Source of the DNA: Muricea muricata
Taxonomy: Eukaryota > Cnidaria > Anthozoa > Malacalcyonacea > Plexauridae
Reading direction: 5' to 3'
NCBI GenBank assembly: GCA_963855995.1
Contig: OY979723.1
Span: 10,678,713 to 10,742,712 of the forward strand
Length of the DNA stretch: 64,000 nucleotides
Shown: positions 1 through 64,000 of the stretch, in pieces
How the letters are laid out: each line of letters opens with the position of its first letter
Numbering within the stretch: the first letter of the stretch is position 1
The notes under the pieces: model-generated
The model's database searches: none
What the model was told of the DNA's origin: nothing
The model's input: only the letters and a program-made list of their open reading frames with translations
Position numbers and translations under genes: made by a program

Positions 1-14
1 TGGGGGTCACGCGC

Positions 15-461
15 ATAGAGATTATAAATAACACTAGAGAGGACATCGAAGGCAAAAAAAGGGAGCGCGGCTATTGGGGGGCAAATTCAAGTCCCGGATG
101 TTCACTCATTCACGATGTCCCAGGCAAAAAAGTCATTTTAGACGAGTTTTTTTTGCTTTTTGAAATGTTTTTCCTCGTAAAAATATTGAAAATATCATTT
201 AAGATTGTCTAAAACAATAAAAACAATTGAAAAAGTACTATTTTGCCCACAAAACCGGCAAAACGACCTCAACAACGATGAGGAAAGCATTTCATACAGA
301 TTTCTGCTGTTGCTAAGGTGGTTGCTAAGGAAGCATTAGCTCAGCCAATAAGCGCCTGGCCCTGCATCCGGGACTTGAATTTGCCCCCCAATAAACGCGT
401 TCCCTTTTTTATCAGTGAAAAAGATTACAATGCCTCCTCTAGTGTTATTTATAATCTCTAT
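15..461. mobile_element. MULE-like MITE with long terminal inverted repeats
   Basis: The left end (from 15, atagagattataaataac) is the reverse complement of the right end (to 461). After an indel, a second block of about 45 bp also matches inverted: 61-100 against 365-410, containing ttggggggcaaattcaagtc. A direct repeat ggtcacgcgc flanks the element at 5-14 and 462-471. Long TIRs with a 9-10 bp target duplication are typical of Mutator-like elements. There is no transposase, so it is non-autonomous. The superfamily is inferred from structure only. Confidence 0.75.
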
Positions 462-471
462 GGTCACGCGC

Positions 472-846
472 GCTAGGTATACGTCAGCAATCTAGGTCTA
501 CTATATCTATGGTCTCAAAGTATAGCAATTAGTATTATTAGCATACTTCCGGCTGCAAAGCCAAATCGAAGTTGCATTTTCAGTTTGGCTAAGGTGTTAA
601 AATAGGGGATTTGATTGGGCTGTCGCGTGATGGTATTTTCATCGTTCTGTGAGAAGTCATGAAAGTCGACTTAAATGTAATTTAGTTTATATTAATAAGA
701 CAAAGTATCTCAACTGTGAAAGCGAATCGAATCGCGGGCTTGTGATTGGAACATGGAACACGCGAGTAATCCACGCGACCAAAGGAAGCTGGAAGAAAGT
801 TTCTTTTAGTTTCTTGGGAATCGCCTAGAACAACAAATTGTAAAAG
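472..846 (+). promoter_or_regulatory. Upstream region and probable 5' UTR of the caspase gene
   Basis: This is non-coding sequence between the MITE and the caspase ATG. No convincing TATA box was seen. The base just before the start reads TAA AAG ATG G (841-850), so an in-frame stop lies one codon upstream of the ATG. The start context (A/G at -3, G at +4) is favourable. Transcription start is unknown. Confidence 0.4.
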
Positions 847-943
847 ATGGCGAGCAAATTTAACGTTAATATTCAGGGTGGAAGTGGTAGTATAATCATG
901 GGAGACAATACAAATGTCGATATAACTCACAATAGTGGTGCAG
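847..943 (+). CDS. Caspase exon 1: RHIM-like amyloid motif
   Basis: Encodes residues 1-32 plus the first base of codon 33. The ATG follows an in-frame TAA, so no additional domain is encoded directly upstream in this exon. The donor is CAG|GTATGT. Almost the whole exon is the Asn/Gly/Ile-rich motif: IIMGDNTNV aligns with the (I/V)Q(I/V)G-type RHIM core followed by Asp/Asn-Asn, as in RIPK3-type motifs. Confidence 0.85.
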
Positions 944-3896
944 GTATGTATTAAAACAAAGAATATAACACCATACGATTGTTTTTACATGTAATTTATT
1001 ACTTAATTGCAACAACCGCTTTCTTAGAAATAACGTCGAATTTTTACTTTTTCTAAAACCATTTCGAAATAAACCATTTTGAACCTTGACAGTTAACTTG
1101 CTGAGGTGTGCCCGATGTGGTAGCATGTCAACTAAAAGTCTTGACTTTTCAATGCAAGCCAGTTTATATGTGTTGTGTATTCTTTAAAAAAACTGATTTG
1201 CAAAGAATGCTTGAAACCTTGTTCAGAATGATGTGATGCGGATAAATTAAAATGAGTGGCTTGATATTTTTTCTGAACCCATTGTGTATTCCATGTAAAC
1301 TCCACCCAAAGATATGCGAATATTTACTAGATTTACTGTTGTGTTTTGCTGAATCCACGACAAAGATCTTCGGCGTTGAAATGTTGAATACATGGAATGG
1401 TTCTAAGCCAGTCAAATCATGTAACAACTTAAATCCACATTTTGCTGTTAGTACGAGAAAGGTTTATTGAATTTTTGGGAATTACCCTGTATAAGTACAA
1501 TAGGTATTGATTTTTTTGGGAATTACCATGTATAAGTACAATATTGATTTTTTGGGAATTACCCTGTATAAGTACAAGCACTGAAGACTAGAAGAATAAC
1601 TAGAAGCTTCTCTCCATCATCAATTACTAGTCATGCTTTGCACAGTTTGGTGTGCTCATTTCAGTACTCTGAAGTCTGAACAAAGTGAATTATTATTTTC
1701 CATCCACCACACTGACATTGCATCATTTTCAAAATTGGTAGGTAGCCATTTCATCTTGCAAGGGTTAGAATTACAATTGGAATAAGAGACATTTTGAAAG
1801 ATATTTGTTATTGAAAATGGCATTACGTCTATATGAATGATGGGAACGAGTAGCGAACTGAATTACGCTAGTTTAGGTTGATATGCAGGGCCAGTGGAGT
1901 AATTTCAAATGGGGAGGCTAAGGTTGAACTCTGAATATGTAATCAATCTAGTGTGGTCCCTGGGAAATTTTGAAAATTACAACCACAGAAATGCCATTTT
2001 CATGATTTGGCCATTGCATTTGTCTACAGTTTCAGTAACTCTGCAGGATTTGTTATTAACACTAATTGGCCCATTATCAGCATAGAAATCTTCATCTGCG
2101 ATGAAAAGTTAGGGGGCTGAAGCCTTCCAGCCCCACCCTCTCCATGGTCCCTGATATGAAAAGCAGGAAGGTTTCAGGGAGAGTGAACCTTCTAGTTTCT
2201 GACTGTTCTGTGATGCAATTTGAAAGTAGTCTAAAACAGTCCATATATCCTTTGTGGTTCTTAACTTAGTAATGGCAAATGAAATAGATGAAATTCATTA
2301 TTATGTGTAAATTTTTCAATAGGACCCAGACGGCGACCAAATGTTCATATAACACGACCAGTTGTGGGTATGTTGTACACTGAATTTGCTACAAAATACC
2401 TTTTGATTTTGCATTGATGTGCACTTTGTATTAATATTATTCTCAATTGTTTTGTTTAATTTAGCGACGACTGTACCAGTGCAGCCTGTTGCAGGTAAGG
2501 ATCACATTTGCAGCTAGATAGATATAGTTTTCGTTCCTACATTCCTAGTAGTGGTGAAGCCAGCCTGACATTTGGTCATGCAAATGCAAATTTTTCAGTG
2601 TTTATAGAGTGTCTAAGGAATTAATTTCTAAAGAAATGAATAATGATAATGATTTAAATTTGCATAGTATGACCAAATTGTTGAGCTGGCTTCGCTACTG
2701 TTTCCTAGTTGAGGTTGGCTAAAGTGTGAGCCTGTGAGTCAGAGCCTGTGATTCGGAACCTTCTTTTGCAATTGCCAAGCATTATTTTATTAGCTTTTAT
2801 TTGTGCATTTTCTTACCTTCGTCATAGCTTGGGATGCAAGGTTGATCTGAGGCTAAATGTACCAGAAAGTTGAGGGTTAGGGTTAGTGAAGGCTTGCAAT
2901 GGCAAAGGTTTGCAAAATCAGGTAATTGGGGCATGTCTCACTAAGACTTGATGCTGAGCTCTTAAGAATAAGATAAGCTGTACTAAGCTGCTGACTAAAA
3001 TTCATAAAGAACAAAACAGGCATATAACCCAAAACCAGGCTCATGGCTCACAAATTTAGGCGCACATTTTAGCAACTCCCCTATTGCTTCACCCTGGCAT
3101 GAAATGAAAATTAAATTTTTCTCTTGTAGTTCATGGAGTTCAAGAAACAGAGGGTTCAACAAATTTTCGGTACAAAATCCAAAAGGGTTTTGCATTGATA
3201 ATTCACAATAAATATTTTCCCAACAGAGGTGTTCCTGAAAGGGAAGGCTCGGAACAAGACGAGTTAGTAATAAAGAAGTTTTGTGAAGAAGCTGGCTTTG
3301 CTATCAACCAAACAAGTATGAAAACAAAAAACCTGAAGGCATGTCAAATGTACGATCTCTGTACAGAGATTGCTGAGCGAAGTTTTAGTCGCTATGATGC
3401 GTTTGCTTGTTTCATTTTGAGCCATGGTTGTGAAGATGGTATATATGGAACAGATGACAAAACGATAAGCATTCAAGACATTGTTACAAAATTCAAGGAA
3501 TGTGAAGGCTTGTTTGGCAAGCCTAAATTGTTCTTTATCCAAGCATGCCAAGGTACCAATCAAGATAGTGGAATAAGTATTGAGGCTGATAGTCATCCAG
3601 TGAGTCCACCGATTAACCGACTGAGAATGCCCACTGACTCAGATATACTCGTGGCTAATTCTACAGTACCTGGTTATGAAGCGTACAGAAGTGTTGAGGG
3701 TGGGTCGTGGTTTATTCGTACGTTGATGGAGAAGCTTGAAGAGCATGCACATGAAATGCATCTGATGGATATTCTGACTTTGGTGAACCATAAAATTGCT
3801 GGTTATTCCACACCAACCAACCTGAAGCAAATGTCTTGTCAAATGACCACTCTGACAAAATTTGTGTACTTTAATTATCCGGCACCATTGAGCTAA
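847..3896 (+). CDS. Caspase with N-terminal RHIM-like motif (complete, 4 exons)
   Basis: Cysteine protease of the caspase family (C14), predicted to cut after Asp in apoptosis or inflammatory death. Exons are 847-943, 2323-2367, 2465-2494 and 3130-3896, all joined in phase 1, giving 312 aa. The large subunit has the catalytic His in LSHGCEDG (H156) and the catalytic Cys in QACQG (C197). The small subunit carries YRSVEGGSWFI (about 243-253). Asp after IEA (D211) is a plausible interdomain cleavage point. There is no CARD or DED: the roughly 75-residue prodomain holds a RHIM-like core IIMGDNTNV (residues 16-24) preceded by NIQGGSGS, then a Pro/Val-rich linker. The catalytic domain resembles caspase-3/7-type or caspase-8-type proteases; orthology cannot be set from here. 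The family call is sure; the RHIM-like function is inferred from motif similarity. Confidence 0.95.
1465..1576. repeat. Minisatellite, about 3 copies of a 41-43 bp unit
   Basis: Three near-identical units each contain ttttgggaattaccctgtat followed by aagtacaa. They differ by small indels in the T-run and one substitution (ccctg/ccatg). The array lies inside caspase intron 1. Confidence 0.85.
1886..2153. mobile_element. hAT-like MITE in caspase intron 1
   Basis: The left end cagggccagtggag and the inverted right end cagggaccatggag (read on the - strand from 2153) form hAT-type CAGGG...TGGAG termini. The flanks share tgatatg (1879-1885 and 2152-2158), which overlaps the right terminus, so the target duplication is ambiguous. 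It has no coding capacity. Confidence 0.5.
2323..2367 (+). CDS. Caspase exon 2 (45-nt micro-exon)
   Basis: Bounded by tttttcaatag and G|GTATGT, phase 1 on both sides. It encodes a basic/Pro linker (PRRRPNVHITRPVV) between the RHIM-like motif and the protease. It is supported by frame continuity, with no stop across the four joined exons. Confidence 0.75.
2465..2494 (+). CDS. Caspase exon 3 (30-nt micro-exon)
   Basis: Acceptor ttgtttaatttag, donor GCAG|GTAAGG, phase 1. It encodes TTVPVQPVA, further linker. The symmetric phase means it could be skipped without a frameshift, so transcript evidence is needed. Confidence 0.65.
2495..3129 (+). other. Caspase intron 3
   Basis: GT-AG intron (gtaagg...ttctcttgtag), phase 1. 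It contains the 152-bp hAT MITE and a short telomere-like run gggttagggttag near 2874-2886. No coding signal was seen. Confidence 0.75.
2549..2700. mobile_element. hAT MITE in caspase intron 3
   Basis: Left terminus tagtggtgaagccag (2549-2563) and right terminus ctggcttcgctactg (2686-2700) are inverted matches. The inverted similarity continues inward (tttggtcatgcaaatgc against gcatagtatgaccaaa). Flanks attcctag (2541-2548) and tttcctag (2701-2708) form an 8-bp target duplication with one mismatch. The same terminus ends the larger element at 50,587-51,818. Confidence 0.75.
3130..3896 (+). CDS. Caspase exon 4: whole protease domain
   Basis: Acceptor ctcttgtag, stop TAA at 3894-3896. This single exon carries both the large and small subunits, from the beta-1 region (KGFALIIHNKYFPNRG) to the C-terminal FVYFNYPAPLS. 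Both catalytic residues are present. Confidence 0.95.
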
Positions 3897-4500
3897 ACAG
3901 GAAGCTTATAACGTTTCAAATTTTGAAGATTTCCTGCAGGACTTTGAATTGTGTTTATAATTAACAGACAGCTTATTTTACAATTTACCTGGAAATTTCT
4001 TACATTGAAGATTTTATTCCTGTATTTACATATATCTATTGAAGCCTATTGACATATAAGTGTATGGCAATTGTTAGTGCATATTAACAAATCAGTAAAA
4101 TGAGGACAAGCTTGAGAAACAAACGCCTGGTAATAAGTAGTGATCTGTGCTTACATTGACCTCTCAACGATCCCACCAAATGTAAGCAGCTTTGGTAAAA
4201 AAAATTGCATATATGGTCACACTGCTCTCACCAACCCTACATAATCCTGAGAGTTTGTAAAGGATCCCACGAGACGATCACATGGAACTTTGCTGGAAAC
4301 TGTTGCAGAACCCCATGAAATCGAAAATGGCCTGAGCTCTTGCATGCTCCCATTCAATGCTACTGTAAAAGCTGGGCAACATGTTTAAAAACTATTTGTG
4401 CAAATAATTGTTTGCTTTTTATTATCATTATTATTGTCATGATATTTAGCCAGGATACCAACATCACCCAAGTGTTTTTAAGTTTTACAATAAATTTGGT
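3897..4500 (+). terminator. Caspase 3' UTR with candidate poly(A) signal
   Basis: AT-rich sequence after the stop. A consensus AATAAA occurs at 4489-4494, about 600 nt past the stop. The actual cleavage site is not visible from sequence alone. Confidence 0.4.
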
Positions 4501-4830
4501 TCAAACCAGTGTCTGTTTTAATTTATCCAATCATGGATTAAAACACCTAATAAGTTAAAGAGCTGAGTGACTGTCCTTTATTCAACCAAGGTCATGCCCA
4601 CAAAATTTTGCCATACCCACTTTTTCCCTTTTGATTAATGTCAAAACTACTCTTGATTGACAAAAGAGTACTAAAAGAAATATTTCCAAGCTTCTAAGGC
4701 ATCTAGAAAACGTTTAGATTTTATAGTAACCCACTTTAAGCTTAACTGGCTTTTGATTGTGGAATGCAAGGATACTCCTGGGTGACAGTCACATGGGATC
4801 ACCTGTAGGGTATATTGATTGTGATTTATT

Positions 4831-4910
4831 TTGGTCTACTTCTCAAGCTAGGATTGTGCCCTCTTTTGCTTTGGTCTACTTCTCAAGTTAAGGTCGTGCC
4901 CTCATTTACT
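4831..4910. repeat. Tandem duplication, two 40-bp units
   Basis: Units start at 4831 and 4871, both with ttggtctacttctcaag, then ggattgtgccctc versus aggtcgtgccctc. They differ at a few positions. Confidence 0.85.
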
Positions 4911-5199
4911 TTCAGAGACAAACACTTCAGAACAATAAAAAAGATTAAAGGATTAAAAATTTCTAGAGCAAACTCAAACATATTAAAGTGAATTTTCGGA
5001 AATTGCACCGGAAACGACCTTAATTAATCGCATTACATGATTGAATTAAAAGTTGAATTGTTTGACTTGGTGACGTACGTGAAATGAGAATGGACAGGGA
5101 CCACTTGGAAACTGAAGTACTGTCTAGCTGGTATTTATGTATAAGTGGCGTAGGTTTGTTGTTTATTTTTATGTTAATTTTAATTTCATAAACTTCAGC

Positions 5200-5408
5200 G
5201 TGGAACTGGACTTTTAACGTGTTTCTTACGACATCCAGAAAGTAAAAGCGTTCATTTTTGGTTTCACTGGTGTTAATAGAGTTTCGAACTGCGTGTTCAG
5301 AATCCTACAGGTTTCAAAGTTGTTTGCACGTGTCATCAGGCTAAAGTTGGCTCGATTGAGCTTAATTCGCTTTTGGTTCAAGCTAAATGTGTTTGCCAGA
5401 TTTTAAGG
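5200..5408 (+). other. Possible non-coding 5' exon ending at a strong donor
   Basis: The sequence before 5409 ends in aagg|gtaagt, a near-perfect splice donor. No ORF or promoter motif supports it and the 5' boundary is a guess. Low confidence. Confidence 0.15.
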
Positions 5409-6326
5409 GTAAGTTCTGTAATATAACTTGTTTTGAAGCTATTTTTAATGGTCAGTGCTTTAAATTTTGAGAGAAGTGGATGTAATTGTGTGTGTGTGTT
5501 TAGAAATCTTGATTTCTCATGGCAGTCTCGCAAGTACTTTAAGAATGTCTGATTTGTACTCGGTATATCAATAATACATACTTAGTATTTCTTTGTTTAG
5601 ATTTAGAATAGGGTAGAATAAAATGGAATTTTGTTGAAGCGGAATTAAGTAAAATAGTTAATCAATTTGTCAAAAAAATTTTAAAAAGGACAAATTATAT
5701 ATCATCAACTTTGACCTTGTATTGTTTTGTTTTGTTATCCAATACCAATCGCAGTGTGCGTCAAAATATACTTGCCTGTGAAATGATTAACCTGGAGATC
5801 TTGTTGGTGGTTAAAACACTATTCTGTTTCAATAGGACATTGTTCTGTTTGATTAACTGTTTCTTGACTTGTCTCAATGTGTAGATTTTAATACACATGC
5901 CTGATATCAAGTGATATGCGGGCTTGTTTTGTTAACTACGGTTACAACTTTGACATGTCAGGAAATGTTTGGGGAAGAATAAATTTTGTTTTAGACTTCA
6001 AGCAGTGTATGGCTGGTTCCATACAAGGCCAGTGTGACCCAGTCAGGCCCAAGAACTATTCTGACTTTAATAACATAACCTCGGGGCCCCACAGTCAATA
6101 ATATAGTTTAATAAATTTTCAATTTTTCAGTTCCTGAACAGCGAAGAGTTTTCGGCATTTGTTGAGAGGGTTTTAAATTTCCAAATTGCCTATTCTATCT
6201 ATACTTGAGAAAGTCAGGAAATTATCTGAAAATTTAATCTTCAGCATATATAAAAAAGTTTTAAAAAATCTTTTTGACTTCTCTGTTAGGCCCCTCTAGT
6301 GATCTTTTTCCCTCCTCCTCCCCCCT

Positions 6327-6459
6327 GCTTCCTTCCTGCCCCCCCTGTTCCCCCCTTGCCCCCTCTTATCAGCCCCCATAGCCTCCCAATGTAGGCCATG
6401 GCTGAAACATTGCTGGGGGCAAAATATAATTTTTTTTTTGGGGGGGGCAGGAAGGAAGC
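6327..6459. repeat. C/G-rich foldback
   Basis: gcttccttcctgcccccc (6327-6344) is the exact inverse of ggggggcaggaaggaagc (6442-6459). The whole stretch from 6300 is strand-biased poly-C followed by poly-T/poly-G. It is probably a MITE remnant. Confidence 0.6.
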
Positions 6460-6952
6460 CCCCCAACACCCCTAGGGTCTGCAACAACTGGTGGAAGTTT
6501 ACAAAAGTAGTTTCTATCAGTACTTTACATATTGTGTAAAATATAAATTTCAAAAGTGTTCTTGATAAAAATTTAGTTCTCAACTGTTCTTATTCCTTTC
6601 TATGTTCCTTTTAATTATCTTCACACTACCCACCACAAGTCACTTTGCATACACCCTCCCATTTGAGGGCTTGAAATTGGCTCAGTTCAGAGTTATTGGT
6701 GGAGTTAGAATCAGCATAAGCGTTTTCGATTGTTGCAATAAATCAGCAACAAACTTCAATGAATTTTCACCTACAATACTATTCATGTTCTTTAAACATC
6801 ATGATTTCAGTTCGGTAGTCATTCCATAATCCTCTGAAGTAGTTCCAATTAAACAACAAAACTAGCCCTCAAACATTCTTATTTCTATCTCGTTTTTCTG
6901 ACCCACAAACATTTCTGCCAGGTGACCTTTCGTTTCCTTGATCACACAATAA

Positions 6953-7471
6953 GGGCCTGTTTACATGGAGGTAGGGTGACCCTAGCAGAAGGGTTACCCT
7001 AGTAAGCGAGTTACCCTACTACAATATGTTTTATAGGAAGCGTTTACATGCGCGCTAGGGTTACCCTAGCGGTAGGGTTACCCTATCAAATAGATAGGGT
7101 TACCCTAGCAGTAGGGCTATCTTTTTGTTTACACAAGCCATGTAAACGCGTCAGGTAGGGTTACCCTGTCAAGCGGGTCGAGTTATTCGCCTTCAGTAAA
7201 TGTCAAACAAACAAAGATGGTCACAACACTGAAATGAAACAACAAAATTAGCCAGACATAGTATCACACAGCATACCACAAGAACTTCGCACGTTAATAT
7301 CATTTTTTAAATGAACGGCTGAGCGACCACGTTAAGATAGGGTGACCCTACCAAACAACATAGCCCTAGCAGTGGGGTTACCCTGTTTCATATAAACGCT
7401 CGCTTTTTTCTGACCCGTTTGCTAGGGTAACCCTTCTACTAGGGTCACCCTACCTTCATGTAAACAGGCCC
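6953..7471. mobile_element. Tourist-like MITE (PIF/Harbinger)
   Basis: The 519-bp element has about 50-bp TIRs. The left end gggcctgtttacatg runs into ggtagggtgaccctag, and the right end is its inverse. Flanking TAA at 6950-6952 and 7472-7474 matches the TWA target duplication of PIF/Harbinger elements. The interior is packed with the palindromic motif tagggttaccct, which also extends the TIRs. No transposase. Confidence 0.85.
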
Positions 7472-7975
7472 TAACACGCATGTCGCATTACGCATGTTTA
7501 TCATGCAGGTTCTGGCCAGTCAATTGCCTTTTCTGACCAATGGAAACGCTGAAGTGACGGCTGTTCCGCAATTATTCTGTCAAGTCAATTCCATAAAAAT
7601 AGGGGGACATGTTGCATTGCCGAGTCGCCCTACTGTTTATTCCCTATGCTGAGAGCAAGTGTTGATATTTCGGTTCTAAACCTCAGTGAAGCCGGTATCG
7701 TTTAAAACCAATTTGCATTAATTAGATCAACGAGTGTTAGTCATTTAGTATTGTCACAGATCATGAATAGTTTCTAAGCCGTTTAACACCTTGTTTTACT
7801 TTTGCTGGCTATTAGAAGCGACACGCTGTGCTGTGCCAGTCCTAAATTTTTTATGGCCACCTAACAGAAAACCTGAACATTTAAAAAGTGCGTTGCGGTT
7901 GTTTTTTTTACGCTGTAACAAAAGAGCAATCACGAAAGTAAAATCATAATATAACATGGCTACTTGTGTTTGCAG

Positions 7976-8047
7976 CGCCGAAAAGCATTTCTGACGAAGA
8001 GCATCGTTGAAGAATGAATTTTGGCAAAACTTAACAATATACGACAG
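7976..8047 (+). other. Candidate non-coding internal exon
   Basis: Flanked by a good acceptor (cttgtgtttgcag) and donor (CAG|GTATGT). All three frames contain stops, so if real it is a UTR or lncRNA exon. Splice motifs are the only evidence. Confidence 0.2.
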
Positions 8048-8649
8048 GTATGTTGCCCTTATTTCTCATTCTGGTTTTCAGAAGAGATCTGATAGCTTCA
8101 AAACATCTATATAGGCATTTTTGTCCTAATATCAGCTGTGTTGTGAAATAGCATTGATTAAGATAGGCGCAAATGGAAATATGTTTAAACTGCTATGCGC
8201 TCGGCATTTTGGCCTGTATTAAGCCATCATAAAATAGCGTTCCAAGTTACAGCTGAACATTCAAAAAGAAATGCGTGCGTGTATGTTCTGTGTAGAGTTA
8301 CCACGCACCCCAATATTCGGCCGTCTCTGATGTTTCATACGCCATCATTCAGCTACACGAATGCTTGCTTGCACGGAATGCAGAGAAAAATGAACAGTTG
8401 CGATGCAGTAGTTAAACACACGGACGTTCTAACTGCATGAGCATTTTCAACGGCTAACGAAGGCTTATTACGCATATCAGAAACATTGTTTTAAAACAAC
8501 TCGTTTCTGCTCTAGAAGTATTAGGCTGTATATATGAAGTCATGAGTCGATATGCTCGCAGCAAGGCAATCTAAACAAGTGAAAAATCAGTCGCGTGTAC
8601 ATAACCCATGACTGTGTTTTGCGTCGTTGATATCTCGAGCTCATTACCT

Positions 8650-8965
8650 TGCCAGCGTAGGCAGTGCAGTGAAAATCACACCGGCAAAAACAAAGAATCT
8701 TTCACTACCAAAAACGAGTACAGACAGAATTCGACGCTTTTTGGGTCGAGAAGTTCGTACTAGTGTACTACGACTAATTCTTCTCAGTTTTATTTGGTTG
8801 TTTCTCTCAGGTGTAAAAGATTCTATGTTTATCTGAAGTGATAAAACGAATATCGACTTTTCGAGCGAAGTCCCTTTCGGACTACGTCGATCTTCACTTA
8901 ATACTTTAAGGTACTGAAAGAACCTATATACGTTGCGTGTGCTGTTAACTTCACGTACTACTTCC
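8650..8965. repeat. Dispersed foldback repeat, copy 1
   Basis: The left arm has ggcagtgcagtgaaaa, then atctttcactacc and gacagaattcgacg. The right arm has the inverse order with gtactgaaagaacc and cttttcgagcgaag. The same arms recur at 24.9, 27.7, 30.9, 34.1, 51.9, 52.3, 53.0 and 54.1 kb. It is a diverged non-autonomous family. Confidence 0.6.
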
Positions 8966-9835
8966 ACTGGGAACGTTAGTTCGTGTATTGTTTTTACTAT
9001 AAGTTTGTCATAGGCTGGAATCCAGTATATATGGGCTTGTTAATTACTGCACTTGCAATTTTTCCTGCGATTTTTCACTGCGGTTTTTCGCCTTGTAGAA
9101 GTGGTTTTATGTGGTTTCAGATCATTCCTTGTTCCAGTAACCTCCCGGTCACCAACCTGCAGTCGGAACCACCTTAAGTGAATAATCTAACCGCTGACGT
9201 ACGACACCAAAAATATATATTACTATATACATAAAACACGAAGCGCGTCGATTTGTCGAATCTTTAAAATCTTATGACTATTCATCTTGTGTTTTGCATG
9301 TGTTAATCACATGCTATTTATAACTCGTAAATATATGGACGTGTCAGCGAAATGCATAAAAGTTGGCAGCGTGCCCACGAATAGCAATATAGAGAGTAGT
9401 ATAGACAACTCAACGAGGAAATATTCCATGCGATTTGAAATATTCTGCGCTGAACACGTCATGGAAAATATTGGAAAAAAGCGTCTGATATATCCTCTTT
9501 TGTTGCCCTTAGAATAAGTTTTTTGGAAAGAAATCTCACCTTATCAACGTCTGCTGTTTTTTTTCTGCAACAAAAGGGCCATTGTCGTGCACGCATTATC
9601 TGCACATGTTTAAATGCAAGTAATTACTTGAAAGCATTTTTCGCTCGCGTATAAAACAAGGGCAACTTATCAATCGAATCACTCAAGCATATTTGTTTTG
9701 TAATCCTATGACAGGCTTTGTACTGCGCGTCACTTGATCCCCGCCCATCGACGGACACGTGTCTCCGTTCTAGACTTTTAGGACCAGTTAGCGAGCGTTT
9801 ACTACTATTTAGCGTGCCCAGTTTAGGATTGTGAT

Positions 9836-9844
9836 TATATAAAG
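9836..9844 (+). promoter_or_regulatory. TATA box
   Basis: TATATAAAG, with a pyrimidine/CA initiator-like ttcagatc (9868-9875) about 31-33 bp downstream. The spacing is typical of a metazoan core promoter. It may drive the exon that ends at 9920. Confidence 0.55.
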
Positions 9845-9868
9845 CCGCTGTACACGTTGGCGTTGCTT

Positions 9869-9920
9869 CAGATCACTCACGAGCTAAGCTTCCTCGGTTT
9901 TCGTGGCGTCTTGCTTTGAA
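9869..9920 (+). other. Candidate orphan first exon (5' UTR or ncRNA)
   Basis: Begins at the initiator downstream of the TATA box and ends at a perfect donor, GAA|GTAAGT. It has no ATG. It could be a distal 5' UTR exon of the PDZRN gene 26 kb downstream, an unrecognised gene, or a lncRNA. A spliced-leader-type RNA was considered, but the clear Sm site it would need is not present. Confidence 0.35.
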
Positions 9921-10815
9921 GTAAGTGGATTTTTTCATACATTCATGTTGTGTACGCTTTAGGTGTTGAATTCATTTTCCCCATGTACTTGTGCAGTTGA
10001 GTATGCATTGTGTAATGCCTAGCACCTGTTGCATGTTGTATTATAGACGATTTTTTTACATTTGTACCCCGTTTACATGCGAAAGTTTTGCTACCAACTT
10101 AGGTGTGGTTTTTCTGCGAAACGTTGCGAGCTAATGAAAGCGATAGAAACGTTTTGTGTATGTTTAATTCTTTCGTCTGAACTTGTATAGCTCGTTCGCG
10201 TTTCGTCGCATTGACCAGAAATGAAAACACGTAAACACTTATTTGTAGCATGAATGCGAACCGAGTGTTCTCGTGAAAGCAGGTCTGCCCCTCGGTAAGG
10301 CGTCTTTTGAAAGGTCTGTGCATGCTTGAGAGTTATACACATCGCCAAAGAAAGAAGGCTGTAAAAGGCGGTTTGGGGAAATTGCCTAAAAAGTCGAAAG
10401 TCTTTTTTCGCCAGAACTTATGAGTGTTGAATGGTTTTAAAGCTATGGGGAACTGAACTTGGGAAGTTTAGTTGAGCACCGTGAGATAAAGCAAAGTAAA
10501 ACAAAGTCAAAAACAAAGTATTTATCTTGCTATATAAATGTTACACAGCATATTAATATATATAATCTAGTATATATACATGTATTGTATATAGCATTAT
10601 GCCTGTGAATGTAGATCCCTGAGTTCTGCTAAAGGTCTAAATAGTGTACTGCGTCTTTCAGAAAGCTAGTATATTTGTAGAGTTGTTTATACGAGTCTGA
10701 CAGGTACGCGTTTACTGGCGCGCTTTTGTCTGTAATCGAGCCGACTCTCGTACCCAGTCCTTCTAAAATGTGGACACCTGGTCATTGAAAAATAATGCTA
10801 CTACAAAATGACTCA

Positions 10816-10890
<75 letters not shown>

Positions 10891-13800
10891 GGTGATAAAA
10901 AAGTAATAAATAACTGTCCCTGTAATATGTTTTCCGACTCCAAGTAGCACTCTAAAGCCAGCTGTTCATTTTAATGCGTTATTATTGCAAACATGACTGT
11001 CCATTAGCGCAGTGTTTGTCCAAATGCCATCCCATAATACTGCATTTTAAAATGTAAAAAAATTAAACCGGCTTAACCGTTTGCAATTTCCGAAATTTAA
11101 CCCAAAACGTGTGCTTTGTTTTATTAACTTCAAAGTAATATCACTAATATACGCTCTGGGGGCTTGGATCAATAACATGTTATTAGTTAATCAAGATATA
11201 TTACGAAGAAAATATTGATTAAAATGTGTTTTGACAAAAGCATTTTGAATATTATTGAAGGTCAGCTTACGGCATTGTGAAATCAAGCTGTTATAGTTTT
11301 CTTCAGCTAAATATTTTTTGCATATCAAAATGGTGTTAATAGAGTCGATTTTGTTAAGTTAGGAAATTGCGCTTTAGAAATTAGTGTGAACGGCTGTTCA
11401 TGATAATTATTTCGTATTTAAGAATTAAGGTTAGAAGCAAGAGCCTAGTGTCTGCACTTGGCGTAATTTCTGTTTTGTTTAAAACGCGTACAACCGTTTA
11501 GTTTAATGTGTAATTTGGTATTTTGATTGTGTCTTTGTGAAAATGATGCATGTATATAGCGCAACGACATATGGCAATCTTAGCGGTCAAATTTTGTCTC
11601 TAACTGAAAAAGCGCGATGTTAAGAATCCTGGAATCATGTTTTCAGCGCTTAGGGCTTCGGGTTGAGTCTAATGATCTGCTCGAATCGCAGAGATCAAAG
11701 TATATCGCTAACTCGAAAAGTGCGATCGGTAATAGGAATCATGTTTTCAGCGCTGGTAGCGTGTATCCACATCAGGCAAGCTAAAAAATATTCTTGTTAT
11801 CTCATTGCTCTGCCAACATTTGCTCGAGTACGTAATATTTCGGGACTGGGGTGTAGCTTTTTCTGGATAAGAATCATGACTGCATTTAAGATTACGTTGA
11901 TGCCTGGTGTGGATTAGAATCAGTGTTCCATATCACAAATGTAATTTACATACACTGTGAAGTTTGAATCCGGATTAAGTCGTTGTATAAATGTTTTAAG
12001 CTGACTAGGGGTGTGTCTAAGCTTTCTGGAAGAGATATTGAATTTTGTGTTTTTCAGCGGGGTTCTCATTAGTGTAACTGTGACTAAAAAAACAACATTT
12101 ATCGTTAAGAAAGAGCATTTAATACAAAGAGGCGAATATCTCGTATATGAAGATTGCAAAGACGTCATCCAAGTCATCTTGAAACGATGTTGACATTTTA
12201 AATTTTTAATACAGTTCCAATATCGGTCGTTGTTTGTGCATGTATCAATGATATACCCAAACATGTCGATATAATTCATTTAGTGGACGTAGAAGTCTGT
12301 CCAAATTAATGGACGTCTTCATTTAATATACACAGCTTGAGGTGTACGACCTGCAGTCGAATAAAGAAAGTGTTCTGAATGGAAATTTTGGTTCTTAAAT
12401 CTTAAAATTATATTTAAGTAAAGAGAACAGGAGGAATGGCTTTGCGTTTATTTTTTGTATAGCTAAGATATATATAATCCTTATATCGGTTTACTTGGTA
12501 TAGTTAGTGGCAGAGATTCGTGCATAACGGTATTCCATGCGAGCATAAGCGGAGAGTTTTTATATTAACCAAGAAAATGATAACAAAATGAATGTAGAAA
12601 TGGTATAGTTACTTCTTGTTACTTTATACAGACGGCGAAAACAGTTAGAAATTCTTAAGCCTCATGCGAAATTCGGCTCGAGAGGCCTTGAGGAAAGCAT
12701 GTATCGTGTTTGATATTCATCGCCTCGTGAGGCATTATATATGTGCAGCTATAGCAAAAATAAGCCAATGAAATCACGTCTAGTTTTAGTGCAAATCGTT
12801 CAATATGGCGACGGTCACTTCTGATCGGTAAAATGCAAACCGTGTAGGAAAAAAAAGAAAGAGCTTCATTTTAGGTTTAACTTTCCCCAAAATTGAATTT
12901 TGTACATGCAGATGGAGTTTATGCAAGTACATTTTATTTTGCTAGTTTTGGCATTGCCGCATTTTTTTGAAGCATACTTGTATGTATATGCTTTAATCTT
13001 TATTTCATTGTCGCATCTAAACCAAAGCAGCCGATATTTATACCGGAAGGCTATAGGCAACACTGCCTACTTCTTGTTTCATCAATTCTTTTAACTGTAT
13101 TTCAAACAAAAGTGACCTTATTGCTTATTTTGTCACATTTGTATTTTTTCTGACACGCACTGCATGTAGTAACGGACTGCGCGCCCTAACTCTTCCCGTA
13201 AGAAACACATGCACCTAAATCCAGGAAGAAAGGGTCTAGACTTTGAACGAGGTTTCCACGTGCAGTGATACATTTTCGATATTCGGTTTGTTTCAACTTC
13301 AACAATGTCCATCCTGGGTGGAAGGAAGTGATAGTCGCCGTAGATTTGTCTGCCGGGTTGTTTTTCTGGCACCTCTAAGCTCCAATGAGAATTTTAAACA
13401 ATGCTGCAGACTTCCTACTCAGACATTATTCAAGATCAAGTCCTTTTCTATATCTCTATATCTTTAAATCTATACCCATAGAAAAATATTGGCAGGATTT
13501 CTTTTCTTCAGGACGTACAAAGTCAGAAACGCTACACACTTATGGTATAAGTTGTGGATTTTGGCTTAATAAACAAGTTGCGTCAAGTCGGTGAACATAA
13601 GATTCAAGTTGTTGCAACATTTTGCATCAAACTTTGGATCAAGCGTTGTTGACAACTTGCAGTAGGCTTGTCATCTAGCCAGAGCAAGCGATGTGAACGC
13701 ATCCCATATTTATACATGCATGATATCGACTTGATGATTGCAGGCTTTAGCTGGGTTTTTTTTATCATTTGGATTCCTTTCAATTCACGAGTCTTACTTT

Positions 13801-15771
13801 GTTGATGATAAATAAATGTTGTCTCTTTGTAAACAACGGAGAAGCGTGTTTGAACTTAGAAGTTTAAACTGAAGCATTTTCAATGCATTTTCAATGTTTG
13901 TAATATTTGGTAACATTTCAATTGCTTTATTCCTTTTGACTTGGGAAGTACATTAGCAATGTCTTATGTCGTATATTAGAGAAAATAGAGTATGCAAGAA
14001 ATTAAGGACATCAGTTATCGTAACACAAGGAAATACAGCATACGTAGTCAATGGTAGCTACCACATTCACAGCATGTGAGAATTTTAAAACATGCATTAA
14101 TTAAAGTTGCCAGTAGGTTAGGGCAAAACGTCGAAGGAGCGACAGCTGTATGTGGCTAAAGTACTTTTTAATAAATAAAGTTAGTTTATTGCAAGAGCCA
14201 TTGGCTGTGTTGTTAGTGTCTCACTTTTTGTTGATTCGCATATTTCAATGCATCATTAATCATTTTGGCTTTATGAGTATGATCAATATTCCAATAAAAA
14301 GAAAAAGACAGACGTGAAGAACCTAAGTTCTAGACCTGTTATATATATCGCGTAGATACCACTTAACATCGTGCATTTAAAAAAATTATTATGATATTAA
14401 TAAGATCGTTATCTTGATAGCTGAGATAAGCTGCGATATTTGGGTTGTTATATAGGCCCAATATATTATGTATTGTAGGTGTAGTTCAAAGGTCGTTTTT
14501 ATTGCAAATTTTGAGCCATCAATTATAGAGACAAGGCTGTATATATTTGGGTGATTAACGCGAGTCAGTTTGTGTATGCGCTGCATACAAACTGCTGGGA
14601 CTGACAAACAGAACTTTAGCTGAATGCTGGCAAGTTCAACGTTGATTCAGCCAAAGGCAAAAACGTATCTCATGTTCAACGTGCAAAGGTTAGTGGCTGT
14701 TATGTGGTTTTGTAATCTGTAGTCGTGGTCCATAGTTGTACAGATCACGGATGGGTCAAGGCCTGTTATAAGTGAAGTTACTAAAAGACAAAGCTGATTT
14801 AGTTAAAAACGATATTATTCAGAACGAAGCATGAAACTCAGAGACAGAGTAGCAAATAAATGTTTTTATAAATGTTTTTTAAATAAATGCCTTCATGCAC
14901 ACTTCATTCAGTTAATGCAGAGAAATGATTGTGGAGCATTTTCAAACTGCTTTACTCTTACAAGCTCAAGTTATATAAAATCATGTCCCATTTGTACATA
15001 AAGTAGAATTGAACGTTTCGCAGAGCGGGCATCAAAGCTCTTGGATGGATTATATTTGTATGCTGAGTTTTGCATGGATTTTAACGATCAGTATGTAATA
15101 CAAGATTGACATGCTATAAGGGTGGTGGTCGACTCGTAAATTTTATATACCTGACTTCAGGCATAGTCTCGTGGTGTGTATAAATCATAGTTGAGTTAAG
15201 CATGGTTGTTTTTTGAGTTTTTCAGTGTGAGGTACGTCCTTGAGCTGATGTGATCGAGGTTGCCAAAAGAAGTTAAGCGCTGTTATTATATAGAGATTAC
15301 CCATGTATATCACTGTGTCAGCTGAATATCCGCCATCCTAAAGGTGTTCTGATATTGTACAGAGCTCACTCCTCAAATAAGCAAGCTGTGGTTAATAGCA
15401 ATATAAAATGGCTTTGTGATTAGCATGTCATTGTTTGTAATTGTATCTTCAGCAAGCCTTTTTCTGTAGTTTAGAGTCTTTCGTTGTTACAACTAACTAC
15501 GTACAATTAGCCTTTTAGTTTTAGTATGGGTACGTGTCCTTGTTCAAATCAAAGGCAGCCAGTCATTAAATGTTTTGAATATGAATCTGAAGGGATCTCA
15601 ATGGGCTCTTGCTTTCGAGGGGCGCTTACTATTGAGCTGTTATTAGCAGCATCGGCCAAGTTTAAATCCATGCTAGAGTATATATGGTATACACACAGTG
15701 TAGGGACTTACATTGACATTACATTACATTACGTGAGAGTATGTAAGTTGAATCTTACTCATTCGGAGGTC
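9921..15771. other. Intergenic or long 5' intron, no coding exon seen
   Basis: Contains a TA/CA microsatellite and otherwise unique AT-rich sequence. Open frames such as 11,920-12,279 (-) lack domain-like composition. Confidence 0.45.
10818..10890. repeat. (TA)n microsatellite passing into (AC)n
   Basis: About 62 bp of pure TA dinucleotides followed by five AC units. Confidence 0.97.
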
Positions 15772-15779
15772 CGATTTAA

Positions 15780-15920
15780 GGTAATAATTCCGTGTTCTCA
15801 TATAAATCTTAATCCAAGCCCTAACCCAAACCCTAATCCTAACCAGCGTTTTATTTGTCATGTTTTAACTTTGCTGGATTGAAGATTAATTTCGCGTACT
15901 GAGAACACGGAATTATTACC
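15780..15920. mobile_element. MITE with telomere-like core, copy A (141 bp)
   Basis: Perfect 21-bp TIRs begin ggtaataattccgtgttctc. The perfect 8-bp target duplication is cgatttaa (15,772-15,779 and 15,921-15,928). The interior carries CCCTAA-type repeats (ccctaacccaaaccctaatc) followed by cgttttatttgtcatg. Copy B at 32,775 contains the same core in the opposite orientation. The 8-bp duplication suggests a hAT or related superfamily. Confidence 0.9.
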
Positions 15921-15928
15921 CGATTTAA

Positions 15929-17609
15929 AACCCAAGCCCCCAGATTTCTCTGAAGGCGTATCGTCCCAAAATCAGCGTGCATCTTTGTTTGGTCAAATCT
16001 TAAACAGGGCGTCCGTCGGCTGCGATTATAAGTTCAAACAATTTCGCTTACTCTGATGTCCCAATTAGCACCTCAAGAAGCATTCACTTTGCAAAACAAA
16101 TAAACAATTTATACAAGGAGGTGACGCAGTGTTAATGAGCCAAACCATGTCTTAAATTAGAACAAAGCTGAGAAGAGTCTTCGCGCGCGGCGCTGTCTTG
16201 TGTATACTGGGAATATACACACGCATATGGTTCGTGACAACACGGTAAACATGAGCGCATGTGAGCAAATAAGACTGCTTTGATCTTTTATTTAATCCAC
16301 CGAATCTGTCTTTACCATTTGCCGATGAATCACTGCTTACTGGTATTACGATTTTCGGGTCATCGACAAGGCACACTAGTGGTTCCTTATTCAAAATATA
16401 ATCTTTCATAGAATATATGAGTTGGCAAATGCATGATAAATTATAAGCTACTAAAATGTCATCCATTCGTGCATGAACAGACAGCAAGAGACAAATTATT
16501 CTTGGATCCATCCATTGTTTGTACTTGGTTATAGATCAATGGCAATTTCAAACTGACGTGATAGATAAAATGATAAATCCACAAAGCCGCATGAAACATT
16601 AATTGGTTATTGATCTATATATTGCGACTGAAATCAGCGGTTGTTTTGGGGCTTATCTTGCACGGCAGGTTGTTCCGGGTGCTCCTTGAATTTCCTGCAA
16701 TCCATGCTTGCTGATAGTTTGGCCTCTAGGAGGAACGCTAAGGAACCGATAAAGGCATGACGCTGCTTAGGAGCTGCTTGCGTCATCTCGCCTTGACTTG
16801 GCAAAAAATCACCACCATGTTTAGTGGATTAATAGCTGTCGCACTTCGGTATCTTTGTTATTCTTTACGTTCTTTTTTATTTTGTAAAAACTAAAAAATG
16901 AAGTCACAAACACCTTGTTTGCTTTAATGCAAGTAAGAATTAGGTAAAAGAATCGTAGACTCGAAAAGGATTGCTTTGTTTTAGCTTGTTAGAAGACGGA
17001 TTGTGGAAATATTTTATCGTGATGTCGCAGACAAGATGGCGGCGTGCAGAAAGTTGAGCCCGCGACAATGCGGTGTGACAAGGGTAACCAGTGTCTGTCT
17101 TTAGGCTTTAGGACATTTACGCTAACCTTTTTAGCGCGATCTATCTCTCTATCCGGAGCACGTTCTGAAAGGATATTGTATCACAAAATTTAAAAATGAA
17201 ACCCCGATACGAGTATAATTCCCACTCGAGATTATAAAGACACGTTTACCGCTTTGGAATTACCCAAATTCTGAGCTGGAGTGCCAGTAAGCTTTAATAA
17301 AAGGCGACAATTTTATTCTTCGGCTGAGGTGGCGGACAGGAAATTCGCCTGTATTTCCTCCAATCTGGCAACGCACGCGATAGATTCAAACACTGTGCCA
17401 AGCGACACCCCGTGCGTTGAATGAAATCACCGTCAATTTTTGCTCAATTGTATATTGTATACTTCCTTATTACCATTGAACTATAAAAAGTTCTGAGTAT
17501 TTTTAACATGGGGGTCTGGTGTGGGCGTGTTTATTCGACAATACATTTGAAAACTCAATTTGCCCTAACTTTACTTTGTCTATGAGGGTGAATCAATTGA
17601 TTTTGTGGC
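15929..17609. other. Intergenic, no gene seen
   Basis: The longest open frame (16,152-16,511, - strand, 119 aa) has no recognisable domain and an ordinary non-coding composition. One aagatggcggc YY1-like motif lies near 17,033-17,043. Confidence 0.4.
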
Positions 17610-17730
17610 ACCTTGGCTCGATGTTGTAGTGGTCAGAGCATTGTGCAGCGTAGGTTCGATTCCTGCATAGTGGACGAGTCTTTCTCAACTGTTACTGGCT
17701 TAAATTTCGACAGGTGTTTGATTCTCCCGT
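17610..17730 (+). repeat. tRNA-derived SINE remnant
   Basis: A-box-like tagtggtcagagcat followed by B-box ggttcgattcc (17,653-17,663). The acceptor stem does not pair, so it is not a functional tRNA. The 3' tail ggcttaaatttcga recurs near 23,028-23,044. Confidence 0.5.
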
Positions 17731-18414
17731 CTAGATAAAGGCAATATTGTTTATAACAGGTAATATTCTACCATTTTTCATACAGTCCTTTTACCTTGGA
17801 GTTAAGAACTATGTATTTCTACGGGAAAGATGCTTTCTATTCAAACACATGAATTTCGATTGCAATTTTCAAAAGTTTCAAAAGAACTAAGGTTGTTGAA
17901 CGAAGTTATCTTTGATCTAAAAAGCTTCGTCGGAATCTTTGATCTTCATTGTCGGCATCTTTGACTGAGTTGCCGGTCTATTTCTGGCTTCTCGTGATCC
18001 TCGAATAGACATCGAGTCAACCCAATGTGTTGTCAGATGTATGGAAGTATACGCGGATAGAATAAAGTTGGGGCAGTATAAAACTGGCAAAGCTCTTGAA
18101 CGAGCTAATAAGAACCCTCCTAAGGCTATTTGCTCTGTCCGTACTCTGTTGTGCTGCTGAATATCTGGCTTAACGAGGCTAATAACATCTTTTCTCTTTG
18201 ATATCTAAGTAGGACTTTTTGCTTAGCTACGATACCTGAAGTCTGTTAGCTCAGCTAAGTTTTTTTCGTGAGGTTGCAGTACGTTCGGGCTAAGATTTTT
18301 TGGTTCTTTTATTGGATAATTTCTGAAAGAAAAAGGTACTTTAATCTCGAGGTTAATCATACCGAAATGTTATGTCGTATGTATTTGTTACAAATATTGA
18401 AAAAGTTGAGAAAA

Positions 18415-18480
18415 ATTGATTAACTGCAGATCTTCCAGCAGGAATGGAACCTATGACCACCAAGCTACGGAGTTTTCTAA
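18415..18480 (-). repeat. tRNA-like SINE fragment
   Basis: On the - strand, tagcttggtggtcat precedes a B-box-like aggttccattcctgc. It is similar to the stretch at 22,918-22,985. No folded tRNA can be drawn. Confidence 0.4.
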
Positions 18481-21400
18481 GAAAAGAATTGGAAAGGATT
18501 TTACTATAAAACTGCAGATGGCTATATTGCGCCACATGACCTTATCTCAACCACGTGGGAGGCGTTTATATATGTTCTTTTTAGGTGGGCGTTTCGGTAT
18601 TCTGGTCTCTTTGCTCAACTAATATAAATAAATCTTAAAATCTTAAGCTATATACACTACATACAGTATACATGTGTAATCAATTCTTTTTTTTTCTGTA
18701 AAACCTCCTCATTTATCTCTCTCAAGTATCATCATCATTGATGCAAAATTGGGTTTCTCAATGACATATAAAGATGTGTTACTTAATTGACGTGCAAATA
18801 CTACTGACTTCTTTGCTCAATACTGCGTTGGACATTGTCGGATGTTAAAAGGCTTAAAGTCAAATCTGGTCGGAGATCAGTCAGCATTACCTTGCATAAT
18901 ATGTTTGAACAGACTGAACGACGCTGACTCCGCAGCATTCGGCAATGATACTAGAGAAAATAAATCTCTCTTAAATCTATATCTTGGATCGTATGCAAAT
19001 AAAGCTATAGACAGTCGAATGTACACCAGCGAGGTTATGTTCTTTCACCAGTTAGTAATTACTGACTTCTCTGTACGCTCGGAACGTCGAATTCTGTTTC
19101 ATTGTTTCAAGTAGCGAAAAAACCCTTTATCTTTACGTAAATCTGCTAAGGACTTTGAAAGGGCAGATTTCTCAGACACTCTGGTGTCCCTTTTTCTTTA
19201 GATTCTACACGAAGCTATGAATAATCCTAACTTGTAAGCGTATGAAAAAAATCTGATGACATGATCTGAGTCTGATCACGTCCTAAAGGAATCGCACTTT
19301 TTCTTAGAAATCAAATGGTTTTCTCAGTAGTATTTACATGTTCACAATGGATTTTTTTGAAAAGAATTTAAAGAAAGTTCAATGACAAAGCTGTCTTCAA
19401 ACTTGTAACTCATATTCCTGTTTACAAAGCTTGTGTGTCGTAACTCCATAAGTGTTGATGCTAGACAATGCCTTCCGCGCTAAAGTAACTAGAGGGAGCC
19501 ACAATGGCGCAACGAAACCGCTAACCGCATTATTCAGGATCCGAATGTGAAACACAATACTCCTTATACTCGTGTAATGGAGTGATTATATTCACACGAT
19601 AAGCTGAATGATTGGAGAGCGGCTTAGCTGCGTAAATACGTCACATACTTGGCCACGCTTTGTGTAGATTTCCGATCTGACTCTCCCTGATTCTATTCTT
19701 ATGTCGAAAATGTAAACACAGGCAGGAAGCGAGGTTTAGCACATGCTATTCCTAACACTCAAAACCCAACTGTTTGTGGCCTCGCTCTTTTATTTTGTGG
19801 AGGTAATTTTATAATTTTATTTAACCTAATGACTAATCGAACTGTTCTTTAAAGACTGCGTGTTTAATTTTATGTTTACTCTTCGGCAAAATATTGATTT
19901 AATTTTTCATGCTCATTAGTTAAATTTGCGTGCGTGAATTTACATGCGAAATAAGATTAGTTTCTGTGAGCGTGTTCTGAACGCGTTGCCGCTTGCTTGC
20001 GCGTTGTCACTGAAGCCGTCAGAAGGCACGGCAACTGTCGCACCGAGGTGTTATCTACAGTTTGTCTTTGTCTCAGATTGTTCCCCTACTGTTTCGAGGT
20101 AGTTTACCTTTTGTGGCTTCATGATTTCCCGGCGAGATGCGAAACATTTGCCGTATATGATGTTATTGTCGTTTGTTTAGGACCTCGGACGGAACCTAAC
20201 AATAAACTGATTTCGAAGAACTTTGGAGAACAACAAGTTGGGCGATTAGTACTCTTGATTTTGGCAATTTAGACCTTAGAAGAAGTTGATGATTTGTCGA
20301 GGTTGTGATTGAGCGTAAGTTTTGTTCACTGATATCATTTTCATAATTAGTTTAACTCTGACATTTAACCCCCAATCTATACATTACGCCTGACTCGTGG
20401 CATGCAAATATGCTGTATGTATACTTCTGTCTATTAGCACGAAGCAAAACCATTCTTGCATTGAAATAGCAGACAAAATCCACTCGGTCGGACATCAAAG
20501 GATTATCCAATGGCAGACGAGTCTATTTTTTGGCTTCCATTGGCATTAGATATACTTTGTTCTGTATTATAAATATATATTACCAGACAACAATTAATAC
20601 TCAGTCTAGCTATAAGTCGAAAGGTTGCAACATCACATATTTCTACGTCTGTCGCAAGTGGGATTATTTTATCACAACGCGTCCAGGTCAATGCCGAACA
20701 AATCTATCTGATCTTATGCTATACACGCTTTAACTTCATTGAAATGCATGCGAGTGATTTTATCAGTTAATTTATTACAAAATTATCTTACATTGTCAAG
20801 CTGAAACAACTTGAAATTGATCCATTGACAATTCATTGACAATTAAAGAATGGGCTAAAACGCGAACTTGACATTAGTGATACGGCTGGATACACTTTGC
20901 TTTGGAACCCTGTAACTTCTCTTTTAAAGTTTAAAAACATTTCAGCACTTTGTATTTACACAATTTTATATGGCAAGCTCGGGAGCGAGTGTTGTGCAAG
21001 TATTGACTCAGTTTCAAACTTTTGAAAAGGATAAAAAGCAAAAATACTTTCGAACCTTTTTTAACCAACGTCCAATGGTGATCAGTAAAAAATGACGCAT
21101 GCAATTCGGTGTTGGTTTTTAGCTTTGTTGTACCCAAAAGGAGTTTCGATTCAAAAGTCGATTGTTGCACAGACATTAGCCTGTTTTTGATTAAGAATAG
21201 GTGAGTAGATAGTCCTGAAATAGATTGGAAGTTACAGTTATATGCATGGTACAGTAATATTGCCTCTATGCCTTCAAGCCTAATTTATTTCAGATTCACG
21301 TCACATAAATAAAACTCGAGCAACATATTTAAGTCGTATTATTCGACTGGTAAATGTCACTCAATAAAATACCGTGCATGAGACCGTATATTTAAGACTT

Positions 21401-22914
21401 ACAATGAGTTATTTCGTTTACTTTGTTTTATCCACATGGGTATTTGGCTCTGAGTTGTGCGGCTTCTTTGAAATTTAGCGCCAAAGAAGGGAATAATTTA
21501 TTCGGTAATAACTATAATGCACTAAAACACAGCGTTTTCGTTTGTAATGAAGTTCACGATCCTAAAATTAAAAAATCTCCCGTCATTCTTAAAAAACAGT
21601 TTACTTTTGTTGGGATCAAGACCAGGACGTTATTTTAGGTTTCCTGGCCGAGTTGAGACAGAATATTTTTTGTAAATTTGTAGTGCTTGTTTATTGGGGG
21701 TGCGATTCCTTGATTAGCATATAATAAGCTTCCAACTCCAAGTCTTACGTTATTGTCGATTTCGGAAATTCCATCAACATATTTTAACCACGAAAGGAAA
21801 TTTGTATATCCTGGAAGCTGAGAGCTCATCGGATGTTTACAAAATAGCTTTACCTCAAATAAGGCAAAGTTCTTGCTGTGACTTTACACATTTCAAGTGT
21901 TGTGTTCTTTTCGCTGTTACACTAAAATTTATGAAATTACAAAATTTATAAATTCATCAAATCATGGCTGTGAAGGAGTCTTAATACGTCAAAACGCGTT
22001 GGTTTACACGAAACTTAAATATCTTAAACTCCATAAAACTTCTTCGTAAATGAACTGATGATTTACAATGGATATAAAATGGGTCGTTTATGAAGCCATT
22101 AAAAATACTAGCAGCTCCTGTTTTATCACTATAAACGCTCGCGAGCGTGGCTTAATTACAGTCTTTCATGCAAAACCTCTATCATGCCAATAGTTTTAAT
22201 CGTAGCAAATCTTTTTTCTCAGTAAATTTTTTTGTCATTCAAACGCATGATAAAACAATTCACTAGCAAAAGTTGGTAGCCCTGCCATCAAGTATATTCT
22301 CGGTATCTATGAATTATCTGTGTGAAAATATTTGTAAAGATAGGTTACATCGAGAGTCTAGGCTAGAGTATTCTCACAGACGTTGTATCCATCCCAGTTT
22401 CCGGCCGTCCCTTGTTATTACGGACTCACCGAAGTGTTTCATTTGTGTCTCTGTCGTGAACATGCTGTAACATGTCTTTATTTCAAACCCGAAAAATGTC
22501 TGGAACTTTAGCGGTATCTTTTTCAAATGAAACTCCGTGTGGGAAGAAAGAGTATTCATGTGCCTTCAATATTTGCCATACTGCAAGTAATGGTGCGGAA
22601 CTTTGAAAGGATAATTGTATTGTCTGATTCGTGCTCTAATATGGGCATGCAGCAGTGCCCTAATATAATATGCTTGAAAACTAAACTGTATGATTAGGCC
22701 ACTGCACTTGAATGTCCACCAATCCAGAGAGTTCACTGGCGAAATAATTTTCAAAAAAATTGTCAAAAAAGTTGTGTGAAGACTAAGTTTATGCTAAAAA
22801 AATTCACAGTAGAAATTTTCGGAAGAATTTTTTTAAGGGTTACATGTCTTGATCTCGAGATGAAATCATGGTCCTGACATGGCAAAATTTACATGTAAAA
22901 ACAGTTGAAAAAAG

Positions 22915-23045
22915 TCCATCAACTACAGATCCTCCGTGAGGAATTTCGCAAAGGCTACGACCACAGCATATATAGCTACGATTTCTGTCGGAGAACCTTT
23001 AGTTTAGGACCTTTTCTCTACTGTTTTTGGCTTAAATTTCGAAGC
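22915..23045 (-). repeat. SINE-like fragment
   Basis: Shares an order of words with 18,415-18,480 (aactacagatcctcc...gctacgaccac...agctacga) and a 3' segment with 17,690-17,711. It is probably a diverged member of the same tRNA-derived family. Confidence 0.35.
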
Positions 23046-23779
23046 GCCATTTGCAAAAGTGCTACTTGCAAAATCACACGACTAATACTTTCATGAGTCC
23101 GTTTCCTTGAAGATTTGAAAAAAATTGGACAAATTAAAACCTATACGACCTGCCTCCGCCAAATTCCTGCTGTGACTTCAGCAATTCTGACAGTGTACTA
23201 GACCACCGACAAGCCGAGAAAATCAAAACTAAATTCTCATGTAAATCAGGAAAACTTATCACACGGGGATCCACGGAAAAACTTGTGGTCAATCTTCTTT
23301 GTATTTTTTTTATTAATGAGTTTGTTAATGTACAATAAGAAGGTACAATCAAGCAATTTGTAAATTCATTGGAATCCTTTTAGCCTGACTCATTTCAATG
23401 GTCTAGCTAGGTGGCTTACCGCCAAATGGAGTACCAGGAATCCAATCGGAAGCTATTAGAGCGCGTTTTGCTTTGCCGCAAATTGCGAAATGAACATGAA
23501 TGGAACTGCACTTAAACATTAATCGGCATCAATTTGTTGTAAAATGCTATTGGTTTCATTGAGCTGTAGGGGCAGAGGAAATTGTACGCACAGATAAGGT
23601 TTGAATAGAAACATTGTGTCGGAAAAGAAAAAAGCCGCTTAATGTAGTAATGCTTGAAGCTCTCTCGTATTCAGACTTCCATATATGGAGAGCCTCGATC
23701 TGGTCAAGATTGAGAGCACTAGCACGTGCTATGAATAAAAAAATAATTTATAGTATCTTGGTGTGATATACTCAGGTGA

Positions 23780-23835
23780 AACTCGATTCACTGCGGCTGG
23801 GAATCAAGCCCACGACCTTTAAGGCCAGTTACCAC
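23780..23835 (-). repeat. tRNA-like SINE fragment
   Basis: On the - strand gtggtaactggcctt precedes the B-box-like gggcttgattcccagc. It is only a fragment; no Pol III terminator was recognised. Confidence 0.3.
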
Positions 23836-24076
23836 AAGCGTTTTTTGCTGCGATTTGCGGCACGATTTTCTCCTTTTGAAGGATGTGAAAAAGTCGATGA
23901 GCTCCAAATGTTCCAGGTTATGATATTTCATAATAACACGATAAGTAATCCACTCTTTCACTTCCTCCAAAAGGAGAGTTAAAATCGCCAATGCAATGCA
24001 ACCAAATGCTGTGTAATGATGTTTGCATGTGAGATTACATTAATGTCGAGGAAACTAGAAAAATCACTAACCGACC

Positions 24077-24355
24077 TGATCAAAGAGTAGAGACCACAAA
24101 GAGGAACAGGTTCAGTCAAAAAAGCGTAAGGTGCTTGCGTGATGATTCGTCATGGGCGCCATGTTCCTAGCCAGTACCCTAAACAGAAGCATTTTCCCCC
24201 GGTATTAGTAGCCCATATTTAATATTTCAGGGGAAATGCTTCTGTTTAGGGCACTGGCTAGGAACATCGCGCCCATGAAGAATCATCACGCACGCACTTT
24301 AACTTTTTTGAGTGAACCTGTCCCATTTTGTAGTCTCTACTCTTTGGCCTGATCA
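24077..24355. mobile_element. Long-hairpin MITE at 24 kb
   Basis: Two inverted arms of about 120 bp surround a loop of about 35 bp. Matching words include aagagtagagac, tgatgattc, catgggcgc, atgttcctagccagt, ccctaaacagaagcattt. Both sides show cctgatca (24,075-24,082 and 24,348-24,355), an apparent 8-bp target duplication. The transcript would fold into a long near-perfect stem. No ORF. Confidence 0.8.
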
Positions 24356-24420
24356 TGTAGCTAAGATGGCACTTCAAAGGTCATTGGTTCGATTCCTACT
24401 CTGACCAGGTATAGTTTTCA
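24356..24420 (+). repeat. tRNA-derived SINE fragment
   Basis: A-box-like tgtagctaagatggca followed by B-box ggttcgattcc (24,387-24,397) and then tactctgaccaggta. It directly abuts the hairpin MITE. Confidence 0.45.
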
Positions 24421-24884
24421 GTTTGCCCGCTATAGATATAGACACAGAATGACACCACAGACATCGCTTTTTTTGTTCTGTTCCTTAAAAAACAAGCTTA
24501 AAAATGTGCGAAACCACCCTGTCGTGTATGGTGACAACTTACCATCCTAATTGCTTCTAACAGTCAAAATAACCTATCACATTTGAACTCCCCCATGTCC
24601 TTATCTCTAGAATACAGATTATTATTTGACAATGATTCGTGATCTGATCGTGCCATAAGACACGAGCTCTAGATCTAATTAGAATCGAGAGGGGTAATAA
24701 GGGAGGCGACGACCTCCTTTGAGAACGGTGATAATTAGGCAAGCTTTTTTCCATCACTGAGCATTCAAGATTGTTTAATGGTACATAAAGGTTTGCCAGC
24801 TCCTTGCCAAAGTTAGAAATAGGCATCTGCGGTGATACAACATGCTGACTATAGGAGCCTTTCACTACCCCAGAAACGTTATAA

Positions 24885-25110
24885 ATAAAAGTCGACCTCT
24901 CGAGTCTGTGCTCAAAATGTTAGTTCGACCAAGGGCTGTCCCTGGAAGCGTCGAATTCTGTTTGTGTATGGCCTGTTTACATTATGATCGATATGAAATC
25001 GATGGTGCCAGGTTGACCTTAGAAAAACTGTAGTGTGATCATGCCCTATTATTATGTTTGATTTTAAGTGTTGGAAGATCCTATGTTTTCGTGTTCTTTT
25101 GGCACTGGTA
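24885..25110. repeat. Dispersed foldback repeat, partial copy
   Basis: Carries gcgtcgaattctgtttgtgt and then gttggaagatcctatgtttt, both right-arm words of the family at 8.65 and 34.05 kb. Confidence 0.45.
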
Positions 25111-26361
25111 ACCCTAGTTCGATATCTGTAGTACTACCATAAGTATTTGTTGGAAGTAATCTGATTTCACCTTCCAGTTCTAGATAGAACAATATCAGTT
25201 GAGTTGAGGTTTGCATGTTTTTTTTACGAAAGCAATTTGCTAGAGTTCTGTTCTCACTTGTAACCCAATTACTGAACTGAAAGCTGACTAAATGAAACAA
25301 AATGAATTCACAGTAACTGAAGACAGGGTCATAAATAATTATCATCGCATGTTGATATGTTGCATTGTATCAGCTTAATCAATTCAGAATGGCGACATTT
25401 AAAGTGATCAGTACTTGGCAACAGTTTCAGAGTAGTGTGTATATTTAAATCATGTATGTCCTCGAGCTACTCTTGTTGACGGAACGTTAAATCAATTGCG
25501 AAGAACAAAACATGCAGCGAGTCTACTCCCTGATGAGAAGGATTAACCTTTAATCAGACTGTCAAATCTTCGTGTGAGTGTGGTTGTGAGTTTGGGAACA
25601 CATTCATTATGTTTGACAAGATCTTGGCTGTAATATCCAGGGGCAGTGCTTGCCCCCAATTTTCACAATAGGCCTAGGCTTAAAGTCCATTACAGAGTTG
25701 TACGTAGCAGGGTGTTTCTGACCCCCCCTTCCCCCGCTCTCTTTCAAAATCTTCATCGTTTGTTTGACGAGTTGACAATGGGTGTTGCTATCCAGTCTAG
25801 ATATTAAGACCAGTGGTTTAGGCAATTAGAATGCTGTCATGTTTTGTGGAATTTCAGATTTCCATGTAGCTACTGGCTAAGTACCAATATAGAACTTGTT
25901 ATAAATCATACCAGATGTCTCTGAAGAACCGTTTACAATTGGTGCATTTTTTCCAATGTAATTTGAAATCCTAACCATCAACGCTCAAAACCGTGTTTGA
26001 AGTCATAAGCAAACCCATCAATGAGATCTTCACGGGGAAGCCGAACTGTTATCTCACTACGGAAGTTTTTAGCACGACTGTCTGTTAGCTGTCTTTTGCG
26101 TGGCTTCCTAACCTGTCACAGCGACTCATTGCCTTGTATTTTGCGACTTTCGAACTACTCTAGTCTAATGACGTAATAGTTGTAGTGGCATTATTTCTCC
26201 TGTCATTCCATTTGTAAAATACGTCATTGACGGATAATTGGATATATATTTTGCTCGCCTTGCAGGCTGAATTAACGTTACCAATGTCAAAAGTGCAGCT
26301 GTTAAAAATATGCAAAACATGAAATTCCCAAAATATCGGGGAATTATAAAATGCACAACAA

Positions 26362-26466
26362 TGGTAACCCCGAAAATAAACATTTTGAATCATTATGATT
26401 TCTGATGATGACTAAAATATAGTCGAAAGCTAGAATAAATTCAAAATGTTTATTTTCGGAGTACCA
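26362..26466. repeat. Foldback enclosing a hammerhead-like motif
   Basis: The arms tggtaaccccgaaaataaac... (26,362-26,390) and ...tttattttcggagtacca (26,439-26,466) are inverted, with one mismatch and a one-base indel. Between them lies CTGATGA (26,402-26,408), a short stem gacta/tagtc, then GAAA (26,425-26,428), the order of a hammerhead core with one additional T. It is comparable with the motif at 60,604. Confidence 0.6.
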
Positions 26467-27654
26467 TTGCTTTGTATGGAATTCCAGTACCGAAATGATG
26501 CAACCATGTACTAGTTACCTCCGAATTATTTCCCTACGTACAATTTAATCAAATATAACGCAAAACAAACTCCGAAAATTATCATTTTGTGATTGTAAAC
26601 TCGAGATTTGAGTTATTTAGAAAACACGACACAAAAATGCTGGTTTGTATTTAAAAGACAAGACACAACTCAGAATTTTTGTCCTTTTTTAAAAATAACC
26701 CCAATCTTATAGTTTTATGTACAAGCTATATATCTTCTTGACGTTGTTTAGCTGGGGAAATACCCAGTAGTTCTGTTTACAGTTACAACAAGGCAGTGTA
26801 TTAATGACTTAAAAAATAAAAGTTTAAAAGTGTCATACGAACCGTAGTCCAAGAGCAATGCTGGATGAACTGTGGTGTTTGTACACCGGGCATATTTTGC
26901 CTGGTTCAGATATGTACTCAGAGTACCCTCATGCAGTAACATCACAAAGGAACAAACGTCAAGTTATTCAATATAAAGTTAGTTTGATAAAACACAGTTT
27001 CCCACTACGCTTCAACCGACGACAACCGCATGTTTTTCAAATCTGATACAGCTCTTGTCAATCTACTTTTAGAATTCGGATCAGTTTTAAGAGTGTTTAT
27101 CGGCACGTGCTGTGTACGTGGTCTCGTTTAAGCTATATGGAGATTATGCTGTCGTATTTATCGGCTATATGCTGTCTCTTCTGGGGAATAAAACGAGTGA
27201 TTGTACCGTGCAAAATGTGGAATCGCATATGAAAGTAAAAAAACGTGAGCCTTTTAACTCCCAATCGTTAAATCGCATTCTGCCATGAGTATTAAATCGT
27301 CGAAGATTACGCTAGAATGGATCAGGCATTGGATAAAAAATCTCAGAGAATGCATGTATTTAATAATACGCGAGCCTTACTGACACTCGAAGAAAAGAAC
27401 TTTTATCAAGCAAGCCGGATAATGAAGTCGATGCCCTTTTATGTAAATACCCGCCCAGCTTGACAGGATGGTCTTTCAACGTTTGAAAGACACTTAGAGA
27501 CAAGATTCCGTACATTTCAAAACCTTTACAAACAAATTAAAACTGGCAATCACAACGTTAAAAGAAAGACGTTATGTAATAATCATATTCACAAAATGTG
27601 AATGCCAGAAGCATGAATTTTAACCTGTGTTATCTATGCAAGATTATATTATAT

Positions 27655-27845
27655 AAAAAGAACTCGAAGATATAGGTCCTGTTACTGCCTCGAACGATAA
27701 AAATAGGATTCGGAAACGGAGCAAAGGCCCTTGGTCGGAAAGCTTTGCTCGAAATGTCACATTTTTCTTTGTGTCGCGTTTCATGCAGGTAGTGACAGAA
27801 CTTATATCTTTCGTACGCTTTCGTGCGCTTTCGTGCACTACCTAC
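27655..27845. repeat. Dispersed foldback repeat, copy 3
   Basis: Inverted words gataggtcctgttactgcc-like and ggtagtgacagaacttat surround a centre with cggaaagctttgctcgaaat. It is more diverged than the 34-kb copy. Confidence 0.45.
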
Positions 27846-29127
27846 GCGTGGAACGTTATCAATATACGAAAGACTGCAATCTTGATTGACTGTTGCGAGC
27901 GTAGATGAACTCATCTATACGATCATTTTCCTAACTTATACTCGAAAGTTTGGCCAATCCTTGAGGGCAATCCAAGTTTAGGGCAACTGAAGAATGCCTG
28001 AAGCGGGAATATGTGCCAAACTCCCACCATTAAGTGAATTCCTGTTCGCCCTCGACCATTCATCCCAGCTAAAAGGACTCGAGTTTTATCCAATATTACG
28101 AAAGATTTAGGCGGAGAATTTGGACTTTTCCAAGGACGTACTTGTGTACATCATCTTTGTCATTCTTCTGTTAGTGCAGTTCGCTCATTTGGCTTTCGTC
28201 CAAGCCAAGAACTTTTGGATGATGATGAGTTATCGGTTAAATGTTAACTTGCAATGAATTGCGTTCCATTCAGAAGGTGTGTACCTCAATCATCTGTTTA
28301 TCACTGCAGGAACTAGGAAGCTTGCTTGGTGTGTGCTTAAACTGCCTGATTACGACAATATCCACTTGTTCATTTCTAGAGACTAGGGAAATCCATCAAT
28401 ATCGTCTGAAGATTGATCTGGAACAGTATATCTAAAGTGTTTCTAAAATATTTCATGTAGTTGTGAAAAACAAACCAGCAATTGATTGTTCAGTGCTATA
28501 CAGGCCCCTCATGCAGATTCGCAGATTCGCAGTTTCTTCGTTGAAGCAGAAACCATCGTCAGTTGTTCAGTGCGGAAACAACGAATACAAAAGTACATAA
28601 AATTAGCCGAAACAGTGCCCCAACTTGGCAGGAAACCACATTCTTGGCTTTTGTATATGCTGTATAGAAACAATTTTAGAAATAACACAAAGTTGGCGCT
28701 CGCGTTGCGTGGCTTGATCTGGTTTGGTTCCCCCGTCTCGGCAGGGGGCACAATCCCTTATAATTTTCTTGTTAGCTGCACACATGAAAGTACTTAAGTA
28801 AAGTGGTTAGAGCACTTGAGAATAATAATATGCAAGGCAGTTTAAATAGCTAATCATTGTATGTTTTTCTCTCATTAGGTAAATGCTGCTAGCGCGGATT
28901 ACGATATAGTTGGAATCTGGAGCAGTTGTCAAACAGTTTGGACGGAGTCCCAGACGCTGTAGTGTGGGTTCTTGAAGTGAATGAGTGAAGACTAACGGAT
29001 GAAGGTTTCGTTTTGACAGGTAGGGTTTCTCTAAACGTCGCTTTGTTAAGTGTTTAATGCTTTTGAAATGTGCCATCTTGCTAAAGATTTGGGAGAGAAT
29101 TTCTAACAATACCAGGTGCCAGTTGAA

Positions 29128-29302
29128 TCAAAGGCGTTTAGCTTAAAAGGTGGATAAGTCGAAAATGTTTAACCAGCTTGAACATTGCGTGAACTAACCA
29201 GTTATTTTTTTCACCTGATTACATTATATAAAAACAAATATTCACCCCATTAAGTTTGTCTTTTAAATTTGGCTCATCCACCGTTTAAGCTAAACTCCTT
29301 TG
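29128..29302. mobile_element. Small TIR element
   Basis: caaaggcgtttagcttaaaa (from 29,129) pairs inverted with tttaagctaaactcctttg (to 29,302), including ggtggata against tcatccacc. It is about 174 bp long. No clear target duplication was seen. Confidence 0.6.
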
Positions 29303-30864
29303 AAAAAAACCGCGGCCTCAGTTTGAATATTCAACGTGTACATCTTACCTTGCGAAAATGGAAACATTTTTAATGGAAGTTTTAAATCAAGCTTAATATT
29401 CGGTGCTAGAGCAGCCAATATCAGCTTACATGCTTTAAAATATCGACCAAGTAACTATTTGTAAAGGCTTATCAGTTCTGCAGCATCATGTCTTGATCAT
29501 ATGACACAGATGGCTATTCAACGTGGGATTCGCTTTGGGCATTTGGGAGCTTGATCACATTTTTTATTTACTGTTTTCGAGTCCGTGTATTGCTCAATGT
29601 CTAAATATAGCTATAGAATTGCAAACCTGTCTGGAACATTAGTGTGTTGTCAGCGCGAACCAAAACAGGTGTTGCAAAGATGGGGATATCACACAAACGT
29701 GTCAGCTCGTGTATCAGTGTTTTGCTTGATTGAAATTTGCACAGACGTTGACAGTAATTCGATGTGTACGAAGAGGGACAATTACGGTCGAGGGAATTAA
29801 CGTACATCCGCCTGTTTGTGGTTTCAACCATCAGTGAAACCCACAAATTGTACATTTATCTGCAGTTCATCCCCCAAAAGACATGAGCCCACGATCACTT
29901 ACACTGTATAAAGAAGTAATATTACTTTTGTTCAGCGGTTGTATTCATGAAAGAAGCAGCCATTTTCTTGTAATTTTCGGTCACCAAGTTGTCGAGTCAT
30001 TATATTGCTCGGACGCGATTGTTTCGCGAACATTAACATGCATATTAGCATTTATATCATCCGATGTGTACACAAGAAACCGGGATTAATTGCCAAAATT
30101 CTAAAAGATTTCAAATGAAATTGCCTAATAAGGATGTTTCCTTGTTTAAATTGCTGTATAGAGGAGGAGGAATGTGTATTGGCACTTGAAATAATGTTTA
30201 AGCCGTTGCCATCGAAACTTAAGGTGGTGTAAGCATTTTCAAGAAGTTATGATTTATTGTCGTGCACTTTTTTGATGAGAAATTGTCCATTGTCACATAT
30301 TTAGAATAGGGCCAACATTGCTTGGTTATCAGAGTTTTGGCTTACCAAATTTAATTCGTTTTAGGCAAATTGGGAATGTAATATCGTAAATTTGACTGTA
30401 TTGAGTGAACAAAATTGAATGACTGTTGACCTCAGTGACTGTTGCCGTAGTTTGGTAGTTTTGTTATTATATTTGGCAATAAAAGCAATCAAAATTACAC
30501 ACACATTTATCTGATAAGGTAACAAAAATTGTTCACTCACATCTTGTTGGGCCGAAAGTTCCTTACTGTCTCAACCAGGAAGCTTGAATCCAACGGACGT
30601 TGTATAGGTTGGGTAACATCCTGGTTATACTGTGACAATTTTGAGTTATAAGAGTCTTTCAGTGGTAGTATATAAGTGCAGGCACAATTATTAGTGTACC
30701 TAATGCTCAGTATAAGTTCTGAAATTTTGGATATTTTCAATAGTGAAGTAAGCAAATTAACTTTTTAAACTCACCCTCAGTTTATAATACAAAAAAGAAA
30801 AACTGCTTGTATCAATCAAACTAGTTCTTACTCAAGGACAAGGTGGTTTACCAAACAATTCGAA

Positions 30865-31075
30865 CTAACGCTGACAGTGTAGGTAGTGCATTTAAAAGCA
30901 CCCGAAGAGATAGGTTCTGTCACTATCTGACGATAGAACAGAATTTGGCGTTTCTAGTCAAGGCCTTTCGTCAAAAAGTAAGTACCAGAAGTAACTACCA
31001 ACTTCGCTCGAAACATCAAACCTGCTAAATATTGTTTCAGGTATTGAAAGAAACTATATGTTTCGTTACCAAACA
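30865..31075. repeat. Dispersed foldback repeat, copy 4
   Basis: Left arm gtaggtagtgcatttaaaag, then ggttctgtcactatctga and acagaatttggcgt. Right arm cttcgctcgaaacatc and caggtattgaaagaaac. Confidence 0.5.
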
Positions 31076-31697
31076 ACGAACACTCGGAAATTAACACGAT
31101 TGTGAGAGAAAAAGACCGGTTAAGAACTATAACAGTTTTGAGTGTTTTCCGCCAATCAGGATAAACGATTTGTTGCCATAGTTACTGATTTCGTCTCTAA
31201 TTTATTCGGATGGGAACTTTGACATTTGTTGCAAAGTTACAGTGTTTCGTTTTGACCGTTGAAAGACATCGAGGTAAAGAAACCTCGAGGGGGGTATTCA
31301 TGAGAATGGTTATTTCTGCATTGCACTCTTTGTACTCTCATTTAGGCCCCCGTCTGATGGGAAAATGTACCCCACGAATAAGCGCCCTACGCCCCACAAA
31401 ACGGTTCCTGACAAAACACTGTCAGCCATTAGATTTACTTGTGACCTCTATTTGTGCAGATTCTGCAAGTGCATATTAAAGGTCAGTTTGCAACTGCAGT
31501 TTCTGCTGCGAACTGTGTATGATTTCCACTCGATATTATGTAGAGAATAATACATGAGATTAGAATTATCAAGTTCAACACGAGAAATAATCGGGTATTT
31601 CCAAGCACCCATGTATTTTTCAGTTTATTATATAAACTACAGTCTTTTCTAGCAACGTAAAATGTCTAGAAGCTATGATTGATGATTGTTTGAAAAG

Positions 31698-31750
31698 CGA
31701 TAATTTTCACATGTGAAATTATCGTAACTAATCTCACATGTGAGATTATC
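31698..31750. promoter_or_regulatory. Two adjacent palindromes centred on TCACATGTGA / CTCACATGTGAG
   Basis: taatctcacatgtgagatta (31,729-31,748) is a perfect 20-bp palindrome. The preceding one (cgataatttt + cacatgtg + aaattatcg, 31,698-31,724) is perfect apart from one extra T. CACATGTG is an E-box-like core, but a binding role is only a guess. Confidence 0.5.
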
Positions 31751-32774
31751 AGTTTTATCAGTGCCCGAAATCCCTATTATTAGGCACTCGAACAACAATT
31801 CGAACGATAACAACAAATTCGAACAACAATTCGGACGAGAACAACGAGATTTCGAACTCATTTAGTGAAACTAACTCAAGCTGATATTCACCGAGATATT
31901 GCAACTAAAATTTGTCGTCATTTAACGACCTCTTTAATGTATAAAAATATTTCTTTAATTACATAAGGACTTTATTACACCCAGTGACCGTACGAATAAT
32001 TTGTTTAGAATAGAAAGCTGCCTATTGATATTTTAAACAGCCGCGTATCCATTAAGCCTGTTTGATGTGCCGACATTGCGAGGCCTTGATCGACTGCCAC
32101 CCTTGAAGAGTGTTTAAAAACCAGTTATGTTGCGAAAGAACTACGGTTTTTCTTCTGGTTCTATGTTTACTAATCTATGGTGTTCCTCTGCTCTGTGTTT
32201 GTTGCCTTCTTGTAGGTTTATTCCTGCAGTGAATGGCTGTGTTAATGAATGTATCAATGTGTTTAGTTCTGCTTAATTAAGCCAGCTGAGTTCGGGTTAT
32301 TGTACATTTTGAATCTCTTGCCGGTCTTTGATTACGAAGATCAAAGAGGACACGTCCGCGCCGACTGGCTATCTTTGCTCAATGTATTTGCTCGCTTCGG
32401 GTGTTCTCCGAAAGCGTCCTAATGCAGCTGTCTTTAAAATAGTCCATTCTTCTTTGATGTTGTAAGAAGGGGAATCGTTAGAATTGCTGGGTATATTGTT
32501 GGCTGAAACTTAAACTTCAAATGACTGTAATCAAGCGAAGATGATAGTTTATATATTATTGGAGCTTACAAGCGAGGGTTTGGTTTCGAGTTTTTTTCAA
32601 TTTTCATGTCCGGTCAAAACGACAATAAGCGTTGATAAATATTGACGAGAGCTGTGCGCTAGACTTGAAAAAAGAAATGCCCCTCTTATAACGTGCTCTA
32701 AGACAGATAAAAATACATTTCTGCTCGGTAATAAATTTAGATAATTAAACCTAAAACTACATTCACAAATATAA

Positions 32775-32967
32775 GGTAATAATTCCATATTCTCAGTATT
32801 CGAAATTAAAACTAAATCCAAGCCCTAAATCTAATCAAATCTTTAAATCTTTAATCTATCACAGTTAAAGCATGACAAATAAAACGTGGTTAGGGTTAGG
32901 GTAGGGGTTGGATTTAGGGCTTGGATTAAGATTTATATTCGCCATACTGATAACACGGAATATTACC
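32775..32967. mobile_element. MITE with telomere-like core, copy B (193 bp)
   Basis: Same termini as copy A (ggtaataattcc...ggaatattacc). The perfect 8-bp target duplication is aaatataa (32,767-32,774 and 32,968-32,975). The core gttagggttagggtagggg is oriented opposite to copy A and again lies next to the Pol-like word catgacaaataaaacg. Confidence 0.9.
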
Positions 32968-32975
32968 AAATATAA

Positions 32976-35957
32976 CACGTTCGCGTACTTTTCATTGAAA
33001 TCAATGTCAAACTGAGCTATATATTTACTGTTTGAAACTGGAGTGGGTATGTTGACATACACAGTCTATTCCCATGCAATTACGAAGAAGGACGAAAATT
33101 ACACCTGGTCAAGCTTGGCCTTTAACATGTCGGCATTTTTGATGCTTCCCTTATCTTATAGTGTGATGTCATTGAATATAACGACGCATCATCACAGGCG
33201 CTCGACACATTACAGCTTTAATGTTGTTTTGAGGGATCGAGGCTCATGCTTTGTCTGAATAATTTCTCTAAAACCGCAGACATTTTGTGGAGTAGAATAC
33301 ACTAATTAGCAGTCCATCGCAAAAAAAACTGAATTAAAGCTTCTTTCCGAAGACTGATACCTAAATAGGATCTTTCTGATTGGCTAAAACGAAGAAAGCG
33401 TTAGTAACTCACTCATTTAGAATACGCCTAGGTCACCTTCTGATGTATGCGAAAGAGTGTCTAACAAACCAAAGTGTGGAATGGATATTAGATTGATTTT
33501 GCAAGGGTATATACTTGTATATGAAATTCACTCAATCACATCGGCCAGAAGAAGGCATTCCCGATTCTTACGACAAGTGGACAGTATATAGATTATGTTC
33601 GTCGAATCTTTTTTCCATCAGCGGATATTTCCTTTCGATTTTTTTCATTTCAAGTGTCCTATCCGCTTGCATAATTGCTGATGATGTTGATAACACATGT
33701 CGAAATTTTGAACGTATTCCAGAAAAATTACCAGCAAAATCCCGTTCAACTTCTTTCATCTTGCGAGTGCCTCTAGTCTGGAGGTCAAGAATTTTTGGAC
33801 AATTATAATTCTGTTGTTGCTTTATACGTACAAAATGTTGTAACCCCTGGCAAAATTACTGTCACCTTATTCGATCATCCCCTCTAATATCAAGGTGACG
33901 AGGATGTAGATCAGAGTTCGGATTTCAACACACATTGCCTAGGGGGTTGGATCACTTGAGTTATCAATTTCACGCGGATTTCTGACCTGTTACGAGTACT
34001 TTTTTTATTTTTGCCACACGATATAGTGACTGAAATGTGAGTACACAAAATCAGTTGGATCTTTCACTACCTGAAAACGATATACAGCAGAATTCGACGT
34101 TTGGAGCGAAGCCCCTAGACAGTAAGGAAGTCAGTACTAGCTCCCCAAAGAAGGGCCTCCAAACGTCATATTCTGTTTGTATTGTTTAAGGTTGTGGAAG
34201 ATCCTATGTTTTTGTGTGCTTTTGACTCCACTACCTGCACTGGCAACGTTTGTTTAAAATCTGACTAGAATGCTGATGTAGGAGCAACGTTCCCGAGCTT
34301 TTAATGTGGGCTTTAGTGCTTCAAATTCACATGCAAGTGCTAATAAGTGGAGCTCGATAATTAATGTACATTTTATCAGGAGTACGATCAGCTAAATTGG
34401 ATGAAGATATATACTTGGGAAAACATATTTTACTTGAATATTCGTCTCGGCTTTTCTGTTCTTTTAAGTAATTGTTCAACTAATATTAAATAAAGTATGA
34501 ACTCTTTGAAATCACTTTGGCACTAATATAACATACATTCAGATAATTATAATGTCGTGAATTATTAAGATAGCTCAAGCCACGTACGAAAGTGCATATT
34601 TATGTATAATTTACAATGATACATACAAACTTGTCGGCACTGAACCAGCAATATTAACTAAATGCAAAAGTACTTAGTCTGTTCGGCAGGAGGCAGTCTT
34701 ATTTGTTTTTGGCAGTGCCGAATTCTAAGAGAAATCATAAGTAATTATCAGTATACAAACAGTGTACTCAGATCAAACTGGGACGCGATTTTGATGCGAT
34801 TATATTTCACAAATCGTTTTTATCTTCGGAAATTCGGCGGCATTTTTAAGAAGTTGAAAAATCGGCTTACAATGAAAAGCTCTCAAAGTATATACATTAG
34901 GAAAGAAAAACCGTTTTCCCAATCTCGACATTCGCGAAATACTAGCGTAAAGCCCTGGGCATTTTAACGCTTTCCTTTAACCAGAGCCAGAGGTGTCTGA
35001 ACTGCATGTTTGAACGACTTCATCAGAGGAAATCTGAAGGGTGGGTAACGATTTGTGTTTTGGTTGTAAATGAGTTTTTCCTGGACGAATGTACCGGAAA
35101 AAGTCTTAAGAGTATTTTATGCAGGGGAACTTAAACCGCCTTCTAAGCTACATTGCGAAATGTGGAATGATACACTATAGAATCCATGTACAAGGAATGG
35201 TCGAAATCTTGATCAAAAATTAGGAGGGAAAATCGCGGGAAATTCGTGCTCTCAAAAATCGGTTTGATATTTCCTGGTTTTTGTTAGGTCTTGAACACGA
35301 GTATTTGAGGATTTTTAAACAATTATTTACACTTTATTTGTCTGTTGTCAAACAAAAAAAAAGATAAGATTCTCCCTTCAAAATTCAACCCAACTTCATA
35401 AACTCTTTTCTCTATGGGGATTATCTTCTAACTTTGTAATAAGTGTATCACTCTACCTCTACGCTATCCCTTAACCCACCTATTCACCCTTCCATTCCCC
35501 TAAACCTTGTAATGTTTAAACGTGAATGAACGTGTGTATGCAGGCAAACACCACTCCATCCGTTTTGTAAAATGATACGTTATTTCCTAGCTTTGCCTTT
35601 GCGACGAGTCAGTGAGTAGCAAACTCCAATATTTTCATATCGTATGAACCCCCCATCTGGCAAAAACTCCACGGAATCAAACACACGATTAATTATAGAG
35701 AGCATGGCAAAAATCAATTAGTACGCATGATGATCCAAATTAACGTTAATTACCACTTTGGAAATTCCGGTCATATTGCCTACTCCGGAGATGAGTTCGG
35801 GTCTTCGACCGCCCCAAACTATGCTTTCAGTGATGACTTGCTCCGCCTAGCGCATACGTCCGTGCCAATATCGTATTTCGCTGTCCCAACCGCGTAAGTC
35901 ATTTGTTATTAGATGTCCTAGCGGGTAGGAGAGGAGAGCGTAGCGTTGCGCGCTAGG
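32976..35957. other. Upstream region of the PDZRN gene
   Basis: No coding exon seen. Contains foldback copy 5. Above the ATG, in-frame stops lie at 35,910 and 35,919. No TATA box was recognised close to the start, so the transcript may use an upstream or spliced 5' UTR. Confidence 0.45.
34050..34260. repeat. Dispersed foldback repeat, best-preserved copy
   Basis: Left arm ggatctttcactacctgaaa, cagaattcgacgtttggagc. Right arm inverse of ataggatcttccac, cagaatatgacgtttgga, and agtgcaggtagtgg. It is probably a MITE family; arms of about 90 bp flank a short centre. Confidence 0.65.
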
Positions 35958-36674
35958 ATGGGTTTTCCATTAGAATTGTTTGTCGACTCGGTAGACGAGA
36001 GTCTCAAATGCGACCTGTGTAAGGCCGTTTATCGAAACCCCGTGATAACGTCCTGCGATCACGTTTATTGTGAACAGTGTTTGAAAGAGTGGCTGAGCGA
36101 CAGAAGTAGCTGTCCAAGAGCTTGTAAAGAGATTTCGTTAGAGAAAGATGTAACGCATTTGATACCTTTACAGATACTCGTCGAGCAGTTGCGGACACGG
36201 TGCGTGAACTTCACAGAAGGCTGTAAGGTTGTCCTCTCGCTGGCGGAGATGCTGGCGCATCTGGGAATGTGTGATTATACCAAGAAAGAAGTAGGCGCTC
36301 TCACACGCGCAGCTTGTTCAACCGAGCAAGTATCGCAGCCGGAAGTCAACTCGATGAATCAAGTATTCGTATGTAGTAAAGGCTGCGGACTGCCGCTCCT
36401 CTTTCAAGACTCGACCGAACACGACTGTGTTAAATCGTTGTACGCGCAAGTGTGTTCCCTGCAAACGAAACTCTCGCGCTCCGAGCACGAACGTGAGAAG
36501 GTCTCTGCTCGTCTCGTGAAGCGCGAGGAGGCAATGCAAGAGCGTTTTACACAGCTCGAGAGAGATTTAAGATCCTACCAAGAGCAAACATTGAATTATG
36601 AACTCCAATCGCGTGATCAGCGTTCACAGATTAACTACTTGAGAAGACAACTTGATAGCCGAGGATCAGACCAG
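35958..36674 (+). CDS. PDZRN exon 1: RING, TRAF zinc finger, coiled coil
   Basis: The ATG at 35,958 follows an in-frame TAG at 35,919. The donor is CAG|GTTAGA. The segment after the first TRAF-type finger is shortened: the second Cys/His finger of vertebrate PDZRN3 looks degenerate, leaving CSKGCGLPLLF (about 145-155). Heptad-like charged sequence fills residues 165-235. Confidence 0.93.
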
Positions 36675-39600
36675 GTTAGATATTATTCTCATTTTTTTCA
36701 TGTTTTAGGAGATAACTGGATGCATTTAAGTATACGACCCCGTTAAATTAACGGCGAATTAAACCTGTGATTAAACTGCCTTGTTCTTTAATAAATCCTG
36801 TTTCATCCGTCACCCAACTCTTGTTCGCTGACCATATACAGAGTAAAAGGTTTAAAGGTTTTGTTAAGAACGAGGTCGTTTCACGCGGTGCTTACTTGTG
36901 TAGGCCATTTGTGGAAAGCAATGTTTTTATACGAGGTTGCGCTTTCGGGCTTGGCGTATTTGACTTCATGTTTCCGAGGGTAAAATGACACTCGCTGGAG
37001 ATTATGTTTAGTATTAGTGGAAAACTGTAAGACAGAGTATAATTGGATCCATTTCAAATCAAAACATGAACGATGGCTTTTTAAACAATGCGTATGTGAT
37101 TTATTTTGACTAACACATTGTCTGGCCTTAGATTCCGGCTTTTGTGCTTTGTTTTCATGCCTTTTAATGATGCGTATTGCGTTTATTATCATTTAAGATT
37201 TATTTTAGATCCAATTTAACTAAAGCTTCGTCCTGATTTGGAAGTGCGGTCATTCGATGCGCGCTTACTCGATAACGAGGCTAGGAAATATATTTATGGA
37301 AATTCATTAAATTCACTCCTCGAAAACGCTAATTGCAAAATACGTTGCCGTGTATAGTTTAAGGCGGACGGCGCTATTTAAACACTTTTCAATGTTTTAA
37401 GCGAAGTCTTCTGCCTTCTAAAACGGCTGAATAGTTTCAAACGGTAGTTCAGACACAAACTCCGACAGCTTATTGTTGAAAACAAACCTACAAAAAGCCT
37501 TGACGTACACTGTTTTAAAATGTACGCGCACGTCTATAAACTTGTTGGATCTGTGAGGTCTGCGTGTCCTCCTCGGCGATATTGATGCATTTTTAGTGTC
37601 AAGACATATTACGTAAGTATTAACGGTTTAAAACCTCTGGACTGAAGTATAAACGTCTTGACAACAAATAACATTGTTGTTGCTAAGTACTTGTTTAGGA
37701 AAAATCAACATTTCGAGTAAGTGTCGTGCCGATGTTGGGACCTCCGCTAATATCAATTGATATACAAAGCTACAACGATGCTCGCTTAGTATGTATAAAT
37801 AGACAAATGATCAAGATTTCATAAACAACCGACATACATTGAAAGGGTTCGCGTTTGCATCCCGCATCGTCGGTGCGTCAACGTAATTCGAAACGGGCCT
37901 TGTTGTCCTCGTATGTTATCGAAGTGCGTGCGTGTAATTTTAGCATATGCAGCACGATGGCTGCTGGGTCGTGTGTTGCTTGGTTGAGTAAAGTTTACGA
38001 TTATGAGTTTGTTTTGTCCCTCGTTACACTCTTGTTGTCGTGGCTAATTGTGCAGCAGCCCCAGTCTCCAGCAGTGTAAAAGTGTTTAGTCAAGTATCGC
38101 TCGCGGGCATGCGCGCGCCCACTTTTAAATGAATACAAACACACCATAGAATGCTTGCAATTCTATGTCCTCGTTCAGAACTTTCATTTCCTTTCTCTTT
38201 ACAAAATAACCAATGTAGTTAAGGCGTAGAGTAGCTTGTTCTTGTCGGAAAAGGAAGACATTAGTATTGGTTTGAACTAAATTAACATCATCCAATTTAT
38301 GCACTTATTCGAACTAACCGCAGGCCACAAGATGATACACTAACTGTTTTGGATTCAAATATATTCTGCCAAAGAATAAAAACCCGTCAGTAAATCTCCG
38401 TAGAGCTTTCCACAATCTATTGGAGGATATCTCATCTTTTCCGCAGATCATGGCTCCTGTCATCTCCGTAATCTCGTTACAGCTCAAGTATAAGTTTAAA
38501 TTAGAATATAAAGCGTATCAACTCGTACTGCGCTCGAGGGCAAGAAAAACAAGCTCAAAGATTAGACGAGAAAGTAATGATTTCACGATGTGCAGCCCAC
38601 AAACATTCTATATTTCACAGGTTTATGTTTTTGCTAATGCCGCGGGGACAATGTCGTTTGTTTTGTCTACAATACATTCGCTTTATCTCATCAATACGGC
38701 ATTTGCGAAGCATGTAATTATAGCGTTCAAAGCGGAAAGAATTAACAATTTATGACCTTAATTTTGTTGTTCTTTGTGCGTCTCCTCAGGTAACGGATGA
38801 GAACGATATCAGAATTACAATCGAACGTTCTGGCGGGATATTGGGTCTGAACATTCGAGGTGGAACCGAGGTAAGAAAATTACTTAAAATTGAGGTAAGG
38901 TGCGTAATACGACCCTTCTCCTCTTCTATAGTGCAAAGTTAATCCATCCCACCCCCCAAAAAGAGGTTAATTGCCACATTTCACTTAATTGCAACATTCC
39001 TACCATTCCCCAAGTGCTCTTATACTAATAATAAGTATTAACGATAATAATAATAATTCTTAAATCTTAAGAACTTAATTATCTCCATTACATCTTTTCG
39101 TCAAATATTGTAAAAAGGGCTAGATTAAATTCCGAGACGGAATGTAAGCAGGCATTAGGTATGTGAGATAAGAATTTGTGTCTCTTCGTTTACTGTGTTC
39201 CCGGGACACCAATGTCTTCTCTCTAACGTTGTAGCTAAACAGTGCTTTGAATTGCTCGTCTGGCGAATGTAAATATTTCTAGCTAATTAAAATATTTCAG
39301 GTTAGTTCTAATCGGATGCAAATATTTTCGAACCAGATCCAATAAGTGATAACTTTAAAAATTTTCATGCTTCTGTATTTGTTCAAGTAATCCCTTGTGC
39401 TCTTATTGTTGATGAAACATTGAGTGTCGACGGGCAAGCCTCGTGTTTATTTCGAGATATACATCGTTTAACACCAATAGAACAATCACATTACTTTTTG
39501 CTGAATTTAACATGAAGTAATGGACCGTATTTTTAGCCAGACTTGTTGGGGTAAATGCAATTAACGCAATCCGCATTACATAGCTTAGATAACCGACAAA

Positions 39601-42600
39601 ATTATCATAATAATAATCGTGAATACACATATGCAATTTTGCAAAGCCTCGTAAAATATCTTTAACAATTTTTGGAATTCACTTGATTGGGGGAAGCGTA
39701 GCCATACAAGGCCCATGTCTGACAGTATCCAAATATTTACGATTTTGTGATCAGCGCTATCACAGTATCTTTTAGACGTGACGCTTGCTCTATTATTTTC
39801 TCGATGGTAATATCGAATTACTATTTCTTTTCTTTAGTTTTCCGCCCTCATTTTGTTGTTTGCCTTTTTTTTCACTTAGGAGAATGAAAAACACCGTGGA
39901 ATATACGTGTCAAAAATTGTGGAGGACAGCCCCGCATCGGAAAAGTTACAACTCTATGACAGAATTCTTAAGGTATTATATTTACGATTTCTGCTCCCTC
40001 CCCGCCGTGCACGTCCGGAAATAACTTGTCAACGGTACTCGCTGGCAAAACTCTTGTCATAATTCGCAAATTGAACGCAATATTTTTTGCTATATTGTCA
40101 AATTATGGCCTTTTAATGGAGGGGGGTATGTATTCAGGTTTCCCAGTTCGACGTTCGGCGCTTGCACAGAAAGGTTATAGATTTCAACATTCGAACATAT
40201 GTGAAGTTTATCAGCCGTCTATCTTTGGCACTGACTTTATTTGGCGTTTAATCTCATTTGCGTGAGCAAGCAGCAACGTAAACTTGCCAGGAACGGCTTT
40301 GCCAGATCAACTCAACGTCAATGGCGCACGAAACCGCCCTGAGTGTAAGAAGACAGCGAATGCACGCGACGTTGCGTTGTTAATTAAGCAAATTTACGTT
40401 CAAATATCTCTTCGTGATCATTGATATAGTGCGACTTGCGTCAGAACTTCATGACAGACATGTTGAATTGCCGCATCTTGCTCCAACAGGATGTTTTTCT
40501 AAGCAAGCGCGTCTCAACGATAAAAACTTATTTTGAAACGAGTGTGCGCCCTACCAAAGATTCGTGTTAATCCATTTTGATCCATTGGGATCGGGAAAAG
40601 GTCAAAACCTTATCTTGGCCTGCATGTGAATTTTATTGCCATAAAAAAATGACTTCAAGAAAGCATTCCTGAATAATTAATGTTCACGAGTTTCATCGAC
40701 AACAGACTAAGTCATCTTTCACAGTAACTTTTTTCAAGTACAGGGATGACCCTTTGGCTTAATCATGGAATGAATTTAGGTTTTTTAAACTTTTTTAACC
40801 TAAACCTATTACTAATTTGGATAACATTTTAAAAGAGTTGCAGACATACATTAGGCAACTGTCCGTAGCTGATTGAATAGTATTCGCAAAGAGGCCTGGG
40901 ACTAATGCAGACATTGACATTTTGCTGTTCGTTAAAATTTACGTGTAAATTGTTTTACAGTTTGAAAGCACGAGTCCAGAATGTTCACGTTTAAGGTAAT
41001 AAATCACGAAATGTTTAGGTTATGAAAAAGATAAAATCTAACACATACTCTCCGAGTTTAAAACAACAATAAAGTCTTAGTTGTTTTTAAACGCCGATTT
41101 TCAATTGGAATTTCAATAGTTTGTGGCTCGGAAGTAATGCTTTTTACAACAAAGCATTCACATATTTTTTCAATTACGGCGTATACGATCAGCTTGCCAG
41201 CTACTGCAGCGACAGTTGCACTGCATGGATGAAAAATTATGAAATATCAAAGAACAATCACCCAAAGCTTATCTCCTGCTCATCGTTCTTAGCATTGCAA
41301 AGGTTATCGAGCAAATTAACATGGACACTATGAAAACATAATTTAAACTTGTAATGTCGCCATTTTAACTTAAGTCTGGCATAAATACTCAAAGCATTCT
41401 CCTAAAAACGGGCGAAGAATTTTGCTTTCGGTAACATACGCTAGTGTTATCGATTCAAATTCCTTTGTCCCGAGAACGGTTTCGGCCGGAAAGGATTCAT
41501 AAATCCTCGCCAAAGTTGGATACAATGATAATTTCCGTTCGGTTTGTGTTTGAGTTTGTGGCCACCACACGCTGCGTGGCGAGATGTCAATATCTGCGTC
41601 GTTTATGATCAATTTTTTGTCGAATCGACTAAATGACTAAACAGCGCCAATGTAAACACTATCTAGTCTATTAGACTACGGTCAGTCGGGGGGCAAAATA
41701 TCGTGGGTACCTTCTCTATTTTGGCTCATAGTGTGATACTAAAAAACGGATTTTCTCTTTATTGAACTCGCTAGGAGCGCAACTCTTTACCAATAGAAGA
41801 AAGACGCAATAAATTAAGTTTGCATTGACAGAAATTTGAAAACGATTTTTTCGCGTAAAGTTGCAACTGTGCTGCGTTGTTCGCGATATCTCCTTAGCTG
41901 TGCGGTGTGTTGTCTGGCCTTCCGCTTGTATTGTGCTCGTCATTGTAAAGGCTACCTAAACCTCTACTAACGATATATTGGCCTAGGCAAATACACGCTG
42001 AGCTGAGTATATAAATAATAAAATAGATGTGTATTTGTATTAAAGTTACGCGCTTATAGAAAGACAGTTTTTGATCGCGCTAAAGTTACAGGAAGATTTT
42101 CATTACAGAGTAATAACTGTAAAGTGTCAGCGAGTCATCTCTGGATCAAAATGCTGACTGCAGGGGTAGGAATGTTGTAGTACAGTGATGTATATATGAA
42201 ACGTGATTTGCTTCAAGGCTATTTCAGACTCTGCTCGGTGACGGTGCTTCAATAGGAAAGATATGGCGCTTCAACATGTTTGACAACGATCACTTCTGTG
42301 TCGAATCTAACTGCGTTGAGGTTTCTTAGATAAGACATGAACTTAGGTTATGTTGTTCTGTTATTATTTTAATCCATTGACGGATGTGTGGTTTGTTCGT
42401 GGTTTGTCACACCTACTAATGACCCGAAATTAAGTTAATTCGCGTGTTTGGCCTGCTGATTAGGTGCAGTTGAAAAGCGTAACGATGCGAATGTTATTTT
42501 AATTAATTTTCACACCTTTCCGACGTGTCTTGGCAAATTTTGCGCACGCGCCTGTGCAAACAGAAGTCAGGCAAGGCACGAAAGAAGCGTCCATTTGCTC

Positions 42601-45600
42601 AGGTCTTTTATTGAATTAGCCCCATTGTGTGCTTTAATAATTTATTCCATCTCGCCACGGTTTTCCTGTCGCGCGAAGTATGGATAATTATAGCAAACAA
42701 GATATGAGGCAAAGTCTCTCCATAGACATTGCAAAATCTAAACTTAAACGGATTTGAGGATCAGCTTTTGATTGTATACAGCGCTAAGTAGGTGCGAAAA
42801 ACAATGTTCATCCATTAAATTACATCGCTTTTCTCGCTAAATTTAACGAGTTTGCAATTAATTTTGAGATGTATATGAGTGCGTAGGCTCCAATAATGCA
42901 AGCATTGGAGGAAATTAATCCACCCCCAAAAAAGCAATTTGGGATTTGTATTTCAGATAATCGTTTGTAGCCAAAAGTTTAGTGTAAACAGCTGTCTGTA
43001 GATATTCCATCCAGTGTCAAAATACAGTACTCGTGATATTCAATCAAAGTTTGCAGGCATTAATTTTGTGTCACAAGGGTTTCGTAATTTTTGAATAATT
43101 GACAAAAATATACCAGGCGAGTAAAAAAGTTCTAGTATAAAGAAATTATTCTCTACAGTCGGAATGGCTAGCTGGAATTTAAATAAATATAGATACAGCT
43201 ATGTTATTAATAGCCTATATTTTATATTTTAACCTTTTTATCTCATTCGATTTTCTTCAAATTTTACATTAATGCCGGCAAAAGCTTTTAGCCCTAGCTG
43301 GTCTATCCAATAGTGATTGAATTATTTATGTACATTAAATATTCCGCTGAGTGCTATAGGCTATAGGACTCTAAAGTTCGACGACTTTTTTACACACTCT
43401 GCATTAGGTTTTTTTTATTGGGAAGTTTGTCTAGCCATGAAAGATAAATGTTATTGTTATCTGGCGAAATTACCACAGTATTAGCAGATTAAATTTGCTA
43501 GTCATCCTTTTTATTTCGCAACTTCCTCTTTTGAATTGCTTGGGAGACATGCAGGCGTTGTGGTTTAAAATATTTTGGATAGATTTTAAGATTTAATAAA
43601 ATTAAGCTCACATCATCTGCCATTGAAAATGCTCCAGAATCGTCCCCACTACGGCGGTTAGAATACTCAGTACTGTAGGGGGCACCCGTGGTAAATTGAT
43701 GTATGTCAGTGTAGGCGCATACAGTATAGGTCAACTCCCATGGAGCGATTTAACTAGGTTGGCTTTTTTAATTTGACGTTAAAAATTGCGTTAGGTAGTG
43801 TTATTAAACATGTTCCGTTAGGTAGTGTTATTAAACATGTTCCATCGCGCAAATGTACTACTATTATATGTAATTAATCATGAGTTCGATCTTGTTTGAA
43901 ACTTTTGAACTTTGAACTGTCACAGGTCGCTTATATGAAGCAAATGTATAGTTTTTCACTATGACCCTTTCGTGATTTTGAAGTCTTCATTTTATACGCT
44001 TTGAAAACTTTCTTAAAATATTGCACTAGCATGATTTGGCTCCAAGGATTGTTATGAAGTTATGAACTATTCAATAATGATTTAATTCAATAACTATGTT
44101 TTGCATTGGAAAGTATAGAATTGGAACCCTACGAAAAACCTTGGCAATGACTATACATGATTCAATTAGATACTTTCACATACATGGAGAATACATACAT
44201 TCGTATATGGAGAACCGTCTTTTACTTTGGGATCGTGTAGAAATTCATTTTTACCCTGGATTCATAAACTGGATGAAATGAAATAAACGGAAGTGTCGAT
44301 TTGACAGTTTTTTGACAGATTGATTTCATTCGTGTCGGACAGTAGGATTTAATTTGTATTAAAAAATGACCCAAATAATAAAATGCACATCTAGAAAAAA
44401 AACGCCTTGCCCCCAGATTCAGGGCTTTCCCATAATAAACATAGATCACTGAGAAATATTCGAATTTTGTTGATACTTGCCTTCGTGTGCCTTTCAAGCA
44501 GAAATTCGGACGGTTAATTTGTGCGATAGAACATGTCAGACGTGCTAATAACTTTATTGACACCCGCGACAAATATTTGTTGAGTTGTGTTAGCTCACAA
44601 CAGCTGATTTCAATTTTCCATTAACTTTGCCTGAAGTTCAGACAATAAGAACATGATCTTTGGCTCCAACCGACGAGAATTTGGTTAACGGTTGGTTAGA
44701 AATATGATTAGAAGATGTTTGTACTTCGTTAGGTTAGATTTTTTCGAAAATTTTATTAATTTAAGCTAAGTGCAGGTTTAGAAGAGGTTTAGTGCAAAGT
44801 AGCGGATGTCATATTTTAATGTCTTCAAATTTAGAACGGTTGACATTCACTGCAATAAATAATAATAATATTTATTATTACATGAGTAATAAAACTGCCC
44901 TGCTATGTCCCATTCGTGGTATTTACCTTAAAATACAAGATACATGATTAGAGCATTACGTTAATGATACGAATTCTCACTTTCTGATCATTTATTGGAC
45001 GGACTCTTCCCAATTGAGACAATAATGAACTTTCCCAATCAGATCTGAGGGACGTTTTTATTTTATCAAATAATAATGTGTAGTGTAGCTCGATTAGTTT
45101 TATTGCTATCTATATGATAAAGAAAATATCAACACAACATACACTGAGGTCGACAGTCTTATCATTTAATGCTGTACAAATTTACGACAAAGTGATGTAA
45201 AAATAGTCATTCTTGTCTAAGTTTCCTAAATTGTCTTCAGAGCAGAGCGAAACACCCCTCCCCAGTCCTATGTCTCGTTGCGTTCTGTCAATTAACCTAG
45301 AACGGACTTGAGCCAGCAGTGAAATGCAATGAAGACGTGTAGTACAGATGTCCGATTCACCAAGGCATGCTGAACGATGTAAAGTAATCTCGATTGATTT
45401 TGCCTTGTGTGTGCTGTATGCATGAAAATCAGTTGTTACCGGCTGTACAGGGATGTCAACACTATTTTCCATCGGTTACCTTGATGTATTCATGACAAGA
45501 TATAAACCAGTTTATACTGGTTGTTTAATTAACCGAACAGCTAATAGGATTTACAATTTACCAAGCCATATGTCGGAACCCCAGCCTGAGTTGTAGTAGG

Positions 45601-48600
45601 AGAGCTCTTGGGTGACCATCATTATTACTATTTCCACTTTCAAATATTATTCTTGCCCTTATTGTCTCGGTGAGACCATCATTATATGAAAAAATATCTA
45701 TCACCTGTCTAAACAACTTGCTGCTGTGTTCTTAATTGTTCGAGAATATTTTTATAGCACTAGGGTCTTTTCATAATTGAGAGTTTTATCGCTTCTCATG
45801 TTTACGTATTTATTTTACTTGCTGTTAAGCCATCCTCGTCTGTTTTTCTTCTTCTGAGCATGCAAGGTCAGCTCGCATTTGACATTCTCGAAAGTTGCCA
45901 GTTCCCGTAATTAACACGTCAATTTCCTGCAAACTCTTGTGACATTTCTCGGACTTTCTAAATTGGCTTTTTCGATAGTGATAGAGCTTTGGCGTGGACG
46001 CAAAACCTAGACCAGATAAAATGTCCTTAGATTTTAATAAGGCACTCAAAGTGAGAAATTTCATCAGTTCAGCTCAAGAGTGCTTGTTTCCTGGACAGGA
46101 AAGCTTTAGTGTTTGTTTGGTCTGAAGGTTAAATGATTCGAGTTTTGCCTGCATGCAATGTTGTATTTAAAAGGAATAGGGTACCACTTGTTTGGAAAGA
46201 AATCAACTGTATTTTATAAGATTTCCCACAAACTAGACAAAAGTTTTTGGATGCGCTTGTGACATAAAACGATGTGTCAGAGACACTTAATGTTGTTCAC
46301 AGGTAGTCAAGTTGAAGCTTAGAGCATCGCGCTATTTAGAAACATTGAACATTAGCATTGCAATCACAAAATATTGCAAAGCAACAATATCATATCGCTG
46401 TTATGGAACGTAATTTTAATTTCGTCAAGTTTCTAATAATCTTTGTTTGTATTTGATGAAAATCCAAAGGCATTTCCGTATTTTCAAATATTTTACAATT
46501 ATAAGAGCTAACGGGAAATAATTAGAGATATTTTGTCTGCGGTCAAATCAGTTTAGATAAAATCGACCAGTAATGTTCTACAAGTATGCGCAAACAAAAA
46601 TAGGTCCGTTGTATTTCGCAAAATATGCTAATTAACTAGCCTAAACGGGGCCATTTAGCATTTCTTTGAATCATGAGTAGCAACTGTTGTTGTTTAACAG
46701 TTGTTTATACCAATTCTCGGTATTCACATTACTTGATAACAAGCAGAAATAAACCCGAAAACAGGATTATAGCTTACCGACGGTCTTGATATTTTAATCC
46801 GGAAAATTTGAATAACAGAATCTTTGGACGACATGTTGTCTTTTATCACCTTGATGTGAAACTGTACGCGGCAGTGATCGTAGATCTTTTAAACAGCCAA
46901 GAATAGGAACTGGCTAATTTAGTTTTTATCGCGAGATATTCATGCCTTTGTCTTATTTGCTTTTTTTACAGTCTCTGCCGTGGATTATCACACTGATGAA
47001 TTAGTTTACGTAAAGTTAGTAAAATACAACGATTTAAGAGGCCAAGCATCTTTTAACTTTTTGATACGCCCTAGTTAATTATTTCTATCTATTTAGTAAC
47101 TTATAAATAAAATCCTGATTCTTTTAAAGTTTCGGCCATCTGCTGAAAATGGCTAGCATATTGATACGACTGACTAATTTGTCCCGCCCAAGCTTTTTGG
47201 TCGAATAATAATGCTCTGGCCGAACTGTTGACAATATTGTTGACGTGTTTCAAGAAGGTCAATCAGGTTTATATATTTGCTCACATGGTAACTTTGATGG
47301 CGAGATGTGTATATAACCATCATCCCCATCCAGCCATCTTGTTGTGCAAGACATCATATCATATCATTTTTTCTCCCATCAGTGTTGTGATAGGATTACC
47401 TATGGGGCTTCCATTAAAATTGTTGTGAGTAGCTTGGATGCTATCAGCCTCCTGCATACACAAAATTGGTCACAGACCTGTTTCTCCAAAGTAAACATTA
47501 GCATATTTATTTGCCAAATATTTGAGTCAAGTTTTCTTTTGTGTACAAGTCAGTTCTTTGCAAAATTCCCACGAGATAAAGGGGATATGTTGAGATAGTA
47601 TCGGCCCACACTCAAACCTTCACAAGGGTTTTCGGAACGAACATCTCGAAGGGTTTAAGTTTCCTGCAAGCTTGCAATGATGTCTTATTGGATTACAATT
47701 AGAAAGCCTTGGATTATTCCGCGTCTATTTTCGCGTGAAAAGTTCAAACAGGATTTTCGCCAGATAATCTCACACCCTCTGTGCGCCCATGAACTTTCTT
47801 CCTGCTGTAGGCCAAGCGGGATGATGAGGTTTTAAGATGTTTGCTTGCACCTGTGAGGTATGACTGGATTGCGCCGCCTTGACTTCATAATTAAGGACAT
47901 CGAGTTTTCAAATTACAGTTGAAAATATATGAATGACACTTTAAATATAGGCGCGATTTTCGTTAGTGGGACCAAGATGGAGCCTTGTGCTACTCCTGAT
48001 CATTCCTTTTTTTGCATTCATGACCTATGTATAGACCAATCCGGTATGCGATTTTTAGTTTGAAATCTATTTTTGCATCGCAGTCTATTTTTGCTCCTCA
48101 GTTCTACCATATTTCGGTAATACTTCAGTATTGAGTAATTATTGATGAGTTACACTAGTATTTTAAAATATTTTTCCTAGTCTCCATGGTAGAAAAACAA
48201 ACATTCATTTATAAAACATGCAAAGAAATAAACAACTTAATTTATCCTTTAAATTTTCATGAATAGCGATGGGTGGTCGTGATGGGACAAAATTTTCAGA
48301 CGTGCAATATTTTGTATTTGGGCGTGCAAGTTAACTAACACAGGCTTAGTTTAAGCCATATTTGAAGAAACGGCTTTGAGTTGTTTCCTGACGTAGGACT
48401 CGTGCCATTTCACTGTAATCGTGGTAAGAATATTATTGAATGTTGTGACTAAACTGATATGATTATGATAAACGATTTTAGTTTTAAGTTAGATTTAAGG
48501 ATGGGTATTTGCTTTTTAGTTCAGTTCTATTTCTAAGTATGTCATATATAGAATGGCTTTACGTTGTGCAACAAAAAAACACAACTATCGTGTATGTAGC

Positions 48601-51600
48601 ATTTTTACTGTACAAAAACATAAAACAAAGATGGTTTTCAGACGAGATTATTGTATTGTACAAGTTGCTGAGAATTTTGAGCTTTACTGGACGCAAGAGA
48701 ATTACAAACCGTTGCTCTAACGGTTGATTTCTAACTAAGACGTTGTCTTTCTGATATTTGTAAATGCATTAAGAGCGCTTAGATTTTCATGTAGTTTATA
48801 AAGGTTTGGGTATTTCTACTCTGAGACAACACTGTAGCCTGCGTTCTTGCAATTGTGTGTGAACTGCCGAATAATATCAGTTTTTGGGTAGAAATCTTGG
48901 GTAGAATTTTAAAACCTCTGTGCAATGAAGAATTTTGACATTTTTATAACAAATGAACAATGTCTTCAAATGCAGTGGATTCGTCTTTGTGAACATGATA
49001 ACCCAATTAGCAGCTTTTTATTCCGACCAAAACTTTTCTAACACTTTTAACAAAGACTTAGACTAGCTAATGTTACTAATGTTCGTGAAATTAAACGGTT
49101 CATATTTAAGGGACAGTTAACAAAACACGGTAATATTTCGAGCGCTACTCCAAGTACGAATCTTATTACGACAGCTGCACAAGTGCAGTCTGCAGCAAAA
49201 TTGTTTTTATTTTTTTAACGTATTACATCGTCGAATTTATTAATTTCTGCAGGCTAAGTAAATGTCCCACTGTGAACAGTCGCATATTGCGCGGATGTAT
49301 TAATGGTCTTCCCTACTGTTTTGTCCGAGCTTCTGAGGTGACAGTTACTGTAAAATCATGAGTTGATAGGATTTGGCGATACGAATGCTTTGCAGTTTTG
49401 AAATTTTTCCAATATTTCAAGTTCCTAATCATAAAATAATCATAATTATAGTCATTACCGTTCCAGTCATTAGCAGACATTCAGGGGGGGGGGCTGTATA
49501 TACAGAATCGCAAGATTTGGACAGAACAGGGGGGTTGATGTCTGTATACGTGAGCGCTGTAGCTTGCTTTGACACTGATCTTATTATATTCCTGAAGAGC
49601 TTGTCTGCATGGCATGACAGTACAAGCGTCCCACTCAATGTTTATGCTGACCATCAAAGGCCAATCACCACGACATGATAAGTTGCACGCAATTCGTAGC
49701 CTGGTGTATGTTATGGAGGAAACACGCGTGGAAATGTCACACTTTAGCGTTCATAATGGAAATGATAATTGAAAGTTGCGGTTTGACAACTATTTCCATA
49801 CACGAGATTGACAATGAAAACGACAATCGTTCCGTGTAGGCTGGCCTCTCTCTTGGTCTTGTGATTGACCCAAAACCCTCCTAAACGTCGACTGTAAATC
49901 TTGTGATTATTTTGTAATCACTTGGCAGGCGTGTTGTATCATGTTTAAAGTGTAGGACGGAAGGTTTGAGGAGGCACTTGTAAGCAAAAAGAAAGATGCC
50001 ATTTTGGCTCTACGAATAGACTTTTGAAACACTTGAAGGCTTGCAAAGAAAGAGCGCTTGTTGTTTGATTCTTCCTGTCTCCCTCGTTGCTCGCGAAGGG
50101 TTTTAACAATATCATGTCTTTTCACACCGCATTCAGGAGAAACTCTGACATTTTACTTCAGGTGACTCATTTCCAGACATGTTGGCTGCATTAAAATCGC
50201 ATCAATATCACCATGATCTTGTGATATTAATCTAACTTCACTACCATCTCGTCGACTTTATTACAATCGAAGAGCGTTACTGAGAAATATCGATCATCTT
50301 GGCTTCTTGCCCAACCTTTTTTCTCCGCACTTCCATATTCTCTTATATGCATGTCCTTCTCTTAACGTTTACCACATGCTAAGATGCCTGTTGTGCAAAG
50401 ACACAATTGTTTCAATCTAGCACTTTAACTTTCTTTGGCAATCAAGCACATTTTCGGTTTCAGAAACAAATACATTTGCCTTCGAGCACGAGGGCCTGTC
50501 AGAGGTGACGAAATATTTTTTGAAATGAGTTTGACAAATGACCTCGAAGGGTAAATCTCTTCCTATAGTTAGATTTTAACCAAACTCAGTGGCGAAGCCA
50601 GATGTCCTGCTTGTCCTGCTGAGCATGACACAGAAAATTTCAAATGATGAATTATTTCACCCACATATTTTTTATAAGAAAACACATTTACCCAGCTTTA
50701 CACATTTTCTTATATTTTCCTAATTTCAATACGTTGCGCAGAAATTATAACCACAGAAATACATTATGAACGTTATTTAATAACTTATTTTGAATGAATG
50801 CGGGTCTTTACCTGCATGCTGGCAAAAGCAGGAAAAATGGGTGGCCTGCCCGAAGTTTAGTCCTGCTCAACTCAGGCGAGCAGGACAATCTTAAAATTCT
50901 AACGATGTTCATTGGCTAAAACAGCTTTTAAGAATGCAAAACACGCCAAAATATGCATTTTACTCCTGCTCGAGCTTTGACGCATGATATTTCGCATAAG
51001 CTGAATTATTTTCTGAATTATTCATATTCCGGTGGCGAAATAGCTTTATGAATATTAATCCGATTCAACCAAGCGTATCTGACAGTACACGAGACGTTAT
51101 TGTTGATCTATTACAAAAGTCTTTTAGTTCGCGAAATCAAAGCGAACAAAAGGCTATAGTATGCTCATCATATCCTAGCAATTACAACAATATATAATAC
51201 GTCAATGTGCCTGCAAAATTTGATCGGGAAATTTTAAAGCAGTTGAATTGAGATGCATATCACGAAATTTGATGAGACGCTACAAAAACATCACGTAAAT
51301 GCGCTTGTAACTTTTTAACTAGACGGACTATGAATTTCATTCAACTATATTTATGCTCATCATACCCTAGCGATTACAACAATATATAATATGTAAATGG
51401 TAGCAAAATGGTAGAAAATTTGATTGGGATATATTTTTCCAGTGAAATTGATATAAATATTGACATGAAATTTGATCAGGCGCTAAAACCACGAATTATT
51501 TTGGAGTACACGGCGATACGAATTATTATGTCATCAATATCTGCCGGTGTCTGTGAATGGGGTTTTCCTATTTTTTTGTCTATCTTGTTGTCCGAAATAT

Positions 51601-54600
51601 GCTTAAATGTCCACATTTTGCCCCTCATTAGCTCAAGCTATTCCCTCAAATTTCATGCTCAGATTGCCGCAAATGGCGATTCTGGGAGTCTAGATTTCAA
51701 AATTTTCTGGGAGAGTTCCCCCGGACCCCCCCCCCCCCCCCCATGTGCATCGGGCTTTCACCTTCGGCGCTCGTTGCGAAATAGCATGACCACTTGCATC
51801 AAGCTGGCTTCGCCACTGACCAAACTACCCTATTTACGTCGCCATTATCGGCAGTGCAGTTAAAAGCAGAGAAAACGATAGGACGTGTCACAACCTGAAA
51901 CGTAAAACGACCATTAAATCTGGTTCACACGCTCGATAAAAACATAATCACTGGGCAAAACAAAAGAAAATACAAAGAAATGCAGTAAGGCGTAAGACAT
52001 GAACGCCGACATGAGCGCAAGCATAAGACTAAGAGCATAAGCTATGGTAGAACAGAAATAAATTCAAAGTACAAAATTATTTCTTTTTTTTTCTTTCCTG
52101 TCTTTGTGCTTACCTTTATCACATGTTAAGATTCCTTTTGTACAAAGAAACAATTGTTTCATTCTAACACTTTGCTCATTTTGTAACTTTCTTTGTCAGT
52201 CACGTACATTTTCAATTTCAGAAAATGAAGACGAAGTTCGAAATGAATTTAACAAATGACCTCGACTATGTACCCCTCCTATCTCTCTTATCCAATAACG
52301 TTGCCAATATCGGCAGTGCAGTTAAAAGCACACAAACCTCATAAAGCAATACAAACAGAATTACAACAGCCATTATGTCTGGTTCACACGTTCGATGAAA
52401 ACATAATCACAGGGTAATACAAAAAAAACTACAAGGAGAACCATTGAGGCGTACGAAAATACCACAAGTATAAGACTACGAGTATAAGCTATAGCAGAAC
52501 AAAAAATTATAAAATTATTTCTCTTTCTTCATAAACGCCAGGGAAAGCTATCCGTTGTTATTTTGCCAGTGTAGTCCGGGCTTTAACAAAAGCCAGCAAA
52601 CAGCCACTAACTTCTAAATGTCGCGCTTGCGATTATGAATCCAACAAAATTATCCATTGTTAACATGTTACAAGTTGTGCAGTCAAAAAGTACACGAAAG
52701 ATATAGCTACAATCAGTGACAAATCATTCTAGACAAAATATGAAAACAATGTACAAATCAAATGTATTTACCCCTCCCCCTTCCCAACATATTCACCCCC
52801 GCACCCTCCCCCTTTCAATGTTGAGGAGAAATGTATGGGCTAATAATATTTTTTACTTACCAGCAACATTGTTTAGGGTGGGGGGGGAGGGAGATGGTTT
52901 ATTATTATGCCCAACAGTTTTATACATTTCATATTGTGTAACTAGTGTCCAAAACACGTTTGTCACTGATTGTGGGTTCTTTCACTGCCTGAAAAATTCA
53001 CAATTCTACGTTTCCGGTGAAAGCCTTTCGTCAGAAGGTTGGGGCTTCGCTGGGATCGTAGACTTCTGAATTTTATCGATTTCAGGTAGTGAAAGAACCT
53101 ACGCCTTTTGTACACTGAACATGTTAAGGCGGGTTTTTCATGTGAGTACTTTAATTCCAAGCTAAATGGAAGAGGTCGTTTATATGAAGCGATCCATGAA
53201 ATGAGCTATTATTCAACCCCCCCCACCTGAAGTTCTTACAATGTTTGGTTCTACATTCAAGTGCCACTTGAGTCTCGGGGAACTCGTTCAATATAGAGAA
53301 TACGTCACTCATTAGTCGCTAATGATATTCTTGAAACGTCGTGCTTCTTTTCAGATCAACCAAGTGGACCTGACCAACGCGTCACATGAAGAGGCTGTAA
53401 CTGCGTTTAAGGACGCCGGCGATACTTTGGAAATAACCATACGAAGATTCGACAATCCGAAACCTGGAAACATGTTTTCGACCGAGTTCGTGTCGGTCGG
53501 TGTTCAGACCGAGACGAGGATGGACATAACTTGCTGTCGGTGTCGAAGTAACCGATGTTCGCAAGAGTTTTCATCGCAAGGAGCGATAAATATCATACAT
53601 CAAAAAGAGGACTCGGGAGTGGACGAAACTGGTGAGCATCAATCAGACGTGGATGGCTGCGAAGCGCACGAGCTGAAGGACAATGCGGGATACACATCCG
53701 ACGACGTGAAGCCCCGAGACGAGGTTTTAAACAGGTTGCTTTTGAACACGTCTTTGGCCGCGTTAGGCAAACGGACTAGTCGAATCATGCCCGCGGATGC
53801 TGGCCAAGCATCCTACGAACCCGAAGATTCGTCCGAACTACGAAGCTTGAGTAATGGCTACTACTCAGGCAACGTTAGCCAGGCGAGTTTGGAAAAGGAG
53901 AACGGCAGAGAAGGGCTGGAACCGAGCCAACAACTGGCTGCTGATGAAGAATGTTATGGTCCAGTGAATGAAGCAGATCAGTTGTACTTCGATTCTGAAC
54001 TGGAATATGAATACGAGGTATGTCGAGGTTCTTGTTTTGGGATACTTGTACGTCTATGTCAGTGTCGGGATAAACAGAATTCGGCGTTTTCGAGCGACGG
54101 CCATTCGTCGGGAAGCTGGTGATGACTTCCTTTGAGCCGCCCATTATCTGCAGCTCTAGATCTATTTTACTAAGCAGTGTCATCATACAGCAACAGGTCG
54201 TATTGTAATTATAGTCTTGTACCCGGAAATATAAAAGGATGCCTGACCACTATCTAGTGTACTTTCGATGCACTTCAATCATTTTAGCAGTGTATGCCAC
54301 GTCTTTAGGCAGGAACAAGTGCAACTCAGTAAAGCGCTTGTCGAACAAAGCGTCTTAGTTTTGGTAAGCTTGTATCGTTCTGCAACATTACCTGTGAATT
54401 TGATAACATCATAGTAATTAACGAAATTGAAGAACCACAAACTAAAACACAGGAAACGTTAGCAATTTTTTTTTTGCAAACTTGTCAATCAAAGACAGAG
54501 TACGTAGAGAGCGAAGATGACGCTTTAAGAATATTCGACCAGAGCTATGAGAACACAGGAAGTGGAATCCACCACGAGTTCTCTATAGTGCTTGTAACTA

Positions 54601-57600
54601 TCATACGCTATTTTCGGTGGAATGCATTCTAAGTGGCGTTGAATAAACGCTACCCCGCATCACGTGAAAAACCATAGGCTAACGCCTCACGTGAAGAGAG
54701 GTCGGCCAAAGTACATGCCGAATAACCGCTATATTGAAAGCTATGTGTTTAAGTGCCCTATGCGTAATTAGTAGAATCATACTAGTATACTATTGCAAAT
54801 GCTGTAATTTGATTGGTTACTCTTCTCACTATCTATTCCTCGATAGATAGCGAGTAGCGAAAGAATCATCTTCCTATAGAGATTTCTTTTAAGAAAGTTG
54901 CTTAAAAATCAAATTTTTTGATGAATATTCCATGTTTGACCTCTGATTCTACTAAAACAATTAGATTACTCGCTCTCGGTTTCTATGCGGTGATAGTGTT
55001 CGCCCTCATCAACTATCACCGCATAGAAATCTCGAGCTCGTAATGTAATTGTTAAATATAATATCACAAAATCTAATTTTAAAGAATGCTACGCTTAGCA
55101 TGTACAATAGAATGAATAGATATTGTAGCATCTCAGTGGGTCGACCACACGGTCAGAAATATCGATGAGAAGTCACAAGAGTGAATGCTAAGTCTTTTAG
55201 ACGACCTTTAAAACAGTGTCAGTGATAGGACATGTGCTATAAACTCGACATTGAGAGTTTGTGCTCCTATAGAAATCCTCAACAGTGTTGTCATTCTTAA
55301 CAGCGACGTGAAAACAAATATGCTAACGAAGAGTTGCAAAAAGCGTCCAACCTTCCTCCGGGCAACATTTTCAAAGTTTGCAAACCTTTCTGAAAATGTT
55401 GCAAAATCGGGCTTTCTAAATTGAAGATGGGAATGAAGTTTGATTACTAATTTCCTCAGAAAGAAGGCATGATTTCTGCAATAGACTATTATTATTAAAT
55501 ATTTTTGTTACATCAGTGTTTAATAGCTACAGGACATTGTATAATGTGTTTACATGCATAAAGCCTTCCTCACTGACCGCCCATTTGCAAACCTTTCTCA
55601 TGGGCGTTGCCCGCCTGCCCGTGGCTCTTTTCAACTTAGTTTTCTCGTCGTTGGAGCGATGCTGCGAGTGCGTTGGAGCTGTTTCTTAAAGTCGATGTTT
55701 ACGTAAGACCGGTAACCGCAAACGCGAAAGATTGCTTGATGCTTTTCAGGTGAAGTGTTAGCTGTTCGAAATTAGGATAATTTGTGCATTATTATTGAAG
55801 AATGGATTGACTAACTAACGATCCGACTTGAAGTTTGGCGTTTGCGGTTACCGGTTTGCCGTAAACATAAATCTTATTAACCGCTCTAATATCTCAGACG
55901 GTAACTGCTAAAGTCTTGGTCCGTCATGACATAAAGTTTGAACATACAGGCATTAGCTTACACAGCACACGATCGTGGTACTTATATATATAATAGTACT
56001 ACTATTTGGTACCGCGTTGTACAGATAATGTACAGGGCTTGAACAAGATTTGAGCTTGCTGGGAAGTGGGAACACTTTAACTTTTTCTGTCTCCGGAGTC
56101 AATCTTGGCTACTTCATAACTGTAATTTATTGTGTCAATTATATGCCGCGTGGAGGACTTCGGCTAGCTCGAACTTACAGCATGTCGGAAAGGTTGAGTT
56201 TCATTTCCTATGAAAAACAATTGGGTTCTCTGCTCTTTCCTCTGTCAAATATCAGTTTCTAAATTTACAAATGATACCCATCGGTCTGTCGTTCGCTTCG
56301 TAATGGTCTAAATTTAAACATGACTTGCCTTTGAAAACTGAGTTGTACTTTGTTTTAACTCATCTAATTGTGCATAAAATTATCATGCTGGAAACATCAT
56401 AAGTAAATTTAGAACCTGTTTGTTTATTCTAGATTTTCTTTATCTTTCGTTAGGAAATTACAATCAGAATGAGTAGTCGTAAGGCCCTCGGCATGAAATT
56501 ATCCTCAGGCGAGGGTGAAGATGGTAATTCTGTGTTCGTGGACGAGGTATTTTTAATATTTGATTAACTTTTATCTGTTAGTTTTAAGTCGGTCCAGGAG
56601 CGAGGCGGGATCTCAAGGCTGAGTGAATCATCACTCTGTGTGAAAGTCCTGGAAAGATCATCTCTTATTTTAACAATCTCACTTGATGACAAACATTAGG
56701 GATGTATAAGCTCCATGCTGCCAATACCCCATGATGTCCCTCACCTTTCCTGTCTAACTTATTTAATCCTTGTTTATCCAGGTTGAGCCCAGATCTGTGG
56801 TCGGAAAGGACGGGAGAGTGATCGAAGGAGATCAGATTCTGAAGGTAATATAAAAAGCTAGTGATACTTTAGAAGGTTCTGGAACCGGATTTAGGAAAGA
56901 TGGATAGCTTTATTTTTCGTATAGCGATCTGTTTAATTAACTGCTGCAGAGAAGCATGAAAAGCAATGACACTAGGAATATCGAACTTCCAAGAGATAAA
57001 AAGTGACTTCAACTTGCAATTGCCGAACTTAATATGCTTTTACAATGTTACTAAACATATTTAGAAAGTTTGAGACAATCCATATCCGGTGACCGGTGTA
57101 TAATGTTGTTCATCTTTCGTACAACAGCTGTATGCAGATACAGTAAGTTTTGCTCTGCATGTTTAGATCAATGACCTGGCCGTAACTTGTCTTGAAGATG
57201 CCGTGGGATTACTCAGTGAAAGACACAGAGAGATCAAATTTCTGGTTGCAAGACCCGTTGCTGAGGTAATAAGTTAACTTTATCCATACTGGATAGCTCT
57301 ATCAGTTCTAAATTGATCGTCGTAGAGGTCCAGTAAAAACCTCTTCTTTGTTTGTCCAGTGTTACCAGAGAGAAATACCTACAGTAAACTAACTTTATTT
57401 ATACTGGATGGCCTTATCAGTTCTAAACTGATCTTTCCAGGGATCCAGAGCAGTAAACTTAAAGTAAATTAACGTTGTTTATACTGCTTGGCTCTGTAAA
57501 CTGTTCTCCCCAGACATCCAGTTCGAAACGTTAGGGAGCAAAGCAAAAAAATAAGCGTGATATATGTTTTAAAACTAACATTGTTGTTCATTGTTATATT

Positions 57601-58737
57601 TAGCTACAAGCAACACTACTTGGTGCCGAAAGTGACCACGGTGAAGCGTATCGCGACCAATCCCGATTCCATCTCGAAGCCTATCCGATTGGCGTTATTC
57701 AAGAAGAAGACGAGGACCAGGCTGAGACGGTCATCGGCGACAAGTCGAGAGAGGACGAGAAGGATAGCGGCTTCGGACGTACCGATGATAGTACGAAGAA
57801 TGACTCGGAACAAGACGGTGGGGACGACCGTGTTTTGAGGGATGAGAAAGAGCAGCATAAAGCACAAATGGACGAATTGGGAAAACAAATTCTTCATTTC
57901 ACTGCATGTGCTAGTAATGCTAGGGAACTGGGCCTGAGAGATAGCCCACGTGAGAAAAGCTCAGATGAACACTCGCAACGTTCTGGCGAACGCGAAAAAC
58001 GCGACCGGAGCACGAAACTCAACTCACGCAAATCCGGGAATAAGACGTCATCGGACGAGAACCACAGTTCCGGGCATGAACACAGAAATAAGACTCACAA
58101 AGCTCATAAGTCGTCCAAAAATTTGGAAAGCAGTCCAGCTCCATCTCGAAGTAAAGAGAGGTCAGAGGGCAAGGATAGAAGTGAACATAAGAGGAAGAAG
58201 GAGAGATCCAGGGATGGTGTGGACTCTAGTAGATCATTGAGATCATCTAGGGATGATCGTGGATCGAATCAAAACGGCCATCAATCGTCGAACGAGAATC
58301 CCGAAATGAAAGTGGAGTGGAGAGTGCGGCGAAACAAAGATGGCAGCCGAATATTTATAAGTAAAAAACTTAAACCCGCGAAGCAAAGACTTTTGCGCGA
58401 ACGTGCACAAAAACTAGCTGAAGAACGACGGGGTCTGACGACAGACGACGAAACACAATCGGTGTACCTCGGACGATATTGGAGCCGGGAAGATCGCCGA
58501 CGGCAGTTGGACAAAGTTCGTGAAGCACGACGGACGAGGAAAGTTGAAATGGACAGGGAACGCAAAGCGGTCGAAAATCGCATAAGAAAAAACGACTTTG
58601 ATATGATAGGATTTGCTCAAAACAAAATGGCCTTTACCGAGCAAACGTTTGATGATTTTATCACTGTTGAAGAGATTTTGAGACAGCGAAACAGGGTTGG
58701 CATGTCCAGCGGACCTGTCTTTGTTACGACAGTCTAA
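35958..58737 (+). CDS. PDZRN3: PDZRN3/PDZRN4 (LNX3/4) orthologue, RING E3 ligase with two PDZ domains (8 exons, complete)
   Basis: Exons: 35,958-36,674; 38,790-38,870; 39,880-39,972; 53,355-54,017; 56,454-56,546; 56,782-56,844; 57,167-57,265; 57,604-58,737. All introns are phase 0, giving 980 aa. Order: RING (Cys18, Cys21, Cys33, His35, Cys38, Cys41, Cys52, Cys56, with the CPxxC ending seen in this family), TRAF-type zinc finger (about 80-110), CxxGC segment (about 145-165), coiled coil (about 165-235), PDZ1 (240-330), a long acidic linker, PDZ2 (517-603), Arg/Ser/Lys-rich region (about 650-835), LNX3-homology region (838-980) and C-terminal TTV, a class I PDZ ligand. Vertebrate PDZRN3 is a membrane-proximal ubiquitin ligase acting at neuromuscular synapses and in Wnt/planar polarity. 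The role here is inferred. Whether it is closer to PDZRN3 or PDZRN4 cannot be judged, as it may predate their split. Confidence 0.95.
36675..38789 (+). other. PDZRN intron 1
   Basis: 2.1-kb phase 0 intron (gttaga...gcgtctcctcag). No embedded gene. The open frames at 37,855 and 38,420 do not look coding. Confidence 0.8.
38790..38870 (+). CDS. PDZRN exon 2: start of PDZ1
   Basis: 27 codons, VTDENDIRITIERSGGILGL..., with the carboxylate-binding loop at GGILGLNIRGG. Acceptor ctcctcag, donor GAG|GTAAGA, phase 0. Confidence 0.92.
38871..39879 (+). other. PDZRN intron 2
   Basis: 1.0-kb phase 0 intron. It ends with a pyrimidine tract and ttcacttag. No other feature was seen. Confidence 0.8.
39880..39972 (+). 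CDS. PDZRN exon 3: centre of PDZ1
   Basis: 31 codons: GIYVSKIVEDSPASEKLQLY and then DRILK. Acceptor ttcacttag, donor AAG|GTATTA. It breaks PDZ1 directly before the (I/V)N motif, as exon 6 does in PDZ2. Confidence 0.92.
43790..43843. repeat. Perfect tandem duplication of 27 bp
   Basis: The unit starts gttaggtagtgttattaaac and ends atgttcc. The two copies at 43,790-43,816 and 43,817-43,843 are identical, so the duplication is recent. Confidence 0.97.
44861..44884. repeat. AAT/ATT microsatellite with dyad symmetry
   Basis: aataataataatatttattatta, a short imperfect palindromic trinucleotide run. Confidence 0.7.
50587..51818. mobile_element. Non-autonomous hAT transposon, 1.23 kb, with 8-bp target duplication
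   Basis: The left terminus cagtggcgaagccag and its exact inverse ctggcttcgccactg (ending 51,818) are hAT-type. The target duplication accaaact is perfect (50,579-50,586 and 51,819-51,826). Inside are two diverged copies of a block of about 130 bp (51,160-51,290 and 51,350-51,490, both with tatgctcatcata and gattacaacaatatataata) and a run of C near 51,727-51,742. No transposase frame. Confidence 0.93.
51845..51935. repeat. Foldback-family arm in duplication unit A
   Basis: atcggcagtgcagttaaaag, then cacaacctgaaacg and tctggttcacacg. It is the left arm only, matched by 52,306-52,400. Confidence 0.5.
52306..52400. repeat. Foldback-family arm in duplication unit B
   Basis: atcggcagtgcagttaaaag, cacacaaacctc, acagaattacaacagcc. 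It is the duplicate of the arm at 51,845. Confidence 0.5.
52970..53115. repeat. Dispersed foldback repeat, compact copy
   Basis: gggttctttcactgcctgaa and its inverse ttcaggtagtgaaagaacct flank a centre with ggtgaaagcctttcgtcaga. It sits 240 bp before PDZRN exon 4. Confidence 0.6.
53355..54017 (+). CDS. PDZRN exon 4: end of PDZ1 and inter-PDZ linker
   Basis: 221 codons. The first about 33 (INQVDLTNASHEEAVTAFKD...) finish PDZ1. Next comes a conserved-looking VSVGVQTET segment, then a Cys-rich stretch CCRCRSNRCS, then an acidic, Ser-rich disordered linker ending ELEYEYE just before PDZ2. Acceptor ttcttttcag, donor GAG|GTATGT. Confidence 0.93.
54062..54130. repeat. Foldback-family fragment
   Basis: acagaattcggcgttttcga followed by gcgacggccattcgtcggga. 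It lies 45 bp inside intron 4 and extends the open frame past the true donor. Confidence 0.4.
54982..55029. repeat. Short perfect-arm hairpin
   Basis: ttctatgcggtgatagt and its inverse actatcaccgcatagaa flank a short loop, within a wider imperfect inverted repeat (attactcgctct...gagctcgtaat). Confidence 0.8.
56454..56546 (+). CDS. PDZRN exon 5: start of PDZ2
   Basis: 31 codons: EITIRMSSRKALGMKLSSGE then an acidic loop and SVFVDE. The binding loop is KALGMKL. Acceptor tttcgttag, donor GAG|GTATTT, phase 0. Confidence 0.92.
56782..56844 (+). CDS. PDZRN exon 6: centre of PDZ2
   Basis: 21 codons: VEPRSVVGKDGRVIEGDQIL then K. Acceptor gtttatccag, donor AAG|GTAATA. The break falls at the same structural position as the end of exon 3. 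Confidence 0.92.
57167..57265 (+). CDS. PDZRN exon 7: end of PDZ2
   Basis: 33 codons: INDLAVTCLEDAVGLLSE, then KFLVARP, the last strand of PDZ2. Acceptor gcatgtttag, donor GAG|GTAATA. Confidence 0.92.
57274..57525. repeat. Three-copy degenerate tandem repeat in PDZRN intron 7
   Basis: The three units contain taactttatccatactggat, taactttatttatactggat and taacgttgtttatactgctt, each followed by ggct/gcct, a cagttctaaa-like word, and ending in a tccag word. The period is about 80-110 bp. Confidence 0.65.
57604..58737 (+). CDS. PDZRN exon 8: RS-rich region, LNX3-homology domain and PDZ ligand
   Basis: 378 codons including TAA. Acceptor gttatatttag. It begins LQATLLGAESDHGEAYRDQ; an acidic part is followed by an unusually long Arg/Ser/Lys/Glu region, then the LNX3-homology block (MKVEWRVRR..., LTTDDET, YLGRYWSREDRR, ITVEEILRQR) and the terminal FVTTV. 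The block is diagnostic of PDZRN3/4 against LNX1/2. Confidence 0.93.
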   Translation, partial: LQATLLGAESDHGEAYRDQSRFHLEAYPIGVIQEEDEDQAETVIGDKSREDEKDSGFGRTDDSTKNDSEQDGGDDRVLRDEKEQHKAQMDELGKQILHFTACASNARELGLRDSPREKSSDEHSQRSGEREKRDRSTKLNSRKSGNKTSSDENHSSGHEHRNKTHKAHKSSKNLESSPAPSRSKERSEGKDRSEHKRKKERSRDGVDSSRSLRSSRDDRGSNQNGHQSSNENPEMKVEWRVRRNKDGSRIFISKKLKPAKQRLLRERAQKLAEERRGLTTDDETQSVYLGRYWSREDRRRQLDKVREARRTRKVEMDRERKAVENRIRKNDFDMIGFAQNKMAFTEQTFDDFITVEEILRQRNRVGMSSGPVFVTTV

Positions 58738-59107
58738 GAATTTGATTGTTTTGTTTAAGATAAAGTATATATAGCTTGTACAAAGTACATAGTTTTTCGT
58801 TAGCAGTATATATAACTGATATTATAACCAGTCTATAAAGTTGTAAACATATTGTACATATAGTGAGATTTTAAGTAATATTCATATTCAGTTGGTGAAA
58901 TTGCGTCCTTGTTCATGTGTTTATTCTACATTACTCAGAGTGCGTGGCAATATAATATTTTTTGTTGGGGGGGGGGGGGAAGATTCGATTTTAAGGGTAC
59001 AAATTTGTTGAAACTAAAAGCCGTACAGTTTACCGGTAAATATATAGAAAAAGGAAAAGTTTCTTGCAAAAAAGCATCAATGTTGCTCAAAAGTTGCTCG
59101 AAATAAA
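58738..59107 (+). terminator. PDZRN 3' UTR with candidate poly(A) signal
   Basis: AT-rich sequence with TATA runs and a poly-G tract at 58,968-58,979. AATAAA is at 59,102-59,107. The end site is inferred. Confidence 0.35.
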
Positions 59108-59490
59108 AAGTTGATGCTACTAAAATTTTAAAAGTAGTCCGTAAACGTTCATGTAGAAATGGAAAAAAATAATGATGACAATGGACGAATACAATAACAC
59201 ATGATATCACGCGTACATGTGACTTGGGGGTGATATCAGGTTCGCTAAAATGACATCGTTGTAAGGGCGAAAATTACTGCTTGTCATTTGCATGTTCTTA
59301 AATTCTCAATTGAACAAATATTGCTGGCTGTGTGAAGGTGCAACGAAAGCTGGGGGACGAAGGCTACAAAAAACTTGCCGTTGCGAATTGACCTATTATC
59401 GTGGAATGATTAGTTTGGGACAAACTAGAACAAAGTTGTTCCCCATGATAAAGTAGAAATTACCGTCAAAAAAAATCGCTATATTTTCTC

Positions 59491-59620
59491 CCTTCCCCTT
59501 CCCCCACGTGCCAATGTTGGCTCTGGGAAACGACATCACGTACAAAAACGTATCTATATTGTTTTCAGGCCAAAAAACACTGTACAGGACCAACATTGGT
59601 CGGTGGGGGCAAGGGGGAGG
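59491..59620. repeat. Inverted repeat, C-rich arms
   Basis: ccttccccttcccccacgtg + ccaatgttgg (59,491-59,520) pairs imperfectly with accaacattggtcggtgggg + gcaagggggagg (59,588-59,620). Confidence 0.55.
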
Positions 59621-60080
59621 CAAAGGGTAAAATTTAAATCAATGCTTGATCAGAGTTTCTAGTTGAATCATATTTTTTATTTTTAGTCCAATCACGCGCA
59701 CAGATTTCCATGACTGTCAGTCCCAAGAAATTATTCCATGATTGTAGCACCACTGTTAAACAATCGAGCCCCTGGGTACGAGGTCGTTATTGCAATGCTC
59801 CAATTTTGCTTCTGTTAGAATGCCATTTTCTAAATAACACATAGGCGTGTTGACAGAGTAAGGTTGAATAGATGTTATTGGGAGGTTTATTATAAATTCT
59901 GTTGGGAAGGGTTGCGAGAGGAGTGCAACTTGTGTTTTATAATTTCTAACGATAAAATTTAAATTTGCACCAAGAAATCATGAAATAATTCGTTGTTACG
60001 GTGATGCAACTTTCTCCATTCATGATCATGATAGTTGGATTATTCAATACTGTAGCCAGAGACGTGCCAGGCGGAAAACG

Positions 60081-60719
60081 TATTCTTATTATAAAGATCA
60101 ATGCCCAACATAATGCTTTGAGTAAAGCCATAAAAACAAGATTTAAAATAGAAATTATTTATTGTGACGTTTCGTCTTAACTTAAGACATCTTCAGACAA
60201 GTGGATAATATTACATACAAAGTTTAAATATATATCTATGCTAATAGTGTTGTTATATTTACAAGGTGTAAAATTACAAGGGTTAATTAAGGATATAGAC
60301 GTGTGAAGGTGGATAGGACATTACAAACACACACAACATAAACGACAAATTAGATATACGATAGACGAGATACACGAGAGTCTCCTCATTAATAAATACA
60401 AACCTAATCTAAACGTTCAAGGCAACTCTATTCCTCTTAACCTCTTCTAATTTGTCGTTTATGTTGTGTGTGTTTGTAATGTCCTATCCACCTTCACACG
60501 TCTATATCCTTAATTAACCCTTGTAATTTTACACCTTGTAAATATAACAACACTATTAGCATAGATATATATTTAAACTTTGTATGTAATATTATCCACT
60601 TGTCTGAAGATGTCTTAAGTTAAGACGAAACGTCACAATAAATAATTTCTATTTTAAATCTTGTTTTTATGGCTTTACTCAAAGCATTATGTTGGGCATT
60701 GATCTTTATAATAAGAATA
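60081..60719. mobile_element. Retroelement-like palindrome: two 273-bp inverted arms
   Basis: Arms 60,081-60,353 and 60,447-60,719 are exact inverses by eye and of equal length, with a 93-bp spacer. Each carries CTGAAGA, a stem tcttaa/ttaaga, then GAAACGTC (60,604-60,634 on +; 60,175-60,205 on -). atagttggattat occurs on the left at 60,031-60,043 and again at the right edge (60,717-60,729), consistent with a target duplication. Penelope-like retroelements combine hammerhead-type motifs with inverted partial copies, so that class is a guess. No reverse transcriptase is present. Confidence 0.7.
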
Positions 60720-60729
60720 GTTGGATTAT

Positions 60730-60940
60730 ACTTAGTTCATATTTCAGTGGACGGTAGCTTTATAAAAATAAAACACTTCGTTCTCATTTTATACACCTAC
60801 TTCGAAATGCACACGTTGTAATCGAAAAATAAGACTTCTTTGAAAATATGACTTGGTGAAGTTGGTGTATATAATAATGACGTCGAACATTTTATGACGT
60901 CATAATTAGCGATAATTGTCAGCGGTTGTCCGTGAAAACC
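60730..60940 (+). promoter_or_regulatory. Promoter region of the PNPLA8-like gene with two CRE-like sites
   Basis: A full cAMP-response element TGACGTCA lies at 60,895-60,902 and a variant TGACGTCG at 60,878-60,885, immediately followed by a YY1-like AAGATGGCGGC (60,941-60,951). These are typical of TATA-less housekeeping promoters near the start site. Confidence 0.5.
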
Positions 60941-60943
60941 AAG

Positions 60944-60955
60944 ATGGCGGCTTGA
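60944..60955 (+). promoter_or_regulatory. Minimal uORF (ATG GCG GCT TGA)
   Basis: A two-codon upstream reading frame embedded in the YY1-like motif. A second uORF, ATG at 60,987 ending TAA at 61,007, overlaps the main start at 60,998 in another frame. Both would reduce or regulate translation if the transcript starts upstream of 60,944. Confidence 0.35.
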
Positions 60956-60997
60956 GAAGAGGCATTCGCACCAAACATTTAACATCATGTTTTGGGC

Positions 60998-61275
60998 ATG
61001 CTTTTAATGCGACCGTACGTCTACTGCATTTATCAGCTTCCCCAAAGCGTCTTTCACAAATGCCAGTTTCTTACTAACCACAAGAAGGTAGTCTTCTTTG
61101 AATATTCGCTGCATTTGGCGAGGTTGAGTGGGAGTTGTTTTTCTGTCCGCCGCTCTCTACAGACTGTTGCAACCGTTCAGAACCGAACGTCGAGGCTCCT
61201 TGAGTTACTTGAGAATGCCAAGAATGATAATTCACGTTTGGTGAGGCTCGAAGAACTCAATGAACATTTGTTGAG
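60998..61275 (+). CDS. PNPLA8-like exon 1: targeting segment
   Basis: Starts MLLMRPYVYCIYQLPQSVF; a second in-frame ATG is at 61,007. Arg/Lys-rich with few acidic residues until about residue 70, then a helical LLELLENAKN and RLEELNEHLL. Donor GAG|GTATCA (phase 2). It is supported by frame agreement with exon 2. Confidence 0.7.
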
Positions 61276-63683
61276 GTATCAGTAATTTCTATCAGTGAAC
61301 TAACTTGAATTGAATACACGTTGAACAAGAACAATGGGGTAGTCTGATTTGTAGATTGAGGTATTTCCTAATTTGCATTTATAAATCGTAACTGTTCAAT
61401 AAGCTTATGACATATCAGTGACTGTTGCGATAGTCTCCTTACTCCCCAGCAAGAAAAATAATAAAACATTGATACCTCCGCCCCAGAGTTACCGAATTTT
61501 TCAAGGAAATTTTCCTGCAATTGTGAAAACCTTGATCCAGAGTATATTGCTTGCTCAAAATTGACGTTTTTGTCACTCAATTGGTGATTAAACTGTTTAT
61601 AAATGCCCAAGTAATCGAGATACACAGTCCTATAGTGGTTAACAATGATTGACCTCAGCTGCGGTGTTCTTTTGTTGAGTTCTTATATTCTCTTCAAAAA
61701 TTGACCAATGTTATAAAAATTCCCTAATTAAGCAGGCTGGTCTGTGGCAAATGTTTAGAACTTTTGTGCCTCGCGCTGTGATTGGTCAATTTTACGAATT
61801 CTGAAATCAACAAAAAAACATGAACGACAAAGTGAACGTGTAACACTTGTGTCTATTTAAAACAATGTTTTTCGACTCTACCACAATTAATACATGGTTT
61901 ATTAATCTTATCGGGGGAAAAGATCTTCAAAGTTACACCCATATCGATTTAAGCGAAATACGTACGTTATTTAATGAATAAAATGTCGATATTGAAGCAG
62001 CAATTTGTAATTCTTCGTGGCGCCACTGACATCAGTTGGCAACATGAAGTTGTGTATTACACTACTTTTTTCATCTTAGACGTCGTTTTTATGTCTGAAT
62101 TTCTATCCTATTCGGGGGATACCTTTTTGAAGGCTATTGACTGTTAACTATATGGACTACAGTGGCTGGAGTTGAACAAAATTAGGTACAAAACGAACAA
62201 TGGATGTATTAAACATTTGCCACTGACCGGAGCGGGTAAAGCTGGATTTATATCAGGCGCCCGTTGTACGAAAGGCGGATAGCGCTATCCAACAGATATT
62301 GACTTTTTCAACTGCCACAGAAAGGCATAAAAACATCAGGGATATTGAACTCGCCAGCAGTGCTCTCACAACTAATTTCCATATCCATATTTCTATAGGG
62401 GTAGGGTAGTTAAGAATGAGGCAACAGTGAACTTTTGAAAATAATGCATCCTCATTATGACTAATACCACCCCCATAGAAACAGCATAAATCTGAGGAAA
62501 TTTCCTCAAATTGTGAGAACGTTGCTCGCCAGAGATAATAAGTGACTTTAACTTAAAAATGCTGAACTTTAATTTGGGTTTTACTCGCGCTATTCGCAAC
62601 AGACCCCAATTAGGAATTATTCAGTACAATATTGTAAGTATGGCGCCCGATTTTCAGGTATCCTTCCGCGAGAAGTCTTGCCCGCAGGTCAGGCGTGACC
62701 AGAATTCTTCAGCGTTGCCATGAATCAATGGAGAAAGAAATCCAGGGCGAAGCTCGGAAAGGCCTGGTACTGCTAGGATGGACCGTTCCCGTCAAGGGAC
62801 AAGGAATAAAAATCCTGAGCATCGACGGAGGGGGCTCAAGGTAATAATATTAGGATGTAGATTCTTAGTATAGGATATTACGCGGTCCGAGAAGTACTAA
62901 TGAAAAATCACACGCGTGTTTGGCGAAATGTTTATAGTACCCTATCAATATCATTTTTTAAAAAAATTAGTCTATCATGGAAATTGCCTATTAATTCTCA
63001 TGCAGGGGCATTATTCCCATTGAAATTCTAAAAAGAGTCCAGGAAAAAACAGGCAAGGAAATCCATGAAATGTTCGACCTGATCTGCGGCTCCAGCACTG
63101 GTGCCATTCTCGCTTTTCTTCTTGGCGTGAAGAAAACAAGCCTCGGCGAATGCAACCAAATGTACCGAGACCTTGCGCGAGAAATTTTCTCCGTGAACAC
63201 GCTGGTTGGGACTGGAAAGCTATTCTTTAACCATGCTTACTACGATACCGTGAAGTTTGAGAATATTCTCAGGTAGGTTGGGAATGTACTGTTGTTTCCT
63301 TACTTTATTATTCATAATACTGCACAGTATATTTTTATTTTGCTTCTAGACATCGCTCTCCCAAACCCGTATCTGCAAACTTAGTGCAAACTTAGTGCAA
63401 ACTTATTAAGCCCATATTTTCCGTATTTTACTACATTTCGCCACCAACTATGTAACTCTACTAATCTTAGGATCCTCTTCCAGTTGTAGTAAAAGATTTT
63501 GTTCTTTTTGCCTAGATCGAAAGTTAATCTATTATTCAAATTGTCTATTGCTTTCCGTAGAAATGTATAAATAGTCTGGTAGTATAAATACAAAAGTCAG
63601 CTAACTATGACGAGTTTTCATGTAGGGATGCTCTTGGTGAAGTCAGACTTGTGGACACCGCGGCAGATAGATCAACACCCAAA
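60998..63683 (+). CDS. PNPLA8: PNPLA8-like calcium-independent phospholipase A2 gamma (5' part; runs off the window)
   Basis: Patatin-like lipase that hydrolyses membrane phospholipids; the vertebrate enzyme is in mitochondria and peroxisomes. Exons: 60,998-61,275; 62,658-62,840; 63,006-63,272; 63,626-63,683 (phases 2, 2, 2, 0), so 262 codons are visible. The oxyanion-hole motif is SIDGGGSRG (D149, G150-152) and the nucleophile motif is GSSTG (S184). The following YRDLAREIFS and GTGKLFFNHAYYDTVKFENI match the family pattern. The catalytic Asp lies beyond the window. The N-terminus is basic and hydrophobic without early acidic residues, as for a mitochondrial targeting peptide. Only about 146 residues precede DGGG, far fewer than in mammalian PNPLA8. 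The family is sure; the exact start is the first in-frame ATG after a TAA at 60,980. Confidence 0.88.
61276..62657 (+). other. PNPLA8-like intron 1
   Basis: 1.4 kb. Two weak TIR-like repeats: 61,697-61,795 (aaattgaccaatg against attggtcaatttt) and 62,390-62,481 (ttctataggggtagg against ccacccccatagaa). The acceptor is cgattttcag. Confidence 0.65.
62390..62481. repeat. Small inverted repeat
   Basis: ttctataggggtagggtagt with gaatgagg pairs with cctcatta and ataccacccccatagaa across a loop of about 30 bp. Probably a MITE remnant. Confidence 0.45.
62658..62840 (+). CDS. PNPLA8-like exon 2: pre-patatin helix and DGGG
   Basis: Residues 94-153 plus split codon 154. GVTRILQRCHESMEKEIQ precedes VKGQGIKILSIDGGGS, the first strand and oxyanion motif. 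Donor AAG|GTAATA. Confidence 0.9.
63006..63272 (+). CDS. PNPLA8-like exon 3: nucleophile elbow
   Basis: 89 codons. GIIPIEILKRVQEKTGKEI, then FDLICGSSTGAILAFLLG with Ser184 as the nucleophile. Acceptor ttctcatgcag, donor CAG|GTAGGT. Confidence 0.93.
63626..63683 (+). CDS. PNPLA8-like exon 4
   Basis: 19 codons: DALGEVRLVDTAADRSTPK. It corresponds to the segment that precedes the next strand of the patatin fold. Acceptor tttcatgtag, donor AAA|GTAAGA. The rest of the gene is beyond 64,000. Confidence 0.88.
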
Positions 63684-64000
63684 GTAAGACATCCGAGTAT
63701 TGTTAAGGTCTGACCACAGGTCTGACAACAGGGCTCAAAATAAAAGGCGGTCATGTACATCTGTCAATGACCGGCCAAATTTTCGATTTGACCGGTCATG
63801 TTTGAAGTTTTTGGAGCAAATTTGGAACAAGCGGTTGACAACTTGTAGGAAGCTTGATAGGACTTGCCTTACGGTTGTTCAAACAAAACTGATATGGTCA
63901 TGATATAGCATTGTTAATAATATTGTTTCAACTTAGTGTTGCCAACTGTTGTGACTATCTTGTTACAACAGGTCTGTGTCAGAGTTGCTGTGAAAACCTT
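63684..64000 (+). other. PNPLA8-like intron 4 (partial)
   Basis: Contains a short hairpin, caatgaccggccaaattt / gatttgaccggtcatg (63,765-63,800). Nothing coding. Confidence 0.6.

Follow-up and report, generated by a model that had tools for sequence, protein, structure and literature searches.

An anthozoan caspase with a conserved N-terminal module that may act in the manner of an amyloid signalling motif

Introduction

Could an animal caspase be recruited through a clustering motif of its own, with neither CARD nor DED? A gene of the anthozoan Muricea muricata raises this question. The preliminary description of the locus took its first exon for a RHIM-like amyloid motif, spliced in frame to an intact caspase that could be activated by amyloid templating. 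The RHIM core follows the consensus (V/I)Q(V/I/L/C)G (PMC9182532, PMC9444067), and PMC7889193 poses as an open question whether the RHIM is the only signalling amyloid of animals. Corals are described as having caspases with a CARD, caspases with a DED and caspases with short prodomains (PMC7586219, PMC4715348), and RIPK1 homologues are reported in PMC12119088 as not found in cnidarians. Here, we examine the gene model, the conservation of the first exon and its relation to RHIMs and other amyloid motifs, and weigh the possible functions of the prodomain.

Gene model and exon 1

The gene lies near the start of the window, by which we mean the whole stretch of 64,000 nucleotides analysed (assembly GCA_963855995.1, contig OY979723.1, positions 10,678,713 to 10,742,712). 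Its four predicted exons are listed in Table 1. All introns are GT-AG and every intron is in phase 1, as checked by script, and the joined frame stays open throughout its 312 codons plus stop, giving a predicted caspase of 312 amino acids. Exon 1 codes for MASKFNVNIQGGSGSIIMGDNTNVDITHNSGA plus one extra base. In the catalytic exon the reading frame is open from 3108 to 3896 and has its first methionine only at the stretch SMKTKN, within the large subunit, so an upstream coding exon is required.

The best support for the model is a paralog upstream with an identical arrangement of four exons and phases. The protease might instead be reached from another first exon, with 847-943 belonging to a different transcript, since the phase-1 acceptors of exons 2 to 4 would accept any phase-1 exon, and 32 candidate exons before position 3130 begin at a first ATG and end at a phase-1 GT donor. 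We regard this as scarcely credible: the donor of 847-943 agrees with 8 of 9 consensus positions and is the best of the 32, the paralog repeats the arrangement, and ten plus-strand open reading frames (ORFs) between the paralog and exon 1 gave no Pfam match over the curated cut-off, in a scan that took in all but one of the ORFs of at least 50 amino acids there. Eight of the ten come from the upstream locus, one of them extending into the window, and two from the window.

Exons 2 and 3 are mini-exons whose lengths are multiples of three, in phase 1-1, and the paralog has the same arrangement. The linker of the prodomain could thus be lengthened or shortened by splicing with the frame kept.

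Table 1. Predicted features of the caspase gene, in window coordinates.
Feature	Position	Strand	Basis or remark
In-frame TAA, two codons 5' of the ATG at 847	841..843	+	Read from the sequence
Exon 1: start codon and candidate 32-residue prodomain module, RHIM-like or beta-arch-like	847..943	+	Phase-1 donor GTATGT
First putative beta segment NVNI, residues 6-9	862..873	+	NVSI in the paralog; AlphaFold2 strand 4-9
Core IIMG and GDNTNV, residues 16-24	892..918	+	Position matches RHIM (V/I)Q(V/I/L/C)G and N-rich residues; VFMGDNANV in the paralog
Exon 2, 45 nt, phase 1-1, basic linker	2323..2367	+	Paralog exon 2 is 42 nt
Exon 3, 30 nt, phase 1-1, Val/Pro-rich linker	2465..2494	+	Paralog exon 3 is 30 nt
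Exon 4, caspase (Peptidase_C14) and stop codon	3130..3896	+	Pfam, PDB alignments
SHG with catalytic His156	3420..3428	+	Caspase-3/7 alignment
QACQG with catalytic Cys197	3540..3554	+	Caspase-3/7 alignment
IEAD (residues 208-211), likely intersubunit cleavage site	3579..3590	+	Aligned with caspase-7 QAD/S; putative cleavage
AATAAA, candidate polyadenylation signal	4489..4494	+	The only one within 3897-4700

The protease domain

The Pfam profile Peptidase_C14 covers residues 76-304 (E 6.4e-46) from profile position 1 to 233 of 233. No CARD, DED or RHIM was found at E<=10 in the 312-residue protein, and the sole other Pfam row was DUF1256 at 0.049, under the cut-off. Neither the protein nor the ten upstream plus-strand ORFs yielded the CARD or DED prodomain of an initiator caspase (Pfam). 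The nearest relatives in the PDB are caspase-3 and caspase-7 (E ~1e-40). His156, Cys197, Arg95 and Arg244 align with the same residues of these two enzymes, as in a caspase of the C14A type, and we take Arg95 and Arg244 to be substrate-binding residues. Judged from the alignment, the active site of the protease is intact. AlphaFold2, given exon 4 alone, returned a mean pLDDT of 32, too low to be of use. The preliminary description had exon 1 spliced in frame to a caspase that was intact, with neither CARD nor DED; splice sites, phases, Pfam results and a paralog of the same structure bear this out for the predicted gene model.

Compared with vertebrate caspase-3/7, the protein shares the aligned catalytic His, Cys and Arg residues and has IEAD/S opposite QAD/S of caspase-7, but it has QACQG in place of QACRG, Tyr243 in place of Trp, and a different N-terminus. 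Human caspase-8 also has QACQG (PMC7586219). Among cnidarian caspases, the gene resembles the short-prodomain OfCasp3b and PaCasp3, which have neither CARD nor DED (PMC7586219). Unlike these two (QACRG), it shares QACQG with the CARD-bearing OfCasp3a and PaCasp7a (PMC7586219). The excerpts of PMC7586219 describe no prodomain motif for OfCasp3b or PaCasp3, a comparison made by description and not by prodomain sequence.

A tandem paralog with the same module

The closest other gene is a tandem paralog that lies upstream, with 4.2 kb between the end of its coding sequence and exon 1 of the window gene. Its exon 1 is MESKYNVSIDGRATVFMGDNANVEITHKDGSGSAG, and its N-terminus reads MESKYNVSID-GRATVFMGDNANVEITHKDGSG. 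The two proteins are identical at 17 of 32 positions over window residues 1-32, at 12 of 45 columns of the linkers and at 185 of 237 positions of the caspase domains. The columns invariant in both copies are M1, S3, K4, N6, V7, I9, G12, M18, G19, D20, N21, N23, V24, I26, T27, H28, G31 and G33, and those within exon 1 preserve alternating hydrophobic residues and a GDN turn. Conservation of residues 6-26 in related species, which the preliminary description made a test of its proposal, was checked on this paralog of the same genome, where residues 5-27 are identical at 12 of 23 positions.

Estimated by the Nei-Gojobori method for the same pair, dN/dS is 0.34 in exon 1, 0.71 in the linker and 0.21 in the caspase. 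Exon 1 differs at 8.7 of 17.5 synonymous and 17.3 of 75.5 nonsynonymous sites (p 0.037); its nonsynonymous change is lower than that of the linker (p 0.0012) and higher than that of the caspase (p 0.0077). When the DNA of the two copies was aligned and compared with shuffles, exon 1 gave z = 11, as against 2.2 for the 100 nt that precede the ATG and 3.4 for the 100 nt that follow the donor; exon 2 gave 3.4 and exon 3 gave 2.1. Purifying selection on exon 1, together with flanks that are far less conserved, therefore marks the N-terminus that exon 1 encodes, as judged from this pair, as a conserved module and not a chance string; all of these conservation measures come from one pair of sequences.

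The paralog's module is charged where the window's is not, at D10, R12, E24, K28 and D29 (paralog numbering). The charge-poor composition of the window copy is therefore not conserved.

Relation of the module to RHIMs

The RHIM core tetrad is absent from both copies, which have IIMG (window) and VFMG (paralog). The preliminary description had cautioned that the core Q was replaced by I, as indeed it is in the window copy, and the paralog has F. It had also asked for a profile search of the exon 1 peptide, which came out negative: Pfam RHIM (PF12721) gave no row at E<=10 for the 66-residue prodomain, exon 1, three sub-peptides, paralog exon 1 or the whole paralog protein, with the proviso that HMMER filters may hide weak matches, and the same profile recovered a human RIPK3 peptide at 2.3e-11. 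One sub-cut-off Pfam row was returned for paralog exon 1 (aRib, 0.053).

Shuffle tests gave a mixed result. Against RIPK3, the p-values were 0.034 for the window copy, 0.13 for the paralog and 0.016 for the ungapped profile of the pair, which are marginal values among several tests; with other scoring tables the window copy gave 0.21 (PAM30) and 0.027 (BLOSUM45). Against RIPK1, they were 0.55, 0.88 and 0.84 for window, paralog and pair profile, so the similarity is nil. Reversed RIPK3 as a control gave 0.50 and 0.54, and in the comparison of RIPK1 with RIPK3 none of 5,000 shuffles reached the real score under each of three tables. The p-values of RIPK likeness are drawn from two sets of six tests each, and the likeness to RIPK3 appears as a hint that is lost once the number of tests is corrected for. 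The paralog spacing V.I.....V..GDN is that of RIPK3 VNIYNCSGVQVGDN, without gaps. Sequence searches of the PDB at E<=10 retrieved no RHIM chain with the exon 1 peptide (3 rows) or the two-copy profile (11 rows), and RIPK3 as a control retrieved RIPK1 at 0.02.

We therefore reject RHIM membership, since neither copy has the core Q, Pfam RHIM is silent and similarity to RIPK1 is nil. The claim that the prodomain is a RHIM falls on these points, with a Pfam control that passes and a RIPK3 similarity that is marginal. What stands of the earlier reading is a discrete N-terminal module of hydrophobic segments and G/N turns, conserved in the paralog and followed by a fast-evolving linker and an intact caspase without CARD or DED; its identity as a RHIM does not stand.

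The likeness to RHIM proteins (PF12721; RIPK1, RIPK3, ZBP1, TRIF) consists of a length of about 20 residues, a hydrophobic-x-hydrophobic-G core, short hydrophobic segments, a tether, and a place on a cell-death protein; the GDN of the prodomain is also present in RIPK3. The differences are I or F for the core Q, the lack of a Pfam match, and the position on a protease instead of a kinase or adaptor. Bacterial BASS3 and fungal PP motifs are likewise short, terminal and G/N-rich, with a beta-arch architecture that the module may share. BASS motifs occur on bacterial CHAT proteases of the caspase fold, less frequently than on Bell domains (PMC7889193), and the PP core is NxGxQxGxN (PMC9815663). 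The module lacks the PP core and its Q, no NLR partner was found for it, and it sits on an animal-type caspase, not a CHAT protease; its likeness to BASS is by description only. Pfam HET-S matched none of the prodomain peptides of either copy.

Search for partners and relatives

Amyloid signalling motifs operate in receptor-effector pairs (PMC12261475), and the preliminary description had suggested looking for other proteins with the motif in the same genome. None turned up beyond the caspase pair: with either copy as query, the exon 1 motif gave 2 matches in the 453-Mb genome at E<=10, both of them the two caspases, in searches that had only 2 candidates at first pass each time and could miss a diverged partner. 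Pfam RHIM over the genome gave no match above cut-off and five weak ones (E 1.23-8.2) in frames that we read as chance; this search reads exon by exon and keeps the best candidates only, so that a motif that is split or has diverged might escape it. A two-sequence profile and a regular expression, run on 14,770 open frames of the window and of loci fetched from the same genome, recovered only the two known copies, the next best scoring 8.4 bits. Since no upstream partner is in sight in the genome searches, we hold self-clustering to be likelier than cross-templating from a RHIM protein. That the searches yielded no second protein with the motif speaks for nucleation by the module itself, for a partner that has diverged, or for a role unrelated to amyloid.

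Beyond this genome, tblastn of exon 1 against plasmids gave nothing at E<=10, and NCBIfam nothing at E<=1. The whole caspase protein found no relative in viral contigs, where 11 stretches fit a pattern and none was confirmed. A 15-residue motif pattern at the DNA level matched no viral contig and two stretches of genome contigs, both from Cloacimonadota; the pattern fixed the window's spacing and is a weak test for BASS motifs. In both stretches, NMGGGVGT(V/I)MIGDNT lies within a long unrelated protein (3571-3615 and 2637-2681 of the fetched stretches). The two proteins are similar to each other and are not caspases, and we set them aside as chance convergence. Among the matches listed in the open-access literature, none was a caspase with a RHIM or amyloid prodomain, and exact phrases such as 'RHIM-containing caspase' had 0 hits.

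Possible functions of the prodomain

Our preferred reading, held tentatively, is that exon 1 encodes a homotypic prodomain of beta-arch type, resembling amyloid signalling motifs, that clusters the procaspase. The self-assembly module, of about 24 residues, would occupy the free tip of a flexible linker that evolves fast, and G/N-rich turns would connect its three short hydrophobic segments (FNVNI, SIIM and VDIT). Procaspase molecules would stack by means of the module, presumably as beta-arches of amyloid nature, and stacking would bring the protease domains together, leading to dimerisation and activation by proximity. The dimerised proteases would then cleave their own linkers at the putative site IEAD/S. 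Under this reading the prodomain would act like a RHIM or a BASS/PP motif, yet it is not classed as a RHIM. A RHIM-like mode of action appears to be the most economical reading of the prodomain's anatomy, closely followed by that of a docking peptide.

Several properties count in favour of an amyloid-type motif: the short, terminal and tethered architecture, the alternating hydrophobic residues, the conserved G, D and N, and the charge-poor window copy. In this one pair, a short terminal motif is tethered to an effector and conserved as a unit, which is a general mark of amyloid signalling. Residues 5-31 of the window copy contain no A, K, R, E, L, P, C, W or Y, a feature shared by 0 of 200,000 random 33-mers, whichever of two compositions they were drawn from, a figure that overstates the case, the composition and two-arch patterns having been written after the peptide was seen. 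The paralog's charges within the module count against a purely compositional argument, and that exon 1 evolves faster than the caspase counts against the amyloid-type reading. In fibrils of the RIPK3 RHIM, three beta segments form an S-shape with the tetrad at its centre (PMC9444067). Single-sequence AlphaFold2 of exon 1 predicted two strands, at residues 4-9 and 12-17, with a mean pLDDT of 72.6 and a pTM of 0.23, too weak to count; the model has no third strand, and its second strand does not coincide exactly with the putative SIIM segment.

The module may almost as well be put to another use. Quite possibly it is a conserved short docking or regulatory peptide, a linear motif or beta strand that attaches to a single partner, or back onto the caspase, without polymerising; the enzyme would then be a short-prodomain caspase of the ordinary kind, switched on by caspases upstream of it. 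Purifying selection requires only that there be some function, the paralog's module tolerates charges, a single pair of motifs was found in the genome, and short-prodomain caspases that lack CARD and DED have been described as a class in cnidarians, all of which would fit such a peptide; set against it, a beta-arch would account for alternating hydrophobics, N/G turns and a flexible tether more readily than would a linear motif of the usual sort. One version, an IAP-binding N-terminus (A-S-K-F after removal of Met), is ruled out by the paralog, which begins with MESK. We consider it improbable that the resemblance is accidental, with exon 1 as the loosely constrained, G/N/I-rich tail of an executioner-like caspase. 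The relaxed tetrad [VILM].[VILMC]G is common enough: it turns up in 9.5-13% of random 33-mers, and 43 of the window's 374 Met-led open 33-mers have it too. With an N close behind, it still occurs in 1.1-1.5% of random 33-mers and 6 of the 374; the two Cloacimonadota proteins, too, match the 15-residue version with no caspase attached. The conservation of exon 1 beyond its flanks and beyond the linker argues against accident.

Very improbable, in our judgement, is the proposal of the preliminary description taken literally, namely a true RHIM, descended from RHIM, PP or BASS3 and able to cross-seed RHIM proteins. Its best points are the pair-profile score against RIPK3 and the shared spacing of the paralog; they are met by the missing Q of both copies, the silence of Pfam RHIM on these peptides and, above cut-off, on the genome, the nil similarity to RIPK1 and the PDB searches.

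If the module does cluster the procaspase by amyloid-type assembly, such a prodomain would answer the question posed in PMC7889193, with amyloid control directly on the protease. A wider and more doubtful proposal is that, in a lineage of animal caspases, a signalling-amyloid prodomain carried by the protease took the place of recruitment by CARD or DED, which would let the protease nucleate itself directly; such caspases would be an animal counterpart of the bacterial BASS-CHAT proteases, and their motif would make up, besides the RHIM, a second family of animal signalling amyloids. Should the amyloid reading fail, there remains a caspase whose conserved prodomain we found described nowhere in the literature searched.

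Genomic surroundings

The genome shows a large expansion of caspases. At E<=0.001, 103 stretches of the 453-Mb genome (74 contigs) match the caspase protein, several of them with stops, with groups on the window's own contig (C8, 9.69-9.85 Mb) and on contigs C7 and C1 (33-36 Mb). Six fetched caspase genes of the same genome have QNCR or QSCR at the active site instead of QAC(R/Q). Among all fetched caspase loci, exon 1 of the window gene was absent except in the tandem pair.

Just upstream of the gene, window positions 14-462 contain nested inverted repeats (14-46 with 430-462, and 55-100 with 365-410) that are 91-93% complementary, and this segment looks like a small inverted-repeat transposable element. 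Intron 1 carries a 36-nt unit three times, almost head-to-tail, at 1465-1577. Further along the window, an ORF at 35922-36743 encodes a RING finger, and downstream on the same strand 53316-54119 matches a partial PDZ domain (E 0.0029, below cut-off). Together, the two suggest a RING-PDZ E3 ligase gene, presumably of the PDZRN/LNX kind.
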